From: Paradevosia shaoguanensis
Lineage (GTDB): Bacteria; Pseudomonadota; Alphaproteobacteria; Rhizobiales; Devosiaceae
Assembly (NCBI RefSeq): GCF_016801025.1
Contig: NZ_CP068983.1
Coordinates: 1,178,001-1,242,000, forward strand
Length of the DNA stretch: 64,000 nt
Reading direction: 5' to 3'
Numbering within the stretch: position 1 is the stretch's first letter; each line of letters starts with the position of its first letter. The position numbers and the translations under genes were made by a program. Below the pieces are notes generated by a model that had not been told where the DNA came from, did no database searches, and saw nothing but the letters and a program-made list of their open reading frames with translations. Shown one piece after another: positions 1 to 64,000 of the stretch.

Positions 1-320
1 CGCGGGTTGAGCGAGCCATAGGGGTTCTGGAAGATGATCTGCACCTTGCGGCGCATCTCCCTGGAGAGCCCCTTGCTGATGTCGACCGGCTGGCCCTCGA
101 TCAGCAATTCGCCCGAAGTGGCCGGGTCGATCAGCGTCAGGATGCGGGCAAGGGTGGATTTGCCCGAACCGGATTCGCCCACGATCGCCAGCGTCTTGCC
201 CTTTTCGAGCTTGAAGTTGGCGTCCTTGACGGCGCGGATGATCTTCTCCTTGCGGAAAAGGCCGCCCGACACATGGTAGTTGCGGGTGACGTGGCGGGTT
301 TCGAGAACGATCTCGCTCAT
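1..320 (-). CDS. dppF: Peptide ABC transporter ATP-binding protein, DppF type (partial, cut by window start)
   Basis: Second nucleotide-binding subunit of a peptide/nickel-type ABC importer; it hydrolyses ATP on the inner face of the membrane. About 106 N-terminal residues are visible. They include the Walker A motif GESGSGKST and the Q-loop region IIFQNPYGSLNPR, which is typical of OppF/DppF. The ABC signature and Walker B lie outside the window. The start is fixed by TGATG: the ATG overlaps the dppD stop by one base, so the two are translationally coupled. Last visible gene of the operon dppA-B-C-D-F. Confidence 0.9.
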   Translation of the reverse strand, partial: MSEIVLETRHVTRNYHVSGGLFRKEKIIRAVKDANFKLEKGKTLAIVGESGSGKSTLARILTLIDPATSGELLIEGQPVDISKGLSREMRRKVQIIFQNPYGSLNP

Positions 321-1156
321 CACGCGCTCCCTTCCATATGGAAATCGGACACGGTGGGCAGGCGGTCGCCCGTGGCGTTTTCGGGCAGGGCCGAGAGCAG
401 CGCGCGGGTATAGGCGCTCTTGGGGTTCTCGAAGAGCGTCAGCACGTCGGCCTCTTCCATCTTGCGGCCCTTGTACTGCACCACTACGCGGTCGGCCGTT
501 TCGGCCACCACGCCCATGTCATGGGTGATCATGATGAGTCCCATACCATGCCGCTCCTGGAGCTTCATGAGCAGATCGAGGATCTGCTTCTGGATCGTCA
601 CGTCGAGTGCCGTAGTCGGCTCGTCGGCGATGAGGAGCTTGGGATTGCAGGCGATGGCGATGGCGATCATCACGCGCTGGCACTGACCGCCCGACATCTG
701 GTGCGGATAGGCGCCGAGACGCTCGGCGGCATCGTTGATGCCAACCAGGTGCAGCAGTTCGATGGCGCGTTCGCGTCGCTGCTTCTTGCCCAGGTTGGTG
801 TGCTGGCGCAGCGTTTCGGTGATCTGGAAGCCGACCGTGAAGCACGGATTGAGGCTGGCGACCGGCTCTTGGAAGATCATGGCGATGTCCTTGCCGATGA
901 TCTTGCGCCGGTCGCTGCCCGACATGGTTAGGAGGTCGCGTCCCTCGAAGGTCATCCTGTCGGCAGTGACGGTGGCGGTATTGGGGAGAAGCCCCATCAC
1001 CGCCAGCATGGCTACCGACTTGCCCGAGCCGGATTCGCCGACAATGGCGAGCACTTCACGGGAATCGACCGACATGTCGATGCCCTGCACCGCCATGAAG
1101 AGGCCGGCGGAGGTATCGAAGCCGACCGAGAGGTTCTTGATTTCAAGCAGAGCCAT
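320..1156 (-). CDS. dppD: Peptide ABC transporter ATP-binding protein, DppD type
   Basis: First ATPase of the peptide importer, 278 aa. It has Walker [10 protein letters not shown]-loop [10 protein letters not shown], signature [14 protein letters not shown], Walker [13 protein letters not shown] and the H-loop [10 protein letters not shown]. The C-terminal tail seen in OppD/DppD proteins is present but short. I chose the start at [14 protein letters not shown], because the longer open frame upstream only overlaps dppC without homology. It starts 5 bp beyond the end of dppC. The signature carries SGGQCQR instead of the usual SGGQRQR, a small oddity unlikely to abolish function. Confidence 0.92.
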
Positions 1157-1161
1157 CTGGG

Positions 1162-2091
1162 TCAGCTCCGTTTCAGTTTCGGGTCGAGCGCATCGCGCAG
1201 GCCGTCGCCGACCAGGTTGATGGCCAGCACCGTGATGAGGATGGCAAGGCCCGGGAAGGTGACGACCCAGGGCGCGCGCATGATGAATTCGCGGGCGGAA
1301 GCCAGCATGGTGCCCCATTCGGGCGTGGGCGGCTGCGCACCCATGCCGAGGAAGCCGAGGGCGGCCGCCTCGAGAATGGCGTTCGAGAACGACAGCGTCG
1401 CCTGCACGATCAGCGGGGCCAGGCAATTGGGCAGGATCGTCCGCATCATCAGCCGGAAATGGCCGGCGCCCGACACGCGGGACGCCGTCACGTATTCGCG
1501 GTTGCTTTCGGCCATCACCGCAGCGCGCGTCAAACGCGCAAAGTGCGGCTGGAGCACGAGAGCGATGGCGATCATGGCGTTGAAGAGCCCCGGCCCCAGG
1601 ATCGCCACCAGCACGAGGGCCAGCAGCAGTGAGGGGAAGGCGAGGATGATGTCCATGACGCGCATGATGACTACATCCACCCAGCCACGAAAATAGCCGG
1701 CGAGGACGCCCAACGTGACGCCCACGACCAGAGCGCCCGTCACGACGAAGAAGCCGATGAAAAGCGAATAGCGGGCGCCGTGGATGAGGCGAGAAAGGAT
1801 GTCGCGGCCCACCGGATCGGTGCCGAGGAGGAAGGCGGGATTGCCGCCATCCTGCCAGACCGGCGGCACCAGGATGGCGTCGCGATATTGCTGGTCGGGC
1901 GAATGGGGGGCGATGAGCGGGGCGAAGATGGCGACCAGGACCAGGAGGATGAACACCACCAGGCCAAGGACCGCGCCCTTGTTCATGGAGAAATAGTGCC
2001 AGAACTCGGCAAGGCCGGCCCAGCGGGGATTGGGTTGGTTGGTTTTGGTCGGCGGCGCCTTGGCGGCCGAAGTCGTTGCCGTTTCGGTCAT
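1162..2091 (-). CDS. dppC: Peptide ABC transporter permease, DppC type
   Basis: Inner-membrane permease of 309 aa. The N-terminus is a cytoplasmic Ala/Thr/Pro-rich stretch (MTETATTSAAKAPPTKT). It is followed by the OppC N-terminal segment (WHYFSMNKGAVLGLVVF), the periplasmic loop GTDPVGRDILSRLIHGAR, and the EAA cytoplasmic loop around residues 200-260 (VTASRVSGAGHFRLMMRTILPN). The ATG at 2091 lies next to the dppB stop, so expression is coupled. It pairs with DppB to form the translocation pore. Confidence 0.92.
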   Translation of the reverse strand: MTETATTSAAKAPPTKTNQPNPRWAGLAEFWHYFSMNKGAVLGLVVFILLVLVAIFAPLIAPHSPDQQYRDAILVPPVWQDGGNPAFLLGTDPVGRDILSRLIHGARYSLFIGFFVVTGALVVGVTLGVLAGYFRGWVDVVIMRVMDIILAFPSLLLALVLVAILGPGLFNAMIAIALVLQPHFARLTRAAVMAESNREYVTASRVSGAGHFRLMMRTILPNCLAPLIVQATLSFSNAILEAAALGFLGMGAQPPTPEWGTMLASAREFIMRAPWVVTFPGLAILITVLAINLVGDGLRDALDPKLKRS

Positions 2092-2092
2092 G

Positions 2093-3100
2093 TCAGCGCA
2101 CCCTGATTCTCGGATTGATGACGGCATAGAGCACGTCAACGAGGAGATTGACCGCCATCACGATGAGCGCGATGAGCAGCAATCCCGATTGCACGACGAC
2201 GTAGTCGCGCTTGGAGATGGAATCGATCATCCACTTGCCGACACCCGGCCAGGAGAAGATGGTTTCCGTCAGGATGGCGCCGGCCATGAGCATGCCGACC
2301 TGGAGGCCAATCGTGGTGACGACCGGGATGAGGGCATTGCGCAGGGCGTGGACATTGGTGACGCGCGCCGGCGGCAGGCCCTTGGCGCGGGCGGTGCGGA
2401 TGTAATCCTCACCCAGAACTTCGAGCATGGCCGAACGCGTCTGCCGGGCGATGACCGCCAGGGGAATCGTGCCGAGCACGATGGCCGGCAGGATCAGGTG
2501 CCGGAGCGCCGAGACGAAGGCGGGCCAGTTGCCATAGAGCAGGCTGTCGACCGTCATGAAGCCGGTAATGGGCTTGAAGAAGAAGTTGAGCGCGATACGC
2601 CCGGAAACCGGGGTCCAGCCCAATGTGCCCGAAAAGAAGATGATGAGGAGCAGGCCCCACCAGAAGATCGGCATCGAATAGCCGGTGAGCGCAATGCCCA
2701 TCGTGATCTGGTCGAACCAGGAGCCGCGCTTGATGGCCGAGAAGATGCCGGCGGGAATGCCGACGATCACGGCGAACATCATGGCGAAGAAGGCCAGTTC
2801 GAGCGTGGCGGGGAATAGGGCCATGAATTCGTTCCACACCGGGCGCTTGGTCGAGAGCGAAACCCCGAAATTGCCGGTGAGGACGTTGCCCAGATATTGC
2901 AGGTATTGCTGCCAGATCGGCGCATTATACCCGAATTGTTCCTTGAGGATTTCATAGCGTTCCGGCGTGACGCCGTGCTCGCCGGCCATGGCCAGGATCG
3001 GGTCGCCCGGCAGAAGCCGCACAAAGGCAAAGGCACATATCGAGATGCCGATGACGGTGGGCACCAGATAGGCCAGTTTGCGAAGAATGTAGTTCAGCAT
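2093..3100 (-). CDS. dppB: Peptide ABC transporter permease, DppB type
   Basis: Inner-membrane permease of 335 aa. The family N-terminus is MLNYILRKLAYLVPTVIGIS, followed by the RLLPGDP motif and six membrane segments. The EAA loop is DYIRTARAKGLPPARVTNVHALRNA (split here: DYIRTARAKGLPP, then ARVTNVHALRNA). The C-terminal YAVINPRIRVR is typical. The gene sits 125 bp after dppA, with a strong hairpin in that gap, and the ATG of dppC follows directly. Confidence 0.93.
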   Translation of the reverse strand: MLNYILRKLAYLVPTVIGISICAFAFVRLLPGDPILAMAGEHGVTPERYEILKEQFGYNAPIWQQYLQYLGNVLTGNFGVSLSTKRPVWNEFMALFPATLELAFFAMMFAVIVGIPAGIFSAIKRGSWFDQITMGIALTGYSMPIFWWGLLLIIFFSGTLGWTPVSGRIALNFFFKPITGFMTVDSLLYGNWPAFVSALRHLILPAIVLGTIPLAVIARQTRSAMLEVLGEDYIRTARAKGLPPARVTNVHALRNALIPVVTTIGLQVGMLMAGAILTETIFSWPGVGKWMIDSISKRDYVVVQSGLLLIALIVMAVNLLVDVLYAVINPRIRVR

Positions 3101-3192
3101 GCTCTGTTCCAGAGCCTCTTTCCATGGCCCGAAGCCTCACCCCGGTCCATGCCGGGATGAGGCTTGGGACTTGATTGTCGCGCAAAAAGCCA

Positions 3193-3218
3193 GATGGCGC
3201 CAGTTTTCTGGCGCCATC
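3193..3218 (-). terminator. Hairpin between dppA and dppB (attenuator or mRNA-stability stem)
   Basis: Perfect 11-bp inverted repeat GATGGCGCCAG / CTGGCGCCATC with a four-T loop. On the transcribed (minus) strand it is followed by TGGCTTTTTGCG, so it could act as a partial terminator. Such stems after binding-protein genes often protect the upstream mRNA and lower permease expression relative to the binding protein. The effect here is inferred. Confidence 0.75.
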
Positions 3219-3225
3219 CAAAGGC

Positions 3226-4821
3226 TTACTCGGTGACGTCCACGCCGTCGAAGCGGTGAATGCCGAGCGGGTCCATCTTGAAGTTCTGGACGCGCTTGTT
3301 CATCGGCATGAACACCTTGGAGTGGGCGAGGGTCAGGGCCGGAGCCTGATCCTTGAAGCGAACCTGGGCTTCTTCATAAAGCTTGGTGCGTTCGGCCACG
3401 TCGGAAGTGACCTTGGCCTTCTGGATCAGATCTTCGAAGTCCTTGTCACACCAGCTCGAATAGTTCGACACGCCGATGGCCGAGCAGGAGAAGAGGGTGG
3501 CAAAGAAGTTGTCCGGATCGCCATTGTCGCCGGTCCAGCCGATCTGGAACGGGCCCTTGCGGTCCTTCTGCTTGCCGCGCTCGCGGTATTCGGTCCATTC
3601 GTACGAGACGATGTTGGCCTTGACGCCGACAGCGGCCCAGTCGGCCTGGATCATTTCGGCGACGCGCTGTGCGTTCGGGTTGTAGGGACGCGAGACCGGC
3701 ATGGCCCACAGGTCCGTGGTCAGCTCGGTGACGCCGGCTTCGGCCAGGAGCTTCTTGGCCAGTTCCGGATCGTACTCGTCGTCCTTCACGTCCTTGTTGT
3801 AGGACCACATGGTCGGCGGGATCAGGTTGATGGCAACCTGGCCGGCGCCCTGATAGACCGCGTCGATGATCGCCTTCTTGTTGATGGCGTGGTTGAGAGC
3901 CTTGCGGACCTCGACCTTGTCGAACGGCGGCTCGGTCACGTTGTAGGACATGTAACCGATATTGAGGCCTTCCTGCTCGGCGACCACGAGGTTCGTGTCA
4001 GCCTGCAGGCCGGCGATATCGGCCGGAGCCGGGTAGGCCATGATATCGCATTCACCGGCCTTGAGCTTCTGAGCGCGCACGCTCGGATCGGTGGTGATGG
4101 CGAAGATCAGGTCGTCGATCGGCTGCTTGCCGCCCCAATAGTCGGCGAAAGCCTGGTAGCGGATGGTCGAGTCGATCTGGTAGTCGACGAACTGGAACGG
4201 GCCGGTGCCGACCGGCTGGGTCGAGAACGCAGCCATGTTGTTTTCGGCGGCGAGCTTGTCGGCATATTCCTTGGAGACGATCGAAGCGAAGTCCATGCCC
4301 AGGTTCGCGATCATCGGAGCATTGGGTTCGTTCAGCACGAACTTGACCGTCAGGTCGTCGACCTTCTGGATTTCCTTGATGTACTTGGGCATGTCCATGC
4401 CCTGGAAATAATCCCAGGTCATGCCGGGCAGATAGGCATACCACGGATTGTCCGTCTTCATCTGGCGCTCGAACGAGAAGATCACGTCGTCGGCGTTCAG
4501 ATCGCGGGTCGGGGTGAAGTAAGACGTGGTGTGGAACTTGACGCCCGGACGGAGGTGGAAGGTGATTTCCTTGCCGTCGGCCGAGGTTTCCCACTTTTCG
4601 GCGAGGCCCGGCTGGACGGCGGTGCCGCCATGCTCGAACTCGACGAGGCGGTTGTAGATGGTACGCGAAGAGGCGTCGAAATCGTTACCGCCGGTCAGCG
4701 GACCGGGGTCGAAGTGAGCCGGCGAAGCTTCCGAGCAGAACACGAGGGTTTTAGCCTCGGACACGCCAGCCGTGACAGCGACCAGTGCAGTGGCCGCCAG
4801 CAGGGTTTTCATCAAACGCAT
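3226..4821 (-). CDS. dppA: Periplasmic dipeptide-binding protein, DppA type (SBP family 5)
   Basis: Substrate-binding protein of 531 aa that captures peptides in the periplasm and delivers them to DppBC. It starts at MRLMKTLLAATALVAVTAG, a clear Sec signal peptide cleaved near VSEA-KTLVFCSE. A GGAG box lies 7-8 bp before this ATG; the longer frame upstream has no signal sequence. Family features include KTLVFCSEASPAHFDPG, the LVEFEHGGTAVQPGLAEKWE region and WTGDNGDPDNFFATLF, which is typical of DppA rather than OppA. It is first in the operon. Peptide specificity, as against heme or nickel, is not decided by the sequence. Confidence 0.93.
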   Translation of the reverse strand: MRLMKTLLAATALVAVTAGVSEAKTLVFCSEASPAHFDPGPLTGGNDFDASSRTIYNRLVEFEHGGTAVQPGLAEKWETSADGKEITFHLRPGVKFHTTSYFTPTRDLNADDVIFSFERQMKTDNPWYAYLPGMTWDYFQGMDMPKYIKEIQKVDDLTVKFVLNEPNAPMIANLGMDFASIVSKEYADKLAAENNMAAFSTQPVGTGPFQFVDYQIDSTIRYQAFADYWGGKQPIDDLIFAITTDPSVRAQKLKAGECDIMAYPAPADIAGLQADTNLVVAEQEGLNIGYMSYNVTEPPFDKVEVRKALNHAINKKAIIDAVYQGAGQVAINLIPPTMWSYNKDVKDDEYDPELAKKLLAEAGVTELTTDLWAMPVSRPYNPNAQRVAEMIQADWAAVGVKANIVSYEWTEYRERGKQKDRKGPFQIGWTGDNGDPDNFFATLFSCSAIGVSNYSSWCDKDFEDLIQKAKVTSDVAERTKLYEEAQVRFKDQAPALTLAHSKVFMPMNKRVQNFKMDPLGIHRFDGVDVTE

Positions 4822-5013
4822 AAGGATCTCCCAATCCTGATATTTGCGCCGCGGACTTTTTTCGATAACCACCGCGGCTTGGCGGCCAACAAAGCGTTTT
4901 TTGCCGCAAGGTGCAATGGGTGAGTTTTTCCAATTGGTCAATTTTGCGACGAGTGAATGACTGCCCCGGCGGTAGAGTGTACTCGACCTATCCAGTAAAG
5001 CGGTTGCGTGAGC

Positions 5014-5406
5014 ATGAAACAGACTATTGCAACAGTCGCCCTGCTCGTCAGGGACTATGACGAGGCCATCGACTTTTACGTCGGCAAGCTCGGTTTTGCC
5101 CTCGCGGCCGATACCGACATGGGTGGCGGCAAGCGCTGGGTGGTCGTTTCACCACGCGGCGGGAGCGGCGCGAATCTGCTGCTGGCCGAGGGCAAGGGCG
5201 AGGCGCAACTGGCGGCGATCGGTCGCCAGGCCGGCGGCCGCGTCGGCTTCTTCCTTCACACCGACGATTTCGCCCGCGACCATGCCGCGTTCACCGCAGC
5301 CGGCGTCAAGTTCCTCGAGGCGCCACGCCACGAAGTCTATGGCAGCGTGGCGGTGTTCGAGGATCTCTACGGGAACAGGTGGGATCTGCTGGAGCCGAAG
5401 GGGTAG
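5014..5406 (+). CDS. VOC (glyoxalase/bleomycin-resistance) family protein
   Basis: A 130-aa protein with one complete vicinal-oxygen-chelate module. The N-terminal beta-alpha-beta (ATVALLVRDYDEAIDFYVGKLGF) is followed by the second half ending in FEDLYGNRWDLLEPKG, whose Glu is a usual metal ligand. The start is the ATG at 5014; an in-frame GTG 6 bp upstream is possible. Such single-module proteins dimerise. Substrate is unknown. It is monocistronic, divergent from dppA and convergent with the next small genes. Confidence 0.85.
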   Translation: MKQTIATVALLVRDYDEAIDFYVGKLGFALAADTDMGGGKRWVVVSPRGGSGANLLLAEGKGEAQLAAIGRQAGGRVGFFLHTDDFARDHAAFTAAGVKFLEAPRHEVYGSVAVFEDLYGNRWDLLEPKG

Positions 5407-5412
5407 CGGCCG

Positions 5413-5622
5413 CTACCCGTCATTGCTCGCATCGAGCTCTTCGGGCGCAATCCCCTCGTCGGCCGGCGCCACTTCCAGCCCCAGCGCCTTTACCACCGCT
5501 CGCGCCAGTTCGCTCACATCGATGAGCCCGACGATCAGCGGTTCGCCGCGCAAAGCAGCCTGGCGGTTCAGTTCGGCGGTGAGGGCGATCTCGACCGCCT
5601 CAAGTCCAACGGGCTCAGCCAT
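5413..5622 (-). CDS. Small conserved-looking protein of unknown function (69 aa)
   Basis: The 69-aa frame begins MAEPVGLEAVEIALTAELNR and ends in an acidic tail (APEELDASNDG). It is mostly helical in appearance, with no membrane segment. Its ATG lies inside the last codons of the upstream 48-aa frame (overlap AATGGCTGA), a usual arrangement for translational coupling, and this is the main reason to accept it. I do not recognise a family. Confidence 0.5.
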   Translation of the reverse strand: MAEPVGLEAVEIALTAELNRQAALRGEPLIVGLIDVSELARAVVKALGLEVAPADEGIAPEELDASNDG

Positions 5623-5761
5623 TGCCTTGTACCGACACTCCCTTGTCATCGAGCCGGATCTCGACGCCCGGCCGGTTCTGCTGCTGGTAGACATAGGCGC
5701 CCAGGGCGACCACGACCGCCACAAGCACCGCGATCAATGCGTAAAGGGTAGTTCTGCTCAT
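5615..5761 (-). CDS. Small single-span membrane protein (48 aa)
   Basis: A 48-aa protein, too short for usual ORF calling. It begins MSRTTLYALIAVLVAVVVAL, with one N-terminal transmembrane helix (residues about 5-25), then a short polar tail with QQQNRPGVEIRLDDKG. This shape is common for small inner-membrane proteins in Rhizobiales with the helix followed by a short periplasmic segment. It overlaps the next gene by 8 bp in another frame, suggesting a two-gene unit. Function unknown. Confidence 0.55.
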   Translation of the reverse strand: MSRTTLYALIAVLVAVVVALGAYVYQQQNRPGVEIRLDDKGVSVQGNG

Positions 5762-5814
5762 TAAAGGCCCCGATTCTGACTGTTGGGGACAAACGCCTGA
5801 ACTTGCTTCTGGTT

Positions 5815-6513
5815 TCAGAGCTCGTGCGCGGAAGGAAGTGGAAAGTCGGCGAGACGGGTAAAAGCCGCGCCGGCTTCAGGCTGGTGGAACAGCGCCAGCC
5901 GGTCGATCTGCAGCGGCTTCATCAGGATCGGAGCGAACCAGTCGGTTGCGAGGTCGGTCAGGGGCGCCTTCCAGGCTTCGGGCAGACGATCGGAGAGCGT
6001 CATGTGGAAGCGGAATTGTTCGAGCACGTAGGGGTAGCCGTACTGGTCGAGCAGCGCGACCTGGCGCTCGGACAGCCCCTTGGAGACGCGCGATGCGCGA
6101 TCATCGGCGGCCATAGGCGCGCGAAAACGCTCGAAGACGGTGACGCAGGTACCGGCGAAATCGGTGAGGCGGTGCGGCTGCGGATCCAGGACCAGGGCCA
6201 GGAACCCATCGATGAGCCGCAGCACCGGCTGGCCCACGTCGAACGCGGTGTGGTTGCGCGTGAAATCGGCGAGCGCCTGCTCGAGCTCGGCCCGATCGGT
6301 GCCCGGCGCGAGGATCATCGGCGCCTTCATCGTCGCATGGAAGCCGTAGCGGCGCGCCGAAACGGTGAGCGAATCGAGTTCGGCGGCTTCGATGCCGGGC
6401 GGACGGTGATCGATAACGCCGGCCGCCGGATCGCGGCCCAGCCACTCGCATCCGAGCCTCCAGAGCGGATCATTGGAGGCGGGGGCATAGTAGATGGCGT
6501 AGCGTTCGGTCAT
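5815..6513 (-). CDS. DUF1045 family protein (2H phosphoesterase-like)
   Basis: A 232-aa protein beginning MTERYAIYYAPASNDPLWRL, matching the DUF1045 family, which is often labelled putative phosphonate metabolism protein because it sits beside phn genes in rhizobia. Two His-containing motifs typical of the 2H fold are present (GFHATMKAPM and FRFHMTLSDRLP), consistent with a cyclic phosphodiesterase or RNA ligase-like fold. No phn genes occur in this window, so it stands alone here. The catalytic role in any pathway is unproven. Confidence 0.85.
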   Translation of the reverse strand: MTERYAIYYAPASNDPLWRLGCEWLGRDPAAGVIDHRPPGIEAAELDSLTVSARRYGFHATMKAPMILAPGTDRAELEQALADFTRNHTAFDVGQPVLRLIDGFLALVLDPQPHRLTDFAGTCVTVFERFRAPMAADDRASRVSKGLSERQVALLDQYGYPYVLEQFRFHMTLSDRLPEAWKAPLTDLATDWFAPILMKPLQIDRLALFHQPEAGAAFTRLADFPLPSAHEL

Positions 6514-6650
6514 GGGTCCAATCCAGCGAGTTGCGCGCCTGCGCTAGAAGACTTTGATGTCACCGATTTGACAACTGGACAATGAGCGCAAAGTCCCGAC
6601 ATGGTGGGGCAATTTTCCAACCCTGGCCCAAAGGCTACCTGGCCCAAGAC

Positions 6651-7907
6651 ATGATGGACCGTGCCCTCCTAGAGGATCTATTCAAGGCGGCGGTTGCCGC
6701 CGCGCAACCGGGACCCGCCGTCAAGGCCCATCTCCCTCCTAAGCCCAAAGGCCGCACCATCGTCATCGGCGCCGGCAAGGCCTCCGCCCAGATGGCCAAG
6801 GCTTTCGATGAGGCATGGGACGGCCCCATCGATGGGCTGGTCGTCACTCGCTATGGCTATGGCGTACCCTGCGAGCGCATCGAGATCGTGGAGGCGGCCC
6901 ATCCGGTTCCCGACAATGCCGGGTTCCTTGCTGCACGCCGCCTCATGGAGAAGCTCGCCGGGTTATCGGCCGACGATCTCGTCGTGGCGCTGATTTCGGG
7001 CGGCGGCTCAGCCCTGCTGCCCGCCCCGGCGCCGGGCCTGACCTTCGAGGACGAGCAGGTGGTCAACCAGGTGCTCCTCGCCTCGGGCGCGCCGATCGGG
7101 GTGATGAACGCCATCCGCAACGAACTCTCGCTCATCAAGGGCGGGCGCCTCGCCGCCATGGCCTATCCCGCACGGGTCGTGACGCTGGTGGTGTCGGACG
7201 TACCCGGCGACGATCCTGCTCTGGTCGCCTCCGGCCCCACCGTGCCGCTGGCGACGACGCGCGCCATGGTGCGCAAGCTCATCAACGTCTACCGCATCCA
7301 ACTTCCCCCAGCGGCGCAAGCGCTTCTCGCCTCGGAGCAGAACCTGGCGCCGCGGCCCGACGATCCGCGCCTTGCGCGCAACAGCGTCCGCGTTATCGCT
7401 TCGGCCTCGCTGTCGCTGGAAGCGGCGGCGCGCCGCGCGCGACAGGCTGTCATCAACCCGGCCATTCTTTCCGATGCCATGGAAGGCGAGGCGCGCGATG
7501 TCGGGCAGGTTCATGCCGCCCTTGCCCGCGAGGTCAAAACGCGCAACCGGCCTTTCACCGCGCCGGTCGCCTTACTCTCGGGCGGGGAGACTACGGTCAC
7601 CCTTTCGGGCGACGGCCGGGGTGGGCGCAATAGCGAGTTTCTGCTAGCCTTCGGTATCGCCATCGACGGGCTTGAAGGCGTGGCCGCGCTTGCTGCCGAT
7701 ACCGACGGCATCGATGGATCGGAAAGCAATGCCGGCGCTTTCGTGGACGGCACCAGCGCCAACCGCATGCGCGCGGCGGGCATCGACCCGCTGGCAGCCC
7801 TGGCCAATAACGACGCCTATTCCGCCTTCGCCGCGATCGGCGACCTGCTCGTCAGCGGGCCGACCGGCACCAATGTCAACGACTTTAGAGCCATCATCGT
7901 GCGCTGA
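6651..7907 (+). CDS. ttuD: Glycerate 2-kinase (MOFRL/DUF4147 family)
   Basis: ATP-dependent kinase converting D-glycerate to 2-phosphoglycerate (often misannotated as hydroxypyruvate reductase), 418 aa. The N-terminal DUF4147 part holds VIGAGKASAQMAKAFD and ALISGGGSALLPAPAPG. The C-terminal MOFRL part holds SGGETTVTL followed by GRGGRNSEFLLA and DTDGIDGS. I start at the ATG of MMDRALLEDLF; a longer frame from 6582 has no family match. It links tartrate, serine-cycle or glycolate breakdown to glycolysis. An unrelated VOC gene follows 11 bp later and may be cotranscribed. Confidence 0.9.
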   Translation: MMDRALLEDLFKAAVAAAQPGPAVKAHLPPKPKGRTIVIGAGKASAQMAKAFDEAWDGPIDGLVVTRYGYGVPCERIEIVEAAHPVPDNAGFLAARRLMEKLAGLSADDLVVALISGGGSALLPAPAPGLTFEDEQVVNQVLLASGAPIGVMNAIRNELSLIKGGRLAAMAYPARVVTLVVSDVPGDDPALVASGPTVPLATTRAMVRKLINVYRIQLPPAAQALLASEQNLAPRPDDPRLARNSVRVIASASLSLEAAARRARQAVINPAILSDAMEGEARDVGQVHAALAREVKTRNRPFTAPVALLSGGETTVTLSGDGRGGRNSEFLLAFGIAIDGLEGVAALAADTDGIDGSESNAGAFVDGTSANRMRAAGIDPLAALANNDAYSAFAAIGDLLVSGPTGTNVNDFRAIIVR

Positions 7908-7918
7908 AGGAGAGCCAA

Positions 7919-8278
7919 ATGGTCGGTGTGACGGGAATTGGAGGCATCTTCTTCCGCGCCGGCGATCCCAAGGCGCTGGCCGACTGGTACGAGACGCATC
8001 TGGGCGTCACCAATCTCTGGCAGCAGCAGCGAGGGCTTACGGTCTTCGCGCCCTTCGAGGCCCGATCTGACTATTTTCCAGCCGATAGGCAATGGATGAT
8101 CAATTTCCGAGTCGATAACCTCGATGCCCTGCTTGCGGACCTGCGCGCCAAGGGCATTGCCGTTGAAACGCGCGCCGAATGGGACGCGAGCCCGGAGGTC
8201 GGCCGCTTCGCGCGGATTGTCGATCCAGAAGGCAACCACATCGAATTGTGGGAGCCCGGAGAGGGCGGCCCCGAATAG
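7919..8278 (+). CDS. VOC family protein
   Basis: A 119-aa single-module vicinal-oxygen-chelate protein. It begins MVGVTGIGGIFFRAGDPKAL, contains WYETHLGV and the LDALLADLRAKGI segment, and ends in the ligand-bearing RIVDPEGNHIELWEPG. A GAAGGAGAG ribosome-binding site lies just before the ATG, inside the gap after the glycerate kinase, so the two are probably one transcript. Substrate unknown. Confidence 0.87.
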   Translation: MVGVTGIGGIFFRAGDPKALADWYETHLGVTNLWQQQRGLTVFAPFEARSDYFPADRQWMINFRVDNLDALLADLRAKGIAVETRAEWDASPEVGRFARIVDPEGNHIELWEPGEGGPE

Positions 8279-8296
8279 CCGCCCCCCGATTGCTCG

Positions 8297-9529
8297 TTAG
8301 CGCGCCGCCCGTCCCTTGCCGATCGGCGGCAGGAACACCGTCAGCAGGCCGAGCAGCGGCAGGTAGGCGCAGAGCCTGAAGACGAATTCGATGCTCGTGC
8401 GGTCGGCCACGATGCCAAGCACCGCCGCGCCCACGCCGCCGATACCGAAGGCGAGGCCGAAGAAGAGGCCCGCCACCAGCCCCACCCGGCCCGGCACCAG
8501 TTCCTGCGCGAAGACCACGATGGCCGAGAAAGCCGAGGCCAGGATCACGCCGATGATGAAGGTAAGGATCACCGTCCAGGTGAAATCGACGAAGGGCAGC
8601 ACCAGCGTGAAGGGCAGCGCGCCCAGGATCGAGAACCAGATGGTGAAGCGCGTTCCGAACCGGTCCATCACCGGCCCGCCGGCCACCGTGCCGATAGCGA
8701 CGGCGCCCAGGAACACGAAGAGCAGTATCTGCGCGTCCTGGACCGACACGCCGAACCGGTCGATGACGTAGAAGGTGTAAAAGCTCGAAATGCTGGTCAT
8801 GTAGAGGTGCTTGGAGAGCGTCAGCAGCACGAGGATGCCGATGGTGCGGATCACCACCGCCTTGGGCAGCACCAGAGCCGGGGCCAGGGCCTTTCGTCCG
8901 GCATTGGCCGCCCGGTGCGCTGCGTACCAGCGGCCGACGCCGTAGAGCACGACCATGCCGACAAGCGCGATGACCGAGAACCAGGAAACGCTCACCTGTC
9001 CGCGCGGCAACACGATGAAGGCGGCGAGCAACGGCCCGATGGCCGAGCCGATATTGCCGCCCACCTGGAAGAGCGATTGCGCCAGCCCGTGCCGCCCGCC
9101 CGAAGCCAACCGCGCGACGCGCGAGGCCTCCGGGTGGAAGACCGAGGAGCCGAGGCCCACGAAGCTAGCGCCGACCAGCAGCACCCAATAGGAGTGGGCG
9201 AAGGCGAGGAAGAGGAGGCCGATGAGCGTGAAGCCCATGCCGACCGCCAGCGAATAGGGCAACGGGCGCTTGTCTGTATAGATGCCGACCACCGGCTGCA
9301 GCAGCGAGGCAGTGACCTGGAACACGAAGCCCAGGATGCCGATCTGCGTGAAATCGAGCCCGTAGCCATCCTTGAGCATCGGATAGAGCGCCGGAATAAG
9401 CGACTGCATGGTGTCGTTGAGGAGGTGCCCGAGGCTGACAGCCATGATGACGGCGAACGCCGTTTCGCCGGCCTGGCTCTGCGCGGGCGGAACGGCCTGC
9501 TGCTGTGCGGGCGCTGTAGTGTCGGCCAC
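8297..9529 (-). CDS. fsr: MFS exporter, fosmidomycin-resistance (Fsr) type
   Basis: Twelve-helix major facilitator of 410 aa in the inner membrane. Family hallmarks are VSLGHLLNDTMQSLIPALYP near the N-terminus, the loop DKRPLPYSLAVGMG, and GLGSSVFHPEASRVARLAS, all characteristic of Fsr-like drug exporters. The first 22 residues are a Gln/Pro/Ala-rich cytoplasmic leader. It is divergently transcribed from an AraC-family regulator with 92 bp or less between them, which suggests local control. Physiological substrate unknown. Confidence 0.9.
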   Translation of the reverse strand: MADTTAPAQQQAVPPAQSQAGETAFAVIMAVSLGHLLNDTMQSLIPALYPMLKDGYGLDFTQIGILGFVFQVTASLLQPVVGIYTDKRPLPYSLAVGMGFTLIGLLFLAFAHSYWVLLVGASFVGLGSSVFHPEASRVARLASGGRHGLAQSLFQVGGNIGSAIGPLLAAFIVLPRGQVSVSWFSVIALVGMVVLYGVGRWYAAHRAANAGRKALAPALVLPKAVVIRTIGILVLLTLSKHLYMTSISSFYTFYVIDRFGVSVQDAQILLFVFLGAVAIGTVAGGPVMDRFGTRFTIWFSILGALPFTLVLPFVDFTWTVILTFIIGVILASAFSAIVVFAQELVPGRVGLVAGLFFGLAFGIGGVGAAVLGIVADRTSIEFVFRLCAYLPLLGLLTVFLPPIGKGRAAR

Positions 9530-9621
9530 GATTGAATACTCCTTGAAACGAGCGCCTTCCTTAGTCCGATTGCATGCGCCCTGCTTTCGTGCTCTGGTCC
9601 ATTACTTTCGCGAGTGGGCCA

Positions 9622-10425
9622 ATGCGTATCAAACAGGAGATCGATCTCGAGCGACTGCACGCCAACCGGCTCGCCGCCATCGAGGCGTCCTCGGGGCTGA
9701 TCGTGGCCATACCCGCCCACTACCCGGCCGGCTACCATGTCAAGCCGCACCATCATACCCGGGCGCAATTGCTTTATGCGCGCACGGGCGTGGTCATGGT
9801 CACCTCAGTCGTCGGCCGCTGGATGGTACCGCCCGAGCACGCCCTCTGGATACCGCCCGATATCCAGCACTCGGTCGAGATGCTGGCAGGCGTCAATATG
9901 CTCTCCATTTATGTGCAGCCCGGCGCCGTTCCCGACCTGCCCGGCGAAATCCGTGTCGTGGCGCTCGACGATCTCACTCGGGCACTGATCGTCGAAGCCG
10001 TCGCCTTGCCCTTCGACAGCGAGCCCGATCACCGCGCCCGCCTCGTTACCGCCCTGCTTCTCGACGGCATCCCCCGGCTGCCGGAAGCGCCACTCGGCCT
10101 GCCCTTTCCTTCCGAGCCCCGCCTCGCCGCGCTTTGCCGCCGCTTCATTGACAAGCCGTCGCCCCATCTCGTCATCGACGACTGGGCCGACGAGCTTGCC
10201 ATGAGCCGCCGCACCTTCACCCGCGCCTTCCGGCGCGAAACGGGGCTGAGCCTTTCCACCTGGCGCCAGCAGGCCTGCCTCTTCACCGCCCTGCCCCGGC
10301 TGGCGGATGGAGAGGCGGTGACCAGCGTGGCGCTCGATCTCGGCTATGAGAGCGTGGCGGCCTTCACGACGATGTTCAAACGCATGCTCGGCGCTCCGCC
10401 GCGGGGGTATTTCGAGGGGAACTGA
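9622..10425 (+). CDS. AraC-family transcriptional regulator
   Basis: A 267-aa regulator. The N-terminal cupin (HVKPHHHTRAQLLYARTG and IPPDIQHSVEM) binds an effector. The C-terminal double helix-turn-helix spans about residues 165-267 (DDWADELAMSRRTFTRAFRR, then VTSVALDLGYESVAAFTTMF). I chose the ATG at 9622, giving MRIKQEIDLERLH; an in-frame start 48 bp upstream would add residues without domain match. Divergent from the Fsr-type exporter, its likely target. Confidence 0.88.
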   Translation: MRIKQEIDLERLHANRLAAIEASSGLIVAIPAHYPAGYHVKPHHHTRAQLLYARTGVVMVTSVVGRWMVPPEHALWIPPDIQHSVEMLAGVNMLSIYVQPGAVPDLPGEIRVVALDDLTRALIVEAVALPFDSEPDHRARLVTALLLDGIPRLPEAPLGLPFPSEPRLAALCRRFIDKPSPHLVIDDWADELAMSRRTFTRAFRRETGLSLSTWRQQACLFTALPRLADGEAVTSVALDLGYESVAAFTTMFKRMLGAPPRGYFEGN

Positions 10426-10432
10426 GTCCCTG

Positions 10433-10531
10433 CCCCTCCCTAACCCTCCCTACAAGGGGGAGGGTGGGTGTCTTTGGCGAAATAGAGCAGCAAACCCCAC
10501 CTCCCCCTTGTGAGGAGGGCCAGGGAGGGGG
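10433..10531. repeat. Palindromic GGGAGGG-rich repeat (REP/BIME-like)
   Basis: Left arm 10433-10468 and right arm 10496-10531 form an imperfect inverted repeat of about 36 bp. Arms contain CCCTCCCTAACCCTCCC and its near-complement GGAGGGCCAGGGAGGGG, with CAAGGGGGAGG at the inner side. The centre of about 27 bp is unpaired. It lies right after the AraC stop, and could end transcription or be one copy of a dispersed genomic repeat. Only one copy is seen in this window. Confidence 0.7.
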
Positions 10532-10622
10532 TGAGCCACACGCACCACACCCGATCCAACATTCCCCTTGCATCGTTACACACAGCCTGTTTCATACCCC
10601 CGCCTTTCCACGGGAGGATGCT

Positions 10623-11561
10623 TTGGCAAAACGGAAGATCGCGGTTATCGGCATCGGCAAGATCTCGCAGGATCAGCACCTGCCGGTCATCGACAAGAGC
10701 AAGGACTTCGAGCTTGCCGCCTGCGTGTCCACGCGCGGCATCGGTCATGGCGATGTCCCGGTCTTCAAGACTGCCGCCGAGCTCTACCGCGCTATGCCCG
10801 AGGTCAACCTCGTCGCCGTCTGCACCCCGCCCTCGGTCCGCCACGCCATCGTTCGCGAGGCGCTGGACTACGGCAAGGACGTGCTGATGGAAAAGCCGCC
10901 GACCCCGACCATTTCCGAACTCGACGACCTCAGGGCCTACGCCAGGAAGAAGAACCTCGTGCTCTTCCAGACCTGGCATTCGCGCTACAACGCCGCCGTC
11001 GACAAGGCCAAGTCGATCCTCAAGAAGCAGGGCGTGGCGTCCGTCCGCATCGACTGGCGCGAAAGCGTGCGCAAGTGGCATCCGGGCCAGGATTGGGTGT
11101 GGGAAGCCGGCGGCTTCGGCGTCTGCGATCCAGGCATCAACGCGCTCTCGATCTTCACCAAGATCATGCCGTTCCCGGTCTTCGTCAAAAGCGCCGTGCT
11201 GAAATTCCCGGCCAACCGGCAGAGCCCGGTCGACGCCGAAATCGTCTTCAAGTCCGCCGAGCCGCACCAGCCCGAAATGAGCGCAGGCTTTAACTGGCTC
11301 GAGGAGTCGGGCGAGATCTGGACCATCACCATCCAGACGCTCGAGGGCAACGAGCTCAAGCTCGAAAAGGGCGGCACAATCCTCAAGGTCAACGGCAAGA
11401 CCAAGGTCGAGCAGCCGTCCGAAGAATACGAGCGGATCTACGAGCACTTCGCCGAGCTCCTCAAAAAGGGCAAGAGCGAAGTCGAGGACGCCCCCCTGCG
11501 CCTCACCGCCGACGCATTCCTCCTTGCCTCGCGCTATAACGTGGACGAGTTCCACTGGTAG
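10623..11561 (+). CDS. L-arabinose/D-galactose 1-dehydrogenase (Gfo/Idh/MocA family)
   Basis: NAD(P)-dependent oxidation of an aldose to its 1,4-lactone, first step of the non-phosphorylated (De Ley-Doudoroff/Weimberg) route. 312 aa. The N-terminal Rossmann motif is VIGIGKISQDQHLPVI; the catalytic Lys motif is MEKPPTPT. The segments LFQTWHSRYNAAVDKA, RKWHPGQDWVWEAGG and GVCDPGINALSI match what I recall of the Azospirillum brasilense L-arabinose 1-dehydrogenase, which also accepts D-galactose. I choose a TTG start at 10623, with GGGAGGA a few bases upstream; there is no in-frame ATG near it. Preference for arabinose or galactose is undecided. Confidence 0.85.
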   Translation: MAKRKIAVIGIGKISQDQHLPVIDKSKDFELAACVSTRGIGHGDVPVFKTAAELYRAMPEVNLVAVCTPPSVRHAIVREALDYGKDVLMEKPPTPTISELDDLRAYARKKNLVLFQTWHSRYNAAVDKAKSILKKQGVASVRIDWRESVRKWHPGQDWVWEAGGFGVCDPGINALSIFTKIMPFPVFVKSAVLKFPANRQSPVDAEIVFKSAEPHQPEMSAGFNWLEESGEIWTITIQTLEGNELKLEKGGTILKVNGKTKVEQPSEEYERIYEHFAELLKKGKSEVEDAPLRLTADAFLLASRYNVDEFHW

Positions 11562-11617
11562 ACTGAGACCGGCTCTCCGGCTTAACCTCCCCGGCAGGTT
11601 CCGGGGAGGAATTGTCC

Positions 11618-12115
11618 ATGTACGACAACATGAAGGGCTCGACCCACCCGCTGGCGGTCCCCGAGATCGCGGTGATGGCCGTGCCCGATGACGAACGCGT
11701 CTGGGTGCCGCAGGCCGAGGGCGTCTGGTTTCGCCCCCTCATGCTCAACACCCGCCAGGGCCAGTGGTGCAATCTCCTGCGCGTCCGCCGCGCCGGCATC
11801 CTTTCACGCCACCTCCATCCCTCGCCCGTCCACGGCTACGTCATCAAGGGCCGCTGGCACTATCTCGAACACGATTGGGTGGCCGAAACCGGCTCCTACG
11901 TCTTCGAGCCGCCCGGCGAAATCCACACCCTCACCGTCCCCGAGGACTGCGAGGAAATGATCACCTTCTTCAACATTTCCGGCTGCATGATTTATCTTGA
12001 TGAAGACAACCGTCAGGTCGGGCTGGAAGACGTCTTCACCAAGATCGACATGTGCCGGCGCCACTATGTGAGAGCGGGTCTGGGCGCGGATTATGTGGAT
12101 CAGTTCGTGCGGTGA
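11618..12115 (+). CDS. Cupin protein, 2,4'-dihydroxyacetophenone dioxygenase family
   Basis: A 165-aa single-domain cupin. The metal-binding motif is visible as LSRHLHPSPVHGYVIKG and GSYVFEPPGEIHTL. The overall pattern matches the family named after 2,4'-dihydroxyacetophenone dioxygenase, but most members are of unproven function, and an aromatic substrate is not supported by the neighbours. The ATG at 11618 has GGGGAGGA about 9 bp upstream. It lies between a sugar dehydrogenase and an SDR and is probably cotranscribed, so a role in sugar or sugar-acid handling is possible. Confidence 0.75.
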   Translation: MYDNMKGSTHPLAVPEIAVMAVPDDERVWVPQAEGVWFRPLMLNTRQGQWCNLLRVRRAGILSRHLHPSPVHGYVIKGRWHYLEHDWVAETGSYVFEPPGEIHTLTVPEDCEEMITFFNISGCMIYLDEDNRQVGLEDVFTKIDMCRRHYVRAGLGADYVDQFVR

Positions 12116-12153
12116 TTGTGGCAGCCCCGAACTCAAACCCTGACGAGGACACC

Positions 12154-12891
12154 ATGACCGGCACCTGGGCATTGGACTATTTCGACGGCAAGGCCGTTCT
12201 CGTTTCCGGCGGCACCTCCGGCATTGGTCTGGCCATAGCCGGTGCCTTCGCCGAGGCCGGCGCAAAGGTCTTCGCGACCGGTGTCGGCAAGGCCGAACTC
12301 GAAGCGGCCCGGGTCGAAAGGCCCTTCATCGATTTCGCCGAACTCGACGTCCGCGAAGACCTCGCCATCGACGAATTCGTCAACGGAATCGAAAACCTCG
12401 ACGTCCTCGTCAATTGCGCCGGCATCATCCGGCGCGGCGACGAGCATGATCCGGACGTCTTCGCCGAAGTCGTCGACGTCAACCTCACCGGCACCATGCG
12501 GCTCTGCGCTGCCTGCCGGCCGCTGCTGGCCCGACAGGGCGGCGCCATTCTCAATACGGCTTCCGTGCTCTCTTTTTTCGGAGGCGGTCTCGTGCCGGGC
12601 TATTCGGCCTCCAAGGGCGGCATTTCCCAGCTCACCCGGTCGCTGGCCATCGCCTATGCGCCCGAAAACATCCGCGTCAACGCCATCGCTCCAGGCTGGA
12701 TCGAGACCCCGCTCACCAACGCCCTGCGCGAGGACGAGATCCGCAACAGCGCCATCCTCGGCCGCACGCCGATGGGTCGCTGGGGACGGCCCGACGACCT
12801 TACCGGCGCCGCGCTCTTCCTCTGCTCGCCGCTCGCCGGCTTCATCACCGGCGCCATCCTGCCCGTGGACGGGGGCTATCTGTCTGTCTGA
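12154..12891 (+). CDS. Short-chain dehydrogenase/reductase
   Basis: A classical SDR of 245 aa. The cofactor motif is SGGTSGIG (TGxxxGxG type with Ser first), then NCAG, the catalytic Ser in NTASVLS and YSASKGG (Tyr and Lys), and the C-terminal VDGGYLSV. It ends the operon with the aldose dehydrogenase and cupin. A role in oxidising a sugar acid is plausible but not shown. Its last 16 bp overlap the convergent minus-strand gene that ends at 12876. Confidence 0.87.
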   Translation: MTGTWALDYFDGKAVLVSGGTSGIGLAIAGAFAEAGAKVFATGVGKAELEAARVERPFIDFAELDVREDLAIDEFVNGIENLDVLVNCAGIIRRGDEHDPDVFAEVVDVNLTGTMRLCAACRPLLARQGGAILNTASVLSFFGGGLVPGYSASKGGISQLTRSLAIAYAPENIRVNAIAPGWIETPLTNALREDEIRNSAILGRTPMGRWGRPDDLTGAALFLCSPLAGFITGAILPVDGGYLSV

Positions 12892-13415
12892 GGACGCCGG
12901 CGCGGCACGGGCGGCACGATGTCGGCCGGGGTTTTCTGCCCCGCCTCCGTTCGTGGCGCGCAGAAATAGAGGGCCTGCCTGATTGCCTGCAGCGAGCCAG
13001 AAAGCGGCAGCCGCGAACTGTTGCCCCGCGAGCCGTCGACCGGCTCGATATAGCCGGTTTCGCCCTGCTCGATCGCTTCGATGATCCCGGCCACATCGCC
13101 CTCGAGCCGCGACCCATAGGGCGAAGTATCGGGCACCGCGATCGCCGGAAAATTCTGCCGATCGAAGGTCAATTCCCAGCGCCCGGCCGGGCCGCCCGCA
13201 CGACTGGTGTGGAGATGAAGCGCCACCGAAAAGTCGTCGGCGCAACGGACCGCCAGGCAGGTAAAGCTTACGTTCGTGCTGTCGACCGTGCAGCCCAGGG
13301 CCGCGCGGTCGCCTTCGCCGGCCAGCGGCGAAAAGTGCCAGCCCGGCTCCTCGCCAGAAGCGGCAGCGGCACTCATCAGCACCAGCACCACCCAGGCGAG
13401 AAGCTGGCTCGGCAT
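12876..13415 (-). CDS. Secreted protein of unknown function
   Basis: A 179-aa protein with a Sec signal peptide (MPSQLLAWVVLVLMSAAAAS-GEEPG). The mature part has three or more Cys (GCTVDSTNVSFTCLAVRC) that could form disulfides in the periplasm, and ends in a basic Pro/Arg tail. I do not recognise a family. The ATG lies 1 base beyond the stop of the upstream aldo/keto reductase gene, so the two are probably one operon. Confidence 0.7.
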   Translation of the reverse strand: MPSQLLAWVVLVLMSAAAASGEEPGWHFSPLAGEGDRAALGCTVDSTNVSFTCLAVRCADDFSVALHLHTSRAGGPAGRWELTFDRQNFPAIAVPDTSPYGSRLEGDVAGIIEAIEQGETGYIEPVDGSRGNSSRLPLSGSLQAIRQALYFCAPRTEAGQKTPADIVPPVPRRRPQTDR

Positions 13416-13416
13416 C

Positions 13417-14358
13417 TTACTTGCCTGCGTCGTTGAGGAGCTTCACGTCCTCAGCCGCCAGCGTCAGCCGCGCGCCTCGCACGAGGCTCTGGAGCTGCGC
13501 GGTGGACGTGGCAGAAGCCAGCGGCGCCGCCACGCCCGGCTGTGCCGCCACCCAGGCCAGCGCGATCTCCGGCAACGCCGCGCCGGTGCGCCTGGACACA
13601 TCGTCCATCGCCGCCAGCACTTTCAGGCCCTTGTCGTTGAAATAGCGCTGCACCGAACCCGACCGCGCCCCGACCAGGTCTTCCGGCTTGCGGTATTTGC
13701 CGGAGAGGAACCCGGCCGCGAGTCCGTAATAGGTGATGGCGGAGAGACCGTTCTTGATCAGCAGGTCCTGCACGTCGCCCTCGTATTTGTCGCGGGTGAC
13801 GAGGTTGTATTCGTTCTGCAGCGTCTCGTAGCGCGGCAGTCCCAGTTCGTCGGCAAGCCTGAGGGCTTCGCCGAGCAGGGCCGTGTCGTAGTTGGAGGCG
13901 CCGATATAGCGGACCTTGCCCGCCTTGATCAGCTTGTCATAGGCCGTGAGCGTCTCTTCCTGGGTCACGGTCGGGTCGGGCCAATGGCTCTGGTAGAGGT
14001 CGATATAGTCCGTCTGCAGGCGCTTGAGCGAACCCTCGACCGCCTCTGCGATCCACTTGGCCGACAGATCACGCTTGCCCTGGCCCATGTCCGAGCCGAC
14101 CTTGGTGAAGATCAGGACCTTGTCGCGGTTGCCCCGCGCCTTGAGCCAGCGCCCGATGATCTTTTCCGATTCACTGTCATTGCCCGGCACCCAGCGCGAA
14201 TAGGCATCGGCGGTGTCGATGGCGGTAAATCCCTCACCCACGAAGGCATCCAGAATGTCGAACGAAGTCTTCTCGTCCGCCGTCCACCCGAACACATTGG
14301 TGCCCAGCACCAGAGGGTCAATGAACAGCTCAGAGCGGCCGAGGCGGCGCTTGGTCAT
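13417..14358 (-). CDS. Aldo/keto reductase
   Basis: NADPH-dependent oxidoreductase with a TIM-barrel fold, 313 aa. The catalytic tetrad can be read in order: Asp and Tyr in AIDTADAYSRW, Lys in LIFTKVGSD, and His in DLYQSHWPDP. It resembles the YajO/perakine-reductase-like group of bacterial AKRs. It starts MTKRRLGRSELFIDPLVLG, a standard family beginning. Substrate unknown. Confidence 0.9.
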   Translation of the reverse strand: MTKRRLGRSELFIDPLVLGTNVFGWTADEKTSFDILDAFVGEGFTAIDTADAYSRWVPGNDSESEKIIGRWLKARGNRDKVLIFTKVGSDMGQGKRDLSAKWIAEAVEGSLKRLQTDYIDLYQSHWPDPTVTQEETLTAYDKLIKAGKVRYIGASNYDTALLGEALRLADELGLPRYETLQNEYNLVTRDKYEGDVQDLLIKNGLSAITYYGLAAGFLSGKYRKPEDLVGARSGSVQRYFNDKGLKVLAAMDDVSRRTGAALPEIALAWVAAQPGVAAPLASATSTAQLQSLVRGARLTLAAEDVKLLNDAGK

Positions 14359-14582
14359 AATAGTCTCCGAATAGTCGTGAGGTTGAGGGGAGCCTTTGGA
14401 GAGAGGGGCAGGCTAAGCTGGCCGGGTGCAGGTTGCCAAGCCGGGGCGAGGGAAATCCATCGCGAAAATACGATGGAGGATAGAATAGCTGCTGGAGCTT
14501 ACCCCCCGCGCTTTATCTGGATCGCCGTTCTCGGGCTTTCCCACGAAAACGCCCCGTGGCATTGCGAAACGGGTAGGGGAGT

Positions 14583-15425
14583 TTAGCTTCTCTTGGCGTT
14601 AGGACCGAGATTGACCCAATCCGGCCGGTCGAAGAGCTTTTCCAGTCGATCGGCAATATGCGACAGCTGGCCCAGCTCGACGTAGAGGCCTCCCGAGAGT
14701 TTCAGCTCAACCGGCGAGTCGCCGCGCAAAAGGAACTCAACCGCCAGGGTGACGCGGCTGATACCGTCATTACTGGCGTGCCAGACGGAATTCCCTGACG
14801 CATCTCTCCAAACTCGCTCGCCCTCCCAGCCACGCCAATCGTCTGCCAGCGCCCTGAAAAATTCGTGAGGCCGGCCGCCGGGAGGAATACAGTAGAGTTC
14901 ATCCCAGATGCTGGTTGCCCCTGAAGCAGTGCCATTGAGGTAAGTCACGCCGACAACGGTCGTGTCATCCTCCAGGGTCGGCGAAGCGAATATGAGCTTG
15001 GCCGTCCCGGCGCCAATGAGCAGCTCCTGCCCCTGCGGCAAGAGCTTGCGGAGTGCGGCAGCGATTGCGTCGAGCTGCCCTGCATCCAGAACGATACCGC
15101 CGCGCAACTCGCGGTCGAACTCACGGAAATTGGGCCGCAATGACACGGTCATAAGTACGCGTCCCGTGCCGTCGTGTTTTGCCCGTAGCTTCAGATGGTG
15201 GTCGATATCCTCCCACTCCAAAACACCAGGCCACCCTAGCCAGTTGCGAGCCAGTTCTTCGAAGAACGGGGCCAGCGTGGGCCGCATTCCCCCTCCCTCA
15301 CAGATATCGGTGGAGCCGCTGAAGCCGCCATCGTCAAGGCGCACGAGCAAGCGGGTGAACTCGCTGTTTGTCTCCACCTGTTCAAACCGCAGCTTGCCAC
15401 CCTCGGTGCCCAACGTGACTTCCAT
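14583..15425 (-). CDS. Protein of unknown function with two tandem DUF6228-like domains
   Basis: A 280-aa cytoplasmic protein whose two halves are homologous. The first half has FFEELARNWLGWPGVLEWED, then HDGTGRVLMTVSLRP and GGIVLDAGQLDAIAAALRKL. The second has FFRALADDWRGWEGERVWRD, then NDGISRVTLAVEF and GGLYVELGQLSHIADRLEKL. This WxGW...HDG pattern matches small single-domain proteins that I know as DUF6228. Function unknown; members often lie in accessory regions. The gene has its own ribosome-binding site and sits upstream of no partner. Confidence 0.7.
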   Translation of the reverse strand: MEVTLGTEGGKLRFEQVETNSEFTRLLVRLDDGGFSGSTDICEGGGMRPTLAPFFEELARNWLGWPGVLEWEDIDHHLKLRAKHDGTGRVLMTVSLRPNFREFDRELRGGIVLDAGQLDAIAAALRKLLPQGQELLIGAGTAKLIFASPTLEDDTTVVGVTYLNGTASGATSIWDELYCIPPGGRPHEFFRALADDWRGWEGERVWRDASGNSVWHASNDGISRVTLAVEFLLRGDSPVELKLSGGLYVELGQLSHIADRLEKLFDRPDWVNLGPNAKRS

Positions 15426-15453
15426 AGCCCCTCCAAATTCCTGCCGGCGAGCC

Positions 15454-16386
15454 TTACGCCGCCCGCTCGACTTCCTCCGCCAACCTATCCTCGATCACCC
15501 GTCCCAAGCATCTGAAATCTCGCGCCAATTCCTGCGCAAAATCTCGCAGCATCGGCCGCTCAAGCACCGATTTCGAGCGCACCACCAGCGCCGTGTCGCG
15601 ATAAAGTTCCCCGAATTCGGGCGGCGCAATTTCCACTAGCTTGCCCGCAGCAATCCCGTCACGCACCGAGGATTCCAGAAAGTACCCGACGCCCTCGCCG
15701 CGCTCGACCAGCCGCAGCGCCGGCTCGACCGGCAGCTCGACGCTCGAGCGCGCCCGGCGGCAGAGGGCCGAGGCCTGGTCGGGCTCGACCTGCCACCAGA
15801 ACAGCGAAATCACCTGCGGGACGATGGCCAGCACCTCATCGATGTTCGGCGTGGGCCCGAGTTTTCGCGCGACCTCGGCCGAAACCACCAGCGGCGCGCG
15901 CTCGCGCATCACCACCAGCGGCTCGAGGTCGAGGCAGAGCGGGTCGATATTGGGCCAGCAGACGATACCCAGTTCCACCTCCCGCTCGTGCAGCATGGCG
16001 ATGATCTGCGTATGCCTACCCTCGGTCACCACCACGTCGATGCCTGGATAGTTGCGCTGGAAGCGCAGCAGCGGGTCGGTAATCAGCGGGGCGACCAGTG
16101 TGCGCAACGAGCCGATCGTCACCCGCCCGCGCTCGACGCGCCGCAAGGCCTCGCGCCCCTCCTGCGCCGTGCCGAGGATGCGGCGCGCATAGGGCAGAAA
16201 CGTCATGCCCTGGTCGGTCAGCGTCACCTGCCGCCCGCGATTGAAGAGCGTGACGCCCAGAAGATCCTCGAGCGCGCGCATGCGCATCGAGACCGTCGCC
16301 TGCGTCACGTTGAGCGCAGCCGCGGCCCTGGTGAAACTGAGGTCGCGCGCGATGCGATCGAAAGTCCTGAGCTGGTCGAGGTCCAT
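15454..16386 (-). CDS. LysR-family transcriptional regulator
   Basis: A 310-aa regulator. The N-terminal winged helix is MDLDQLRTFDRIARDLSFTR followed by AAAALNVTQATVSMRMRALE. The C-terminal periplasmic-binding-like effector domain runs from about residue 90 (RVTIGSLRTLVAPLI). It starts 188 bp from the divergent lepA, which is not a usual LysR target; its targets are therefore unknown and may lie elsewhere. Confidence 0.9.
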   Translation of the reverse strand: MDLDQLRTFDRIARDLSFTRAAAALNVTQATVSMRMRALEDLLGVTLFNRGRQVTLTDQGMTFLPYARRILGTAQEGREALRRVERGRVTIGSLRTLVAPLITDPLLRFQRNYPGIDVVVTEGRHTQIIAMLHEREVELGIVCWPNIDPLCLDLEPLVVMRERAPLVVSAEVARKLGPTPNIDEVLAIVPQVISLFWWQVEPDQASALCRRARSSVELPVEPALRLVERGEGVGYFLESSVRDGIAAGKLVEIAPPEFGELYRDTALVVRSKSVLERPMLRDFAQELARDFRCLGRVIEDRLAEEVERAA

Positions 16387-16573
16387 GGATAAGCCTCTCT
16401 TATGCCTGCCGCCGCTATCCGGCGATTGCAGCAGATTAGCATCGCATATCTTGATGCAAAATCGGCGCAGCGCGCAAAGCCCCCGTGCGGGCTGTGCATG
16501 AGCTGGCTTTCCGAGCCTTTACACCTCATAAACCATCTTTGCGGCGGCCTTTCTTTCCTGCTATCAGCGCGCC

Positions 16574-18379
<1,806 letters not shown>

Positions 18380-18405
18380 GGGCTCCAGCCCTCCTCCTGC
18401 CGGGG

Positions 18406-18960
18406 CTAGACCCTCGGCACATAGCGCATCGCCACCGCGCCCGAACCATATTCCAGCCGATCCACGAGCTTGAGGTCGAGGGGTTTTGACATCCCCGCGA
18501 ACAAGGCCGGCCCGTGGCCCATCACCTTGGGGTGGACCACGAACTCGTATTCATCGATCAGTCCCAGCTCCGCCAGTGCCATCGGCAGCTTGACCCCACC
18601 GACATAGAGCCCCGTCCTCGACTTCCGCTTGAGCTCGCGAACGGTCTCTTCCAGCTTCCCCACCGGCACGAGCTCCGCATTCCAATCCACCTGGGTCAGA
18701 GTGCTGGACACGACGTATTTCTTCGCTGCGTCGATGGTTTGAGCGAACGGCATCATCCAATCGGCCATCCAGTCCGGCCGTCCGGCCGACAGCCGCCACG
18801 CCGATTCCATCATCCCGTAAGTCACCCGCCCAAACAGCAGCGCATCAGCCCGCGCAATCGTCGCGGCCGCCCGACGATGCAATTCCTCGTCCGGCTCAAT
18901 GGTCCGATGATCGCAGCAGCCGTCGAGCGTGAGGTTGATGGAGTAGCGGAGTGGGGCCAT
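18406..18960 (-). CDS. Dihydrofolate reductase-like protein (RibD C-terminal domain)
   Basis: A 184-aa protein with the bacterial bifunctional deaminase-reductase C-terminal fold. It starts MAPLRYSINLTLDGCCDHRT and contains DALLFGRVTYGMME and YVVSSTLTQVDWN, then GLYVGGVKLPMALAELGLID, which is the NADPH-binding segment. Proteins like this (YyaP/YwjB) are common orphans; a role in riboflavin or folate synthesis is not supported by the neighbours. The start is 128 bp from the divergent next gene. Confidence 0.88.
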   Translation of the reverse strand: MAPLRYSINLTLDGCCDHRTIEPDEELHRRAAATIARADALLFGRVTYGMMESAWRLSAGRPDWMADWMMPFAQTIDAAKKYVVSSTLTQVDWNAELVPVGKLEETVRELKRKSRTGLYVGGVKLPMALAELGLIDEYEFVVHPKVMGHGPALFAGMSKPLDLKLVDRLEYGSGAVAMRYVPRV

Positions 18961-19088
18961 GGGTGGAGGATGGCATGGGTAGGGGTGGATGGGAAGGGCG
19001 AGGCACAACTGGCCTCCGCGCCGCGAGACCACTTATCCCCCCTCCCCGCCACTCGGCCCAGACTCTCCCCCACACCAAGGAGAGTCCC

Positions 19089-19706
19089 ATGTCCGCCACC
19101 CGCACCTTGCCCCGTGTCACCTACGTCCTTGCCGAGCGCCATGAAGCTCTCTGGCTTCGGCTCAAAGCGCTGATCGATCAGGTGGCTGCCACAGCCCATC
19201 GTCATCCCGACAAGCCAGTGACTGCCCAGACGCGCAATGTGGCGGAGGCGCTCCTCGGGGAGGCGCGGGTGTTTCTGCCGCGTGGGGCGCGGGAGAGATT
19301 GCCCACGGCGGCGCCCGATTGGGGCGGGTTGCTCACCCAGCTCGGACAGGTGCTGGCGCAGATGGAGGCCTATGAGGCCCAGAATACCGGCTGGGACCAG
19401 GCCAGCGGAGCGCGGGTCTGGCGGTCGGCGCATGATACGTTTCCGGTGCGCCGGCTGGCGCCCAGGATCGTCGTCAAGCATCCATCGGTTTCCGCGCCGC
19501 GCCAGCCCGACATCACCAAGGAGCTCGGCAAGATGATGAAAGGCCGGTTCCACGCCGAATACCAGCGCGGCTTCGAAGATGGCCAGAAGGCGGCGCGCAC
19601 CGAGCGGCTCAGGACCGAGCAGGCGGAGCAGGATCGGCTCGACGAGGAAATGGAGGCGGATCTGCTCTTTCGAAAAACTTATCCCCGTATTCGCGGCCTC
19701 GACTAG
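19089..19706 (+). CDS. Hypothetical protein (205 aa)
   Basis: Unrecognised cytoplasmic protein. It starts MSATRTLPRVTYVLAERHEA with an AAGGAGAG ribosome-binding site, which decides between this ATG and an earlier in-frame one. The middle is Trp- and Ala-rich. The C-terminal third (about residues 155-195, FEDGQKAARTERLRTEQAEQ onward) is a charged helix that may form a coiled coil. No membrane segment or signal peptide is seen. Confidence 0.65.
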   Translation: MSATRTLPRVTYVLAERHEALWLRLKALIDQVAATAHRHPDKPVTAQTRNVAEALLGEARVFLPRGARERLPTAAPDWGGLLTQLGQVLAQMEAYEAQNTGWDQASGARVWRSAHDTFPVRRLAPRIVVKHPSVSAPRQPDITKELGKMMKGRFHAEYQRGFEDGQKAARTERLRTEQAEQDRLDEEMEADLLFRKTYPRIRGLD

Positions 19707-20020
19707 ACTGGTTGCATTCCTTTCGCGCGGGGCGGACTGCAGAGCGACCAGTTGCGGAGGGGACAGCCGGGCGTGCGGGGGCGTCGCTTCCCCTGCATGG
19801 GTCCATGGGACGCCGCTCGAATCCGGGGCTCGACGATCAAGCCTGCCGGAATGGAGCCGCGATGATCAGGTCCTCAAAATCCCGGCGCCCCGAGGCGGCA
19901 TCCGTCTCACTTTTTATCACTACCCATCGGGGCGAATGCCGCCTCGGGGCCCGCTCCACTTCCCTTACCCGCGCCGGGGTCTCCGGCAGCGGTTGACAAG
20001 CTTGGCTGCATTCTATATTT
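19707..20020. other. Gene-free stretch upstream of the ArsR operon
   Basis: Between 19707 and the ArsR promoter I see no convincing gene. Short frames are present on both strands but lack a ribosome-binding site and read as low-complexity Arg/Ser/Pro translations. The only clear signals are the promoter and operator described next. Confidence 0.5.
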
Positions 20021-20051
20021 AACAATTACGTTAATTAACATAGACGTTAAT
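19993..20051 (+). promoter_or_regulatory. Promoter and likely ArsR operator
   Basis: A -35-like TTGACA at 19993-19998 is followed after 15 bp by TATATT (20014-20019). Just downstream are two direct copies of ACGTTAAT (20028-20035 and 20044-20051) and a perfect 10-bp palindrome GTTAATTAAC (20030-20039). The second copy ends 1 bp before the ATG. AT-rich repeats at the start of an arsR gene are typical autorepression sites. No ribosome-binding site is visible in this leader. Confidence 0.65.
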
Positions 20052-20052
20052 C

Positions 20053-20397
20053 ATGCAGGACAATCTCACCACCACATTCGCGGCGTTGGCCGACCCCACG
20101 CGGCGGGCGATCCTGGCGCGGCTGGCGACGGGGGAGGCGACGGTCAACGAGCTTGCCGAGCCCTTCGATATCAGCCTGCCGGCGATCTCGCGGCATCTCA
20201 AGGTCCTGGAGACGGCCGGGCTCATCACCAGGGGGCGCGAGGCGCAGTGGCGGCCGTGCCGGCTCGATGCGGCCCCGCTCAAGGAAGTGGCGGGCTGGGT
20301 CAACCATTACCGCATCTTCTGGGAAGGCGGGTTCGGCAAGATGGACGATTACCTCACGCAATTGCAGAAGGGAGATGACAATGGCTCGATCAGCTGA
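20053..20397 (+). CDS. ArsR-family transcriptional repressor
   Basis: A 114-aa winged-helix repressor. The recognition helix region is VNELAEPFDISLPAISRHLK, followed by VLETAGLITRGREAQ. It lacks the Cys pair of metal-sensing ArsR proteins, so it is probably not metal-responsive. Genes of this type are commonly paired with an AHSA1-domain protein, as here: the two frames overlap by 17 bp. It probably represses its own operon through the repeats over its start. Confidence 0.9.
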   Translation: MQDNLTTTFAALADPTRRAILARLATGEATVNELAEPFDISLPAISRHLKVLETAGLITRGREAQWRPCRLDAAPLKEVAGWVNHYRIFWEGGFGKMDDYLTQLQKGDDNGSIS

Positions 20398-20848
20398 GCT
20401 GCGCGACGACGAACTGCTCATCGACAAGATGTTCGATGCTCCAGCCGCACTGGTGTTCCGTCTCTGGTCCGATCCCGCACATTTCGTGCGTTGGTGGGGT
20501 CCGAAGGGCTTCACCTGCCCCTCCGCCAAGCTCGATTTCCGCGTCGGCGGGCATTGGGAGGCCGCCATCCTCTCGCCCGACTGGCCGCCCGATTCCATGG
20601 CCGGTGTCTATCGCGAGATCGTGCCCAACGAACGGCTGGTCTTCACCTTCAAGTGGGCCCATGAGGGTGCCATCGAAACGCTGGTGACCGTCACCTGGCG
20701 CGAGGAGGGCGGACGAACGCGCCAGTCCTTCCACCAGACCCCGTTCACCAGCGTAGAGGAGCGCGACAGCCATGTCGGCGGCTGGACCGAATGCCTCGAC
20801 AAGGAAAAGGCCTATGTCGAGGCGCTTGCCGGGACCGAGGCGGCCTGA
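20381..20848 (+). CDS. SRPBCC/AHSA1-domain protein
   Basis: A 155-aa protein of the START/Bet v1 superfamily, subgroup AHSA1. It has the entry DKMFDAPAALVFRLWSDPAH, the motif VRWWGPKGFTC and the C-terminal GGWTECLDKEKAYVEAL. The fold makes a hydrophobic pocket; the ligand is unknown. Its ATG lies within the end of arsR, with GGAG a few bases before it. It starts MARSAELRDDELLIDKMF. Confidence 0.9.
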   Translation: MARSAELRDDELLIDKMFDAPAALVFRLWSDPAHFVRWWGPKGFTCPSAKLDFRVGGHWEAAILSPDWPPDSMAGVYREIVPNERLVFTFKWAHEGAIETLVTVTWREEGGRTRQSFHQTPFTSVEERDSHVGGWTECLDKEKAYVEALAGTEAA

Positions 20849-20911
20849 TCATCCTTGCGACGCGCAGGGGCGGGCGTCTAGTGTGCGCCCTCCCTGTTCG
20901 ACGGAATGCCT

Positions 20912-21205
20912 ATGACCGACGCCAAGCCCAAACTCTCGATCACCTATTGCACGCAGTGCAACTGGCTGCTGCGCTCCGCCTGGATGGCGCAGGAAGTGCT
21001 CTCCACCTATTCGCTGGAAATGGGCGAGGTAACGCTCATTCCTGGCACTGGTGGCATATTCGAGATCCGGCTCGATGGTGAACTGGTCTGGGAGCGCAAG
21101 CGGGACGGCGGGTTCCCCGACGTCAAGGCGTTAAAGCAGATCGTGCGGGACAAGATCGATCCGCAGCGCGACCTCGGCCATATCGATCGGGACAGCCACG
21201 CATAA
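20912..21205 (+). CDS. SelT/SelW/SelH (Rdx) family redox protein
   Basis: A 97-aa thioredoxin-like protein with the CxxC motif in ITYCTQCNWLLRSAWMAQE. The family Cys is at the second position where eukaryotic relatives may have selenocysteine; here both are ordinary Cys. It ends GHIDRDSHA. I prefer the ATG at 20912 because GGA lies 6 bp before it, whereas the ATG at 20906 has the box too close. Function is unproven in bacteria. Confidence 0.87.
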   Translation: MTDAKPKLSITYCTQCNWLLRSAWMAQEVLSTYSLEMGEVTLIPGTGGIFEIRLDGELVWERKRDGGFPDVKALKQIVRDKIDPQRDLGHIDRDSHA

Positions 21206-21306
21206 ACTGCACCCTTTCCAAATTGCGCAAAGGTAGTAACACTTTGCCAGATGTAACCGGTGAGCGGCACCGAGTCGCTTCACCCAGTCATGGGAAAGAG
21301 GGCCTC

Positions 21307-21708
21307 ATGCCGCATGTCTTCAAGATCGTCGCCGCCAAGGCTGGCGAATACCGCGTCCAATTCGTCTACAATTCCGAAGTGATCTTCTGGACGGAAAACT
21401 ACAAGTCCAAGGCCAGCGCCAAGAACGCTATCGCCTCGATGCAGAAGAATGGTCCGGAAGCCGGCGTGGTCGACCTTTCGGCCGGCGAGTCCGGCAAGGG
21501 CTATCGCTTCGAAATCGAGCAGGCCAAGAATGGCGAGCACTTCGTTCGCTTCCGCGCCCGGAACGGCGAGATCATGTCGCGGACCGAAACCTATTCCTCC
21601 AAGGCCAGCGCCAAGAACGCCATCGACTCGCTCAAGAAGAACGGGCCCAAGGCCGAGACGGTCGATGAAAGCCTTGCGGCCAAGCCGGCTGCCGCCGCCA
21701 AGAAATAG
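21307..21708 (+). CDS. YegP-family (DUF1508) protein with two repeats
   Basis: A 133-aa protein made of two DUF1508 modules of about 48 residues. The first has YNSEVIFWTENYKSKASAKN, the second RNGEIMSRTETYSSKASAKN; both are followed by the KNGP motif. The C-terminus is a Lys/Ala tail. E. coli YegP has the same two-module layout and is of unknown function. The ATG at 21307 follows GGAAAGAGGG. A GCGAACCGC hairpin follows the stop. Confidence 0.87.
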   Translation: MPHVFKIVAAKAGEYRVQFVYNSEVIFWTENYKSKASAKNAIASMQKNGPEAGVVDLSAGESGKGYRFEIEQAKNGEHFVRFRARNGEIMSRTETYSSKASAKNAIDSLKKNGPKAETVDESLAAKPAAAAKK

Positions 21709-21728
21709 CCACCCGGCTTCCGCCTCCA

Positions 21729-21749
21729 GCGAACCGCGACGCGGTTCGC
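21729..21749 (+). terminator. Possible terminator hairpin after the YegP-like gene
   Basis: A perfect 9-bp stem, GCGAACCGC / GCGGTTCGC, with a 3-nt loop, 20 bp after the stop codon. It is followed by TTATCC rather than a clean T run, so termination efficiency is uncertain. Confidence 0.5.
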
Positions 21750-21957
21750 TTATCCTCCTCACCGCCAGCCGGGCGATAATCGCCGCAACGGGCACGGTGC
21801 CGGTTTCTCTCCCGGGCTGGAAGCTTTGACGCCTTTTGGCGTCCGGGCGAGCAAGGCGTTACCCGATTAGCAGTTCACCTGCCGGCTCTTTGTGCACTAA
21901 TGTCCGACCTTGGGGGCGCCACGCGGCGCCGCGTCAAGACACGGAGATTGCCGCCTC

Positions 21958-22755
21958 ATGAAACTGATTTCCTCTCTCGTTCTCGCGACGGCCCTGGCCA
22001 TCGGCCTTGCCGCGCCGGCTGGCGCGCAGACCCTGCCGGACCTTCAGGGCCGCACCATCCGCGCCGTTACCGAAAACGCCTATGTGCCGCTCAACTTCGT
22101 GGATCCGAAGACGGGCGAGAGCGTGGGGTTCGAATACGATCTCTTCAACGAGATCGGCAAGCGCCTCAACGCCCAGGTCGAGTGGAACCTTTCGAGCTGG
22201 GACGTGATGATCCAGGCGGTCAAGGACGGCCAGTTCGATGTCGGCATGGATGGCATCACCATCAATCCCGAGCGCTCCGAGCAGATCGACTTCACCGATT
22301 CCTACCTCACCAGCCAGCAGTTCATGCTCGTGCGCGCCGATGAAAGCCGCTTCGCCGATGCCAAGAGCTTCGCTGCCGACAAGGACCTGCTGGTGGGCGC
22401 CCAGGCCGGCACCACCAATTTCTACGTTGCCGTCTATTCGGTGCTCGATGGCGACGAGGCCAATCCGCGCATCAAGCTCTTCGATACGTTCGGCGCCTCC
22501 GTGCAGGCGCTCAAGTCGGGCGACGTCGATACCGTGCTCATGGACCAGAGCTCGGCTGCCGGCTATATCGGCGCCAATCCGGGCGCCTTCAAATCGCTCG
22601 ACGAGGCGCTGGGCACCGAGAGCTTCGGCTTCATCCTTCAGAAGGGGTCGGACCTGCGCGAGCCGATCAATGCGGCGCTGGCCACGATCCTTGCCGACGG
22701 CACGCTCGACAAGCTCAAGCAGAAATGGTTCTACGAGTATAACGCCGCTCAATAA
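21958..22755 (+). CDS. Polar amino-acid ABC transporter substrate-binding protein (SBP family 3)
   Basis: Periplasmic binding protein of 265 aa. It begins with a signal peptide ([24 protein letters not shown]). The family-3 pattern includes [55 protein letters not shown] and [14 protein letters not shown]. It delivers an amino acid, possibly basic or polar, to the permease encoded 57 bp downstream. No ATPase gene is adjacent. Confidence 0.92.
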
Positions 22756-22770
22756 GCTGCGCGCGCCATT

Positions 22771-22803
22771 GGGGGCTCGCGGCATTTTCCCCCGCGAGTT
22801 CCC
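22771..22803 (+). other. Hairpin between binding-protein and permease genes
   Basis: GGGGGCTCGCGG at 22771-22782 pairs with CCGCGAGTTCCC at 22792-22803 in RNA, a 12-bp stem with two G-U pairs. It lies between the stop of the binding-protein gene and the permease start, and may stabilise the upstream mRNA segment. Confidence 0.65.
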
Positions 22804-22812
22804 GTATCAAGC

Positions 22813-23631
22813 ATGTCCCCTCCGCATCCCCCCAATCGCCGCCGTGAAATTCCCTGGTGGCTGCTGGCGATCGCTCTTCTCGGCATCCTGACCTTCTGGC
22901 AGATCGTGGCCGACGAGGGCATGCGCACCATCTTCAATGCGCTCTCGGCCGGCATCATCACCACGCTCTGGGTGACAGGCGTCGCCTTTATCCTCGCCTC
23001 GCTCCTCGGGCTTATCGTAGCCATGGCGCGGACATCGCGCTTCAGGGTGGCGCGGGAAGTGGCGACTTTCTATGTCGAGATCGTTCGGGGCGTACCGCTG
23101 CTCGTGGTGCTGTTCTACGTCGCCTTTGTCGGCGCGCCGGCAATGGTGGATGGCGCCAACTGGCTCCTTGCACCCTTCATCGAGCAGGGCTGGTTGCCCA
23201 AGGTCACGGTGCGCAATTTCGATTTCACCTGGCGCGCCATCGTGGCGCTGACGGTCTGCTACTCGGCCTTTCTCGCCGAAATCTTCCGCGCCGGCATCGA
23301 GTCGGTCGACCGTGGCCAGCACGAGGCGGCCTGGGCGCTCGGGCTCTCGCGCTGGCACACGTTCCGGTTCATCACCTTCCCGCAGGCCTTCCGCACGATC
23401 CTGCCGCCCTACGGCAATGACTTCGTGTCGATGATCAAGGATTCCGCCCTCGTCTCGGCCCTTGGCGTCCAGGACATCACGCAGTTGGGCAAGGTCTATT
23501 CCTCGAGTACGTTCAAGTTCTTCGAGACCTACAATATCGTGGCATTCCTCTATCTCACGATGACGATCTCACTCTCCCTGCTGGTACGGCTGGCCGAGCG
23601 CCGGCTCAAGCGGCAGGATCACGACAGGTAG
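22813..23631 (+). CDS. Polar amino-acid ABC transporter permease (His/Glu/Gln/Arg type)
   Basis: Inner-membrane permease of 272 aa. The family motif is present: FYVEIVRGVPLLVVLFYVAF, and the EAA loop appears as GIESVDRGQHEAAWALGLSR followed by FPQAFRTILPPYGNDFVSMI. There are five to six membrane segments; the first begins at about residue 15 after a short basic N-terminus. A single permease would form a homodimer. The matching ATPase is not nearby and must come from elsewhere. Confidence 0.92.
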   Translation: MSPPHPPNRRREIPWWLLAIALLGILTFWQIVADEGMRTIFNALSAGIITTLWVTGVAFILASLLGLIVAMARTSRFRVAREVATFYVEIVRGVPLLVVLFYVAFVGAPAMVDGANWLLAPFIEQGWLPKVTVRNFDFTWRAIVALTVCYSAFLAEIFRAGIESVDRGQHEAAWALGLSRWHTFRFITFPQAFRTILPPYGNDFVSMIKDSALVSALGVQDITQLGKVYSSSTFKFFETYNIVAFLYLTMTISLSLLVRLAERRLKRQDHDR

Positions 23632-23718
23632 TTTTTTGCCCAGCATGCTTGTGATGGGGCGCAGGCTGCACCACATCACGGCGCGTCACACCCTCCAAGC
23701 GGATTGGAACCAAGGCCG

Positions 23719-24291
23719 ATGCTCAAGACCCTCGCCCGTTTCGCTCTCCCCGTCGTGCTCGTGGCCGCGCTTGCCGCGTGCTCGAAGCCCGACAACCAGC
23801 AGGCCGTCGGCAAGGTTGGTGTCGACTGGACCGGCAATGACATCGCCGTCGAGGCCGTCGCCGACCCGGAGGTCAAGGGTGTCGTGTGCCACGTGGCCTA
23901 TTTCAGCCGCAGCCTCATCGACCGGCTGCAGCAGGGCAACTGGTTCGAGGATCCGTCCTATTCGGCGCTCGATTGCGCCGCCAGCGGCCCGATCACGGTC
24001 GGCAACATCGCCATGGGCGGCGGCGGCGAAGAGATCTTCAAGCAGAACCGCAGCCTCATCTGGAAGAGCCTGCGCGTCACCCGCATCTACGACGCAGCCA
24101 ATAATTCCCTGGTCTATCTCGCCCATGCCCGCGAGCTGCAGCTCGGCTCGGGCAAGATGTCGCTATCGGTCATCCCGCTCAACGGCGAGAACGTGACGTG
24201 GACGAACGGAAAGCCGCCATCTGCGAACGGCAATGCAGTGGGCGGAAACACTGCTGGCACGAATACGACAACGACCGGCGGCCAGATCTAG
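23719..24291 (+). CDS. CreA-family lipoprotein
   Basis: A 190-aa protein with a lipoprotein signal peptide: lipobox LAAC with Cys at about residue 21 after MLKTLARFALPVVLVAA. The body matches E. coli CreA (DUF of unknown function): AVADPEVKGVVCHVAYFSR, then the second Cys in LDCAASGPI, IFKQNRSLIWKSLRVTRIYD and LVYLAHARELQ. The two Cys probably form a disulfide. The tail is a Gly/Thr/Asn-rich low-complexity segment. The ATG at 23719 gives a proper signal peptide. In E. coli creA sits with the CreBC system; no such genes are here. Confidence 0.82.
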   Translation: MLKTLARFALPVVLVAALAACSKPDNQQAVGKVGVDWTGNDIAVEAVADPEVKGVVCHVAYFSRSLIDRLQQGNWFEDPSYSALDCAASGPITVGNIAMGGGGEEIFKQNRSLIWKSLRVTRIYDAANNSLVYLAHARELQLGSGKMSLSVIPLNGENVTWTNGKPPSANGNAVGGNTAGTNTTTTGGQI

Positions 24292-24300
24292 GGGCCGCTC

Positions 24301-25230
24301 CTACCGCACCGTGTGCAGTCTCAGCACGATGTCCTGGTCGTAGTTTCCGAACCCCCGGCCGAAGATATTCACCCCGCCCGGATGTCTGGCATCTTCCTTG
24401 ACGCCGATACGCAGGCGGATGGAATGGTGGGTCTGGACGTCGAGATCCTTGAGCGAAACAGGGGAAATCTTGACCCCGTCAACATAGGTGCCCGAATGGG
24501 TCACCTTCCAGCTCTTGAGCTTGCCGTATTGGCTGCCCTTGAGCTTCCACCAGTCGGGCGTATAGACACCTCGCTTGTCGCCAAAATCGCCCGGCGACGT
24601 CCAGGTGCCGACGTCCTTGCCGTTGATGGCGACGGTGATGTCGGACGGCCAGTTGGCCGCCGTACCGGGGACTTCCGAGGAGAGCTCCATCGAGAATTCG
24701 ATGGCCTCGATCTCGTTCTGCGCCAGCTTGGCATTGTTGGGGAACTGGTACTCGACATAGCCGCGCGTGAACCAGATGAGCCCGGCCTTCATGCGCTCCG
24801 GATCCAGGAACGTGTCGGGCACGTCCAGCAGCCCGATTATGCCCTCGGTCGAGCAGAGCCCGCAGGGCGCGGAGACTTCGCAGCTCGTATAGAGCCCGAG
24901 CGGCATCGCCACTTCGATCGCGTTCGCCTTGGCGTGCTGGATGTCTTCCTTGAACATCACCAGCACTTCATCGAACGTCGAATGGCAGATCTTCTGGTTG
25001 CCCTTGCGCGCCTTCTGCGTCTCGGTGCGGATCAGCCCCGCCTCTTCCAGGATCTGGACATTGGAGGAGACCGTCGATTGCGGCAGCGAGAGCGCCTCGG
25101 CGATGTCGTTGACATTGAGCGGTCCGCGTACGTGCAGGAGCTTGAGGATCCGGACACGGACGGCCGAAGCCAGGCCGCGAAGGACATCCAGCCCCTCCTC
25201 GGGGTCGACCACCAGGAAATTGCGGCTCAT
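24301..25230 (-). CDS. ArsR-type regulator with a large C-terminal domain
   Basis: A 309-aa protein. Residues about 10-90 are an ArsR winged helix (VLRGLASAVRVRILKLLHVR, then SLPQSTVSSNVQILEEAGLI). The remaining 210 residues form an added domain containing a Cys cluster (SCEVSAPCGLC) and a beta-rich end with YTPDWWKLKGSQYGKLKSW and GGVNIFGRGFGNYDQDIVLR. The last part looks like a carbohydrate-binding or jelly-roll fold, suggesting a sugar-sensing regulator; such proteins are known beside sugar transporters. I chose the ATG giving MSRNFLVVDPEEG. No transporter is adjacent here. Confidence 0.78.
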   Translation of the reverse strand: MSRNFLVVDPEEGLDVLRGLASAVRVRILKLLHVRGPLNVNDIAEALSLPQSTVSSNVQILEEAGLIRTETQKARKGNQKICHSTFDEVLVMFKEDIQHAKANAIEVAMPLGLYTSCEVSAPCGLCSTEGIIGLLDVPDTFLDPERMKAGLIWFTRGYVEYQFPNNAKLAQNEIEAIEFSMELSSEVPGTAANWPSDITVAINGKDVGTWTSPGDFGDKRGVYTPDWWKLKGSQYGKLKSWKVTHSGTYVDGVKISPVSLKDLDVQTHHSIRLRIGVKEDARHPGGVNIFGRGFGNYDQDIVLRLHTVR

Positions 25231-25502
25231 GATTGCTCGTCTTGATGCGGCTTGGTGCAAACGAAGAAGGTGAGTGAGTGCTGTGTCTATCAGGTTATCG
25301 GATTTATTCAAACGCCCAGCGCCATCCCTTGCCGGGATGACGGCAATTGCGCGGGTCCGGAGCCTCTTGGAACGCCTTGGTCCGGCCGGCTGGCAAAAGA
25401 CAAAAAGATTTCACTCCCTCAATCTACTAACGCGGGGTATCAAACCGATATCATTGGCTAAATGATCAGGCTGCGGCGCTCCGCGGTTCGAAAGGAAGAA
25501 AC

Positions 25503-26138
25503 ATGGCAATTCTGATTGGCGACGTCGCCCCGGATTTCGAAGCTGAAACCACCGAAGGCCACATTCGCTTTTACGATTACATCGACGGCCATTGGGCTGT
25601 GCTGTTCAGCCACCCGAAGAACTTCACGCCGGTCTGCACGACCGAGCTGGGCTATACCGCCAAGCTCAAGCCCGAATTCGACAAGCGCGGTGTAAAGGTC
25701 CTTGGCCTTTCGGTCGACAAGCTCCAGGACCATGCCGGCTGGGCCGCAGACATCAAGGAAACCCAGGGCACGGCCCTCAATTTCCCGCTGATCGCCGATA
25801 CCGATGGCTCGATCGCCCGCAAATACGACATGATCCATCCCAATGCCGATAATTCGCTGACCGTGCGCTCGGTCTTCGTCATCGGGCCGGACAAGAAGGT
25901 CAAGCTCAAGATCGAGTATCCGGCCTCGACCGGCCGCAACTTCGATGAAGTGCTGCGCGTCATCGACAGCCTTCAGCTCACCGCGAAGCATTCGGTGGCC
26001 ACCCCGGTCAACTGGAAGCAGGGCGAGGACGTCATCATCGCCTCCTCCGTCTCGGACGATGCCGCCAAGGAAAAGTTCCCGAACGGCTGGAAGGCCCCCA
26101 AGCCATACCTGCGCATCGTGCCCCAGCCGCGCGGCTGA
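25503..26138 (+). CDS. One-Cys peroxiredoxin (Prx6/AhpC-TSA family)
   Basis: Thiol peroxidase reducing H2O2 and organic hydroperoxides, 211 aa, cytoplasmic. The catalytic motif is FSHPKNFTPVCTTELG with the peroxidatic Cys at about residue 47. The Prx6-type C-terminal domain follows (TPVNWKQGEDVIIASSVSDD and PKPYLRIVPQP). No resolving Cys is present, consistent with the one-Cys class. A GGAAGAA ribosome-binding site precedes the ATG. A strong terminator follows the stop. Confidence 0.95.
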   Translation: MAILIGDVAPDFEAETTEGHIRFYDYIDGHWAVLFSHPKNFTPVCTTELGYTAKLKPEFDKRGVKVLGLSVDKLQDHAGWAADIKETQGTALNFPLIADTDGSIARKYDMIHPNADNSLTVRSVFVIGPDKKVKLKIEYPASTGRNFDEVLRVIDSLQLTAKHSVATPVNWKQGEDVIIASSVSDDAAKEKFPNGWKAPKPYLRIVPQPRG

Positions 26139-26172
26139 TCAGGCACGGGGTTTTCTCCTAACCCAGACTGCG

Positions 26173-26203
26173 GGGCGGCCCATCGCGGCCGCCCTTTGTT
26201 TTT
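26173..26203 (+). terminator. Rho-independent terminator after the peroxiredoxin gene
   Basis: GGGCGGCC at 26173-26180 pairs with GGCCGCCC at 26187-26194, loop of 6 nt, followed by TTTGTTTTT. This is a classical intrinsic terminator 34 bp after the stop codon. Confidence 0.85.
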
Positions 26204-26385
26204 GCCGCTTCAACGCTTTCTTGATGTCCCGCGCGTAAGACCGAAGCGTCTCGGGAAGGCCGGTTGGGGGCTTACGCAACGGCGCTTCGTCCGCTGCGCT
26301 CACCAAATCGCAATCTTATCCTCCTGCGGGACGACCGGTGCCAGAATGCACCGGCAGAAGCGACGCAAGAGAACGAGGCGAGGCA

Positions 26386-28182
26386 TTGACCGAGAAGCAG
26401 GCAAACGCAGCCCGCATCAACTGGCTGATCCTCTTTGCAGCCTTTGCGGCTTCGGTCGTCGTGCTGCTTGCGCGCTATTTCATCAATGTCGAAACCTCGC
26501 CCCTCATCTCGGACACCGACGACGCCATGCGGCTCGTCGTGGTGCGCGACTTTCTCAACGGGCAGGGCTGGTTCGATAACGTCCAGCATCGGCTAAACAC
26601 GCCTTTCGGCGCGGAAATCCACTGGTCGCGACTGATCGACCTACCCATTGCCGGCCTCGTGCTTCTGGCTCGCCCGTTTGCCGGCGCCTCGGCTGAAATG
26701 GTCGCTGCCTTCATCTGGCCGCTGATCCTCCTTTTTATCCTCCTCGCCGTCAGCGCCAAGCTCTGCGTCCGGTTGATCGGCCGCGACGGTACCCTGCCCG
26801 GCGTGCTGCTGCCGGTCTTCTCTCCCTCGATCCTTGCCGAATTCACCCCCGGGCGCGTCGACCATCACAATGTTCAGCTCATCCTTGCGCTGGTCACGGT
26901 CTATTGCACCATCGAGGCGCTCAAGCGCCCGGCCTTCGCCATAGGTGCCGGGATTGCCTGTGCCACGGCACTCGCCATCGGGACGGAATCGATCGCCACG
27001 GTCGCGGCCGCGATCATCGCCTTCGGCTTCATCTGGATCGCCAGCCCAGCGCGCGCTACGGCGCTGCGCGATTTCGGCCTCTCCTATGCCGGCGCCAGCC
27101 TCGTGCACCTGGCCATAGCGCAGCCGCCCTCGCGCTGGTTCGAGCCTGCCTGTGACGCGCTGTCCATCGTCTATGTCACGGCGGCCATCATCGTCGCGCT
27201 GGCCTTCGTGCTCCTGTCCTATGCTCCGGTGCGGGACAAGCCGGTCTGGCTGCGCCTCGTTCTCGGCGGCGGCGTCGGCCTCATTTCCCTGGCCGCCCTC
27301 GCCCTTCTCTTCCCCGAATGCCGCAACGGGCCCTATGGCCAGGTCGATCCGTGGCTCGTCGAACATTGGATCGACAACATCATCGAAGCACGTCCGGTCT
27401 GGGAGAGCCTGGTCGCCCTGCCCGCCTTCACCGTCGCCTCCCTGGTGCCGCCCATCGTTGGCCTCATCATCGTCGGCTACCACGTCATCAAGGTGCGCGA
27501 CGGCCGCACGCCCGAATGGGCCATGCTCGGGCTTTTCCTGGCCCTCGCCTTCGTCGTGATGGTCGTGCAGGTCCGCGGCGCGCGAACCGCCGGAATCATC
27601 GCCATTCCGGCCGGGGCCTGGCTCATCGTCACGGCGCGTGAACACTATATCGCCAGGAGCCGTCCCTTCCAGGTCGCCGGCCTCATCGGCAGCTGGCTGC
27701 TCTTTGCCGGCGCAGCGATCTCGGTGGTCGTCCTCTTCGCGGGCACGCTGCTGCCGGGAGGCGGTGCGGCCGGCGGCGGCGAGCGGCGCGGCGACCGCGA
27801 CGCCTGCCTGGTGCCGCAGGCCTTCGTTGATCTCGCTGGCCTGCCACCGGAGCGCATGATGACGCCCATAGACCTGGGCTCGCACATGCTGCTCTTCACG
27901 CCGCACTCAGTGGTGTCTGCGCCCTATCATCGCAATCAACGCGGGGTGCTCGACACCTTCCACTTCTTCAATTGGCCGATCGAGGACGCGCGCGCCATTC
28001 TCGAGGAGCGCGGCATATCGCTGGTGGTAACCTGTCCGGGCATGCCGGAAATGCGGGGGCAACCCGATGCGTCGCCTGATTCCTTCGTCCGCCTTGCCGA
28101 AAAGAACGCTCTGCCGTCATGGCTGCGCGAGGTGACGCTCCCCGGCGCCGCTCTCAGGACCTACGAGGTCCTGCCGCGATGA
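26386..28182 (+). CDS. Polytopic membrane protein, GT-C/STT3-like glycosyltransferase candidate
   Basis: A 598-aa inner-membrane protein with about 11-13 hydrophobic segments, then a soluble C-terminal part of about 130 residues. Just after the first membrane helix is VETSPLISDTDDAMRLVVVR, an acidic DxD-type motif in the first external loop, which is where GT-C enzymes such as STT3/PglB carry their catalytic Asp. A second candidate is FTPGRVDHHNVQLILA. I take a TTG start at 26386 with GAGG 7 bp upstream; a GTG at 26338 is possible. The donor and acceptor are unknown. No glycan locus is nearby. Confidence 0.65.
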   Translation: MTEKQANAARINWLILFAAFAASVVVLLARYFINVETSPLISDTDDAMRLVVVRDFLNGQGWFDNVQHRLNTPFGAEIHWSRLIDLPIAGLVLLARPFAGASAEMVAAFIWPLILLFILLAVSAKLCVRLIGRDGTLPGVLLPVFSPSILAEFTPGRVDHHNVQLILALVTVYCTIEALKRPAFAIGAGIACATALAIGTESIATVAAAIIAFGFIWIASPARATALRDFGLSYAGASLVHLAIAQPPSRWFEPACDALSIVYVTAAIIVALAFVLLSYAPVRDKPVWLRLVLGGGVGLISLAALALLFPECRNGPYGQVDPWLVEHWIDNIIEARPVWESLVALPAFTVASLVPPIVGLIIVGYHVIKVRDGRTPEWAMLGLFLALAFVVMVVQVRGARTAGIIAIPAGAWLIVTAREHYIARSRPFQVAGLIGSWLLFAGAAISVVVLFAGTLLPGGGAAGGGERRGDRDACLVPQAFVDLAGLPPERMMTPIDLGSHMLLFTPHSVVSAPYHRNQRGVLDTFHFFNWPIEDARAILEERGISLVVTCPGMPEMRGQPDASPDSFVRLAEKNALPSWLREVTLPGAALRTYEVLPR

Positions 28183-28549
28183 GTTCCGACAGGCCCAGCT
28201 CTGCCTGAAGTTTTCGCGTGAGTTTTGCCGCCACCAGCCGATGCGCCTCGACCACATAGGCTTCGAGGTCGCCATCGGAAAGCTCGGCGCCGGCAGCTAC
28301 CCGTACCCAGCCACGCTTGGCGAAATAGGGTGCCTGTCCGACCCCATCGAGCTCGGTCAGCATGTCGAATGTGAATTCGGTGACCTTGAAGACCAGAGCC
28401 GGCCGGCCTTCCGGCTCTTCGAAGCCGAGGAGGGCGAAGACCTTCTCGCCCACCTTGGCCACGGAGGCATCGCCCCATTGCCGGACGATGCTGGTCGCGG
28501 GCAGGCCCGAAATGAAATCCTCGAACCCGGCCCGCAACCTTATGCTCAC
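28154..28549 (-). CDS. MmcQ/YjbR family DNA-binding-like protein
   Basis: A 131-aa protein starting at GTG, which overlaps the msrA stop as GTGA. It reads [20 protein letters not shown], with [20 protein letters not shown] and [11 protein letters not shown], matching the MmcQ/YjbR (CyaY-like fold) family. Function is not established. The 3' end overlaps the convergent membrane-protein gene by 29 bp, so transcripts are antisense to each other there. Confidence 0.82.
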
Positions 28550-29211
28550 TGCGCCGCTGCCTCGGTCTTGAAGAGGCCGATCGGGCAGGACACGCCGGTC
28601 CCGGCAAGCCCGCAATATCCGTTCGGATTCTTGGCAAGGTATTGCTGGTGATAGGTCTCGGCGTAGAAGAACGGCTTGGCCGGGGCGATCTCGGTAGTGA
28701 TCGCGCCAAGGCCGCGCGCCTTGAGCGCCGCCTGGAACGCATCGCGGCTGGCCGCGACGATCGCAGCCTGCTCGGGCGAAGTCGTATAGACCGCCGAACG
28801 GTACTGCGTACCCACGTCGTTCCCCTGGCGCATGCCCTGGGTCGGATCGTGCTCCTCCCAGAAGGACTTGAGCAGCGTCTCGAGCGGCAGAACCTTGGGG
28901 TCGAACACGACCTTGACGCTCTCGGTGTGCCCGGTCATGCCGGAGCAGACTTCCTCGTAGGTCGGGTTCGGCGTCTGTCCACCCTGGTAGCCGACTGCGG
29001 TAACGTAGACGCCGGGCAATTGCCAGAACAGCCGCTCCGCACCCCAGAAGCAGCCCATCCCGAAATAGATGGTCTCGCTTCCGTCCGGATAGGGTCCCTT
29101 CAGGGGATGGCCATTGACGAAATGCAGCTCGGCCACCGGCATTTCGCTCTGCCGGCCCGGCAGCGAATCAGCGGCGGACGGAATGGTCGACGGTTTGGTC
29201 TTGAAGAACAT
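28546..29211 (-). CDS. msrA: Peptide methionine sulfoxide reductase A
   Basis: Repairs methionine-S-sulfoxide in proteins; 221 aa. The catalytic motif is [20 protein letters not shown] with the nucleophilic Cys, followed by [18 protein letters not shown] and [22 protein letters not shown]-terminal Cys pair ([11 protein letters not shown]) provides resolving residues. The N-terminal 40 residues extend beyond the core enzyme, as in many alphaproteobacteria. Coupled to the downstream MmcQ-like gene. Confidence 0.95.
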
Positions 29212-29232
29212 CGCAACTCCTTGCCGAAAGGG

Positions 29233-29556
29233 TCAGATCTCGTCGGTCCTGACATATTGGCGCGCATATCGCGAGCGGCCGAGGAAGGCCAGGATAATCG
29301 CAGGCACGCCAACGACCACGAAGCTGGGCACCGTCAGGAGGCTGGTCAGCATAGGCGTAAGCGCGGGGCCGAAAAAGCGCGTTTCGAGGAAAGCCTCGAC
29401 CCATTCGAGGCTCCCCGCATTGAGCGACTGCCAGAGATCGCCGAGAGGCGTCATGACCAGCGCATTGGCTGCCAGGGACTTGGTGCCGTCTATGACGGCT
29501 AGGATCACGGCTATGCTCAATAGCCACGTTCCCAAGGTACGCAGGATGAGACGCAT
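29233..29556 (-). CDS. Small membrane protein of unknown function (107 aa)
   Basis: It begins MRLILRTLGTWLLSIAVILA, a membrane helix, then an external segment of about 40 residues, and a second helix (LTVPSFVVVGVPAIILAFLG) followed by a basic tail. The ATG at 29556 is chosen over an earlier one because it starts the helix directly. It lies 21 bp upstream of msrA in the same direction and may be cotranscribed. No family recognised. Confidence 0.7.
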   Translation of the reverse strand: MRLILRTLGTWLLSIAVILAVIDGTKSLAANALVMTPLGDLWQSLNAGSLEWVEAFLETRFFGPALTPMLTSLLTVPSFVVVGVPAIILAFLGRSRYARQYVRTDEI

Positions 29557-29693
29557 ATTACCCTCTGCAGCCCGTGCCCCGCAGGATCGCTCCCTGCCCA
29601 TCGACCGCGCCCCTTTCTTGCACGGCCGGACCGACATTCACAAGATAGGGCGGGGACATAGCAAAACAATGCTTATCAGCCGCTTGTGATCCC

Positions 29694-29721
29694 TTGCGGA
29701 TGCGCTCGCGATGGGTATATT
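29694..29721 (+). promoter_or_regulatory. Promoter of the tRNA-Ser gene
   Basis: TTGCGG at 29694-29699 and TATATT at 29716-29721 are spaced by 16 bp, a good sigma-70-type match about 35 bp upstream of the tRNA 5' end. Confidence 0.5.
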
Positions 29722-29755
29722 GCGCCCGCTTGCTGCCCAACGGGCCCTGCAACGC

Positions 29756-29845
29756 GGAGAGATGGCCGAGTGGTCGAAGGCGCACGCCTGGAAAGTGTGT
29801 AGGCGGGTAACCGTCTCGAGGGTTCGAATCCCTCTCTCTCCGCCA
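29756..29845 (+). tRNA. tRNA-Ser (anticodon GGA)
   Basis: A 90-nt tRNA with a long variable arm as expected for serine. The acceptor stem GGAGAGA pairs with TCTCTCC, followed by G and an encoded CCA. The anticodon stem CACGC/GTGTG closes the loop CTGGAAA, giving anticodon GGA (reads UCC/UCU). The T arm contains GGTTCGAATCC. Its 3' end, including CCA, is the attachment site of the element that follows. Confidence 0.95.
29829..29845 (+). other. attL: 17-bp core at the tRNA-Ser 3' end
   Basis: TCCCTCTCTCTCCGCCA occurs here as the tRNA 3' end and again identically at 38247-38263. An integrase gene begins 95 bp downstream. Tyrosine integrases commonly recombine at tRNA 3' ends, restoring the gene on one side, as seen here. 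Confidence 0.85.
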
Positions 29846-29939
29846 GTTACATTTTTTGATCTCGATTGATCGCGGCAACCTCCTGATACTGCTGGGTTTT
29901 TGACGTTCGGTGACGGCCATTCCGTCGAGCGTCGTATCC

Positions 29940-31619
29940 ATGACTGTACCCAAGAATGTACCCAGACTCTCCGCCGAGAAGTCGACTCGCCATCTGACCC
30001 GACACGGGTCCGGATGGCGGTTTCAGGTCCGCGTCCCCGCCGATCTCAAGAAACATGTGCGAATCCTTTTTTTCCGGTGTTCAATCGGTGCACTGCCGAT
30101 CCGCGAGGCGAACCGAAGGGCTCGACTGCTTGCGGCTGCGGCGGAGAGTGTTGCTAGTAAGGTGCGTAGCATGGCGGAAGAGATGCAGGTTGACGGTCAC
30201 TCGATGTTTGACCTCACCCCCATGGCGATGGCGGAATGGACGGGGTTCTTTCGGGGGCTCGAAATGTCGCTGGTCATGGCGCCGAAATCCGAGCCGGTGC
30301 CTGAACCCTATATCGAGGGCTTGCGCGAGCTGATCCTGATCAACAAGGAGCAGCCGACATCGCGCTACCTGTCGGAAAACGCCGACCTTCTGCGGCAACG
30401 CGCCATAGACAAGATGCGCGGTCAGAACGAGACAGGCACCACGCAGTCCAACGCGGTGCCGTTGGTCACCGCCATGGAACGCCTGACGACGGCTCTGGAA
30501 CGGCAGGCCAAGGTAATTGCCGCTACTGTCGATGCTGCTCCCGCCGCCGCTGCGGCCTCGGCGCCAACCTTCCTTGCTGCCGCTAAGACCTATATCGACA
30601 CGCGGATTGCGGCCAATGGTGGCAAGGAGAGCGGTGACATTCATTCGATCCGTGGACGGGCCGAATTGTTCGCTACCCTGATCGGCGACAAGCCCATCAA
30701 TGAGTATGCCGCTCCCGACCTGCAAGCCTATCTCAACAAGCTGCAATACTGGCCGCCTGAGCGCGATAACGTGGAGGCGTTCGAGGGCAAGACTGCTCTG
30801 GAAATTCTCGCCATGAACGAGAAGCACGACTATGGCGTGATGGCCCGCAACACGGTTACCGGCCACTACGTTGCTGACGTGAAAGCGATCATGTCGCTGG
30901 CCGCTTCCAATGCGAAGGTGACCGATCCCTTTGCCGGGGCGCGACTGTTTTACCCGACGATCTTCGCGGAGCCGAAGCGGCGCAAGGCCCCGGCCATCGG
31001 CAAGGTGGCGAAGGCGTTCCACCTCGGGGTGGAATCGGGCGAGTTGCACAAGGCGATGATCCTGCCGCTTGGCTTCTGGACCGGGCGGCGCATCGGGCTG
31101 CTGACGCGATTGCAGGGGCCGAATATCCGGCGCGTGGGCGACTATGTTGTGGCGAGCCTCGATCAGCATTTTCGTGGCGAAGATGGGGCGCTCGAAAACA
31201 ATGGTTACAAGACCGCAGCGTCTCTCGACGGCTTCATCATGCACCGGTTCTTTGACGACATCGGCTTCGTTGATTGGGCCATGAAGCAGCCGGGCTTTAT
31301 TTTCGAGCGGATGAACCAGTGCGACGATCCGGAGGACGCGATGCAGAAGGCCGCGAACAAGCTGCTCAAGGAAGCCGAGACGGGCGGTTCCTATCACGGT
31401 TTCCGGCACCAATGCACGACGCGGATGCGGGATGCTGGGGTGACCGAATATTCGCGCCGTGTGCAGGCCGGGCACTCAAGCCGCGACAGTCATGAGGACT
31501 ATGGCGACCTCGTCGTCGATCCGACCGATGCGCCGCTGCTCGCCAACCTGCCATTCCCCGATGGATTCGACCCGAGCACCTTCATGGGGCTCGATTTCGT
31601 CGCTTTGGCGCGGGCCTGA
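29940..31619 (+). CDS. int: Tyrosine-type site-specific integrase
   Basis: A 559-aa integrase that catalyses insertion at tRNA-Ser. The N-terminus ([20 protein letters not shown]) resembles the DUF6538 arm-binding-like domain found in proteobacterial integrases. A core-binding region spans about residues 190-310. The catalytic set is readable: Arg383/384 in FWTGRRIG, His486 and Arg489 in YHGFRHQ, His512 in AGHSS, and the nucleophile Tyr521 in HEDYGD. The ATG at 29940 is chosen; an earlier in-frame start is possible. Its first codons overlap paired TGTACCCA repeats that may be arm sites and so could allow autoregulation. Confidence 0.92.
29945..29964 (+). repeat. Paired TGTACCCA repeats near attL (possible integrase arm sites)
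   Basis: TGTACCCA at 29945-29952 and 29957-29964, start-to-start spacing 12 bp. The same pair with the same spacing lies near the right att site (38155 and 38167). The left pair is within the first codons of the integrase gene. Confidence 0.6.
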
Positions 31620-31722
31620 GCGTGGTAACCGGCACTGGGCAGCAGCCCGCCCTCCATGACCAGTAAGCGGCACATCGTAGGTGGGAAGCCGCAGTCAAAA
31701 GTGGAGGCTTGATCGAGCATCC

Positions 31723-32238
31723 CTAAGGAAGGGGCGCAGGGAGTTCTGCTTCCTCGAACCATTCGTCTATCGAGGTAGACAGAGCGCAAGCCGGCCAGAA
31801 AAAGCGCGGCCCCACCAACAGCACGGTTACGGTCTGACCTCGGTATTCCGCAAAGGCCCCACCTCGCATCATGGATGTGTCAACCGGCAGGCTTCGGATG
31901 GTGCCGTAACTCTCGCCGTCAGGTGCCTCGAGCCATCGCCAAGGAATATTTGTGCCAGCTGAATTGTCCAGCAAAATCATCGATCTATCTTCTCGTTCCC
32001 GATAAACGAGGACGCCGTTGAAACGATCATAGTCAATGACGAGGACGTCGCGGTATTTGTCGGCCATGCCATCTGGCTCCTGCCAAAACACCGGAAGTTG
32101 GCCTTCTCGGCACGTAACAGTTCCATCATCCTCAACAGTGAGGGCGTGCGCTTGTGTAACCAACAACCCAACGATCACCGGAAACGCGCACCATCGATAG
32201 AGAAAGGAGAACCGGCCCCGCAATTGGTGACTTGTCAT
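31723..32238 (-). CDS. Exported protein of unknown function, element cargo
   Basis: A 171-aa protein with an N-terminal hydrophobic export signal (FSFLYRWCAFPVIVGLLVTQ then AHALTVEDDG). The mature part has one Cys in VTCREGQLPVFWQ near its N-terminus and another in FFWPACALST near its C-terminus, and is acidic and beta-rich in look. I do not recognise a family. The start lies 21 bp beyond the stop of the next upstream gene, so the two are probably an operon. It is not a known conjugation or integration protein. Confidence 0.6.
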   Translation of the reverse strand: MTSHQLRGRFSFLYRWCAFPVIVGLLVTQAHALTVEDDGTVTCREGQLPVFWQEPDGMADKYRDVLVIDYDRFNGVLVYREREDRSMILLDNSAGTNIPWRWLEAPDGESYGTIRSLPVDTSMMRGGAFAEYRGQTVTVLLVGPRFFWPACALSTSIDEWFEEAELPAPLP

Positions 32239-32259
32239 GCTGGTCGATGCTGGCATGAG

Positions 32260-32874
32260 CTACTTCCCGATCGACAGTGACAAAATACGATAGAATGCGT
32301 CGTAGGCTGGTTGCAGCTTTCCCGACCGAATCTCGGCACGGATGTCCCAACACGCCACGATCATGTTTATCTCATCGCGTCGCTCGGCTTCCCCCACACC
32401 CGAACGATCCATTTCATCATGAAGAATAGACACCCAGTCGGAGAGCGATTTGCTTCCGTTCCGGCCCAACAACTCTCGGTCCTTGGGATCGCTGGGCGCT
32501 TGTGTGTCATGGGTGGTAAGAGAGCGATAGAAGATGCCGCTCTGCGCAATCTTGAAAAGAGCCTCGCCTAAAACTCCCCGAGCCGTGGCATCGGACCACG
32601 AATACATTTGCAGGATTGTGAGGACCGCCATGTGCGCCATGCCACCATCGGACCTCCTGGTCTTGTCGGTTTCCTCTGCCTGTTTGCGTAACATCATCCG
32701 GCGTTCGGAATCGGACCAGCGCGTCTCAGAGAGTGGACCTAAGAGTTTGTATACAGTCCTCGCATAGACATATGCCGCCCCTGGGCAGGACGCCGCCAAA
32801 TTCTCATAGGCTGGCCACAACCCTGCGGCGGCCAGAAACTCGCCTTCACGCTTCTTTCTGCCAAATCCAAACAT
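32260..32874 (-). CDS. Cytoplasmic protein of unknown function, element cargo
   Basis: A 204-aa mostly helical protein starting MFGFGRKKREGEFLAAAGLW. A GGAGGGGG box is placed before the ATG, which favours this start over an earlier in-frame one. Features are a basic N-terminus, a middle with SETRWSDSERRMMLRKQAEE and a C-terminus EIRSGKLQPAYDAFYRILSL. No membrane segment, signal peptide or known motif is seen. With the exported protein downstream it is the only non-backbone content of the element, so a role in host interaction or defence is conceivable but unsupported. Confidence 0.6.
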   Translation of the reverse strand: MFGFGRKKREGEFLAAAGLWPAYENLAASCPGAAYVYARTVYKLLGPLSETRWSDSERRMMLRKQAEETDKTRRSDGGMAHMAVLTILQMYSWSDATARGVLGEALFKIAQSGIFYRSLTTHDTQAPSDPKDRELLGRNGSKSLSDWVSILHDEMDRSGVGEAERRDEINMIVACWDIRAEIRSGKLQPAYDAFYRILSLSIGK

Positions 32875-32930
32875 GCGGTGGCCCCCTCCCTCATTCCACG
32901 GTCTCCGATTCTCCAACTCTGCGATTCAAT

Positions 32931-33509
32931 TTACAAGTCCGCTGGTGCCCCCAGAATGCGATAGACGCTCGACCGGCTGATGCCGAGTTCCTCGGCGATC
33001 TTGCTGGGTTTGGTGCCCTTGGCGGCGAGTTCCTTCACCTTGCTGGAATGGCGCTGGGCGGTCTTCTGCCGCCCAGCATAGCGTCCTTCCCTCTTGGCCC
33101 TGACGATGCCTTCCCGCTGCCGCTCCAACATGATCTCGCGTTCAAATTGCGCGATGCTGCCAAGCAGATTCAGGAGCAATTGCCCCATGGGGGTACTGGT
33201 ATCGATGGCTGGGTCGAGGATGCGCAGCGTGACGCCCTTGGCCTTGAGGTCGTCGGCAATGGCGACAAGGCCGGAGACGGAGCGGGCGAGCCGGTCAATC
33301 TTGGTGACGACAAAGACGTCACCGTCGCGGACATAGATCATGGCGGCGTCAAGCTGGGCACGCTCGGCAACGCTGCTCACCTGCTCCTGAAAAATCTTAT
33401 CGACACCGATAGCGGTGAGTTCGCCAAGCTGAGCTTCCAGTCCCGCGACTTGGTCGCTGGTGGAGGTGCGGGCGTAACCGATGGTCTGGCCGGTGATGGT
33501 CTTGGTCAT
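32931..33509 (-). CDS. Serine recombinase/resolvase (DNA invertase Pin-like)
   Basis: A 192-aa small serine recombinase. The catalytic Ser is in IGYARTSTSDQ; the conserved DVFVVTKIDRLARSVSGLV and GSIAQFEREIMLERQREGI segments follow. The C-terminal helix-turn-helix is GTKPSKIAEELGISRSSVYR. In plasmid-like elements this enzyme resolves multimers, which would suit an element that also encodes a replication protein. It could instead act as an invertase; no inverted site pair was found. Confidence 0.92.
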   Translation of the reverse strand: MTKTITGQTIGYARTSTSDQVAGLEAQLGELTAIGVDKIFQEQVSSVAERAQLDAAMIYVRDGDVFVVTKIDRLARSVSGLVAIADDLKAKGVTLRILDPAIDTSTPMGQLLLNLLGSIAQFEREIMLERQREGIVRAKREGRYAGRQKTAQRHSSKVKELAAKGTKPSKIAEELGISRSSVYRILGAPADL

Positions 33510-33529
33510 GATGAGAGTCCCACTAGGGT

Positions 33530-35371
33530 CTAGGCTTGCTGAGAAATCGGCGTGTTTTGTCCCACATGGTCTGGAATGGACCCGTGTGAGACGGTTGCGG
33601 TCGAGGGCGTGTTGTCGCCCACGGGCAGGGTCGTGTGAGACGTGGGATGGCGACGGGCGGCACTATCCTCAAGCACGCTCACCCAGATATTGACGCCTTC
33701 GGTGTCCACCCGCATGTGCCGATGGTTGGCGGCGACATATTCTACAGTGCCCGCAACAAGCTCGGCTCCATGCGTCCAGGTCCAGTCCCCCTTGAGGATT
33801 TCGATTTGGTCCTGAGCCAATCTCTTGGCGATAGGATCGGGCATGCGCTGCTGGGCATGAATGAGTTCCGCAATCTCGGCGGCGAGTTCGGTGGAATATT
33901 CAGGGGCCTCATTGGTCTGCTCCAGAGCCCACCACCGCGACCGAAGCCACCCCTCACGTCTGAAGGTCTCGACATGGGTGAGGAACGTGCCCGTCAGGTT
34001 GAGGTCGAGCAGCTTGGTCCATACCGTTGCTGGAATCGTGCCAAGGCGGGAAGTCTCATCGAAGGTGGGGCCGGGATCGGTCCCCGGCTCGATACCGAGC
34101 TTCTTCGCCATGCTGGCCGTGATGACACCCGACTTCTGGCCACGAACGGCCTCAACGAACTCGCGGAAATACCCCTGCATCTCGACATCGCCATTTGCTG
34201 CAAGCTCGGCAATATCGAAAGGGCTGAGGCTTGTGTCGTCGTCCATCGCGTCGGCGAGCTTGCCGGTGACTTCGGCGCGCCTATGATGATGGGCGGGATA
34301 TGCGTTCGGCTTGGCGTCGAGGATGGTGGCCGATTGCTGGGTCTTGGCGGCGCGATAGCCCAGTGCCGCCAGCTTGGCGATATAGCTGTCGAGCAACATG
34401 GACGCACCGGCCTTCAGGGCCTCCATATCATCGGTGAGGCACGCGATACTGACATGCAGGTGCGGATGCCACCCACCACGCCGGCTGAGCCGCACATGGG
34501 TATCGGTCATCGCCCCAACCACCTGCATCAATGGGGCGATTTCGTCATTCCAGAGCCTGTCGCCCCGCGACCGCGTTGCAGCCGATTTGAGGGCTTTCAT
34601 CAGCACACCAAGCCTGTCATCGCGGGCGTGTTCGATAGTGAGGACGAACGTGACCACCTTGCCACCCCGCGCCGTGGTGGCCTCGTGAACGAGTCGGTAA
34701 CGTCGGGCTCGCAAGGCCGCGACATGCCGGGCACAGAGGGGGCACGCTTCTCCATTCCCGCAGCGGAAGATGCCTGTCACCGATGCTCGTTCCGTGCCGT
34801 TCGCCCGTTCGATGAGATGCACCGACACAGCCTTCTTCCGCGCATGACCGCAGGCACACACCGCTGGTCCCTTCCCCTTGCTGGGCGACAACATGGTCTG
34901 GATGGGCCGGAGCAGGTGCCGATAGTCGTGTTGTGTCGGCGGCTTCGGTTCCTTCTGGATATGGACGACCTCCTTGAGGAACCTAAGAGAGTGATCCTCC
35001 GTGCCAATCCCGCAGGCCATGGCGGGCACCCCAGCCACGGTGCTGGGCGGGATGCTACCGACGCCTTGTGCGGCGTTCTCTTGAACGGGCTGGGAGGGCT
35101 GTTGCCGGGCATCGTCCGTACCAAAATCCGAACTGACGGCAGGCCGGGCAGGCTCAGAAATTGCCGTGGCTGCCTCGGCTGCCTTGTCGGCTTCGAGAAA
35201 TTCGATGAGGTCGGTCTGCACCATGCGAGGGCGACGGGGCCGTTTCGTCTTCGTTGGCACCGGCATGTCATCGGAAGCCGCTGGGGCACGCGGAGGGTTC
35301 CTCTGGGCCGGTGGCAGGCCCTGAGCGAGATTATACTCATCGATGAGGTCTTCGAGATCGATCATGCCCAT
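33530..35371 (-). CDS. Rolling-circle-type replication initiator (Rep)
   Basis: A 613-aa protein. Residues 1-150 are a Pro/Ala-rich, charged extension with a basic KTKRPRRPR patch. A Cys-rich zinc-finger-like part follows (Cys172, Cys174, then CGNGEACPLC at 204-213). The HUH core is next: motif 1 VTFVLTIEH at about 240-248, motif 2 WHPHLHVSI at 301-309, and motif 3 candidates Tyr330 and Tyr339 in YIAKLAALGY. This order matches pC194/pUB110-type Rep proteins, which nick a double-strand origin. It could let the excised circle replicate. It is too large for a minimal Rep, and the role of the extensions is unknown. Confidence 0.78.
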   Translation of the reverse strand: MGMIDLEDLIDEYNLAQGLPPAQRNPPRAPAASDDMPVPTKTKRPRRPRMVQTDLIEFLEADKAAEAATAISEPARPAVSSDFGTDDARQQPSQPVQENAAQGVGSIPPSTVAGVPAMACGIGTEDHSLRFLKEVVHIQKEPKPPTQHDYRHLLRPIQTMLSPSKGKGPAVCACGHARKKAVSVHLIERANGTERASVTGIFRCGNGEACPLCARHVAALRARRYRLVHEATTARGGKVVTFVLTIEHARDDRLGVLMKALKSAATRSRGDRLWNDEIAPLMQVVGAMTDTHVRLSRRGGWHPHLHVSIACLTDDMEALKAGASMLLDSYIAKLAALGYRAAKTQQSATILDAKPNAYPAHHHRRAEVTGKLADAMDDDTSLSPFDIAELAANGDVEMQGYFREFVEAVRGQKSGVITASMAKKLGIEPGTDPGPTFDETSRLGTIPATVWTKLLDLNLTGTFLTHVETFRREGWLRSRWWALEQTNEAPEYSTELAAEIAELIHAQQRMPDPIAKRLAQDQIEILKGDWTWTHGAELVAGTVEYVAANHRHMRVDTEGVNIWVSVLEDSAARRHPTSHTTLPVGDNTPSTATVSHGSIPDHVGQNTPISQQA

Positions 35372-35795
35372 GGTTCATCTCCACGGCAACGGGGAAGCCG
35401 TCGCTGCGGGAAATGATCAGGGTGGAGAAAGAAAGTGTACAGATACAGCGGGTTAGCCGGTTTCGCGTGCGCCGACAAAGGGGGTAGGGCAGGTAGCGCG
35501 AAACCATAGCTGAGAGGCGACAGGTTGCCTTTTGAGGCACCTTCCCGATGGGTGTCTGTGTCCCCCTAGCACCCCCCAAAAAACGACCCGCGTAGAGGTA
35601 GGTTCTGGACCTCACACGGCCATAGCCCATGGGGCATAAGTGTGTCGGTACGGCAACAGTGACGGAAGGAATCCGTACAGGCACCATGCTGAAGTGCATA
35701 TCCGACCGTCGGCAACCCACGGATATGGACTCCAGCGGGGGCGTAGCCGCCGCCGCTACCAGCGAATCGATCCAGCAGGCGATGGGGTGAGACTG
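35372..35795. promoter_or_regulatory. Intergenic origin candidate between rep and relaxase genes
   Basis: This 424-bp stretch has no convincing gene. It contains the palindrome CCCATGGG (35626-35633), followed by ATAAGTGTG (35636-35644). This resembles the TAAGTGCGCC nic region of MobQ-type oriT downstream of an inverted repeat, although it matches only about half of it. A C-run (AGCACCCCCC) lies near 35569. Both an oriT and a replication origin would be expected here because the genes for both processes flank it. Confidence 0.35.
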
Positions 35796-37568
35796 CTATC
35801 CGAAATCAAGCGGAATACCCCACTGGTTCACGGCCCACGGGTTGCGTGGGCCTTTGCGTTTCCGCTCGACCTTGGCGCCAGCCCACGCCACAAAGGCCGG
35901 GCCGCAATAGACAAAGCGGGGGTAAGCCTGCGTCATGCGTTGGGCCGCAATGATCTCGGCCAGTGCCGCCATTCCCGCCCGCCGCTGTGTTTCCATTTCG
36001 CCCATACGCGCCACGCGTTCGGCACTCTCGGCCTTCTCCACCCGCGCCAGATTCGCCTCCCCGCCCATGACGGCGTGCTCGGCGGCAATCAGGTCGTCGC
36101 GGGCGATAGCGACAGCACGCTCCAACATGACCACACCCGGCTTCGGGGGCTGACGGCCCAGCAGTCGGTCGGCAAGGCTCCTGTGAGGCTCGGGAACCGC
36201 TGCAAGCTGCTCCTGTGCTGCCCTATAGGTCTTCAGCGCCTCGGCATGCCGGGCACTGGTCGCATCACGATATTGTCGGGCAGTATGCAGGCGGGACGAC
36301 ACCGCCGTTTCCGGCCTCGCTTCGGCGGCGGCGATCCGTGCCCGTGCCTGCGTTTCCAGTGCCGCGAGGTGCTGCCCCGTACGCTGTTCCTGCGATTGCC
36401 CTATGCCGGATTTCGCCAGTACCATGAGGGCCGTTGCCGCCTTACCGATGGCCTCGCTTAGTCCGCGTCCAGCATCCGGCGCAGGACGTGTGCGATCCCC
36501 GGTTCCTCCAAGCGCTGATGCAGGGCTTCGAGGGATTGCCGGTTCTGCTCCACTCCGGTGACGATCATCTGAAGCAGCCGGATCATCGTGTCGAGGACCG
36601 ACGCCTCCTCGCCCGACATCGGCAGTGCTGTGGTCTTCGCCAATTGCAATATCGTGCCCAGATCGCGCTTGAGAATGGTCGTGTCCTGCAAAATCAACTG
36701 GGCGAGGTTGGGTGTGGTCGGTGGGTTGGTGGTGGTCATGGCGTTTCCTTTCGAGAAGCGTGTTGAGTTCGGCGCGACGAACGTCGGCAAGGCGGTTGGC
36801 GGCACCGAGGACGACGCCGCCAGCAATAGTGCGGATGACGACGACGCCGGCCTTGTCGCCTGCCGCCAGTTCCAGCCCGTGGCCGCCCAGGCGGCTGCGG
36901 AAGTCATCAGCATTGGTGCTGGCCGCCCATGCGGCTCGGACATGCTGCCGAGCCTGCGCCAGATCGACCCCAGCCCTCTTGGCCGCCTGATGCGCCGACG
37001 AAGAGAATGCCTCCACCGGCTTCGGTCCTTTCCCCAGCACCGTATCGAGGCGGTCGGCCAGATCGCCCCTGCCTTCGGCCCGCAAGGCCGACAGAACGGC
37101 CAGATCATGCGCACCCGGCACCACGGGATGCCCGAATAGAAGCTCAAGCTGGCGGGCAATCTTCTCATGGCGAGCGTGGTCGTGGCGGCTGGACAGAACC
37201 CGTCCGCTGACGGCATGGGTTTCCGGCACGACAAGATGCCAATGCCGGTCGCTGGCACCGGCAACGGCTCGCGCCTTGGCATGTTCCACGATCAACGCGT
37301 CAGCGACATCGAAGCGGAATTCCTCGGCCAGCATTGATGCGGCCTCATGAAACTGCTCTCGGGTCATCTCGACGGCAGGGGCGAGAATCCAGTGCCTGAC
37401 CGAGTAGGTGCGGCTGAACGCCTTGGCGTCCTTCACCGCGTCCTCGACATCGCCAACATGGCCCCGAATGACGGTGATGGATTCGTTGTCGTCGCCATCG
37501 AGGAGATGGCGCAGCAGCGGCCCCGCGCCTGCCGAAGTCCGAACCCGTGTGGACTTGATCAGCACCAC
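35796..37568 (-). CDS. HUH relaxase / mobilisation protein
   Basis: A 590-aa relaxase that would nick oriT for transfer. The N-terminal 200 residues carry the family features: MVLIKSTRVRTSAGAGPLLR, VRHWILAPAVEMTREQFHEA, the VEHAKAR segment, the metal-binding HWH at 109-111 in SDRHWHLVVPE, and FGHPVVPGAHD. This pattern matches relaxases of alphaproteobacterial plasmids. Residues about 277-371 are a low-complexity His/Asp/Arg/Pro/Gly linker, encoded where a second gene runs in another frame. The C-terminus is helical, ending WAVNQWGIPLDFG. It starts 2 bp after the MobC-like gene. Confidence 0.85.
   Translation of the reverse strand: MVLIKSTRVRTSAGAGPLLRHLLDGDDNESITVIRGHVGDVEDAVKDAKAFSRTYSVRHWILAPAVEMTREQFHEAASMLAEEFRFDVADALIVEHAKARAVAGASDRHWHLVVPETHAVSGRVLSSRHDHARHEKIARQLELLFGHPVVPGAHDLAVLSALRAEGRGDLADRLDTVLGKGPKPVEAFSSSAHQAAKRAGVDLAQARQHVRAAWAASTNADDFRSRLGGHGLELAAGDKAGVVVIRTIAGGVVLGAANRLADVRRAELNTLLERKRHDHHQPTDHTQPRPVDFAGHDHSQARSGHDIAIGEDHSTADVGRGGVGPRHDDPAASDDRHRSGAEPAIPRSPASALGGTGDRTRPAPDAGRGLSEAIGKAATALMVLAKSGIGQSQEQRTGQHLAALETQARARIAAAEARPETAVSSRLHTARQYRDATSARHAEALKTYRAAQEQLAAVPEPHRSLADRLLGRQPPKPGVVMLERAVAIARDDLIAAEHAVMGGEANLARVEKAESAERVARMGEMETQRRAGMAALAEIIAAQRMTQAYPRFVYCGPAFVAWAGAKVERKRKGPRNPWAVNQWGIPLDFG
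36458..36739 (-). CDS. Nested small protein inside the relaxase gene (93 aa)
   Basis: A complete frame within the relaxase gene, shifted relative to it. The protein starts MTTTNPPTTPNLAQLILQDT and contains amphipathic helices (ASVLDTMIRLLQMIVTGVEQ, then NRQSLEALHQRLEE). A strong AAAGGAAA ribosome-binding site lies 6 bp before the ATG. The relaxase frame is low-complexity exactly here, which implies selection acts on this frame. RSF1010 has a similar arrangement, with mobB inside mobA, but I see no sequence likeness to MobB. Function is probably as a mobilisation accessory factor. Confidence 0.65.
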   Translation of the reverse strand: MTTTNPPTTPNLAQLILQDTTILKRDLGTILQLAKTTALPMSGEEASVLDTMIRLLQMIVTGVEQNRQSLEALHQRLEEPGIAHVLRRMLDAD

Positions 37569-37570
37569 TA

Positions 37571-37870
37571 TCAGCGTCCCAGTGCGGTTTGAGCATCCTT
37601 GCGGGCCATCGACAGGTCCGCAAGGGCGTCTGCGGCCACAGAACCGGAAAGCGCCGCATTGACGCGGGCCTCGATGGCCGAAATGCGCTTGCGCAAGGCC
37701 ACGACCTCAAGCATCTGCGTCTCGTTCAATGGCTCACGCATGCCGGTCATGGCGCGGATACCACGACGAACAATGGTCGAAACGGGAACGCCCTGCGCCT
37801 TGGCGTAGTCGTGGAGAACGGCCTTTTCCCTATCGGGAAGGCGAAGTTCAAGACGGCGGTTACAATCCAT
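37571..37870 (-). CDS. MobC-like ribbon-helix-helix mobilisation accessory protein
   Basis: A 99-aa protein. Its N-terminus MDCNRRLELRLPDREKAVLH gives a beta strand, followed by two helices (DYAKAQGVPVSTIVRRGIRA), the ribbon-helix-helix layout. The rest is a helix of coiled-coil type (EVVALRKRISAIEARVNAAL). Such proteins bind oriT and help the relaxase. The ATG at 37870 is preferred, with GAAGAGG 8 bp upstream; a GTG 9 bp earlier is in frame. It precedes the relaxase gene by 2 bp, so the two are coupled. Confidence 0.75.
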   Translation of the reverse strand: MDCNRRLELRLPDREKAVLHDYAKAQGVPVSTIVRRGIRAMTGMREPLNETQMLEVVALRKRISAIEARVNAALSGSVAADALADLSMARKDAQTALGR

Positions 37871-38246
37871 CACGATCACCTCTTCGGGGGTGCACGGGGG
37901 CCTGCCCCCTGCCTGCTGTCGTCCGTAAGGGCGACATGGCTGGCCCCCTATGAGCCAGCACCTTCCACAAGGTCTGATGGATATTCCTCAATTGCAACAA
38001 TGCCGTACGGACAAAAGAGACATGTGCGCCAGCACGCTCTTCGGCAGACCATTCCTGCCGGCGGGCCAACGGGCCGAAGACGCCACATATCGGAGGCTCG
38101 ATGGCCCGCCCGCAGCGAAAGCTGCGGATAGCTTCAACAGGCCGATGGACGAAATGTACCCATGGATGTACCCAGAAAGGGCAATGAAACCGGGCTTTCC
38201 CCGAACGCCCAGAAAACTCCTGTACCCAGGACGCCCCGGCTGAGAG
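37871..38246. other. Non-coding right end of the integrated element
   Basis: No gene is supported here. The stretch probably holds the promoter of the mob genes, the paired TGTACCCA repeats at 38155 and 38167, and a third copy at 38221. Confidence 0.5.
38155..38228 (+). repeat. TGTACCCA repeats near attR (possible integrase arm sites)
   Basis: TGTACCCA at 38155-38162, 38167-38174 and 38221-38228. The first two have the same 12-bp spacing as the pair near attL, and the flanking bases also match (ATGTACCCAGA). The third copy is 19 bp from the core site. Confidence 0.6.
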
Positions 38247-38263
38247 TCCCTCTCTCTCCGCCA
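38247..38263 (+). other. attR: 17-bp core repeat
   Basis: TCCCTCTCTCTCCGCCA, identical to the tRNA-Ser 3' end at 29829-29845 and in the same orientation. It marks the right boundary of the integrated element. Confidence 0.85.
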
Positions 38264-38503
38264 TTCCTAAGCCATTGAAATTGCTGGACAGGAATTCCGC
38301 CACGCCCGGTTGCACTCCGGAAGGTGTACCGGTTGCACGCAAAGGCCAGCCCGGGCCTTAGATCCATCTGCCTGCAAATCTACGCAAAGATTCGGCTCTT
38401 TCGAAGAAGCGTATCAGCGGAAACCCCGCCGACGTCGACTTGCTTGCACTAGAGCATCGAAGCAGGAACCGGCGCCACAGCCGCCTTTGCCCGTGTGTCA
38501 CGG
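38264..38503. other. Non-coding stretch between attR and the sugar-acid operon
   Basis: Contains a pair of direct repeats CCGGTTGCAC (38306-38315 and 38329-38338) and no gene I can support. It would include the end of the minus-strand operon transcript, but I see no clear intrinsic terminator. Confidence 0.4.
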
Positions 38504-39688
38504 TCACGGCTGCCTGCGAACACTAAAGCGAAAAATCTCTTCAGTGGGCTCGACCCCAAGGCCGGCGCCGGTTGGCACCAGATAGGCGCCGTTGGCGCAG
38601 GACATGTCGCCTTCCACATGGGCCAGGTTGCGGTCGAAAATGGAGTGTTGGTATTCGTGATAGGGTACGTTCTGCAACGTGGATGCCACTTGCAGGCTGG
38701 CCGCCATGAAGATGCCGATGCTGATCGAAGCATGGGGGATGACGTTCATGTGGAAGGCCTGCGCCATGCGGCCGATCTGCACGAACTCGGTGATCCCGGT
38801 GTGACCGATCTCGGGCTGGACGATGCTCATGGCACGGGCCTCGAAGCGCGGCCGGAATTCGTATGTGGTACGCAGTTCCTCGCCCAGTGCCAGCGGCACG
38901 CCGATACCCTGGGCGACGCGAACCTGACCCTCGAGGTTTTCCGGCTGCACCGGAGCCTCGGCAAAGTAGAGGTTGTGTGCTTCCAGACGACGGATCAGGC
39001 GGATGGCTTCGGCCGCCTCGAATTTCCAGTGCAGGTCGACCATGATGTCGATATCGGGCCCGAGCGCCTCGCGCAGCGCCGCCATTTCGGCAACGATGCC
39101 CTCGTCGGAAACCGCTGCCGCGAACTTGATGCCCTTGTAGCCTTTGGCAACCCAGTCGAGCGCCAGATCGCAGCGCTCCTTGATCGTGGCGCGGGGCAAG
39201 CCGGAGACATAGGCCGGAATGGTGTCGTGGCGACGCCCGCCCAGCAGGGTGGCGATCGGCAGGTTCAGCACCTTGCCGGTGAGATCGTACAAGGCGATGT
39301 CGACGCCGGCCAACGCATCCAGATAATAGCCGCCGAAGAACCCGCGAACACGCATCAGGTCGTAGAGATCTTCGTGGATCACCACGGCATCGGCGGGATC
39401 GCGGCCGATGATTACCGGCCCCAGCACGTCGTCGATGATCGCCTTGGTCGCCTCGGGCGCGACAATGCCATAGCACTCGCCCCAGCCGACCTTGCCGCTT
39501 TCGCCGGTGACCTTGACCAGCAGCGTCATGTCGGTGGACGGATAGATGGTGCGGTTGCCCTTGCGCACCAGATAGCCGCGCTCATTGATCGCCTCGCCGG
39601 CCTTGAGCGGCCCCAGATAGGGCACCTCGCGCGGGATCGAGATGATGAAGGTTTCAACCTTTACAATGGCATCGACGATATTGGGCAT
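38504..39688 (-). CDS. Enolase-superfamily sugar-acid dehydratase (mandelate racemase/MLE type)
   Basis: A 394-aa Mg-dependent enzyme, probably a dehydratase of an aldonic or uronic acid. Active-site elements appear in order: Lys in KGYKGIKFAAA, metal ligands Asp in MVDLHWKFEA, Glu in YFAEAPVQPENL and Glu in LGEELRTTYE, the acid-base His in EIGHTGITE and the loop NVIPHASISIG. Substrate is not identifiable. It is last in the nine-kilobase operon; its start overlaps the aldolase stop by one base. Together with a DapA-like aldolase it would split the keto-deoxy acid. Confidence 0.87.
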   Translation of the reverse strand: MPNIVDAIVKVETFIISIPREVPYLGPLKAGEAINERGYLVRKGNRTIYPSTDMTLLVKVTGESGKVGWGECYGIVAPEATKAIIDDVLGPVIIGRDPADAVVIHEDLYDLMRVRGFFGGYYLDALAGVDIALYDLTGKVLNLPIATLLGGRRHDTIPAYVSGLPRATIKERCDLALDWVAKGYKGIKFAAAVSDEGIVAEMAALREALGPDIDIMVDLHWKFEAAEAIRLIRRLEAHNLYFAEAPVQPENLEGQVRVAQGIGVPLALGEELRTTYEFRPRFEARAMSIVQPEIGHTGITEFVQIGRMAQAFHMNVIPHASISIGIFMAASLQVASTLQNVPYHEYQHSIFDRNLAHVEGDMSCANGAYLVPTGAGLGVEPTEEIFRFSVRRQP

Positions 39689-40599
39689 CAGACCGGCCTG
39701 TGACTGGAATATGGCAGGTCGGCGTCGGCCAGCAACAAGGCCAGTTCAGCGCGATCGCCTTCATCGAATTTCGGCCCCTTGCCGCGCACGAACGTGTGCT
39801 TGATGACGCCTCGGCGCCGCAGCACTTCCTTGGTCATGTGCATGCGGAAAATGGCCTGGAAGTTCAGCAGCGGCAGCGAGACATTGTAGAGCTTTCGCGT
39901 GGTGGCGACGTCGCCGGCCTGCCAGGCATGGATCATCTGGGCATGGATATCGGCCAGTTCGGACGCCGGCATGGTGCCCGCGGCACCGCGCGCCAGTTCG
40001 TCGGTGACATAGCGCCCGCCGGCCCCGCCGAAAATGGCATCGACCGCGCCATCGGCAGCGGCCTTGATGCGCGTCAGGTGCTGGCCGCAGGGAGCCGTCT
40101 CTTCCTTGACATAGCGGATTTCCGGCACGGCTTTGGCCACCGCGGCGACTTCTTCCGGCGTCAGCCCGGCCCCGATCGGCTTGGGCTGGTTCTGGAGCAT
40201 GATGGGCACCCCTGCCCCGGCGGCCACGGCTTTGAAATAGGCGATCTGGCCCTCGATATCATTGCCGATACCGAAAGGCGCGATCACCATGGCCGCCGCG
40301 GCGCCGATCTCGGCGCCCTGGGCGATATGGCTGGCGGCTACCGCGGGATCGGGATCGCTGGCGCCGACAATGATGGGGACACGGCCATCGATGCGCTCGG
40401 CCAGCAATTTGACCTGGCTGCGCCGTTCCTCGGGCGTCAGCGTATCCACCTCGCTGGCGACGCCGGGATAGACCACGCCGTCGACCTGGCTTTCGAGGAC
40501 GAAGTCGATCACCGCCAGAAAGTCGGCCTGGTCGATGGCACCGTCATCGCGGAACATGGTGGGTAGCACGGGAAACGCGCCGGCGAGGGGTTTGGTCAT
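39688..40599 (-). CDS. Dihydrodipicolinate synthase-family aldolase (KDG/KDGal aldolase-like)
   Basis: A 303-aa class I aldolase. The Schiff-base Lys is in EIRYVKEETAPCG and the Tyr in VDGVVYPGVASEVDTL. Members near sugar-acid genes usually cleave 2-keto-3-deoxy sugar acids to pyruvate and an aldehyde, rather than making dihydrodipicolinate. The ATG at 40599 overlaps the permease stop as ATGA; the longer upstream frame is not used. Its partner is the enolase-superfamily enzyme encoded just after it. Confidence 0.85.
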   Translation of the reverse strand: MTKPLAGAFPVLPTMFRDDGAIDQADFLAVIDFVLESQVDGVVYPGVASEVDTLTPEERRSQVKLLAERIDGRVPIIVGASDPDPAVAASHIAQGAEIGAAAAMVIAPFGIGNDIEGQIAYFKAVAAGAGVPIMLQNQPKPIGAGLTPEEVAAVAKAVPEIRYVKEETAPCGQHLTRIKAAADGAVDAIFGGAGGRYVTDELARGAAGTMPASELADIHAQMIHAWQAGDVATTRKLYNVSLPLLNFQAIFRMHMTKEVLRRRGVIKHTFVRGKGPKFDEGDRAELALLLADADLPYSSHRPV

Positions 40600-41432
40600 T
40601 TTACGGCTCCGGCAGTGACGCCCTGGATGAAATAGCGCTGAAGGAACATGAAGGCGATGACGATGGGCAGCGACACCATCAATGATGCGGCCATGGCTCC
40701 GCCCCAGTCGGCATTGGTTTCGTTGAGATAGGTGAGCAGCAGGCCGGGCCCGATGGTCCGCTTGTCGTCCGACACGATGATGGTCATGGAATAGAGCAGG
40801 TCGTTCCAGCTCCACATGAAGGAATAGAGGAAGACCGTCACGATGGGCGGGATCGAGATCGGCATGATGATGGTGTGGAAGATGCGCAGGTCGCTGGCGC
40901 CATCGGCGCGCGCAGCGTCGATCAACTCGTCCGGCACTTGCGTGAAGTAGCTGTAGAGCATGTAGGTCGCCACCGGCAGCGCGAAGACGATATAGCTCAG
41001 GATGAGGCCCGGCCGCGTATCCAGCAGCCCCAGATTGCTCATCGTCGGATAGAGGCTGATGAGCAGCAGGCCGAATGGAAACATCTGCGCGCTCAGCATG
41101 AACAGCATGACCGGCTGACGACCGAAATAGCGATATTTCGCAAAGCTGTAGCCGGCATAGAGCGCCAGGAGCGTGTTGATGGTGGCGCTCGATCCTGACG
41201 TGATCAGGCTGTTGGCCAGATAGGTCAGCAGCTTGCTCTCGGCGATGGCCGACCAGTAATGGGCAAGCGTAAACTCCTGCGGGAACCAGGTCGGGATGAC
41301 CCGATAGAGTTCGGCATTGCCTTTGAGCGAGGACGTGACCATCCAGTAGATGGGAAAGAAAAGGTAGAAGCCGATCAGCAGGAGCGTGAGGCCGAAGACG
41401 ATCTTGGCGGTACGGCTGGACAGGTCGAACAT
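40596..41432 (-). CDS. Sugar ABC transporter permease (MalG/UgpE type)
   Basis: Inner-membrane permease of 278 aa in the CUT1 class. It has six helices, starting LTLLLIGFYLFFPIYWMVTS. The EAA loop is IDAARADGASDLRIFHTIIM followed by PISIPPIVTVFLYSFMWSWN. It forms the pore with the MalF-type partner encoded 1-2 bp upstream. The sugar is likely an aldose or aldonic-acid precursor, judged by the operon. Confidence 0.92.
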   Translation of the reverse strand: MFDLSSRTAKIVFGLTLLLIGFYLFFPIYWMVTSSLKGNAELYRVIPTWFPQEFTLAHYWSAIAESKLLTYLANSLITSGSSATINTLLALYAGYSFAKYRYFGRQPVMLFMLSAQMFPFGLLLISLYPTMSNLGLLDTRPGLILSYIVFALPVATYMLYSYFTQVPDELIDAARADGASDLRIFHTIIMPISIPPIVTVFLYSFMWSWNDLLYSMTIIVSDDKRTIGPGLLLTYLNETNADWGGAMAASLMVSLPIVIAFMFLQRYFIQGVTAGAVK

Positions 41433-41433
41433 C

Positions 41434-42381
41434 TCAGCGCCCCTTCACCAGTAGTCGCAGATAGAAATAGGCGGGCGGCAACAGGGTCACGACCCACAGC
41501 ACGCCGATGGCCGAGGCCATGCCTATGTCCCATTGCTCAAAAGCCTTGCGATAGACTTCGATCGACAGCACCGCCGTGGCGCGCACGGGTCCGCCGCCGG
41601 TCAGGGCATAGATGGTGTCGAAGTCCTGCAGGCCGCCGATGACACCCAGCACGACCACCACGATCAGCACCGGCCGCAGGTGCGGCAGTATGTGATCGCG
41701 CAGGATGGCAAAGTTGTTGGCGCCATCGACGCGCGCGGCATCGAGCTGCTCGCCATCGACATTCTGCAGCCCGGCAAGGAAGAACGCCATGAACAGCGGG
41801 ATCGAGCGCCAGATGCGTGTCAGCACCACCGCCACCATCGCGCCTTCGGGCGTCGACAGCCAGGCCTGCGGCACATCGATCAGCCCCAATTCCAGCAGCA
41901 TGCCATTGATGACGCCGAAGCGGCTGTTGAAAATCCAGGCCCAGATAAAGGCGCTGACCGTGCTCGGCACCACCCAGGGCAGCAGCGTCAGCGCACGAAT
42001 GGCGCCACGGCCACGAAACGGCTGGTTGAGGATCAGCGCCCAGCCCAGCCCCAGCACCAGCGTACCCGCGGTGGCGGTGCCGACATAGATCGCCGTCAGC
42101 AGGAAGGACTGCCAGGTGTCGGGATTGCTCAGAACTTCCCTGAAGTTGTCCAGCCCGACAAAGATGGGTTCGATCGTCTGCAGCGTGTCCTCGAACATCG
42201 AGAGGCCGAGCGCCTGCGCAAACGGATAGAGGATAATCAGCACGAAGGCGGTGGCCGCGGGCAGCAGCATCAGCATGCCGATACGGCGCTGCGCAGCCTG
42301 CAGCCCGCCACGCCGCGCATGGGGGGAAACCGGATAATCAAGGCGGCGACCGCCGGGCGGCGCGAGATCGGTCATCGTCAC
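41434..42381 (-). CDS. Sugar ABC transporter permease (MalF/UgpA type)
   Basis: Inner-membrane permease of 315 aa, CUT1 class. Membrane segments begin at IGMLMLLPAATAFVLIILYP. The loop between is long, with TLQTIEPIFVGLDNFREVLS, which is typical. The EAA loop is LDAARVDGANNFAILRDHIL. A possible in-frame ATG at residue 3 gives only a two-residue difference. The start lies 64 bp after the binding-protein gene with a hairpin between. Confidence 0.92.
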   Translation of the reverse strand: MTMTDLAPPGGRRLDYPVSPHARRGGLQAAQRRIGMLMLLPAATAFVLIILYPFAQALGLSMFEDTLQTIEPIFVGLDNFREVLSNPDTWQSFLLTAIYVGTATAGTLVLGLGWALILNQPFRGRGAIRALTLLPWVVPSTVSAFIWAWIFNSRFGVINGMLLELGLIDVPQAWLSTPEGAMVAVVLTRIWRSIPLFMAFFLAGLQNVDGEQLDAARVDGANNFAILRDHILPHLRPVLIVVVVLGVIGGLQDFDTIYALTGGGPVRATAVLSIEVYRKAFEQWDIGMASAIGVLWVVTLLPPAYFYLRLLVKGR

Positions 42382-42404
42382 TTCTCTTGTGTGTCGGGAA
42401 AGAT

Positions 42405-42436
42405 GAGCGGGCGCCGCACGTGTCGGGCGCCCGCTC
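42405..42436 (-). other. Hairpin between sugar-binding-protein and permease genes
   Basis: GAGCGGGCGCC at 42405-42415 and GGCGCCCGCTC at 42426-42436 form a perfect 11-bp stem with a 10-nt loop, in the gap between the binding-protein stop and the permease start. There is only a weak T-run on the transcribed strand, so it more likely protects the upstream message than ends it. Confidence 0.7.
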
Positions 42437-42445
42437 CGGATCTGC

Positions 42446-43723
42446 TTACTGCGCGAAACCGGCCTTGGTCATCGAGGCAGCCATGCGCTGGCTCATCGAG
42501 GTGATGGCCTCATCGGGAGTCTTCTGGCCCAGCAGGGCAGCCTGCACCTCTTCGGCCAGGATTTCGGTCAGTTCGCCGCCATTGCTCCAGGTGCCAACCT
42601 CGTTGACCTGGGGATGGGCATTGTTCTGCGCCCAGGCGGTGAGATAGGCGTCATCGGCAACCACGGGGTTGGCGCGGGCCGAAATCGTGCCCGGCAGGGC
42701 GCTCTGTTCCACCGGGAACTGGGTTTGCACCGCATCGTCGCCAAGATACTTGACGAACTGCATGTTGGGATCCTTCTCGGTCGGCGGATTGCTCTGCGCG
42801 AACGAGATGATCAGGTGGGCCCACTGGATCGACACGGCCTCGTCACCCTCATGCACGACCGGAACCTGCATCGGCTTGACGTTGACGTCGAAGGCCTTGT
42901 CCTGGCCCGAGAAGCTGCGCAGGAAGGCACGCGATTGCGGCGCATCGAGATAGAAGGCGGCCGCGCTCTGGCCCACCAGGCGGCGGGCATCGGGACGGCC
43001 GATCTCGGGAGCAACCAGGCGCTCGTTCATCAGGTCGACGAGGAAGGTCAGGGCCTGACGGCTGGCATCACTGTCCACCACGACCTTCCCGCTCGGCTCG
43101 ATCACGTGGCCGCCGAAATTGTAAGCCCACATCAGGAAGTCGACGAGGATGTCGCTATTGTTCTTGGTGGCCATGGCATAGGGCACCGAATTGGGCACAG
43201 TGTCACGGACCTTGATCAGGTCGGCCTTGAACTCTTCGACGGTCTTGGGCAGCTCGGTGATGCCGGCCTGGGTCAGCACCGCCTGGTTGGCCACCATGCC
43301 GATCGAGCCGGACATCAGCGGCAGCGCATATTGCTTGCCATTGAACTGGCCCATGGCGAGAGCTTCGGGCGCATAGGTCTGGGCGAGGTAATCCTTGCCG
43401 AACACCTCGTTGTAGTCGACGAGGCCCGGCAGCGTGCTGAACATGGGCAGCCAGCGTTCGGAAATCTGCGCGACATCGGGCAGCGTCTTGGAGCGGGCGC
43501 GCAGGAACATGGTCTTCTGCATGTCGCCGAAGGCGGTGCCGATAGGCTCGACCGTCAGACCGGTCTTGGTGGTGAAGCCGTCGATAATGCGATCGACGGA
43601 GGGCTTAGCCGAGTCTTCAGCGTAGCTGTAGCCCATCCAGCTCAGATCGGCGGCCTGTGCGGCCCCGACGGTGAAGATGCCTGCTGCCAGGGCAGTGGCC
43701 ATCAGCTTGGTAATCTTCGTCAC
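42446..43723 (-). CDS. Sugar ABC transporter substrate-binding protein (SBP family 1)
   Basis: Periplasmic binding protein of 425 aa, CUT1 class. The Sec signal is MTKITKLMATALAAGIFTVG, cleaved near AQAADLSWMG. Family features are LTVEPIGTAFGDMQKTMFLR, YALPLMSGSIGMVANQAVLT and VEQSALPGTISARANPV. It carries the ligand to the two permeases and the MalK-type ATPase of the same operon. Specificity cannot be read from the sequence. Confidence 0.92.
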   Translation of the reverse strand: MTKITKLMATALAAGIFTVGAAQAADLSWMGYSYAEDSAKPSVDRIIDGFTTKTGLTVEPIGTAFGDMQKTMFLRARSKTLPDVAQISERWLPMFSTLPGLVDYNEVFGKDYLAQTYAPEALAMGQFNGKQYALPLMSGSIGMVANQAVLTQAGITELPKTVEEFKADLIKVRDTVPNSVPYAMATKNNSDILVDFLMWAYNFGGHVIEPSGKVVVDSDASRQALTFLVDLMNERLVAPEIGRPDARRLVGQSAAAFYLDAPQSRAFLRSFSGQDKAFDVNVKPMQVPVVHEGDEAVSIQWAHLIISFAQSNPPTEKDPNMQFVKYLGDDAVQTQFPVEQSALPGTISARANPVVADDAYLTAWAQNNAHPQVNEVGTWSNGGELTEILAEEVQAALLGQKTPDEAITSMSQRMAASMTKAGFAQ

Positions 43724-43777
43724 ATTGTCCTCCCTTTATGGAACTGTGTTTCAAAGCAAAAAAGTCGAAGTACCGGC

Positions 43778-43800
43778 ATTCCCCAGCGGGAAATGCCTAG
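43778..43800 (-). terminator. Hairpin after the SDR gene
   Basis: GGCATTCCC at 43778 pairs with GGGAAATGCC ending at 43800, with one bulged base. On the minus strand this follows the SDR stop and is trailed, 12 nt later, by a T6 run (read from AAAAAA at about 43761-43766). Could be a partial terminator between the SDR and binding-protein genes. Confidence 0.5.
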
Positions 43801-44603
43801 ATGACCCCTCCATCGACGATGAAGGTCTGCCCCGTGACCAGCCGCGAGTCGTCAGCGGCCAGGAACAGCGCCATGCGGGCGATGTCAGGGGGAAGCAGGT
43901 GCTCCTTGAGGCATTGGCTCTCAAGGTATTCGCGGAACTTGCCTTGGTAGATGGCCTTGGCGCGCACCACCTGCCGCTCGGTCAGAACCCAGCCCGGCGC
44001 GATGGAATTGACCCGGATGTTGCGCTCACCGACCTCACGCGCCAGCGACTTGGTCATACCCATCACCGCCGATTTAGCGGTGGTGTAGAAGATCAGGCCC
44101 GCCGCACCCTTCATCCAGGAGATCGAGCCCATATTGATGATGGCCCCGCCCCCGGCAGCCGCCATGCCCGGCAGCACCGCCTGCGCGGCGAAAAACTGGT
44201 GTCGTAAATTGGTCGCCTGCCGCTCGTCCCAATATTGGGGCGTCACGTCTTCGATCGGCATGCGGTCGTCGTTGCCGGCATTGTTGACCAGCACCTGGAA
44301 GGGGCCGGTTCGATCGGCGAGGCGCGTAATGGCGGTCCGCAGGGCGTCAATGTCGCGCAGGTCGGCGACTTCGTAGTACGGCCGCGTCCCGGTGGTCTTC
44401 TCGACGGCTTCGGCATGGGCCGCGGCGACCTCGCCGTTCAGCTCGATGAAGCCGACCTTGCAGCCCTGCCCGACGAAATGCTCCACCAGCGAGGCACCGA
44501 TGCCCGAGCCGCCGCCGGTAATCAGCACGCTCTTGCCCGCAAGGCTGGGATAGCGCGCCGTCGCGACTTCGACCTTGGCGATCAGTTCGGGATGAATGGT
44601 CAT
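43797..44603 (-). CDS. Short-chain dehydrogenase/reductase, sugar 1-dehydrogenase candidate
   Basis: A 268-aa classical SDR. It has [20 protein letters not shown] (cofactor), [11 protein letters not shown] (NNAG), the catalytic Ser in IINMGSISW and Tyr/Lys in [11 protein letters not shown], and the C-terminal TFIVDGGVI. With a lactonase domain and acid dehydratases in the same regulon, oxidation of the imported aldose at C1 is the likely role. Its ATG overlaps the ATPase stop as ATGA. Confidence 0.85.
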
Positions 44604-45694
44604 AGTGCCTCCAGCGCCACTGCGCGGGCCGAAGCGATGGAACGGCCATCGGCGGCGAAGACGTGGATCATCTCGGGATCGAAGGCGATGCCGATGGGCT
44701 GGTTGCGCGTCACGGCACGTTCGCCCGACAGCCGAACGACCAGCATGTCCTCACTGCCGGCCAGCACAACATAGGCATAGGTATCGCTGCCCAGGTGCTC
44801 GGTCATGCTGACCACGCCGGTCAGGGCATGCGGCTGGGTGAGATCGACCAGTTGGAGATGCTCGGGCCGGATACCGATCTCCGTCGGCGCAGCCGAAAGA
44901 CCCGCGGGGACAGTCACCTCCCCTCCCGCAACGGCAAACCGGTGTTCGCCCACCGCCCCACCGAGCGTCAGGAAGTTCATCCTGGGCGAACCGATGAAGC
45001 CGGCGACGAAGCGGTTCTGTGGCGTATTGTAGAGATCGAGAGGCGAGCCGACCTGCTCGACGCGGCCGCCATTAAGCACGACAATCTTGTCGGCCAGCGT
45101 CATCGCCTCGATCTGGTCATGGGTGACATAGACCATGGTGGTGCCCAGCCGCTCTTTCATGCGCGCGATCTCGATGCGCATTTCCACGCGCAACGAGGCA
45201 TCGAGGTTGGACAGCGGCTCATCGAACAGGAAAATGCGCGGCTCACGCACGATGGCGCGGCCGATGGCGACGCGCTGACGCTGCCCACCCGAGAGCTGGC
45301 GCGGCTTGCGGTCGAGATAGTTTTCGATACGCAGCACCTTGGCGGCCTTCTCGACGCGCTTGTTGATTTCGTCCTTGCTGGTGCCGGCCAGGCGCAGCGC
45401 ATAGCCCATATTGTCGGCCACCGACATATGCGGATAGAGCGCGTAGCTCTGGAACACCATGGCAATGCCGCGTTTGGCCGGAGGCACGTCGTTGACGATC
45501 TCGCCCTCGATGGCCATCTGCCCGACAGAGATCTCGTCCAGCCCGCAGATCAGGCGCAGCAGGGTGGACTTGCCGCAGCCGGAGGGGCCGACAAAGGCGA
45601 CGAATTCACCATCCTCGACGGTAAGATCGATGCCCTTGAGGACTTCGGTGGCGCCGAATGACTTTTTGATGCCGCTGAGTTCGAGCTTGGCCAT
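44600..45694 (-). CDS. ugpC: Sugar ABC transporter ATP-binding protein (UgpC/MalK type)
   Basis: ATPase of the CUT1 sugar importer, 364 aa. Motifs are Walker [11 protein letters not shown]-loop [10 protein letters not shown], signature [16 protein letters not shown], Walker [14 protein letters not shown] and switch VTHDQ. The C-terminal regulatory TOBE part follows from residue about 240 ([15 protein letters not shown]). It is encoded just after the IclR/SMP-30 fusion and 4 bp overlaps the SDR start. Confidence 0.93.
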
Positions 45695-45707
45695 AATGGT
45701 CTTTCAA

Positions 45708-47438
45708 TCAGCCGGCAAACATGGGGTCAGCCAGACCCTTGATGCCGGTATCGATGGCGAAGACGCTGCCGGAAAGCGGCGCGTCGGCGAGTTGGGCGGC
45801 CGAGAGGCGGATGCGGGCCGTCGTGACGAACAGGGTCTGCATATCGGGGCCGCCGAAGACACAGGAGGTGGGACGCGGTACCGGCAGGTTGATGACGCGC
45901 TCGACCTTGCCCTCGGGATCGTAGCGGGTGACGCACCAGCCATCCCAATGAGCGACCCAGACAAAACCTTCGGCATCCACGGTCAGCCCGTCCGGCTTGC
46001 CTTCGGAGGCGGGCACGGCAACGAAGGTCCGGCGATTGGCAATGGCGCCCGCTTCAAGGTCGAAGTCATAGGCATAGATCACCTGCTTGGCCGTATCGGC
46101 AAAGTAGAAGGTCTTGTCGTCCGGGCTCCAGCCCAGACCGTTGGCAACGTGGAAACCGCGATCCATTTCATAGGTTCGCCCGTCAGGATCGAGGCGCCAC
46201 AGCCGCCCCTGATCGGGCGAAGTATCGATGGCCAGCGAGCCGGCCCAGAGCCGCCCCTTGCGGTCGCATTTGCCGTCGTTGAAGCGATTGCCCGGGCGGT
46301 CGGCCTCGGGCCGTGCAATGGTGGTGATGCTGCCGCTGGCCAGGTCCAGCCCGCGAATTTCGCCGTGCATGGCGGTTACGAACCCACCGCGCGTGCGGGG
46401 GATGATGAAGCCAACCAGCTCGGGCACCGGCAAGCTGGTATAGGTGCCCTGGACGGGATCGCCGGTATGCACGGCCGGCGCCAGAATATCGACGAAATAG
46501 AGCTTGCCGTCGCGCTGGGACCAATGCGGCCCCTCGCCCAGGAAGGTGCTCGCCGGGATCACGCAGCGCACGTCGGCTCGATCGACGCCCAGCGGGCGGG
46601 GCTGGATGCCAAGCGACATGGCGAACTCTCCGAAATTGCCGGATGTGCGGCGTGCTGCTTCAATGACTTCGCGCCCGAGCGCATGCAGGCGCTCAGCCGG
46701 CAGACGGAAGGACGGACCGATAATGCCGATGGCCCCGATGGGCTCGCCGCGATGGTTGAGGACGGGCGCGGCCACCGACGAGATCCCGATATTCTGCTCG
46801 TCGATGGAGACGGCATAGCCGCGCGCCTTCGTCAGATCGAGCTGGCGGATCAGCTCGTCAAAGTCCGTCGTCGTATGGGGCGTCAGGGCTTCAAGCGGGG
46901 TGTCGACCAGCAAGGCGCGCCTTTTTTCCAGCGACATATGGGCCAGAATGGCCTTGCCCAGACCGCTGGCATAGGCGCTTGCGCGGCTGCCGACGCCATT
47001 GTTGAGCCGCAGCGGCTGCGGGACTTCCCGCTGGTCGATATAAAGGACGCTGCCGCCATCCATCACGCCGAGCCGGATAGCCTCGCCGGTGAGGTCGCGC
47101 AGGCGCTCCAGTTCCGGCTCGGCTGCGCCGCGCAGGTCGAAATCGTCCCAGACCTTATGCGCCCATTGGAAGAGGCGCGTGGCCAGCCGATAGGTCTGGT
47201 TACGCGGGTCGAACCCCAGCAGCCGCTCTTCGACCAGCGCCTGCAGCAGCCGATGCAGCGTGCCCTTGGGCATGCCGGTCTGATCCAGCAATTCGGTAAA
47301 GCGCAGTCCGGCCGGCGTTGACGCCACGATGTCGAGAATCTGGATGCCGCGCGTCAAAGCCTGCACGCCGGGGGTCGAAGGGCTCTCCACCTCGACCTCC
47401 TTGTCCGGCACGATCGTGCTCGACTGGGGCTTGCTCAT
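45708..47438 (-). CDS. IclR regulator fused to SMP-30/gluconolactonase domain
   Basis: A 576-aa two-part protein. Residues about 20-90 are the IclR winged helix (GVQALTRGIQILDIVASTPA, then GMPKGTLHRLLQALVEERLL), residues about 95-275 the IclR effector domain (GVMDGGSVLYIDQR, SSVAAPVLNHRGEPIGAIGI). Residues about 300-575 are a six-bladed SMP-30 lactonase with Glu in TFLGEGPHWS, Asn in HVANGLGWSPDD and Asp in SEGKPDGLTVDAEG, the metal-binding set. A lactonase would open an aldonolactone. The start is MSKPQSSTIVPDK with a GGGAGAG box. It probably binds the TGGAAC palindrome upstream. Confidence 0.9.
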   Translation of the reverse strand: MSKPQSSTIVPDKEVEVESPSTPGVQALTRGIQILDIVASTPAGLRFTELLDQTGMPKGTLHRLLQALVEERLLGFDPRNQTYRLATRLFQWAHKVWDDFDLRGAAEPELERLRDLTGEAIRLGVMDGGSVLYIDQREVPQPLRLNNGVGSRASAYASGLGKAILAHMSLEKRRALLVDTPLEALTPHTTTDFDELIRQLDLTKARGYAVSIDEQNIGISSVAAPVLNHRGEPIGAIGIIGPSFRLPAERLHALGREVIEAARRTSGNFGEFAMSLGIQPRPLGVDRADVRCVIPASTFLGEGPHWSQRDGKLYFVDILAPAVHTGDPVQGTYTSLPVPELVGFIIPRTRGGFVTAMHGEIRGLDLASGSITTIARPEADRPGNRFNDGKCDRKGRLWAGSLAIDTSPDQGRLWRLDPDGRTYEMDRGFHVANGLGWSPDDKTFYFADTAKQVIYAYDFDLEAGAIANRRTFVAVPASEGKPDGLTVDAEGFVWVAHWDGWCVTRYDPEGKVERVINLPVPRPTSCVFGGPDMQTLFVTTARIRLSAAQLADAPLSGSVFAIDTGIKGLADPMFAG

Positions 47439-47494
47439 ACTCTCTCCCGCCGCCGGTATTGCCCGGCTGATCGACCCAGGGCTCGTTGGCCGTG

Positions 47495-47526
47495 TTGCCA
47501 ATCGCATATCTTGGAACTAAGTTCCA
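47495..47526 (+). promoter_or_regulatory. IclR-type operator overlapping a promoter of the plus-strand sugar-acid operon
   Basis: Perfect inverted repeat TGGAAC-TAA-GTTCCA at 47512-47526, typical of IclR-family sites. A TTGCCA (47495-47500) and TAAGTT (47518-47523), spaced by 17 bp, make a plausible promoter in which the -10 lies inside the operator. The site is in the 130-bp gap between the divergent iclR fusion and the second enolase gene, so it could control both. Confidence 0.7.
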
Positions 47527-47568
47527 TGTCAACACGCCAGGCGCGAACGGTCTCGTGCAGGAGGAAAA

Positions 47569-48720
47569 GTGCGCATCACCAAAGTTGACCATTGGCTGGT
47601 CAGAATGCCGTTTACCGAAGACATCTTGTGGGGTTCTGGGCGGCGCATCGGCACCACGAGGCTGGTCTGCCGTATCGAGACCGATGCCGGAATCATCGGC
47701 TGGGGCGAGACCATTTCGCTCATCGCCAACGTGCCGGCGGTCTTTGCCGACATCGTCGCGCCGCTGGCCATCGGCTATCAGGTGTCCGATGTGGAGCGCC
47801 TGCACCGCCACGTGCTGGGCGCTGGCTTCTATCACCACAAGCGCGCCGCCGTAATGGCGATCGCCGCGCTGGAAATGGCCATGTGGGACGCGTTGGGCAA
47901 GCAGGCCAAACTGCCACTTTATGCGCTCTGGGGTGGCAAGTGGCGCCAGGACGTGGAAGCGGCCGCCTATCTGTTCACCAACGAACCCAAGGGCCTGACC
48001 GAGCGCCTCCAGCGCTTTCTCGATCGCGGCTACGAGACGTTCAAGGTCAAAATCGGCTTTGACGAACGCACCGACATCACCCTCGCCGAAGCGGCTCGCG
48101 AGGTTATCGGCTCGCACCCGCTGCGCCTCGACGTCAACGGCGCCTGGCACCCCGGCACCGCCAAGCGGCAGCTGGAAAAGCTACGCCCGTTCGACCCCGC
48201 CTATGTCGAGCAACCCCTTGAGCTTGATGATCTGGCCGGGCACGCCGCACTCGTCGCCAACTCACCCGTTCCGATCGCCCTCGACGAAAGCGCCTATACC
48301 CTGGCCGATGTCGGCAACATCGTTCGCGCCAGCGCCGCCGACGTCGTCTTGCTTGATCCGCATGAAGCCGGCGGGCTGTGGCAGACCATCAAGGCCGCCG
48401 CGATCTGCGAAGCCGTCGGCATTCCGGTGACCCTGCATTCCGGCGCCGAGCTAGCCTTGTCGCAATCGGCCTATATTCACCTGGCGGCGTCCATTCCCAA
48501 CCTTTCGCTCGCCATCGATACGGAGCGCGCCTATCTCGGCGGCGATATCAGCCCCAATTCCCCCATCCTGACCGATGGCCGCTTTGCCATCCCCGAGGAA
48601 CCCGGCCTGGGCGTCGACGTCGATGTCGACACCCTTGAGCGCTACACCGTCGACGGCATCGCCGGGGCCTATCTCGATACCTCCCGCAAGGACTGGTTCC
48701 CTACCAAACCCGCCTACTGA
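47569..48720 (+). CDS. Enolase-superfamily sugar-acid dehydratase, galactonate-dehydratase-like
   Basis: A 383-aa enzyme of the mandelate racemase/MLE type. Active-site parts: KxK in YETFKVKIGFDE, Asp in LRLDVNGAWHP, Glu in YVEQPLELDD, Asp/Glu in IALDESAYTL, then a region VVLLDPHEAGGLW where a Lys or His acid is usual, and TLHSGAELALSQ. I choose the GTG at 47569 with GGAGG 4 bp upstream. It heads the plus-strand operon with dgoK and an aldose epimerase, hence galactonate is a reasonable substrate guess. Confidence 0.85.
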   Translation: MRITKVDHWLVRMPFTEDILWGSGRRIGTTRLVCRIETDAGIIGWGETISLIANVPAVFADIVAPLAIGYQVSDVERLHRHVLGAGFYHHKRAAVMAIAALEMAMWDALGKQAKLPLYALWGGKWRQDVEAAAYLFTNEPKGLTERLQRFLDRGYETFKVKIGFDERTDITLAEAAREVIGSHPLRLDVNGAWHPGTAKRQLEKLRPFDPAYVEQPLELDDLAGHAALVANSPVPIALDESAYTLADVGNIVRASAADVVLLDPHEAGGLWQTIKAAAICEAVGIPVTLHSGAELALSQSAYIHLAASIPNLSLAIDTERAYLGGDISPNSPILTDGRFAIPEEPGLGVDVDVDTLERYTVDGIAGAYLDTSRKDWFPTKPAY

Positions 48721-48728
48721 GGCCCTAT

Positions 48729-49619
48729 ATGTACATTGCGATCGAGTGGACCTCGTCAGCGTTTCACGCCTGGCTCATGCAAGCGAACGGCGCTGTCGCG
48801 GCCGAACACCAGAGCCTCGCCGGCGTCAATTCCGTGCGAGACGGCTCTTTTGAAGCCTGCCTTCGCAGCGAAATCGGCGCTTGGCTGCCCCAAAGCAAGG
48901 CCATCCTGCTGTCAGGAATGGTGACAAGCCGCACCGGCTGGGTGGAAACCCCCTTCGCCATGACACCTGCCGGGGTCGCCGACATACTGGCTCAAGCCAT
49001 TCGCAGCGACCTGCCCGACCTGCCGCCCCTCTATTTCCTGCCAGGCATAGCGCGCCTCGACCCGCTGCCCGACGTCATGCGGGGCGAGGAAATGGGCATT
49101 TTCGGACTGGAACTGCCGCTACCCCATCTTCTCGTGCTCCCAGGCGCCCACAGCAAATGGGTGCGAACCGACGGCCAACGCATTGTCGACCTGACCACGT
49201 ACATGTCCGGCGAAATCCTCAATCTGCTGCGTCGGGATTCGCTGGTCTCCAGACTAATCCCGGCAGAATACGTGCCTAACGCCGCGGCCTTCGACCGTGG
49301 CGTTGAGATTGCGCGCGACAAGTCTCTATTGCGCGGAGGCGTATTGCAGCGCGTCTTCTCGGCCCGTTCGCTGGTTCTCTTCGACCAGTTGCCGCCGGCC
49401 GACATCGCCGACTACCTGACAGGCGTCGTCTTCGGTTCCGAGATCGTGGAAGCGCTGGCGGGCGAGGATCGGCCTGACACCGTTACAGTCCTCGGCGAGA
49501 CACCCTTAGCGGCCTCGTACCGCCGCGCACTTGCGCAGTTTGGCCTTGCCAGCCCCTTGAGTAGCGGCCGGCCATATAATGGTTTCGCCAAGCTGATTGC
49601 CGCACTCGAGAGCCGGTAA
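48729..49619 (+). CDS. dgoK: 2-dehydro-3-deoxygalactonokinase
   Basis: Phosphorylates 2-keto-3-deoxy-D-galactonate at O6; 296 aa. The family pattern is clear: MYIAIEWTSSAFHAWLMQAN (phosphate-binding loop region), SGMVTSRTGWVE, PDVMRGEEMGIFG, LLVLPGAHSKWVRTDG and STYM-like TTYMSGEI. It follows the dehydratase after 8 bp. The usual partner aldolase DgoA is not in the window, so the phosphorylated product must be cleaved by an enzyme encoded elsewhere, or by the DapA-like aldolase. Confidence 0.9.
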   Translation: MYIAIEWTSSAFHAWLMQANGAVAAEHQSLAGVNSVRDGSFEACLRSEIGAWLPQSKAILLSGMVTSRTGWVETPFAMTPAGVADILAQAIRSDLPDLPPLYFLPGIARLDPLPDVMRGEEMGIFGLELPLPHLLVLPGAHSKWVRTDGQRIVDLTTYMSGEILNLLRRDSLVSRLIPAEYVPNAAAFDRGVEIARDKSLLRGGVLQRVFSARSLVLFDQLPPADIADYLTGVVFGSEIVEALAGEDRPDTVTVLGETPLAASYRRALAQFGLASPLSSGRPYNGFAKLIAALESR

Positions 49620-49624
49620 CACTC

Positions 49625-50479
49625 TTGGCCCCGATCACCCTGACTTCCGGGCCGTTGAGAGCGGTGGCGACGCCGGACGGCGGCGGGCTGCTTGAGCTGT
49701 CGATCGAACAGAATGGCCGTCACCACCATATCCTGCGCCCTGCGAGCGCGGCTCCGGCAACGCCGCTGGATCGGGCGATGATCGTCATGGCGCCCTGGTG
49801 CAACAGGATCGGGGGCGGAGGTGTCCGGGTGGGTGATCGATTCTATCCCATTGCGCCCAATGTCGACGGCTTTCCGATGCCCCTGCACGGCACGGCCTTT
49901 CAGAACTTGTGGGCGGTCGTCGATCAGCGAGACACCCATCTAGAGATGATGCTCGACGTCCCCGCAACCGACAACTTCAACTATCAGGCCCGGATTTCAT
50001 ACACATTGTCCCCGCCTGATCTGACCGTGCGGCTGACAGTCATCAACACCGGCCGCGATCCAATGCCTTTCGGCATCGGGCTTCACCCGTGGTTCGCAAC
50101 CGACGACCGGACGTCCCTGCAGTTTCACGCAACAAAGCAGGTAATGACCGACGATTCAGGTCTTCCAACGCAGATCGGCAACCTCGTCGACGACTTCGGA
50201 ATACCCCGCGAACTGCCCGATGGACGCATTGATCACTCGTTCCTGGGCTGGGACGGCTGCGCCAAATTGCGCAATGCCGACAGCGTCGTGACTATGCGCA
50301 GCACCGCACCGATCCTGCACGTCTTCTCTCCCGGCCCGTCCGCTGAGTTCTGTTGCCTCGAACCCCAGACCACCTTTCCAAACAGCGCCAACGTCGAACC
50401 CAACGGCACCAGTTTGCTGGCGGGCAACGCGAAGGCATCGCTCGCAATGACCATCTCGCGAATTCAAACTTCGGGATGA
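49625..50479 (+). CDS. Aldose 1-epimerase (GalM-like)
   Basis: Interconverts alpha and beta anomers of a sugar; 284 aa. Features are the N-terminal beta-rich start, DRAMIVMAPWCNRIGGGG, the His pair candidates in MPLHGTAFQN and GIGLHPWFATDD, and the catalytic Glu region near ILHVFSPGPSAEFCCLEPQT. I take TTG at 49625, 5 bp after dgoK. It would provide the anomer needed by a 1-dehydrogenase, which suits the operon. Confidence 0.85.
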   Translation: MAPITLTSGPLRAVATPDGGGLLELSIEQNGRHHHILRPASAAPATPLDRAMIVMAPWCNRIGGGGVRVGDRFYPIAPNVDGFPMPLHGTAFQNLWAVVDQRDTHLEMMLDVPATDNFNYQARISYTLSPPDLTVRLTVINTGRDPMPFGIGLHPWFATDDRTSLQFHATKQVMTDDSGLPTQIGNLVDDFGIPRELPDGRIDHSFLGWDGCAKLRNADSVVTMRSTAPILHVFSPGPSAEFCCLEPQTTFPNSANVEPNGTSLLAGNAKASLAMTISRIQTSG

Positions 50480-50558
50480 GAGGGCGGGAGATCTCATTGT
50501 CGAGGAAATGTCGATGCCCCTCCGCTGACAGTTTCCCCGTCGCGTTAGCTTCCGGGAA

Positions 50559-51737
50559 CTACGCCAGTGCTTTCCCGTTGGCCGCCACGAGCTTGCCGCG
50601 CTTGAACACCTGCTTTCGAACCGGAGCAGCGACGACTGCCTCAGCGACCGTTTCGGCTTCGACAAGCACCAAGTCAGCCATGCTGCCCTTCGAAAGACCA
50701 TAGTCGCGCAGTCCCAAGACGGCCGCGCCGCCATAGGTGCAAATATCCAGAGCCACCTCGATATCGGCATCCATTCGCCAATTGTAGCGCTGACCGATAT
50801 GCATCGCCCGTTGCAGCATGTCGGCGTTGCCATAAGGCGCCCAGGTGTCACGGACGTTGTCCGAAGCGCCGGCGACGCGTACCCCCGCGCTGCGCAGCTC
50901 ATCCGCCACCGGCACAGGGCGCGAAGGCGGCATTGAGGTTATGATCGCAATGTCGGCCCTGGCCAGCTTCTCGGTGAGCCCCGCCACCCGCCGCCGATCC
51001 TGCATGCCAAGGCAAAAGGCGTGGCTGATGGCAACCTTGCCCTCCATGCCCAGAGCCAGCGTGCGTTCGACGATCATCTCGGTCGTGACGGCACCTAGTT
51101 CATCGCCCTCGTGCAGATGGATGTCGATGGGCTTGGTGTGCTTGTCCGCCAATGCAAAAATAGTGTCGAGATGCCCCTTGGGGTCACGGTCAAGACCATA
51201 GGGATCGAGACCGCCGATGAGGTCGGCGCCGTTGGCCAGCGCCTCGTCCAGCAATTCCGCCGTTCCGGGGCGGATCATGAGCCCCGATTGCGGAAAGGCT
51301 ACGATTTCGATGTCCATCACGTCCGCGTAGCGCGCTCGTGCTGCCAGCAGTCCCTCAAGCCCCTTGAGGCCGTGAACCGTGTCGATGTCGACATGGCTGC
51401 GCAGGCTAGTCGTCCCCATCGCGGCGCTGAGCGCAATGTGCTGTTCGGCCTGGTGCTCCGGGTTCAGGTCCCATTCGGTACGCAGACGGCGCTCGGTGGA
51501 AATCTTGTCGTCCAGCGTTGGCCCGGCCTGGTGCCCGCGCCAGGTCATTCCCCAAAGCGTCTTGTCGAGATGAACATGCGCATCGACAAGCCCCGGTATC
51601 ACCAGAGCATTGCCTCCGTCCACGACGGTCTCGGCTGCGGCCTGCGCCGGCCCGATGTCGGCAATGCGTCCCTCCGTGATCAAAATGTCGGTGACGGGAC
51701 CGCCCATCGGACGCACGTTTTTCAGCAGCAGGGTCAT
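50559..51737 (-). CDS. Cytosine-deaminase-like amidohydrolase (CodA family)
   Basis: A 392-aa metal-dependent hydrolase. Metal and catalytic motifs are VDAHVHLDKTLWG (HxH), IDIHLHEGDELGA, VAISHAFCLG and the Asp in VAGASDNVRDTWAPYG. This pattern is that of CodA-type deaminases, though the substrate may be another cyclic amidine or imide. I start at MTLLLKNVRPMGG; a longer frame exists upstream. It lies 98 bp after another amidohydrolase and is the last gene of a peptide-type ABC operon. Confidence 0.87.
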   Translation of the reverse strand: MTLLLKNVRPMGGPVTDILITEGRIADIGPAQAAAETVVDGGNALVIPGLVDAHVHLDKTLWGMTWRGHQAGPTLDDKISTERRLRTEWDLNPEHQAEQHIALSAAMGTTSLRSHVDIDTVHGLKGLEGLLAARARYADVMDIEIVAFPQSGLMIRPGTAELLDEALANGADLIGGLDPYGLDRDPKGHLDTIFALADKHTKPIDIHLHEGDELGAVTTEMIVERTLALGMEGKVAISHAFCLGMQDRRRVAGLTEKLARADIAIITSMPPSRPVPVADELRSAGVRVAGASDNVRDTWAPYGNADMLQRAMHIGQRYNWRMDADIEVALDICTYGGAAVLGLRDYGLSKGSMADLVLVEAETVAEAVVAAPVRKQVFKRGKLVAANGKALA

Positions 51738-51835
51738 GGCAACATCATTCGTAGTTCGGTGGGGCAGCGCCCACCTTCGGCAGGATTGATAAGGCTCCGG
51801 CACAGACGCGGAGCCTTATCGGACGACCGCTCGGA

Positions 51836-53293
51836 TCAGCCCGTCACTTCGGACGGAAACCGGGTATGGCGCCAGAACATAGGCGGCTCGGCAAGCATGT
51901 GGTGGAAGCCGGTGCGGTCCAGCATCAGCTCGGTTTCGCGCTGCGCCTGATCCAGGACCTCATCCTCGTCGACGAACTGGGCTTTGCCGTCTGCCAACGC
52001 CACGCGACCGTCCACGATGACGGTTTCCACGTCATTGCCATTGGCAAAGTAGATGACGCGCGAAGCTTCCATGTTGAACGGGTAGAGATGGGGCCGACGC
52101 ATGTTGACGATGACGATGTCCGCCTTCTTGCCCACTTCCACCGACCCGATCTCGTCTTCCATGCCGAGGGCGCGCGCCGCGTCGATCGTGCACATTTCCA
52201 GCACCCGACCAGGCGGCAGCAGGTCCGGATCCTTGAAGTGGGTGCGGTGGTAATGCATGCATTGCTGCATGTGGCGGAACATGTCGCCCGTACGATCAGG
52301 CGCCGTGGCGTCCGAGCCGATGCAGACATTGGCGCCGGCGTCGAGCAGTTCGGGAACCGGGCAGCGGCCTTTGATCGAGCCGATGGCGCTGGGATTGTGA
52401 GCGATATGGGCGCCCGTCTCCGCCACGATGCGGATTTCCTCTTCGGTCAGGTCGGTCGAATGCGACAGGAGCGCATTGGGGCCGAGAATGCCCAGCTCCT
52501 TGGCATAGGTCACCGAGTCCTTGCCATGGCCGTCCTGGGTGAAGACCAGACCGTTCTCGCGAGCGAAGTCGGCAATCTCCACCACTTGCTTGCGCGCCAG
52601 CGCCAGGTCGGCCTCAGAAAGCGCCCGCAAGCGCTCGGGCCGCAGCACCGGATAGATCATCGCGATATTAATGCGCTTGCCGTGCTTGCCATGCCATTCG
52701 GCGACCAACTGCTTGCAGGTCTCGAACTGCTGTTCGTATCCCACCGGATATTCGTGGGCTACGCCGTTTTCGTCGATCCGGGCATAGGTGCGCGGCTGGG
52801 GCGGGAAAGTCGGCCCTACGGCCACAAAGGAGCGAGTTCCCACCTCGGCGACACCGCGGCAATGGGCACTGCCATAGACGGGATCGTCGGTACGCAGAAC
52901 CGTAGCGCCGCCACCTAGCAGCGACACACCCGTGGTGACACCGAAACGAAGACGCTCAAGCGCGGCGAGACGGGATTCGGCGTACCAGAATTCGGGCGTC
53001 GAGGCGACGGTATAGGCCTTATGGCAAGCATCGTACCATTGCTCGCTATTGCCGCCGCCCATAGTCTTGATCAACGCGTGGCCGGCATGGGCGTGGCCGT
53101 CGATCAGGCCGGGCATGATCACCTTGTGGGTGGCATCGATCACTTCGGGCGCCTGGTGCGCGGCAAGCACATCCTCGGCCTTGCCCACCGCCACGATGCG
53201 GTCGCCCGTGATGGCGACCGCGCCGTTCTCGATGACGCGGCGCTCGCCGTCCACGGTGATGACCGTGCCGTTCTTGATGATAATATCAGCCAT
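51836..53293 (-). CDS. Amidohydrolase of the TRZ/ATZ (s-triazine hydrolase/deaminase) family
   Basis: A 485-aa metal-dependent hydrolase. It has the N-terminal composite beta domain (MADIIIKNGTVITVDGERRV), HxH in PGLIDGHAHAGHALIKT, LVFTQDGHGKDSVTYAKE as the third site, ALLSHSTDLTEEE (His) and the Asp region CIGSDATAPDRTGDM. Note that the usual HxxE is replaced by DGHG. Such enzymes deaminate triazines, adenosine-like or guanine-like compounds; substrate unknown here. Its ATG overlaps the end of the ABC ATPase gene by 8 bp. Confidence 0.85.
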   Translation of the reverse strand: MADIIIKNGTVITVDGERRVIENGAVAITGDRIVAVGKAEDVLAAHQAPEVIDATHKVIMPGLIDGHAHAGHALIKTMGGGNSEQWYDACHKAYTVASTPEFWYAESRLAALERLRFGVTTGVSLLGGGATVLRTDDPVYGSAHCRGVAEVGTRSFVAVGPTFPPQPRTYARIDENGVAHEYPVGYEQQFETCKQLVAEWHGKHGKRINIAMIYPVLRPERLRALSEADLALARKQVVEIADFARENGLVFTQDGHGKDSVTYAKELGILGPNALLSHSTDLTEEEIRIVAETGAHIAHNPSAIGSIKGRCPVPELLDAGANVCIGSDATAPDRTGDMFRHMQQCMHYHRTHFKDPDLLPPGRVLEMCTIDAARALGMEDEIGSVEVGKKADIVIVNMRRPHLYPFNMEASRVIYFANGNDVETVIVDGRVALADGKAQFVDEDEVLDQAQRETELMLDRTGFHHMLAEPPMFWRHTRFPSEVTG

Positions 53294-55052
53294 GATTATT
53301 CCCTGAAGTTAGGGGCTGCGAAAGTGGCGAGGACAGGGGCTCACCGCGAATAGAATCCAGCGTGGGCACCAGCGACAGCAGGTTGCGGGTATAGTTGTGC
53401 TGGGGCGTATCGAAGAGCGTGTCGGTGTCGGCCTCTTCCACCAGCTTGCCGGCCTGCATCACGGCGACGCGGTCGCACATCTGCCGCACTACCGCCAGGT
53501 CGTGGCTGATGAGTAGCAGCGTGAGGCCGGTAGCATCCCGCAGATCCTTGAGCAGGTTGAGGATTTGCGCCTGCACCGATACGTCAAGTGAGGATGTTGG
53601 TTCATCACAGACGATCAGTTGCGGGCGTGGCCCCAGTGCGCGAGCAATGGACAGGCGCTGCCGCTGACCACCGGAAAAGGCATGGGCATAGCGTTCCGCC
53701 GCGTCCGGCGCGAGGCCGACCGCTTCGATCAGTTGCCGAACATCGCGCTCGGCCTGGTCGGCATTGGGCGCCAGTTTGTAGAAGAGGATGGGTTCAGCGA
53801 GGATCGAACCGATCCGCATTCGCCCGTTGAGAGAGGAATAGGGATCCTGGAAGATCATCTGGATTGATTGACGCAGCGCGCCGGTCCGGCGCTCCGCACC
53901 CTTTCCTTCGATCAACCGCCCCTCGTAGTGCACCTGGCCGGCAGTGGGCCGCACGAGGCCCGAAATGACATTGGCTATCGTGGTTTTTCCGCAGCCCGAT
54001 TCCCCGACAAGGCCGAAAATCTCGCCCTTGCGTACGGCGAAGTTCACGTTGTCCACGGCACGGAACCGCTGCGCCTTGGCCAGAGGATTCCAGCCGGCGC
54101 TGCGATAGTCGACGCAGAGGCCGTCGACCTTCAAAATCTCGCTGCCATCGGCCGCCGCGCTCACGCGCCCTGCCCCACTTCCGATTGCGGCACGCGCCTG
54201 CGCCGAGGCCGCGTCGCCCGCAGCGGAAAGTACCGGGAAGCGGTCGAGCTTCACGTCAAGCCGCGGCACAGCCGCGATCAGGGCCCGCGAATATTCAGCC
54301 TGGGGGCGGCGCAGCACTTCGGCGGTCGGTCCCGACTCCACCACCCGCGCCTTGTGCATGATGGTGACCCGATCGGCGATCTGGGCCACCACGCCCATAT
54401 TGTGGGTCACCAACAGCACGCCGATATTGCGCGTATCGCAAAGATCGCGCAGCAATTTGAGTATCTGCGCCTGCACCGAGACGTCGAGCGCGGTAGTCGG
54501 CTCGTCCGCGACGATCAACGACGGACCGCAGGCCAATGCGGCGGCGATGACGACGCGTTGCCGCTGCCCGCCTGAAAGCTGGTGTGGATAGGACTTGAGC
54601 CGCCGCTCCGGCTCGGGGATCCCCACGGCGCGCAATAGCTCGAGTGCCTGGGCGCTGGCTTCCTTGCGGTCGAGCTTGAGATGGGTGCGCAACGTCTCGA
54701 TGAGTTGGCTTTCCACCGTAAACAGCGGATTGAGGCTGGTCATCGGGTCCTGGAAGATGGCGCCGATATCGCGGCCGAGCACCACGCCCTCGGCACTACC
54801 GCGCGCCATGTCCAGGGGCTTGCCGCCGATGTGGATGGTGCCTGACGGGATATGGGCCGAGGCCTCCAGCAGTCCCATAGCGGCATTGCCGATCGTGGTC
54901 TTGCCGGCGCCGGACTCTCCGATCACCGCATGGATCTCACCGCGACGAACGTTCAGCGACACCCCTTCGACGGCCGAAACGAAGCCGCCTTCCGGCGCCG
55001 GGTATTGCACGGTCAGCGCGTTGATTTCGAGAGCAGGGGGAAGTTCGGTCAT
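53286..55052 (-). CDS. Fused peptide-type ABC transporter ATP-binding protein (DppD-DppF fusion)
   Basis: A 588-aa protein with two complete ATPase domains, replacing separate D and F subunits. Domain 1 (about 1-265) has [37 protein letters not shown] and [12 protein letters not shown]. Domain 2 (about 310-575) has GESGCGKTT, FQDPYSSLNGRM, FSGGQRQRLSIARALGPRP and IVCDEPTSSLDV. A linker rich in Ala joins them. It begins MTELPPALEINALTVQYPAP and overlaps the permease stop by 4 bp. Confidence 0.93.
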   Translation of the reverse strand: MTELPPALEINALTVQYPAPEGGFVSAVEGVSLNVRRGEIHAVIGESGAGKTTIGNAAMGLLEASAHIPSGTIHIGGKPLDMARGSAEGVVLGRDIGAIFQDPMTSLNPLFTVESQLIETLRTHLKLDRKEASAQALELLRAVGIPEPERRLKSYPHQLSGGQRQRVVIAAALACGPSLIVADEPTTALDVSVQAQILKLLRDLCDTRNIGVLLVTHNMGVVAQIADRVTIMHKARVVESGPTAEVLRRPQAEYSRALIAAVPRLDVKLDRFPVLSAAGDAASAQARAAIGSGAGRVSAAADGSEILKVDGLCVDYRSAGWNPLAKAQRFRAVDNVNFAVRKGEIFGLVGESGCGKTTIANVISGLVRPTAGQVHYEGRLIEGKGAERRTGALRQSIQMIFQDPYSSLNGRMRIGSILAEPILFYKLAPNADQAERDVRQLIEAVGLAPDAAERYAHAFSGGQRQRLSIARALGPRPQLIVCDEPTSSLDVSVQAQILNLLKDLRDATGLTLLLISHDLAVVRQMCDRVAVMQAGKLVEEADTDTLFDTPQHNYTRNLLSLVPTLDSIRGEPLSSPLSQPLTSGNNHG

Positions 55053-55960
55053 GACCTGGCCCTCAGCTTGGGATTGAAGCGATCACGCAGCCAATCGCCG
55101 ACCACGTTCACGGCCAGGACCAGAAGGACCAGGACGATGGCCGGGAAGGCCGCGATCCACCAGATTCCGGAGAACAGGAACTCATTGCCGATGCGGATGA
55201 GCGTTCCCAGCGAGGGGTAAGTCGGCGGCATGCCGACTCCGAGGAATGACAGGGTCGCTTCGGTCAGCACCGCCCCGGCCAGGTTGATGGTCGCGATCAC
55301 CAGCACCGGGCCCATCACGTTTGGAAGGATATGGCGCAACATGATCCGGCGGGCCGGGAGGCCGATCACCTTGGTGGCGCGCACATAGTCCTTGGCCCCC
55401 TCCACCATGGTCGCAGCCCGCACGGTGCGCGCATATTGCACCCATTCATGTGTTGCCAACGCGGCGATGAGGATGAACGGCGCCCATTGTGCCGAAGCTG
55501 CCTGCGGGAACACCGCTCGGGCCAGCCCGCTTACCAGCAGCGCAAGAAGGATAGTGGGGAAGCTCAGGATCACGTCGGCACAGCGCATGATCAGCGCATC
55601 GACCTTGCCGCCGTAATAGCCGGCGACTAGCCCGAGAAACACGCCGATCATAGCCGACAGCAGCACGGCGCCGCCACCGATGAAGATAGAAACCCGTGCG
55701 CCATACATCATGGCCGAAAGGAGGTCGCGGCCCTGGTTGTCGGTGCCGAGCAGGAAGCGTGGATCGCCACCCTCGACGAAGGCCGGCGGATATTCGGCAT
55801 TCATCAGGTCATAGGACGCCAGGTCGGTCGGATCATAGGGCGCCAGCCAAGGCGCAAGAAATGCCCCACCAATGATGATCAGCGCCAGGCCGCCAGACAG
55901 ACATACGGACAGGGGCGGCAAGGATCGCCCCAGTTTGAGTGCAACGCTCTTGGTCATCAT
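55049..55960 (-). CDS. Peptide-type ABC transporter permease (DppC type)
   Basis: Inner-membrane permease of 303 aa. Features: N-terminal helix GLALIIIGGAFLAPWLAPYD, loop GTDNQGRDLLSAMMYGARVS, the EAA loop with KDYVRATKVIGLPARRIMLR, and the end DWLRDRFNPKLRARS. Its ATG ATG overlaps the upstream permease stop. Second pore subunit of the importer ending in two amidohydrolases. Confidence 0.92.
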   Translation of the reverse strand: MMTKSVALKLGRSLPPLSVCLSGGLALIIIGGAFLAPWLAPYDPTDLASYDLMNAEYPPAFVEGGDPRFLLGTDNQGRDLLSAMMYGARVSIFIGGGAVLLSAMIGVFLGLVAGYYGGKVDALIMRCADVILSFPTILLALLVSGLARAVFPQAASAQWAPFILIAALATHEWVQYARTVRAATMVEGAKDYVRATKVIGLPARRIMLRHILPNVMGPVLVIATINLAGAVLTEATLSFLGVGMPPTYPSLGTLIRIGNEFLFSGIWWIAAFPAIVLVLLVLAVNVVGDWLRDRFNPKLRARS

Positions 55961-56928
55961 GCGGCCTTGGTCCTGAGGCGCGGATCAACGATTGCGTAGA
56001 CGATGTCGACGGCCATGTTGATCAGCACGAACAACAGCCCCACAAGCAGCAGATACGAGGCCATTACCGGGATATCGACGAAGCTGACGGCCTGGATGAA
56101 CAACAGCCCCAGGCCCGGCCACTGGAAAACGGTTTCCGTGACGATGGCAAAGGCGATCAGGGCGCCGATCTGCAGGCCGATGACGGTGATGACCGGCATC
56201 AGCGCGTTGCGCAGGGCCAGCTTGTAATGAATGTAGTTTTTGGGCAGGCCGCGGGCCTTGGCGAAACGAATGTAGTCGGTCGTGAGCACGTCGATCATTT
56301 CGGAGCGCACGAGACGCATGATCAGCGTCACCTTGAACATCGAGAGCGTGATGGCGGGCAGGATCAGCGACTTGAGGCCACTAAGGGTGAAAAAGCCCGA
56401 CGACCACCAACCGATGTCCACCACCTCGCCGCGCCCGAACGAGGGCAGCCAACCCAGCGTCACCGAGAACAGCAGGATAAGCACAATGCCAGTGACGAAT
56501 GTGGGGGTGGAAATGCCGATCAGCGAAGACGATTGGATCAGTCGCGCCAGGATGCCATTGGGCCGCAGCGCGCAGACGACGCCCAGCGGGATGCCCACCA
56601 GCACCGATAGCACCACCGCCACCAAGACCAGCTCCATGGTTGCTGGCAGCCGCTCCATGAGCAACTCCACCACCGGGCGCTGATTGCGATAGCTGATGCC
56701 CAGATCGCCTTGCGCGATGCGCGACACGAACAGTCCGAATTGCTGCAGCATGGGCTGGTCGAGCCCGAGTTGCACGCGCAGTTCCTGGCGCTCTTCGACG
56801 GTCGCAGTTTCCGGGGCCATCATTGCGACCGGGTCGCCGACGAAGCGGAACATAACGAAGGAGACGGCGGCTACGACAAGCATGACCAGCAATGCCTGCA
56901 GCAATCGCGCCGATACGGCTCGAAACAT
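55957..56928 (-). CDS. Peptide-type ABC transporter permease (DppB type)
   Basis: Inner-membrane permease of 323 aa. Family markers are the N-terminal LLQALLVMLVVAAVSFVMFR, then FVGDPVAMMAPETATVEERQ, the EAA loop DYIRFAKARGLPKNYIHYKL, and the end IVYAIVDPRLRTKAA. It follows the binding-protein gene after 82 bp that contain a hairpin. Confidence 0.92.
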   Translation of the reverse strand: MFRAVSARLLQALLVMLVVAAVSFVMFRFVGDPVAMMAPETATVEERQELRVQLGLDQPMLQQFGLFVSRIAQGDLGISYRNQRPVVELLMERLPATMELVLVAVVLSVLVGIPLGVVCALRPNGILARLIQSSSLIGISTPTFVTGIVLILLFSVTLGWLPSFGRGEVVDIGWWSSGFFTLSGLKSLILPAITLSMFKVTLIMRLVRSEMIDVLTTDYIRFAKARGLPKNYIHYKLALRNALMPVITVIGLQIGALIAFAIVTETVFQWPGLGLLFIQAVSFVDIPVMASYLLLVGLLFVLINMAVDIVYAIVDPRLRTKAA

Positions 56929-56967
56929 GGCTCAATCCTAGTGGGGTATCAGGCAGACGCAGCGCCG

Positions 56968-56999
56968 GGTGGCGCGGAACACAAGGTTCCCGCGCCACC
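56968..56999 (-). other. Hairpin between binding-protein and DppB-type permease genes
   Basis: GGTGGCGCGG (from 56968) pairs with CCGCGCCACC (to 56999), extended by AAC/GTT with one unpaired base, loop of about 5 nt. It lies in the binding-protein/permease gap, as in the other ABC operons of this window. Confidence 0.7.
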
Positions 57000-57010
57000 G
57001 GTCGCTTTGA

Positions 57011-58579
57011 TCATTTCGCCGTGGCGTACCAGAGACGGATGTACTCATCCGCGAACTGGGGGATGTCGAAGCGATCACTCATTGCAGCGGCCACCGGCTG
57101 CTGGTGCAGCGGGATATAGGCCACGTCCGCTCCAGCGATGGCCAGACCTTCGCTGATATAGCCACGACGCTTGGTTTCATCGAGCTCGACAGCTGCCAGG
57201 CGCGTAAGTTCCTCGATGCGCGGATGCACATAGGCAATGTCATTGCCGCCACCGAAGCCGTCCTTGGTGTCGGCCAGCATCGAGCGGAGCATGCTGAACC
57301 CGTCCATCGAGGGCAGCGTCGCCCAACCGGTCAGCGACACGTCCAGCTCACCGCGGTCCTGGCGCGGGAAGAAGGTAGCGCGCGATTCCACCTGCAAGTC
57401 GGTCTCAATGCCGATGCGCGTCCACATCGAGGAGATCGCTACGCAGATCTGCTCGTCGTTGATGTAGCGGTCATTGGTGCAGTTGAGGCGGAGCTTGAGC
57501 CCATCGCCGAACCCGGCCTCGGCCAGCAGCTTCTTGGCCAGTTCGGGATCGTAGCCGTATGGAACGTCATTGGCTTCCGAATAACCCGGCACGGGCGGAG
57601 CCACGAAGGTCGAGGTGTTGCGTGACTTGCCGCGCATGATGCGCTTCTGGATGCTGTCCATATCGATGGCGTGCCAGAGCGCCTGACGCACCTTGAGCTC
57701 GTTGAGCGGATTGGGTGTACCCGGAAAGGCCTGGGATTCCGGCCGGCGATTAAGCGCCAGCATTAGGACGCGCAGCGACGGTTCTTCGTCGACGATAATC
57801 CCGGGCGCGCTTTCGAGCCGCGCCAGGTCCTGCAGCGGCGCCGGCGTGATCAGGTCGACCTCGCCCGACAGCAGCGCAGCGACGCGAGTGGCATCCGACT
57901 TCACCGGTTTGAACTGGATGGCGGTGATATTGTGCTGAGGCGTATCCCACCAATCTTCGTTGACCACGAAATTGGTTTCGGCGTCCGGCCGATAGGAGAC
58001 GACCTTGAACGGCCCGGTACCGACTGCCTCGTTGGAGGCAGCGGTAGTAATGCCTTCGCCCAGATTGCCGGGCAGCAGGGCATCATTGGCCTCCATCCAT
58101 TCCTTGTCCATGATCATGACGCCGGCCAGGTCGTTCAGCAGGAGCGGGCTCGGGCCCTTGGTCACGATGTCGATGGTGAGGTCGTCGACCTTGGTGACGC
58201 TCTCGATCTGCACCACGTTGCTGCGCTGGCGCGAACCGGAATCGCCGATACGGGTGATAGAGGCGATGACGTCGTCTGCGGTGAACGGGTTGCCGTTGTG
58301 GAACTTGACACCCTCGCGCAACTTGAATCGCCACGTCACCGGGTCGAGCAATTCCCACTCGGTAGCCAGCGCGGGCTCGATCTCCAAAGTCCGACCACGG
58401 CGCACCAGCGGGTCGAAGACATGCGCCAGGACGCCGCTGGTGAAACTCTCGCCGTGGGCATAGGGGTCAAGTGTCGCAATATCGGTGGCGGAAGCCCATC
58501 GCAATTGCTCGGCCATCGCGGCCGCCGGCTGCAAACACAAAAGCGGCATTGTGGCCAAAGCCAAGAATTTCAATCGCAC
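57011..58579 (-). CDS. Peptide-type ABC transporter substrate-binding protein (SBP family 5)
   Basis: Periplasmic binding protein of 522 aa. I choose a GTG start at 58579 (VRLKFLALATMPLLCLQPAA), with GGAGG 5 bp upstream; the earlier in-frame ATG would put 12 charged residues before the signal peptide. Signal cleavage is near AMAEQLRW. Family features: ATDIATLDPYAHGESFTSGV, VHFHNGNPFTADDV-type REGVKFHNGNPFTADDV, and LLAEAGFGDGLKLRL. Ligands of this family are not only peptides; the downstream amidohydrolases suggest a nitrogen heterocycle or amide. Confidence 0.9.
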   Translation of the reverse strand: MRLKFLALATMPLLCLQPAAAMAEQLRWASATDIATLDPYAHGESFTSGVLAHVFDPLVRRGRTLEIEPALATEWELLDPVTWRFKLREGVKFHNGNPFTADDVIASITRIGDSGSRQRSNVVQIESVTKVDDLTIDIVTKGPSPLLLNDLAGVMIMDKEWMEANDALLPGNLGEGITTAASNEAVGTGPFKVVSYRPDAETNFVVNEDWWDTPQHNITAIQFKPVKSDATRVAALLSGEVDLITPAPLQDLARLESAPGIIVDEEPSLRVLMLALNRRPESQAFPGTPNPLNELKVRQALWHAIDMDSIQKRIMRGKSRNTSTFVAPPVPGYSEANDVPYGYDPELAKKLLAEAGFGDGLKLRLNCTNDRYINDEQICVAISSMWTRIGIETDLQVESRATFFPRQDRGELDVSLTGWATLPSMDGFSMLRSMLADTKDGFGGGNDIAYVHPRIEELTRLAAVELDETKRRGYISEGLAIAGADVAYIPLHQQPVAAAMSDRFDIPQFADEYIRLWYATAK

Positions 58580-58962
58580 TAAAACCTCCTCCAGGATGCG
58601 CGCATCTACACTCATTGCATGCGATATTTTGGATTGTCAAACGTCATTCTCCGCAATCACTCCCATTGCAAGGTGGTTGCGCGCATGCGCTATCGAGTTC
58701 TGGACAAAGCCGTAAAACGCACCCATGATGCTGCATCATAATGATTATTTTTGTTCATCGACCCACGTTCTGATAGCCACAGGCGATCTCACGCGCCGCT
58801 CAATTTTCTGGTTTCACCGACAAATAGCGTACACATATATACTCTGATTGCATGCAATTTATCATATGAACTAATGTCCGCGAATGGCTCGGACGGTGCC
58901 TGACTGTGAAAAAAGAACAGAGCAACGTGGCCAGGCCGCCGCGTAGAGCGAACGAGACATAG
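58580..58962. promoter_or_regulatory. Divergent control region with GCATGC-centred palindromes
   Basis: This 383-bp AT-richer gap separates the minus-strand ABC/amidohydrolase operon from the plus-strand MFS gene. Three palindromes share a GCATGC core: ATTGCATGCGAT at 58614-58625 (one mismatch), GCGCATGCGC at 58681-58690 and ATTGCATGCAAT at 58847-58858 (perfect). The first lies 35 bp from the binding-protein start. The GntR regulator encoded nearby is a candidate binder, but no consensus of that family is matched. No gene is seen. Confidence 0.5.
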
Positions 58963-60189
58963 ATGCTGCAGCGCCTTCCTTTTCGCTGGCTGATCCTTGC
59001 AGGCATCATCTTGGCCGCCTTCAACCTGCGACCTGCATTGACCAGCCTCGGCGCAAGCCTGCACCAGGTTCAGGAGGATCTTGGCCTGCGGGACTTCCTT
59101 CTCGGCACGCTGAATTCGACGTCGATCATCTGTTTCGGTCTCTTCGGGCTACTAGCGACCACAATTGTCCGCCGCGCAGGAACTAGCCTCACCATCGGCT
59201 TAGGCCTTGTGGCCGTCGCTGTCGGCTTGCTACTGCGTATGTGGCCATTCGCTGACGCCCTGCTGGCATCCACCATCCTCGCGGGCGCAGGAATCGGCAT
59301 TGTGGGCGTGCTGTCGCCTGCGATAATTCGCCGCTATTTCCATGAGCGGCTGGGGAGCGTCACCGGCCTCTACACCATGTTTCTATGCCTTGGCGGCGCG
59401 GCCGGTGCCGGACTGACGCCGCCAATGCTGAACCTGTTCGGCACATGGACCGGCGCGCTCGCAATCTGGGCCTTGCCTGCTGCCATCGGCTTCGTACTCT
59501 GGCTTGAAGTGGCGCGCCGGGAGGAGCCAGTCAGCCTGCGAAAGGGCACCATCGACACGATGTGGCGTAGCCCGTTGGCGTGGTCGATTACCGGGTTCAT
59601 GGGGCTTCAGGCCGCGCTAGCCTTCATAGTGCTCGGCTGGCTGCCCATATTGCTGCTCGATCGCAATGCGGACATGGCCGCCGCGGGGGCACTCACCTCC
59701 TCGGCGATTCTCTCCCAAGCCGTCTCGGCGCTGATCACCCCAATTCTCGCCGACCGCACCGGCCGACCTGGCTTGTTCGTCGCCGGGGTATTGGTCCTTT
59801 CCTGCGTCGGCTTTCTGGGCGTTCTCTGTGCCCCGATGGCCGAGTCGGTATTCTGGAGCCTCGTGCTTGGCCTGGGCCTGGGAGGAGCGTTCGCCATGGC
59901 GCTCTATCTCATCGCGTTGCGCTCGCCATCCGCAGAAACAGCCGCTGCGCTTTCAATCATGGCGCAGAGCCTAGGCTATCTGGGAGCGGCGGCCGCACCG
60001 TTGATTGTGGGGCTGCTACGCGAGTACTTTGTCGGCAGGGGGCCGCAGATTTTCCTGTTCTTGTTCATTTCCGCGTGCGCGCTACCTTGCGGCCTCTTTG
60101 CTGCCGATCGGCGACGCGAAGTTCCGGAAGCAGGGGCTACGCAGCGGCGTATGGAACAGAGCGGAATTTCGCGCCTAGATAGCGAATAG
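58963..60189 (+). CDS. MFS transporter, CynX/NimT family
   Basis: Twelve-helix inner-membrane carrier of 408 aa. Family features: ILAAFNLRPALTSLGASLHQ at the first helix, NSTSIICFGLFGLLATTIVR, GIGIVGVLSPAIIRRYFHER and ALYLIALRSPSAETAAALS. Relatives move cyanate, 2-nitroimidazole or similar small compounds. It is divergent from the ABC/amidohydrolase operon and followed 35 bp later by a GntR gene, which suits import or export of a related nitrogen compound. Confidence 0.9.
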   Translation: MLQRLPFRWLILAGIILAAFNLRPALTSLGASLHQVQEDLGLRDFLLGTLNSTSIICFGLFGLLATTIVRRAGTSLTIGLGLVAVAVGLLLRMWPFADALLASTILAGAGIGIVGVLSPAIIRRYFHERLGSVTGLYTMFLCLGGAAGAGLTPPMLNLFGTWTGALAIWALPAAIGFVLWLEVARREEPVSLRKGTIDTMWRSPLAWSITGFMGLQAALAFIVLGWLPILLLDRNADMAAAGALTSSAILSQAVSALITPILADRTGRPGLFVAGVLVLSCVGFLGVLCAPMAESVFWSLVLGLGLGGAFAMALYLIALRSPSAETAAALSIMAQSLGYLGAAAAPLIVGLLREYFVGRGPQIFLFLFISACALPCGLFAADRRREVPEAGATQRRMEQSGISRLDSE

Positions 60190-60224
60190 ATATATGATGT
60201 CGATAGTTAGCCAGCCGGGGACGC

Positions 60225-60935
60225 ATGCAGGTCAAGAAGTCTGACAAACAGGTCATCGGCAAGACGGAGCAGATATGCATCGTCTTACGCAGCGCCATCA
60301 TTGAGAATGTCATCGTTGCCGGCTCTCGCCTGCCGGAAGACGCCATCGGCGAGCAATTTGGCGTAAGCCGAACACTGGCGAAGCAGGCATTGGAAAAGCT
60401 GGCGTCGGAAGGTCTGGTCGAAATTCGTCCCAATAAGGGTGCGGTCGTTGCCACCCCGAGTTGGCAGGATGCCCGCGACATCATCGACCTGCGAATCGTG
60501 ATCGAGGACCTTATCGTTCGTCGTCTCTGCGGCAATCTCACGCCTGAGCAGATCCAGCGCCTCAAGGATCATATCGCCCTCGAGGAGGCAGCTAAATCCC
60601 ATATCGAGCCACGCTCGATTCGCCTCGCCACGGACTTCCACGTGCTGCTCGGCGAGATGGCCAATAGCCCGATCCTGCTCAAGTTCCTGCGCGAAATCGT
60701 CTACCGCTGCGGCCTGACGCTGGCGATGTATTCACGTCCGCATTCCTCCGAATGCGGTGTCACCGAACATCTTGAACTGGTCGACGCCCTCGTGGCTGCC
60801 GATGAGAAGAAGGCCACCAAATTGATGACGCGCCATTTGGAGAACATCGCCCAACGCGCACAGATCAAGCCCTCCTCTTCTCCTAAGGCCCTGGCGGAAG
60901 CCATCGCCCATTATCGTGACACGCTGGCCCACTAG
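60225..60935 (+). CDS. GntR-family transcriptional regulator (FadR/FCD type)
   Basis: A 236-aa regulator. The N-terminal winged helix includes GSRLPEDAIGEQFGVSRTLA followed by KQALEKLASEGLVEIRPN. The C-terminal all-helical FCD domain has the His/Asp metal-ligand pattern (DLRIVIEDLIVRRL, then FHVLLGEMANSP, and MTRHLENI). It probably controls the nearby MFS and amidohydrolase genes. Confidence 0.9.
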   Translation: MQVKKSDKQVIGKTEQICIVLRSAIIENVIVAGSRLPEDAIGEQFGVSRTLAKQALEKLASEGLVEIRPNKGAVVATPSWQDARDIIDLRIVIEDLIVRRLCGNLTPEQIQRLKDHIALEEAAKSHIEPRSIRLATDFHVLLGEMANSPILLKFLREIVYRCGLTLAMYSRPHSSECGVTEHLELVDALVAADEKKATKLMTRHLENIAQRAQIKPSSSPKALAEAIAHYRDTLAH

Positions 60936-60962
60936 GCCCGGGATTCCAGCAAACTACCGATG

Positions 60963-61622
60963 TCACTCCCCCGGCGGGGTGATCACGAATTCCACTCGCC
61001 GATTAGCCTGGCGGCCATCCGGATCATCCTGGCCGTCGGGCTTTTCATTGGGTGCCACCGGTTCGCTTTCGCCTTTGCCGCTGGTGGTCAGATTGTCCTC
61101 GTCGACGCCATGGTCGGAAAGGTAGGCGCTGACCGACACGGCTCGTTTCTCCGATAGGACCTGATTGTACTCGTCGCTTCCCTTGGAATCGGTGTGGCCG
61201 GAAATCTCGACCTTGGGCGACGCGTAGTTGATCAGCACCCTGACCAGTTGGTCCAGCACGGGCCGAGCATCGGCGCGGATGTCGAATTTGTCGAAATCGA
61301 ACAGCACGTCGCCAGGCAACGCGACGAGGATCGAGCCATCGCCTTGCTGCTTGGCATTGAGCTCGGTCAGGAGCCCCGCCGTTTCCTCGCGCAGCTCGGA
61401 ACTTATGTTCGACAGCGCGAAGGCCGGCGAGCCGCCTGTGGCGCTGAGGCCACCGCTGGGAGCAATTGTGTCTAGGTGACTTTGCGGCAGCTGGTATTCG
61501 ACGACAGTGCTGGGCTTTTCGCCAACCTTTTCCGAGTTGCGTGCCAGAAGCACGCCAGCTTGCGCCGTGCCGACAAGCCCAACGGCCATCAGGCTGGCAA
61601 CAATCGTGGAAAGAGTTCTCAT
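60963..61622 (-). CDS. OmpA-family peptidoglycan-binding protein
   Basis: A 219-aa exported protein: signal MRTLSTIVASLMAVGLVGTA, then a linker of about 90 residues and the OmpA C-terminal domain from about residue 100 (LFDFDKFDIRADARPVLDQL, ISGHTDSKGSDEYNQVLSEK, NRRVEFVI). The Asp and Arg residues that bind diaminopimelate are in place. It is not a beta-barrel. It overlaps the stop of the upstream exported protein as ATGA. Confidence 0.9.
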   Translation of the reverse strand: MRTLSTIVASLMAVGLVGTAQAGVLLARNSEKVGEKPSTVVEYQLPQSHLDTIAPSGGLSATGGSPAFALSNISSELREETAGLLTELNAKQQGDGSILVALPGDVLFDFDKFDIRADARPVLDQLVRVLINYASPKVEISGHTDSKGSDEYNQVLSEKRAVSVSAYLSDHGVDEDNLTTSGKGESEPVAPNEKPDGQDDPDGRQANRRVEFVITPPGE

Positions 61623-62089
61623 TGGGCAGCCAAGGGCACGGTCACGACAAGACCGGGCGCGCTCGTATCGCTGCCTTCATTGCCATCGTTGAACACCAGA
61701 GAGATTTCCTTGGTGTCGACTGGGATGGCGCCGGGAAACACCAGTTCTCCGGTCAGGCTCTGGCCGTTGGAAATGCGCAGGTAGGGATTATCCGCGATCT
61801 GGCGCAGGTGCAGTCTCTGGTTGTCGCCATAGGAAAGATAAGTGTCGGCATCGGCCAGTTCCACGTAGTTGGTCGCCCTGCTATCGAATGACAGCACCAC
61901 GCCGAGCACCGTTGCGTCGTCGCTGATGGTCACCGATTTCACCCGCGCCGTAACGCCGGCCTCGTTGGTGCCCTGCGCATTGGTGTCGATCATGGCAGCG
62001 TCATTTGCGTCTTGCGCCAATACGGAAGGGCTCAAGGGTGCAGCGAGCAAAATGGCGAGGCAGAACGCGGAAACTTTCGTGCGGATCAT
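61619..62089 (-). CDS. Exported protein of unknown function, partner of the OmpA-like protein
   Basis: A 156-aa protein with a Sec signal (MIRTKVSAFCLAILLAAPLS, cleaved near VLAQDAND). The rest looks like a single beta-sandwich (KSVTISDDATVLGVVLSFDS, RLHLRQIADNPYLRIS, ELVFPGAIPVDTKEISLVF). AAGGG precedes the ATG; a longer frame upstream is basic and unlikely. The 4-bp overlap with the OmpA-like gene suggests the two act together in the envelope. No family recognised. Confidence 0.75.
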   Translation of the reverse strand: MIRTKVSAFCLAILLAAPLSPSVLAQDANDAAMIDTNAQGTNEAGVTARVKSVTISDDATVLGVVLSFDSRATNYVELADADTYLSYGDNQRLHLRQIADNPYLRISNGQSLTGELVFPGAIPVDTKEISLVFNDGNEGSDTSAPGLVVTVPLAAQ

Positions 62090-62233
62090 CGGATACCCTT
62101 CTAGCACTAGGATTTTACGTGTGATTCTTACCTTGTGATGGCTCACGGGACTGAAGGCGGATTTATGGCACCGACGGCAAAATCGGACGACGTTGCTGCA
62201 GCAGCGCCTAAAATGACCTGCTCTAACACCTCT

Positions 62234-62247
62234 CACCGCATGCGGTG
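62234..62247. promoter_or_regulatory. 14-bp GCATGC-centred palindrome
   Basis: CACCGCATGCGGTG, a perfect palindrome 70 bp upstream of the PhnA-like gene and 145 bp from the divergent exported-protein gene. Its core is shared with the palindromes at 58614-58858. Function unknown. Confidence 0.35.
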
Positions 62248-62316
62248 CGGCAACACAGCAGCGGCATCGATCGTGTTGATGATTGGCAACGCAGGCCGGA
62301 TCTGCGATAGCGCGGC

Positions 62317-62619
62317 ATGACCAGCGAAAATGAAGACTACATCTACGATGAAGCAACCGGCGAATGGCGGCCGGCATCCGAGATTGCCGAGAAAGCCGCT
62401 GCACAGACAGAAGTGCGCGATGCGTCAGGGAACCTGCTCGCCGACGGCGACTCGGTAGTACTGATCAAGGACCTCAAGGTGAAGGGCGCCGGCCAAACGC
62501 TCAAGCAAGGCACCGTTATCCGTTCGATCCGCCTGACCGACAATCCGGAAGAGATCGACTGCCGTCATGACGCCATAAAAGGTCTTGTTCTGCGCACCGA
62601 ATTCGTTCGGAAGCGGTGA
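62317..62619 (+). CDS. PhnA-like protein lacking the zinc ribbon
   Basis: A 100-aa protein. Residues about 33-100 match the C-terminal domain of PhnA/YjdM (DASGNLLADGDSVVLIKDLK, VKGAGQTLKQGTVIRSIRL, EIDCRHDAIKGLVLRTEFVR). The N-terminus (DYIYDEATGEWRPASE) lines up with the PhnA zinc ribbon but has none of its four Cys. In E. coli phnA has no proven role in phosphonate metabolism. No phn genes are nearby. Confidence 0.8.
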   Translation: MTSENEDYIYDEATGEWRPASEIAEKAAAQTEVRDASGNLLADGDSVVLIKDLKVKGAGQTLKQGTVIRSIRLTDNPEEIDCRHDAIKGLVLRTEFVRKR

Positions 62620-62746
62620 GGATCGTGGCCAGCGCGCGCTGGTGACTTTGATCCCACATTTCCCAAGTAAGGCGCTGATTTCGCTGTCCTGACCATTATA
62701 TTTCCTATATAAAACATGGTGTTGAAGGCTGCGAGGGGCGCGTTTC

Positions 62747-64000
62747 ATGGATCACCCAGAGGGTGCGGGCTTGCAACGGGCAGATCGGGTGGATTTCGAC
62801 CCTCGCGTGCGGCTGGAATTTCGCGGCACGCAGCTCAGTTCCGACGGCGGCCTTCTGGTGATGCGCGAGCTTGATGACGCGCTCGGGTTGTCCGATTTGG
62901 CGTCAGCGGCGCTGCGCGATACTCGCTCTGGCAAGAACACGGTCCATCGGCTCGACGGCCTGTTCCGGCAATCAGTCTTTGGGCGGCTGGCCGGATACGA
63001 GGATGTCAACGACGCCAACCGTCTCGCCTGCGATCCGGTCATGCGCCAAGTTGTCGGCGGCAGAGCGGTCGATGCACAAGCGGCCTCGGCATCGCAGATG
63101 GGACGGTTCGAGACCGAGACGCTGGCTCTGGCCGGGAACCGTGCCGCGCTGGCCGACCTGAACGGGCAATGGATCGACCGGTTCCATGACCGTAACGGGC
63201 TGAAGTACATCGTTCTGGACATGGACAGCTCGGTCAGCCCGACCCATGGCGACCAGGAAGGGTCCGCCTGGAATGGCCATTTCGACTGTAGCTGCTATCA
63301 CCCCAACTTTCTGTTCAACCAGTTCGGGATGCTGGAACGCTGCGCCCTGCGCCATGGCAACGTCCACAGCGCCGATGGCTGGCGTGATGTTCTCGACCCC
63401 GTCATTGCGCGCTACGCGGAGCGCGACCTTGGTGGCAGGTTCTTCCGGGCCGATGCTGCCTACGCGATCCCGGCGATCTATGAGCGATTGGAAGAAGCGC
63501 GGTTCTTCTACGCCATCCGGCTGCCCGCAAACGCGGTCCTCAAGGACAAGATCGCGCATCGGCTAACGCGCCCTGTCGGGCGGCCGTCACTGACCAAGGT
63601 CAAGCGGTTCTTCGAGGAATTCGAGTATCAGGCGGCGTCCTGGGACAAGGAACGCCGGGTGATCGCCAAGATCGAATGGCATCCGGGCGAACTGTTCCCG
63701 CGTTTCGGCTTCATCGTCACCAACCTGCCGATGGAGCCGGACTGGGTGGTGCGGTTCTACAACCAGCGCGGCACCGCCGAGCAGCACATCAAAGAGGGCA
63801 AATACGCCTTTCGCTGGACGCGGCTGTCGTGCCGGAAGTTCCGCGACAATGAGGTGCGGCTGCAACTGCACGCCCTGGCGTACAACCTGGCCACCTTCTT
63901 GCGCTGCATCGAGCTGCGAGGCCATGGCCGACTGGTCGTTGACCAGCCTGCAACTGAAGCTGATCAAGATCGGGGCACGTGTGGTCCGTCACGCCCGCAC
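62747..64000 (+). pseudogene. IS1380-family transposase, cut by window end, probable frameshift
   Basis: The frame starts at MDHPEGAGLQRADRVDFDPR and reads as an IS1380 transposase: ELDDALGLSDLASAALRDTR, LDGLFRQSVFGRLAGYEDVN, the DDE region YIVLDMDSSVSPTHGDQEG and ADAAYAIPAIYERLEEARFF, and RGTAEQHIKEGKYAFRWTRL. After LATFLRCIEL the frame reads RGHGRLVV, while the next frame reads EAMADWSLTSLQLKLIKIG, which is the usual family continuation. So about two bases seem lost near 63917. No stop is reached before the window end in either frame. An inactive copy is likely, unless the difference is a sequencing error. Confidence 0.75.
62747..64000 (+). mobile_element. IS1380-family insertion sequence (partial)
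   Basis: Identified by its transposase. The left terminal inverted repeat should lie between 62620 and 62746, just after the PhnA-like gene, but I cannot assign it without the right end, which is outside the window. The listed start is the transposase start, not the true IS end. Confidence 0.7.

Follow-up and report, generated by a model that had tools for sequence, protein, structure and literature searches.

A conserved small gene nested in the relaxase gene of a probable integrative mobilizable element of Paradevosia shaoguanensis

The stretch of DNA analyzed here (the window) comprises 64,000 nucleotides of the alphaproteobacterium Paradevosia shaoguanensis. It contains at positions 29756-38263 a probable integrative mobilizable element, judged by its sequence, of 8.4 kb, inserted in a tRNA-Ser(GGA) gene. 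The relaxase gene of this element harbors a second, much shorter gene in another reading frame. The features are as follows.

29756..29845, plus strand: tRNA-Ser (GGA) gene (ARAGORN), ending at its 3' side in the left att repeat (29829-29845; 17-bp exact repeat)
29910..31619, plus strand: probable tyrosine integrase with a DUF6538 domain (PF20172, E=5e-7), adjoining tRNA-Ser
32931..33509, minus strand: serine resolvase (Pfam Resolvase, E=1.3e-37; 79-84% identity in four relatives)
33530..35371, minus strand: protein of 613 aa that may be a replication initiator (Rep_1 match weak and under the cut-off, E=0.01)
35796..37568, minus strand: relaxase of 590 aa (PF03432, Pfam E=2.7e-8), with a nuclease domain at about residues 1-274, a low-confidence linker at 275-371 that overlaps the nested gene and a helical C-terminal part at about 364-572 (AlphaFold; alignment of 6)
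36458..36739, minus strand: nested gene of 93 aa, an ATG-initiated ORF in the +1 frame of the relaxase; predicted helices at residues 12-37, 48-77 and 82-92
36740..36755, minus strand: ribosome-binding site of the nested gene, CTCGAAAGGAAACGCC before the ATG; GAAAGGA in 4/6 and TGGAGA in 2/6 intact Devosiaceae copies
37571..37879, minus strand: small MobC-like protein of 102 aa, encoded immediately upstream of the relaxase (DUF6290 and RelB-antitoxin matched weakly, under the curated cut-offs)
38247..38263, plus strand: right att repeat, an exact 17-bp copy of the tRNA-Ser 3' end

We take the element to be probably integrative and mobilizable from its att repeats at a tRNA gene together with an integrase, the latter identified partly by a motif that we take to mark the DUF6538 protein as a recombinase. 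None of the seven element proteins scanned against Pfam (the relaxase, the nested protein and five others) belongs to a secretion family. The module of mob genes recurs together with the rep-like and resolvase genes in G154, G242, G822 and G836, and tRNA-Ser genes lie near it in G154 and G242. The MobC-like gene adjoins the relaxase gene in six relatives, MobC is annotated at the same place in four related plasmids, and four Devosiaceae relatives have the rep-like protein, with 41-58% identity. The element also carries a 218-aa ORF (32260-32916, minus strand) for which Pfam gave no match at an E-value of 0.01 or below. On two Acetobacter plasmids (L054 and L055), a DUF6538 protein is annotated directly upstream of mobC and a related relaxase.

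The nested ORF (36739 to 36458 on the minus strand) has 93 codons, starts with ATG and lies entirely within the relaxase ORF (37568 to 35796). Its start falls at about relaxase residue 276 and is preceded by GAAAGGAAACGCC. The initial annotation had described this ORF and a ribosome-binding motif six bases before its start; the ORF is as described, and the spacing is right for AAAGGA (GAAAGGAAACGCCATG) but not for the longer AAAGGAAA, which ends four bases before the ATG. Its further reading, an orderly helical protein set against a His/Asp/Arg/Pro/Gly linker in the relaxase, agrees with the structure predictions. The best AlphaFold model of the nested protein consists of three helices with a mean pLDDT of 73.4 (other models, 60-67), and the linker composition is seen at relaxase residues ~276-369, where the pLDDT is below 50 from residue 275 to 371. 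No membrane-type segment is apparent in the nested protein (19-residue hydrophobicity mean, 1.11).

By sequence criteria, the nested protein represents an unrecognized family. Scans of the nested proteins against Pfam, NCBIfam and PHROGs gave nothing at curated cut-offs and only weak matches, which we judged to be due to chance. None of the 46 Foldseek matches of the model in the PDB reached an E-value of 0.001; Foldseek cannot place the protein, because helical hairpins are too common. Among the open-licence papers listed, judged by titles and the start of abstracts, none describes the gene. The openness of the nested frame is by itself weak evidence for a gene, because the DNA is GC-rich and the +1 frame of the relaxase in the window is open for 277 codons. 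We therefore discarded this argument and relied on comparative tests.

The relaxase profile matched 22 of 136 Devosiaceae genomes, with six full-length copies including that of the window; two of the matches are confined to relaxase residues 1-161 (G824) and 1-41 (G807), and 13 others are distant and partial. The nested profile matched seven of the same 136 genomes. An order-level search of 397 genomes gave 15 matches, of which, besides the window, two were full length (63% and 61% identity). Across 385 genomes at class level, a profile of the window's nested protein matched the window alone, and tblastn of the window protein against 72,556 plasmid records returned no match at an E-value of 0.01 or below. 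Among the named genomes, a search with the relaxase found no relative and one with the nested alignment found a single relative, Devosia elaeis.

All six full-length Devosiaceae copies keep the nested ORF, with lengths of 93, 93, 93, 93, 93 and 91 aa and with conserved start, ribosome-binding site and aligned stop. The relaxase frame is likewise open through the overlap in all six, and the gaps that G836 has within the overlap are whole codons. The case that the initial annotation had named as evidence against its proposal, a close homologue with the relaxase and a broken nested frame, is therefore absent from these six copies. In a seventh copy (G801, L052), a rearrangement past relaxase residue ~333 breaks both the relaxase and the nested gene at one point.

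The pattern of change among the six copies switches frame within the relaxase gene. In the alignment window 310-372, the relaxase frame has a mean pairwise identity of 0.40, lower than the 0.58-0.71 clear of the overlap, and the +1 frame has one of 0.67, higher than the 0.32-0.40 clear of the overlap. Divergence at the three relaxase codon positions is 0.28/0.19/0.55 before the overlap and 0.27/0.23/0.52 after it; inside, it becomes 0.43/0.30/0.19, which in the codon phase of the nested gene reads 0.31/0.19/0.42. Fourfold-degenerate sites of the relaxase differ in 899 of 1550 comparisons before the overlap, in 35 of 380 inside it and in 713 of 1233 after it, a drop in divergence from 0.58 to 0.09 on entering the overlap; nested fourfold sites differ in 222 of 444 comparisons.

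Simulations point the same way. When selection acted on the relaxase only, the observed nested identity exceeded all 300 runs in 15 of 15 sequence pairs, which share a tree and are not independent. The fitted relaxase constraint lay at the upper end of the grid (no constraint) in 14 of the 15 pairs, so that this null amounts to neutral change in which the relaxase frame is kept open. On the single sequence, the nested ORF of the window outscored every one of 288 overlapping +1 windows without stops, taken from 82 other relaxases. We conclude, on strong comparative support, that the nested gene is real, codes for a separate protein and is under purifying selection. The initial annotation had proposed that the nested frame is selected, and the kind of test that it had suggested, a comparison of synonymous and nonsynonymous change in both frames, has borne the proposal out.

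What does the overlap mean for the relaxase? The AlphaFold model (mean pLDDT, 64.7; pTM, 0.31) has a mixed alpha/beta domain before the linker and a helical part after it, and the nested gene sits at the joint of the two, between nuclease domain and helical C-terminal part. The longest low-confidence stretch in the model, residues 275-371, matches the nested span; shorter ones lie at 149-162, 174-194, 377-389 and the C-terminal end. Since the model was built from six sequences, its low confidence may partly mirror low conservation. When only the nested frame was under selection, simulated relaxase identities were within -0.05 to +0.07 of those observed. The observed value was above the simulated mean in 10 of 15 pairs, by at most 0.07 (about 2 standard deviations), and never above the maximum of 300 runs. 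Relaxase residues in the overlap thus show no detectable conservation beyond that expected from selection on the nested gene, yet their frame stays open, which happened in only 0-8% of these runs per pair. The stretch therefore seems to be needed mainly as an open, flexible linker. The excess in 10 pairs leaves room for weak selection on the linker residues, and at most weak selection is what we would assign to them from these alignments.

Comparable nested ORFs are present in further lineages of relaxases. A first scan looked inside relaxase genes for ORFs that have a ribosome-site motif and outdo the relaxase frame in codon score. It picked out 16 of 75 distinct relaxase ORFs; three of these hits (L008, L009 and L015) were rejected, each being a gene that lies downstream and overlaps the relaxase ORF at its end. 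A second round covered 36 relaxase loci, some repeated from the first, and added G554, and BLAST added an ORF on Ensifer canadensis pT173c. In total, 15 of the 105 distinct relaxase ORFs examined contain such an ORF, seven in Devosiaceae (including the broken G801 copy) and eight elsewhere. All 15 are in the +1 frame, and their starts lie near relaxase codons 229-288, in a numbering for which the relaxase starts are approximate. Twelve of the 13 that were scored beat all 288 +1 windows from the 82 other relaxases, and the remaining one (G935) was equaled by 1 of 288. The scans took in loci up to L136 (not L137-L148), one contributing search gave loci of best matches only, and weaker nested genes would be missed because a ribosome-site motif and a codon score were required. 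A similar scan of 102 other long ORFs passed three, and in at least one of these the other frame seems, on reading it, to be a genuine gene.

Selection on the smaller frame is also suggested in a second relaxase lineage. Between G361 and Ensifer, nested residues are shared at 36 of 72 positions and those of the relaxase frame at 13 of 71, while relaxase residues 71-235 agree at 104 of 165. On Ensifer canadensis pT173c (L059, ~3000-4200), the relaxase has decayed with stop codons and the nested ORF still runs unbroken from its start to its stop. On a Marivivens plasmid, the relaxase ends at residue 294 and a small gene with the same start place extends beyond the relaxase stop. G554 holds two sister relaxases, L130 with the nested gene and L131 without it, which are 82% and 78% identical on either side. 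L131 lacks residues 283-370, in frame, so that the nested gene body and the linker have gone together; the sequence ahead of the nested start is changed between the two.

As L131 and plasmids of Acetobacter and Pararoseomonas illustrate, more distant relatives can lack the nested gene. Inspection by eye found none in the Acetobacter, Pararoseomonas, Sphingopyxis and pTF4.1 relaxases, and the scans found none in 90 of the 105 related relaxase ORFs, so the gene is not essential to this type of relaxase. The nested proteins of Devosiaceae and those of other lineages were not significantly similar in profile comparisons, and we therefore do not claim common descent for all of them. Clear similarity across lineages was limited to Ensifer and G1127 (E-value of about 1e-6, in a tiny database) and to the G361 group. 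In a tree of 70 relaxases, the 13 rows labeled as nested require at least 5 changes, a pattern compatible either with a single ancient origin followed by losses or with several origins; the positions of L056, L095 and L011 are unsure, because their branches are long.

Why would a relaxase gene contain a second gene? The reading that we favor, and consider rather probable, is that the nested gene is selected, is translated internally from the relaxase mRNA and acts as an accessory mobilization factor. Initiation would occur at its own ribosome-binding site, and production of the protein would therefore be tied in place and time to that of the relaxase. We hypothesize that the small, soluble, helical protein self-assembles and binds the relaxosome, that is, the relaxase and the MobC-like protein at the origin of transfer, where it might help nicking or docking to a type IV secretion system of the host. 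This is the mode of action proposed for MobB and MbeB/MbeD. Judged by place and analogy, an accessory role in mobilization would be the most likely one: the mob module around the gene is conserved in relatives, and its layout is that of ColE1 and of the IncQ1 plasmid pMS260. On the other side of the account, the protein belongs to no recognized family, has no fold match in the PDB at an E-value of 0.001 or below and lacks a membrane segment like that of IncQ MobB.

A selected gene could serve another purpose, such as regulation of mob or rep genes, exclusion of incoming copies or replication and maintenance of the element. Place alone gives no function, a small helical protein fits many roles, MbeD of ColE1 is annotated as 'mobilization/exclusion', and the rep-like gene is a conserved neighbor in four Devosiaceae relatives. 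We regard a role of this kind as somewhat unlikely, in view of the position of the nested gene after the relaxase domain in several relaxase lineages. In addition, metabolic genes come next downstream on the Marivivens plasmid, and the rep-like gene of the window is unmatched on the 6.3-kb Marivivens stretch and on the 7-kb G554 contig, the flanks of several other loci being too short for a judgment.

The ORF that we call the relaxase might also be two genes, one for the nuclease and one for the C-terminal protein, separated by an untranslated linker in which the nested ORF is an ordinary middle gene of the operon. The linker residues, with no clear constraint beyond nested selection, would fit such an arrangement, and so would the truncated Marivivens relaxase with its protruding small gene. 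The retention of an open relaxase frame in all six intact copies, rare in the nested-only simulations, speaks against it, as do the whole-codon gaps of G836 and the in-frame fusion of both parts in the sister copy L131, and we consider this arrangement improbable. That only the relaxase frame is coding, and the nested ORF is open by chance because the DNA is GC-rich, we hold to be most improbable, given the simulations in all 15 pairs, the fall in fourfold divergence and the conserved start, ribosome-binding site and stop, even though the +1 frame is open over a long distance and a comparable scan on single sequences passed three of the 102 other long ORFs.

A wider pattern can be entertained, though we offer it tentatively. 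Relaxase genes may repeatedly and independently have come to host a small helical gene at the joint that follows the nuclease domain, and every time in the +1 frame; ColE1, IncQ and several lineages of Alphaproteobacteria would be examples. The interdomain linker would then be the shadow of the nested gene. This would point to a general design where making both proteins from one message matters, and perhaps to a large hidden set of unannotated mobilization proteins. Nested mobilization genes were already known from a few classic plasmids; to these the analysis adds a statistically strong case with an unrecognized protein family and similar ORFs in several alphaproteobacterial relaxase lineages. 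Nested genes are easily missed in annotation, and the interdomain gap of relaxases is therefore a place to seek overlooked transfer proteins. Of the two named plasmid records found with such a gene, that of Marivivens lists a hypothetical protein and that of Ensifer lists none there (PLSDB table, which is incomplete). The switch of conservation between frames, combined with a low-confidence stretch in the relaxase, provides a test for finding such genes.

Among known systems, IncQ plasmids offered the initial parallel. RSF1010 mobB is described as internal to mobA, in a frame stated there that differs from +1 (PMC2200642). In the IncQ1 plasmid pMS260 (NC_005312), a single nested gene, mobB, lies in the +1 frame within mobA, as in the window, and the overlapping stretch of the relaxase is, by eye, rich in Arg, Gly, Pro and His, the same kind of sequence as the window linker. 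The proteins differ: IncQ MobB has 136 aa and a clear membrane-type segment (19-residue mean of 2.3, compared with 1.11 in the window protein). BLAST gave no match between the window protein and pMS260 MobB at an E-value of 10 or below, and the profile comparison gave an E-value of 0.49; the lack of visible similarity to an RSF1010-type MobB reported in the initial annotation thus extends to this IncQ1 MobB, pMS260 having been compared in place of RSF1010. The relaxases differ as well, that of pMS260 being MOBQ, unlike that of the window (PF03432; relatives typed MOBP). The IncQ relaxase is fused to a primase.

ColE1 (NC_001371) is a further parallel, absent from the initial annotation. Its MobC gene is followed by the relaxase gene mbeA with mbeB and mbeD wholly inside it in the +1 frame, a layout like that of the window. 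MOB-suite types the ColE1 record as MOBP, and likewise four plasmids with relatives of the window relaxase; three other plasmids with such relatives are typed as non-mobilizable. MbeD has 77 aa and no hydrophobic segment, as in the window protein, whereas MbeB has a more hydrophobic one (19-residue mean of 1.85, versus 1.11). ColE1 has two nested genes and the window has one, on a chromosomal element. Similarity of the nested proteins to MbeB/MbeD was not significant (best BLAST E-value of 0.026 with 14 nested proteins; profile E-values of 0.11 or worse), and no match naming MbeB or MbeD appeared in the Pfam and NCBIfam scans. Internally encoded MobB and MobD are also reported for a ColE-like plasmid (PMC9282650). 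A further case is that of the Paracoccus plasmids pMARC2 and pAES4 (MOBP5), which are reported to have overlapping mobA, mobB and mobC and a similarity to Aeromonas pAsal2 (PMC3832669); by that description, they resemble the window as an alphaproteobacterial MOBP module with overlapping mob genes. By its sequence, we would file the window protein in neither the IncQ MobB nor the ColE1 MbeB/MbeD family, but with both systems it shares the layout of a small gene carried inside the relaxase gene.
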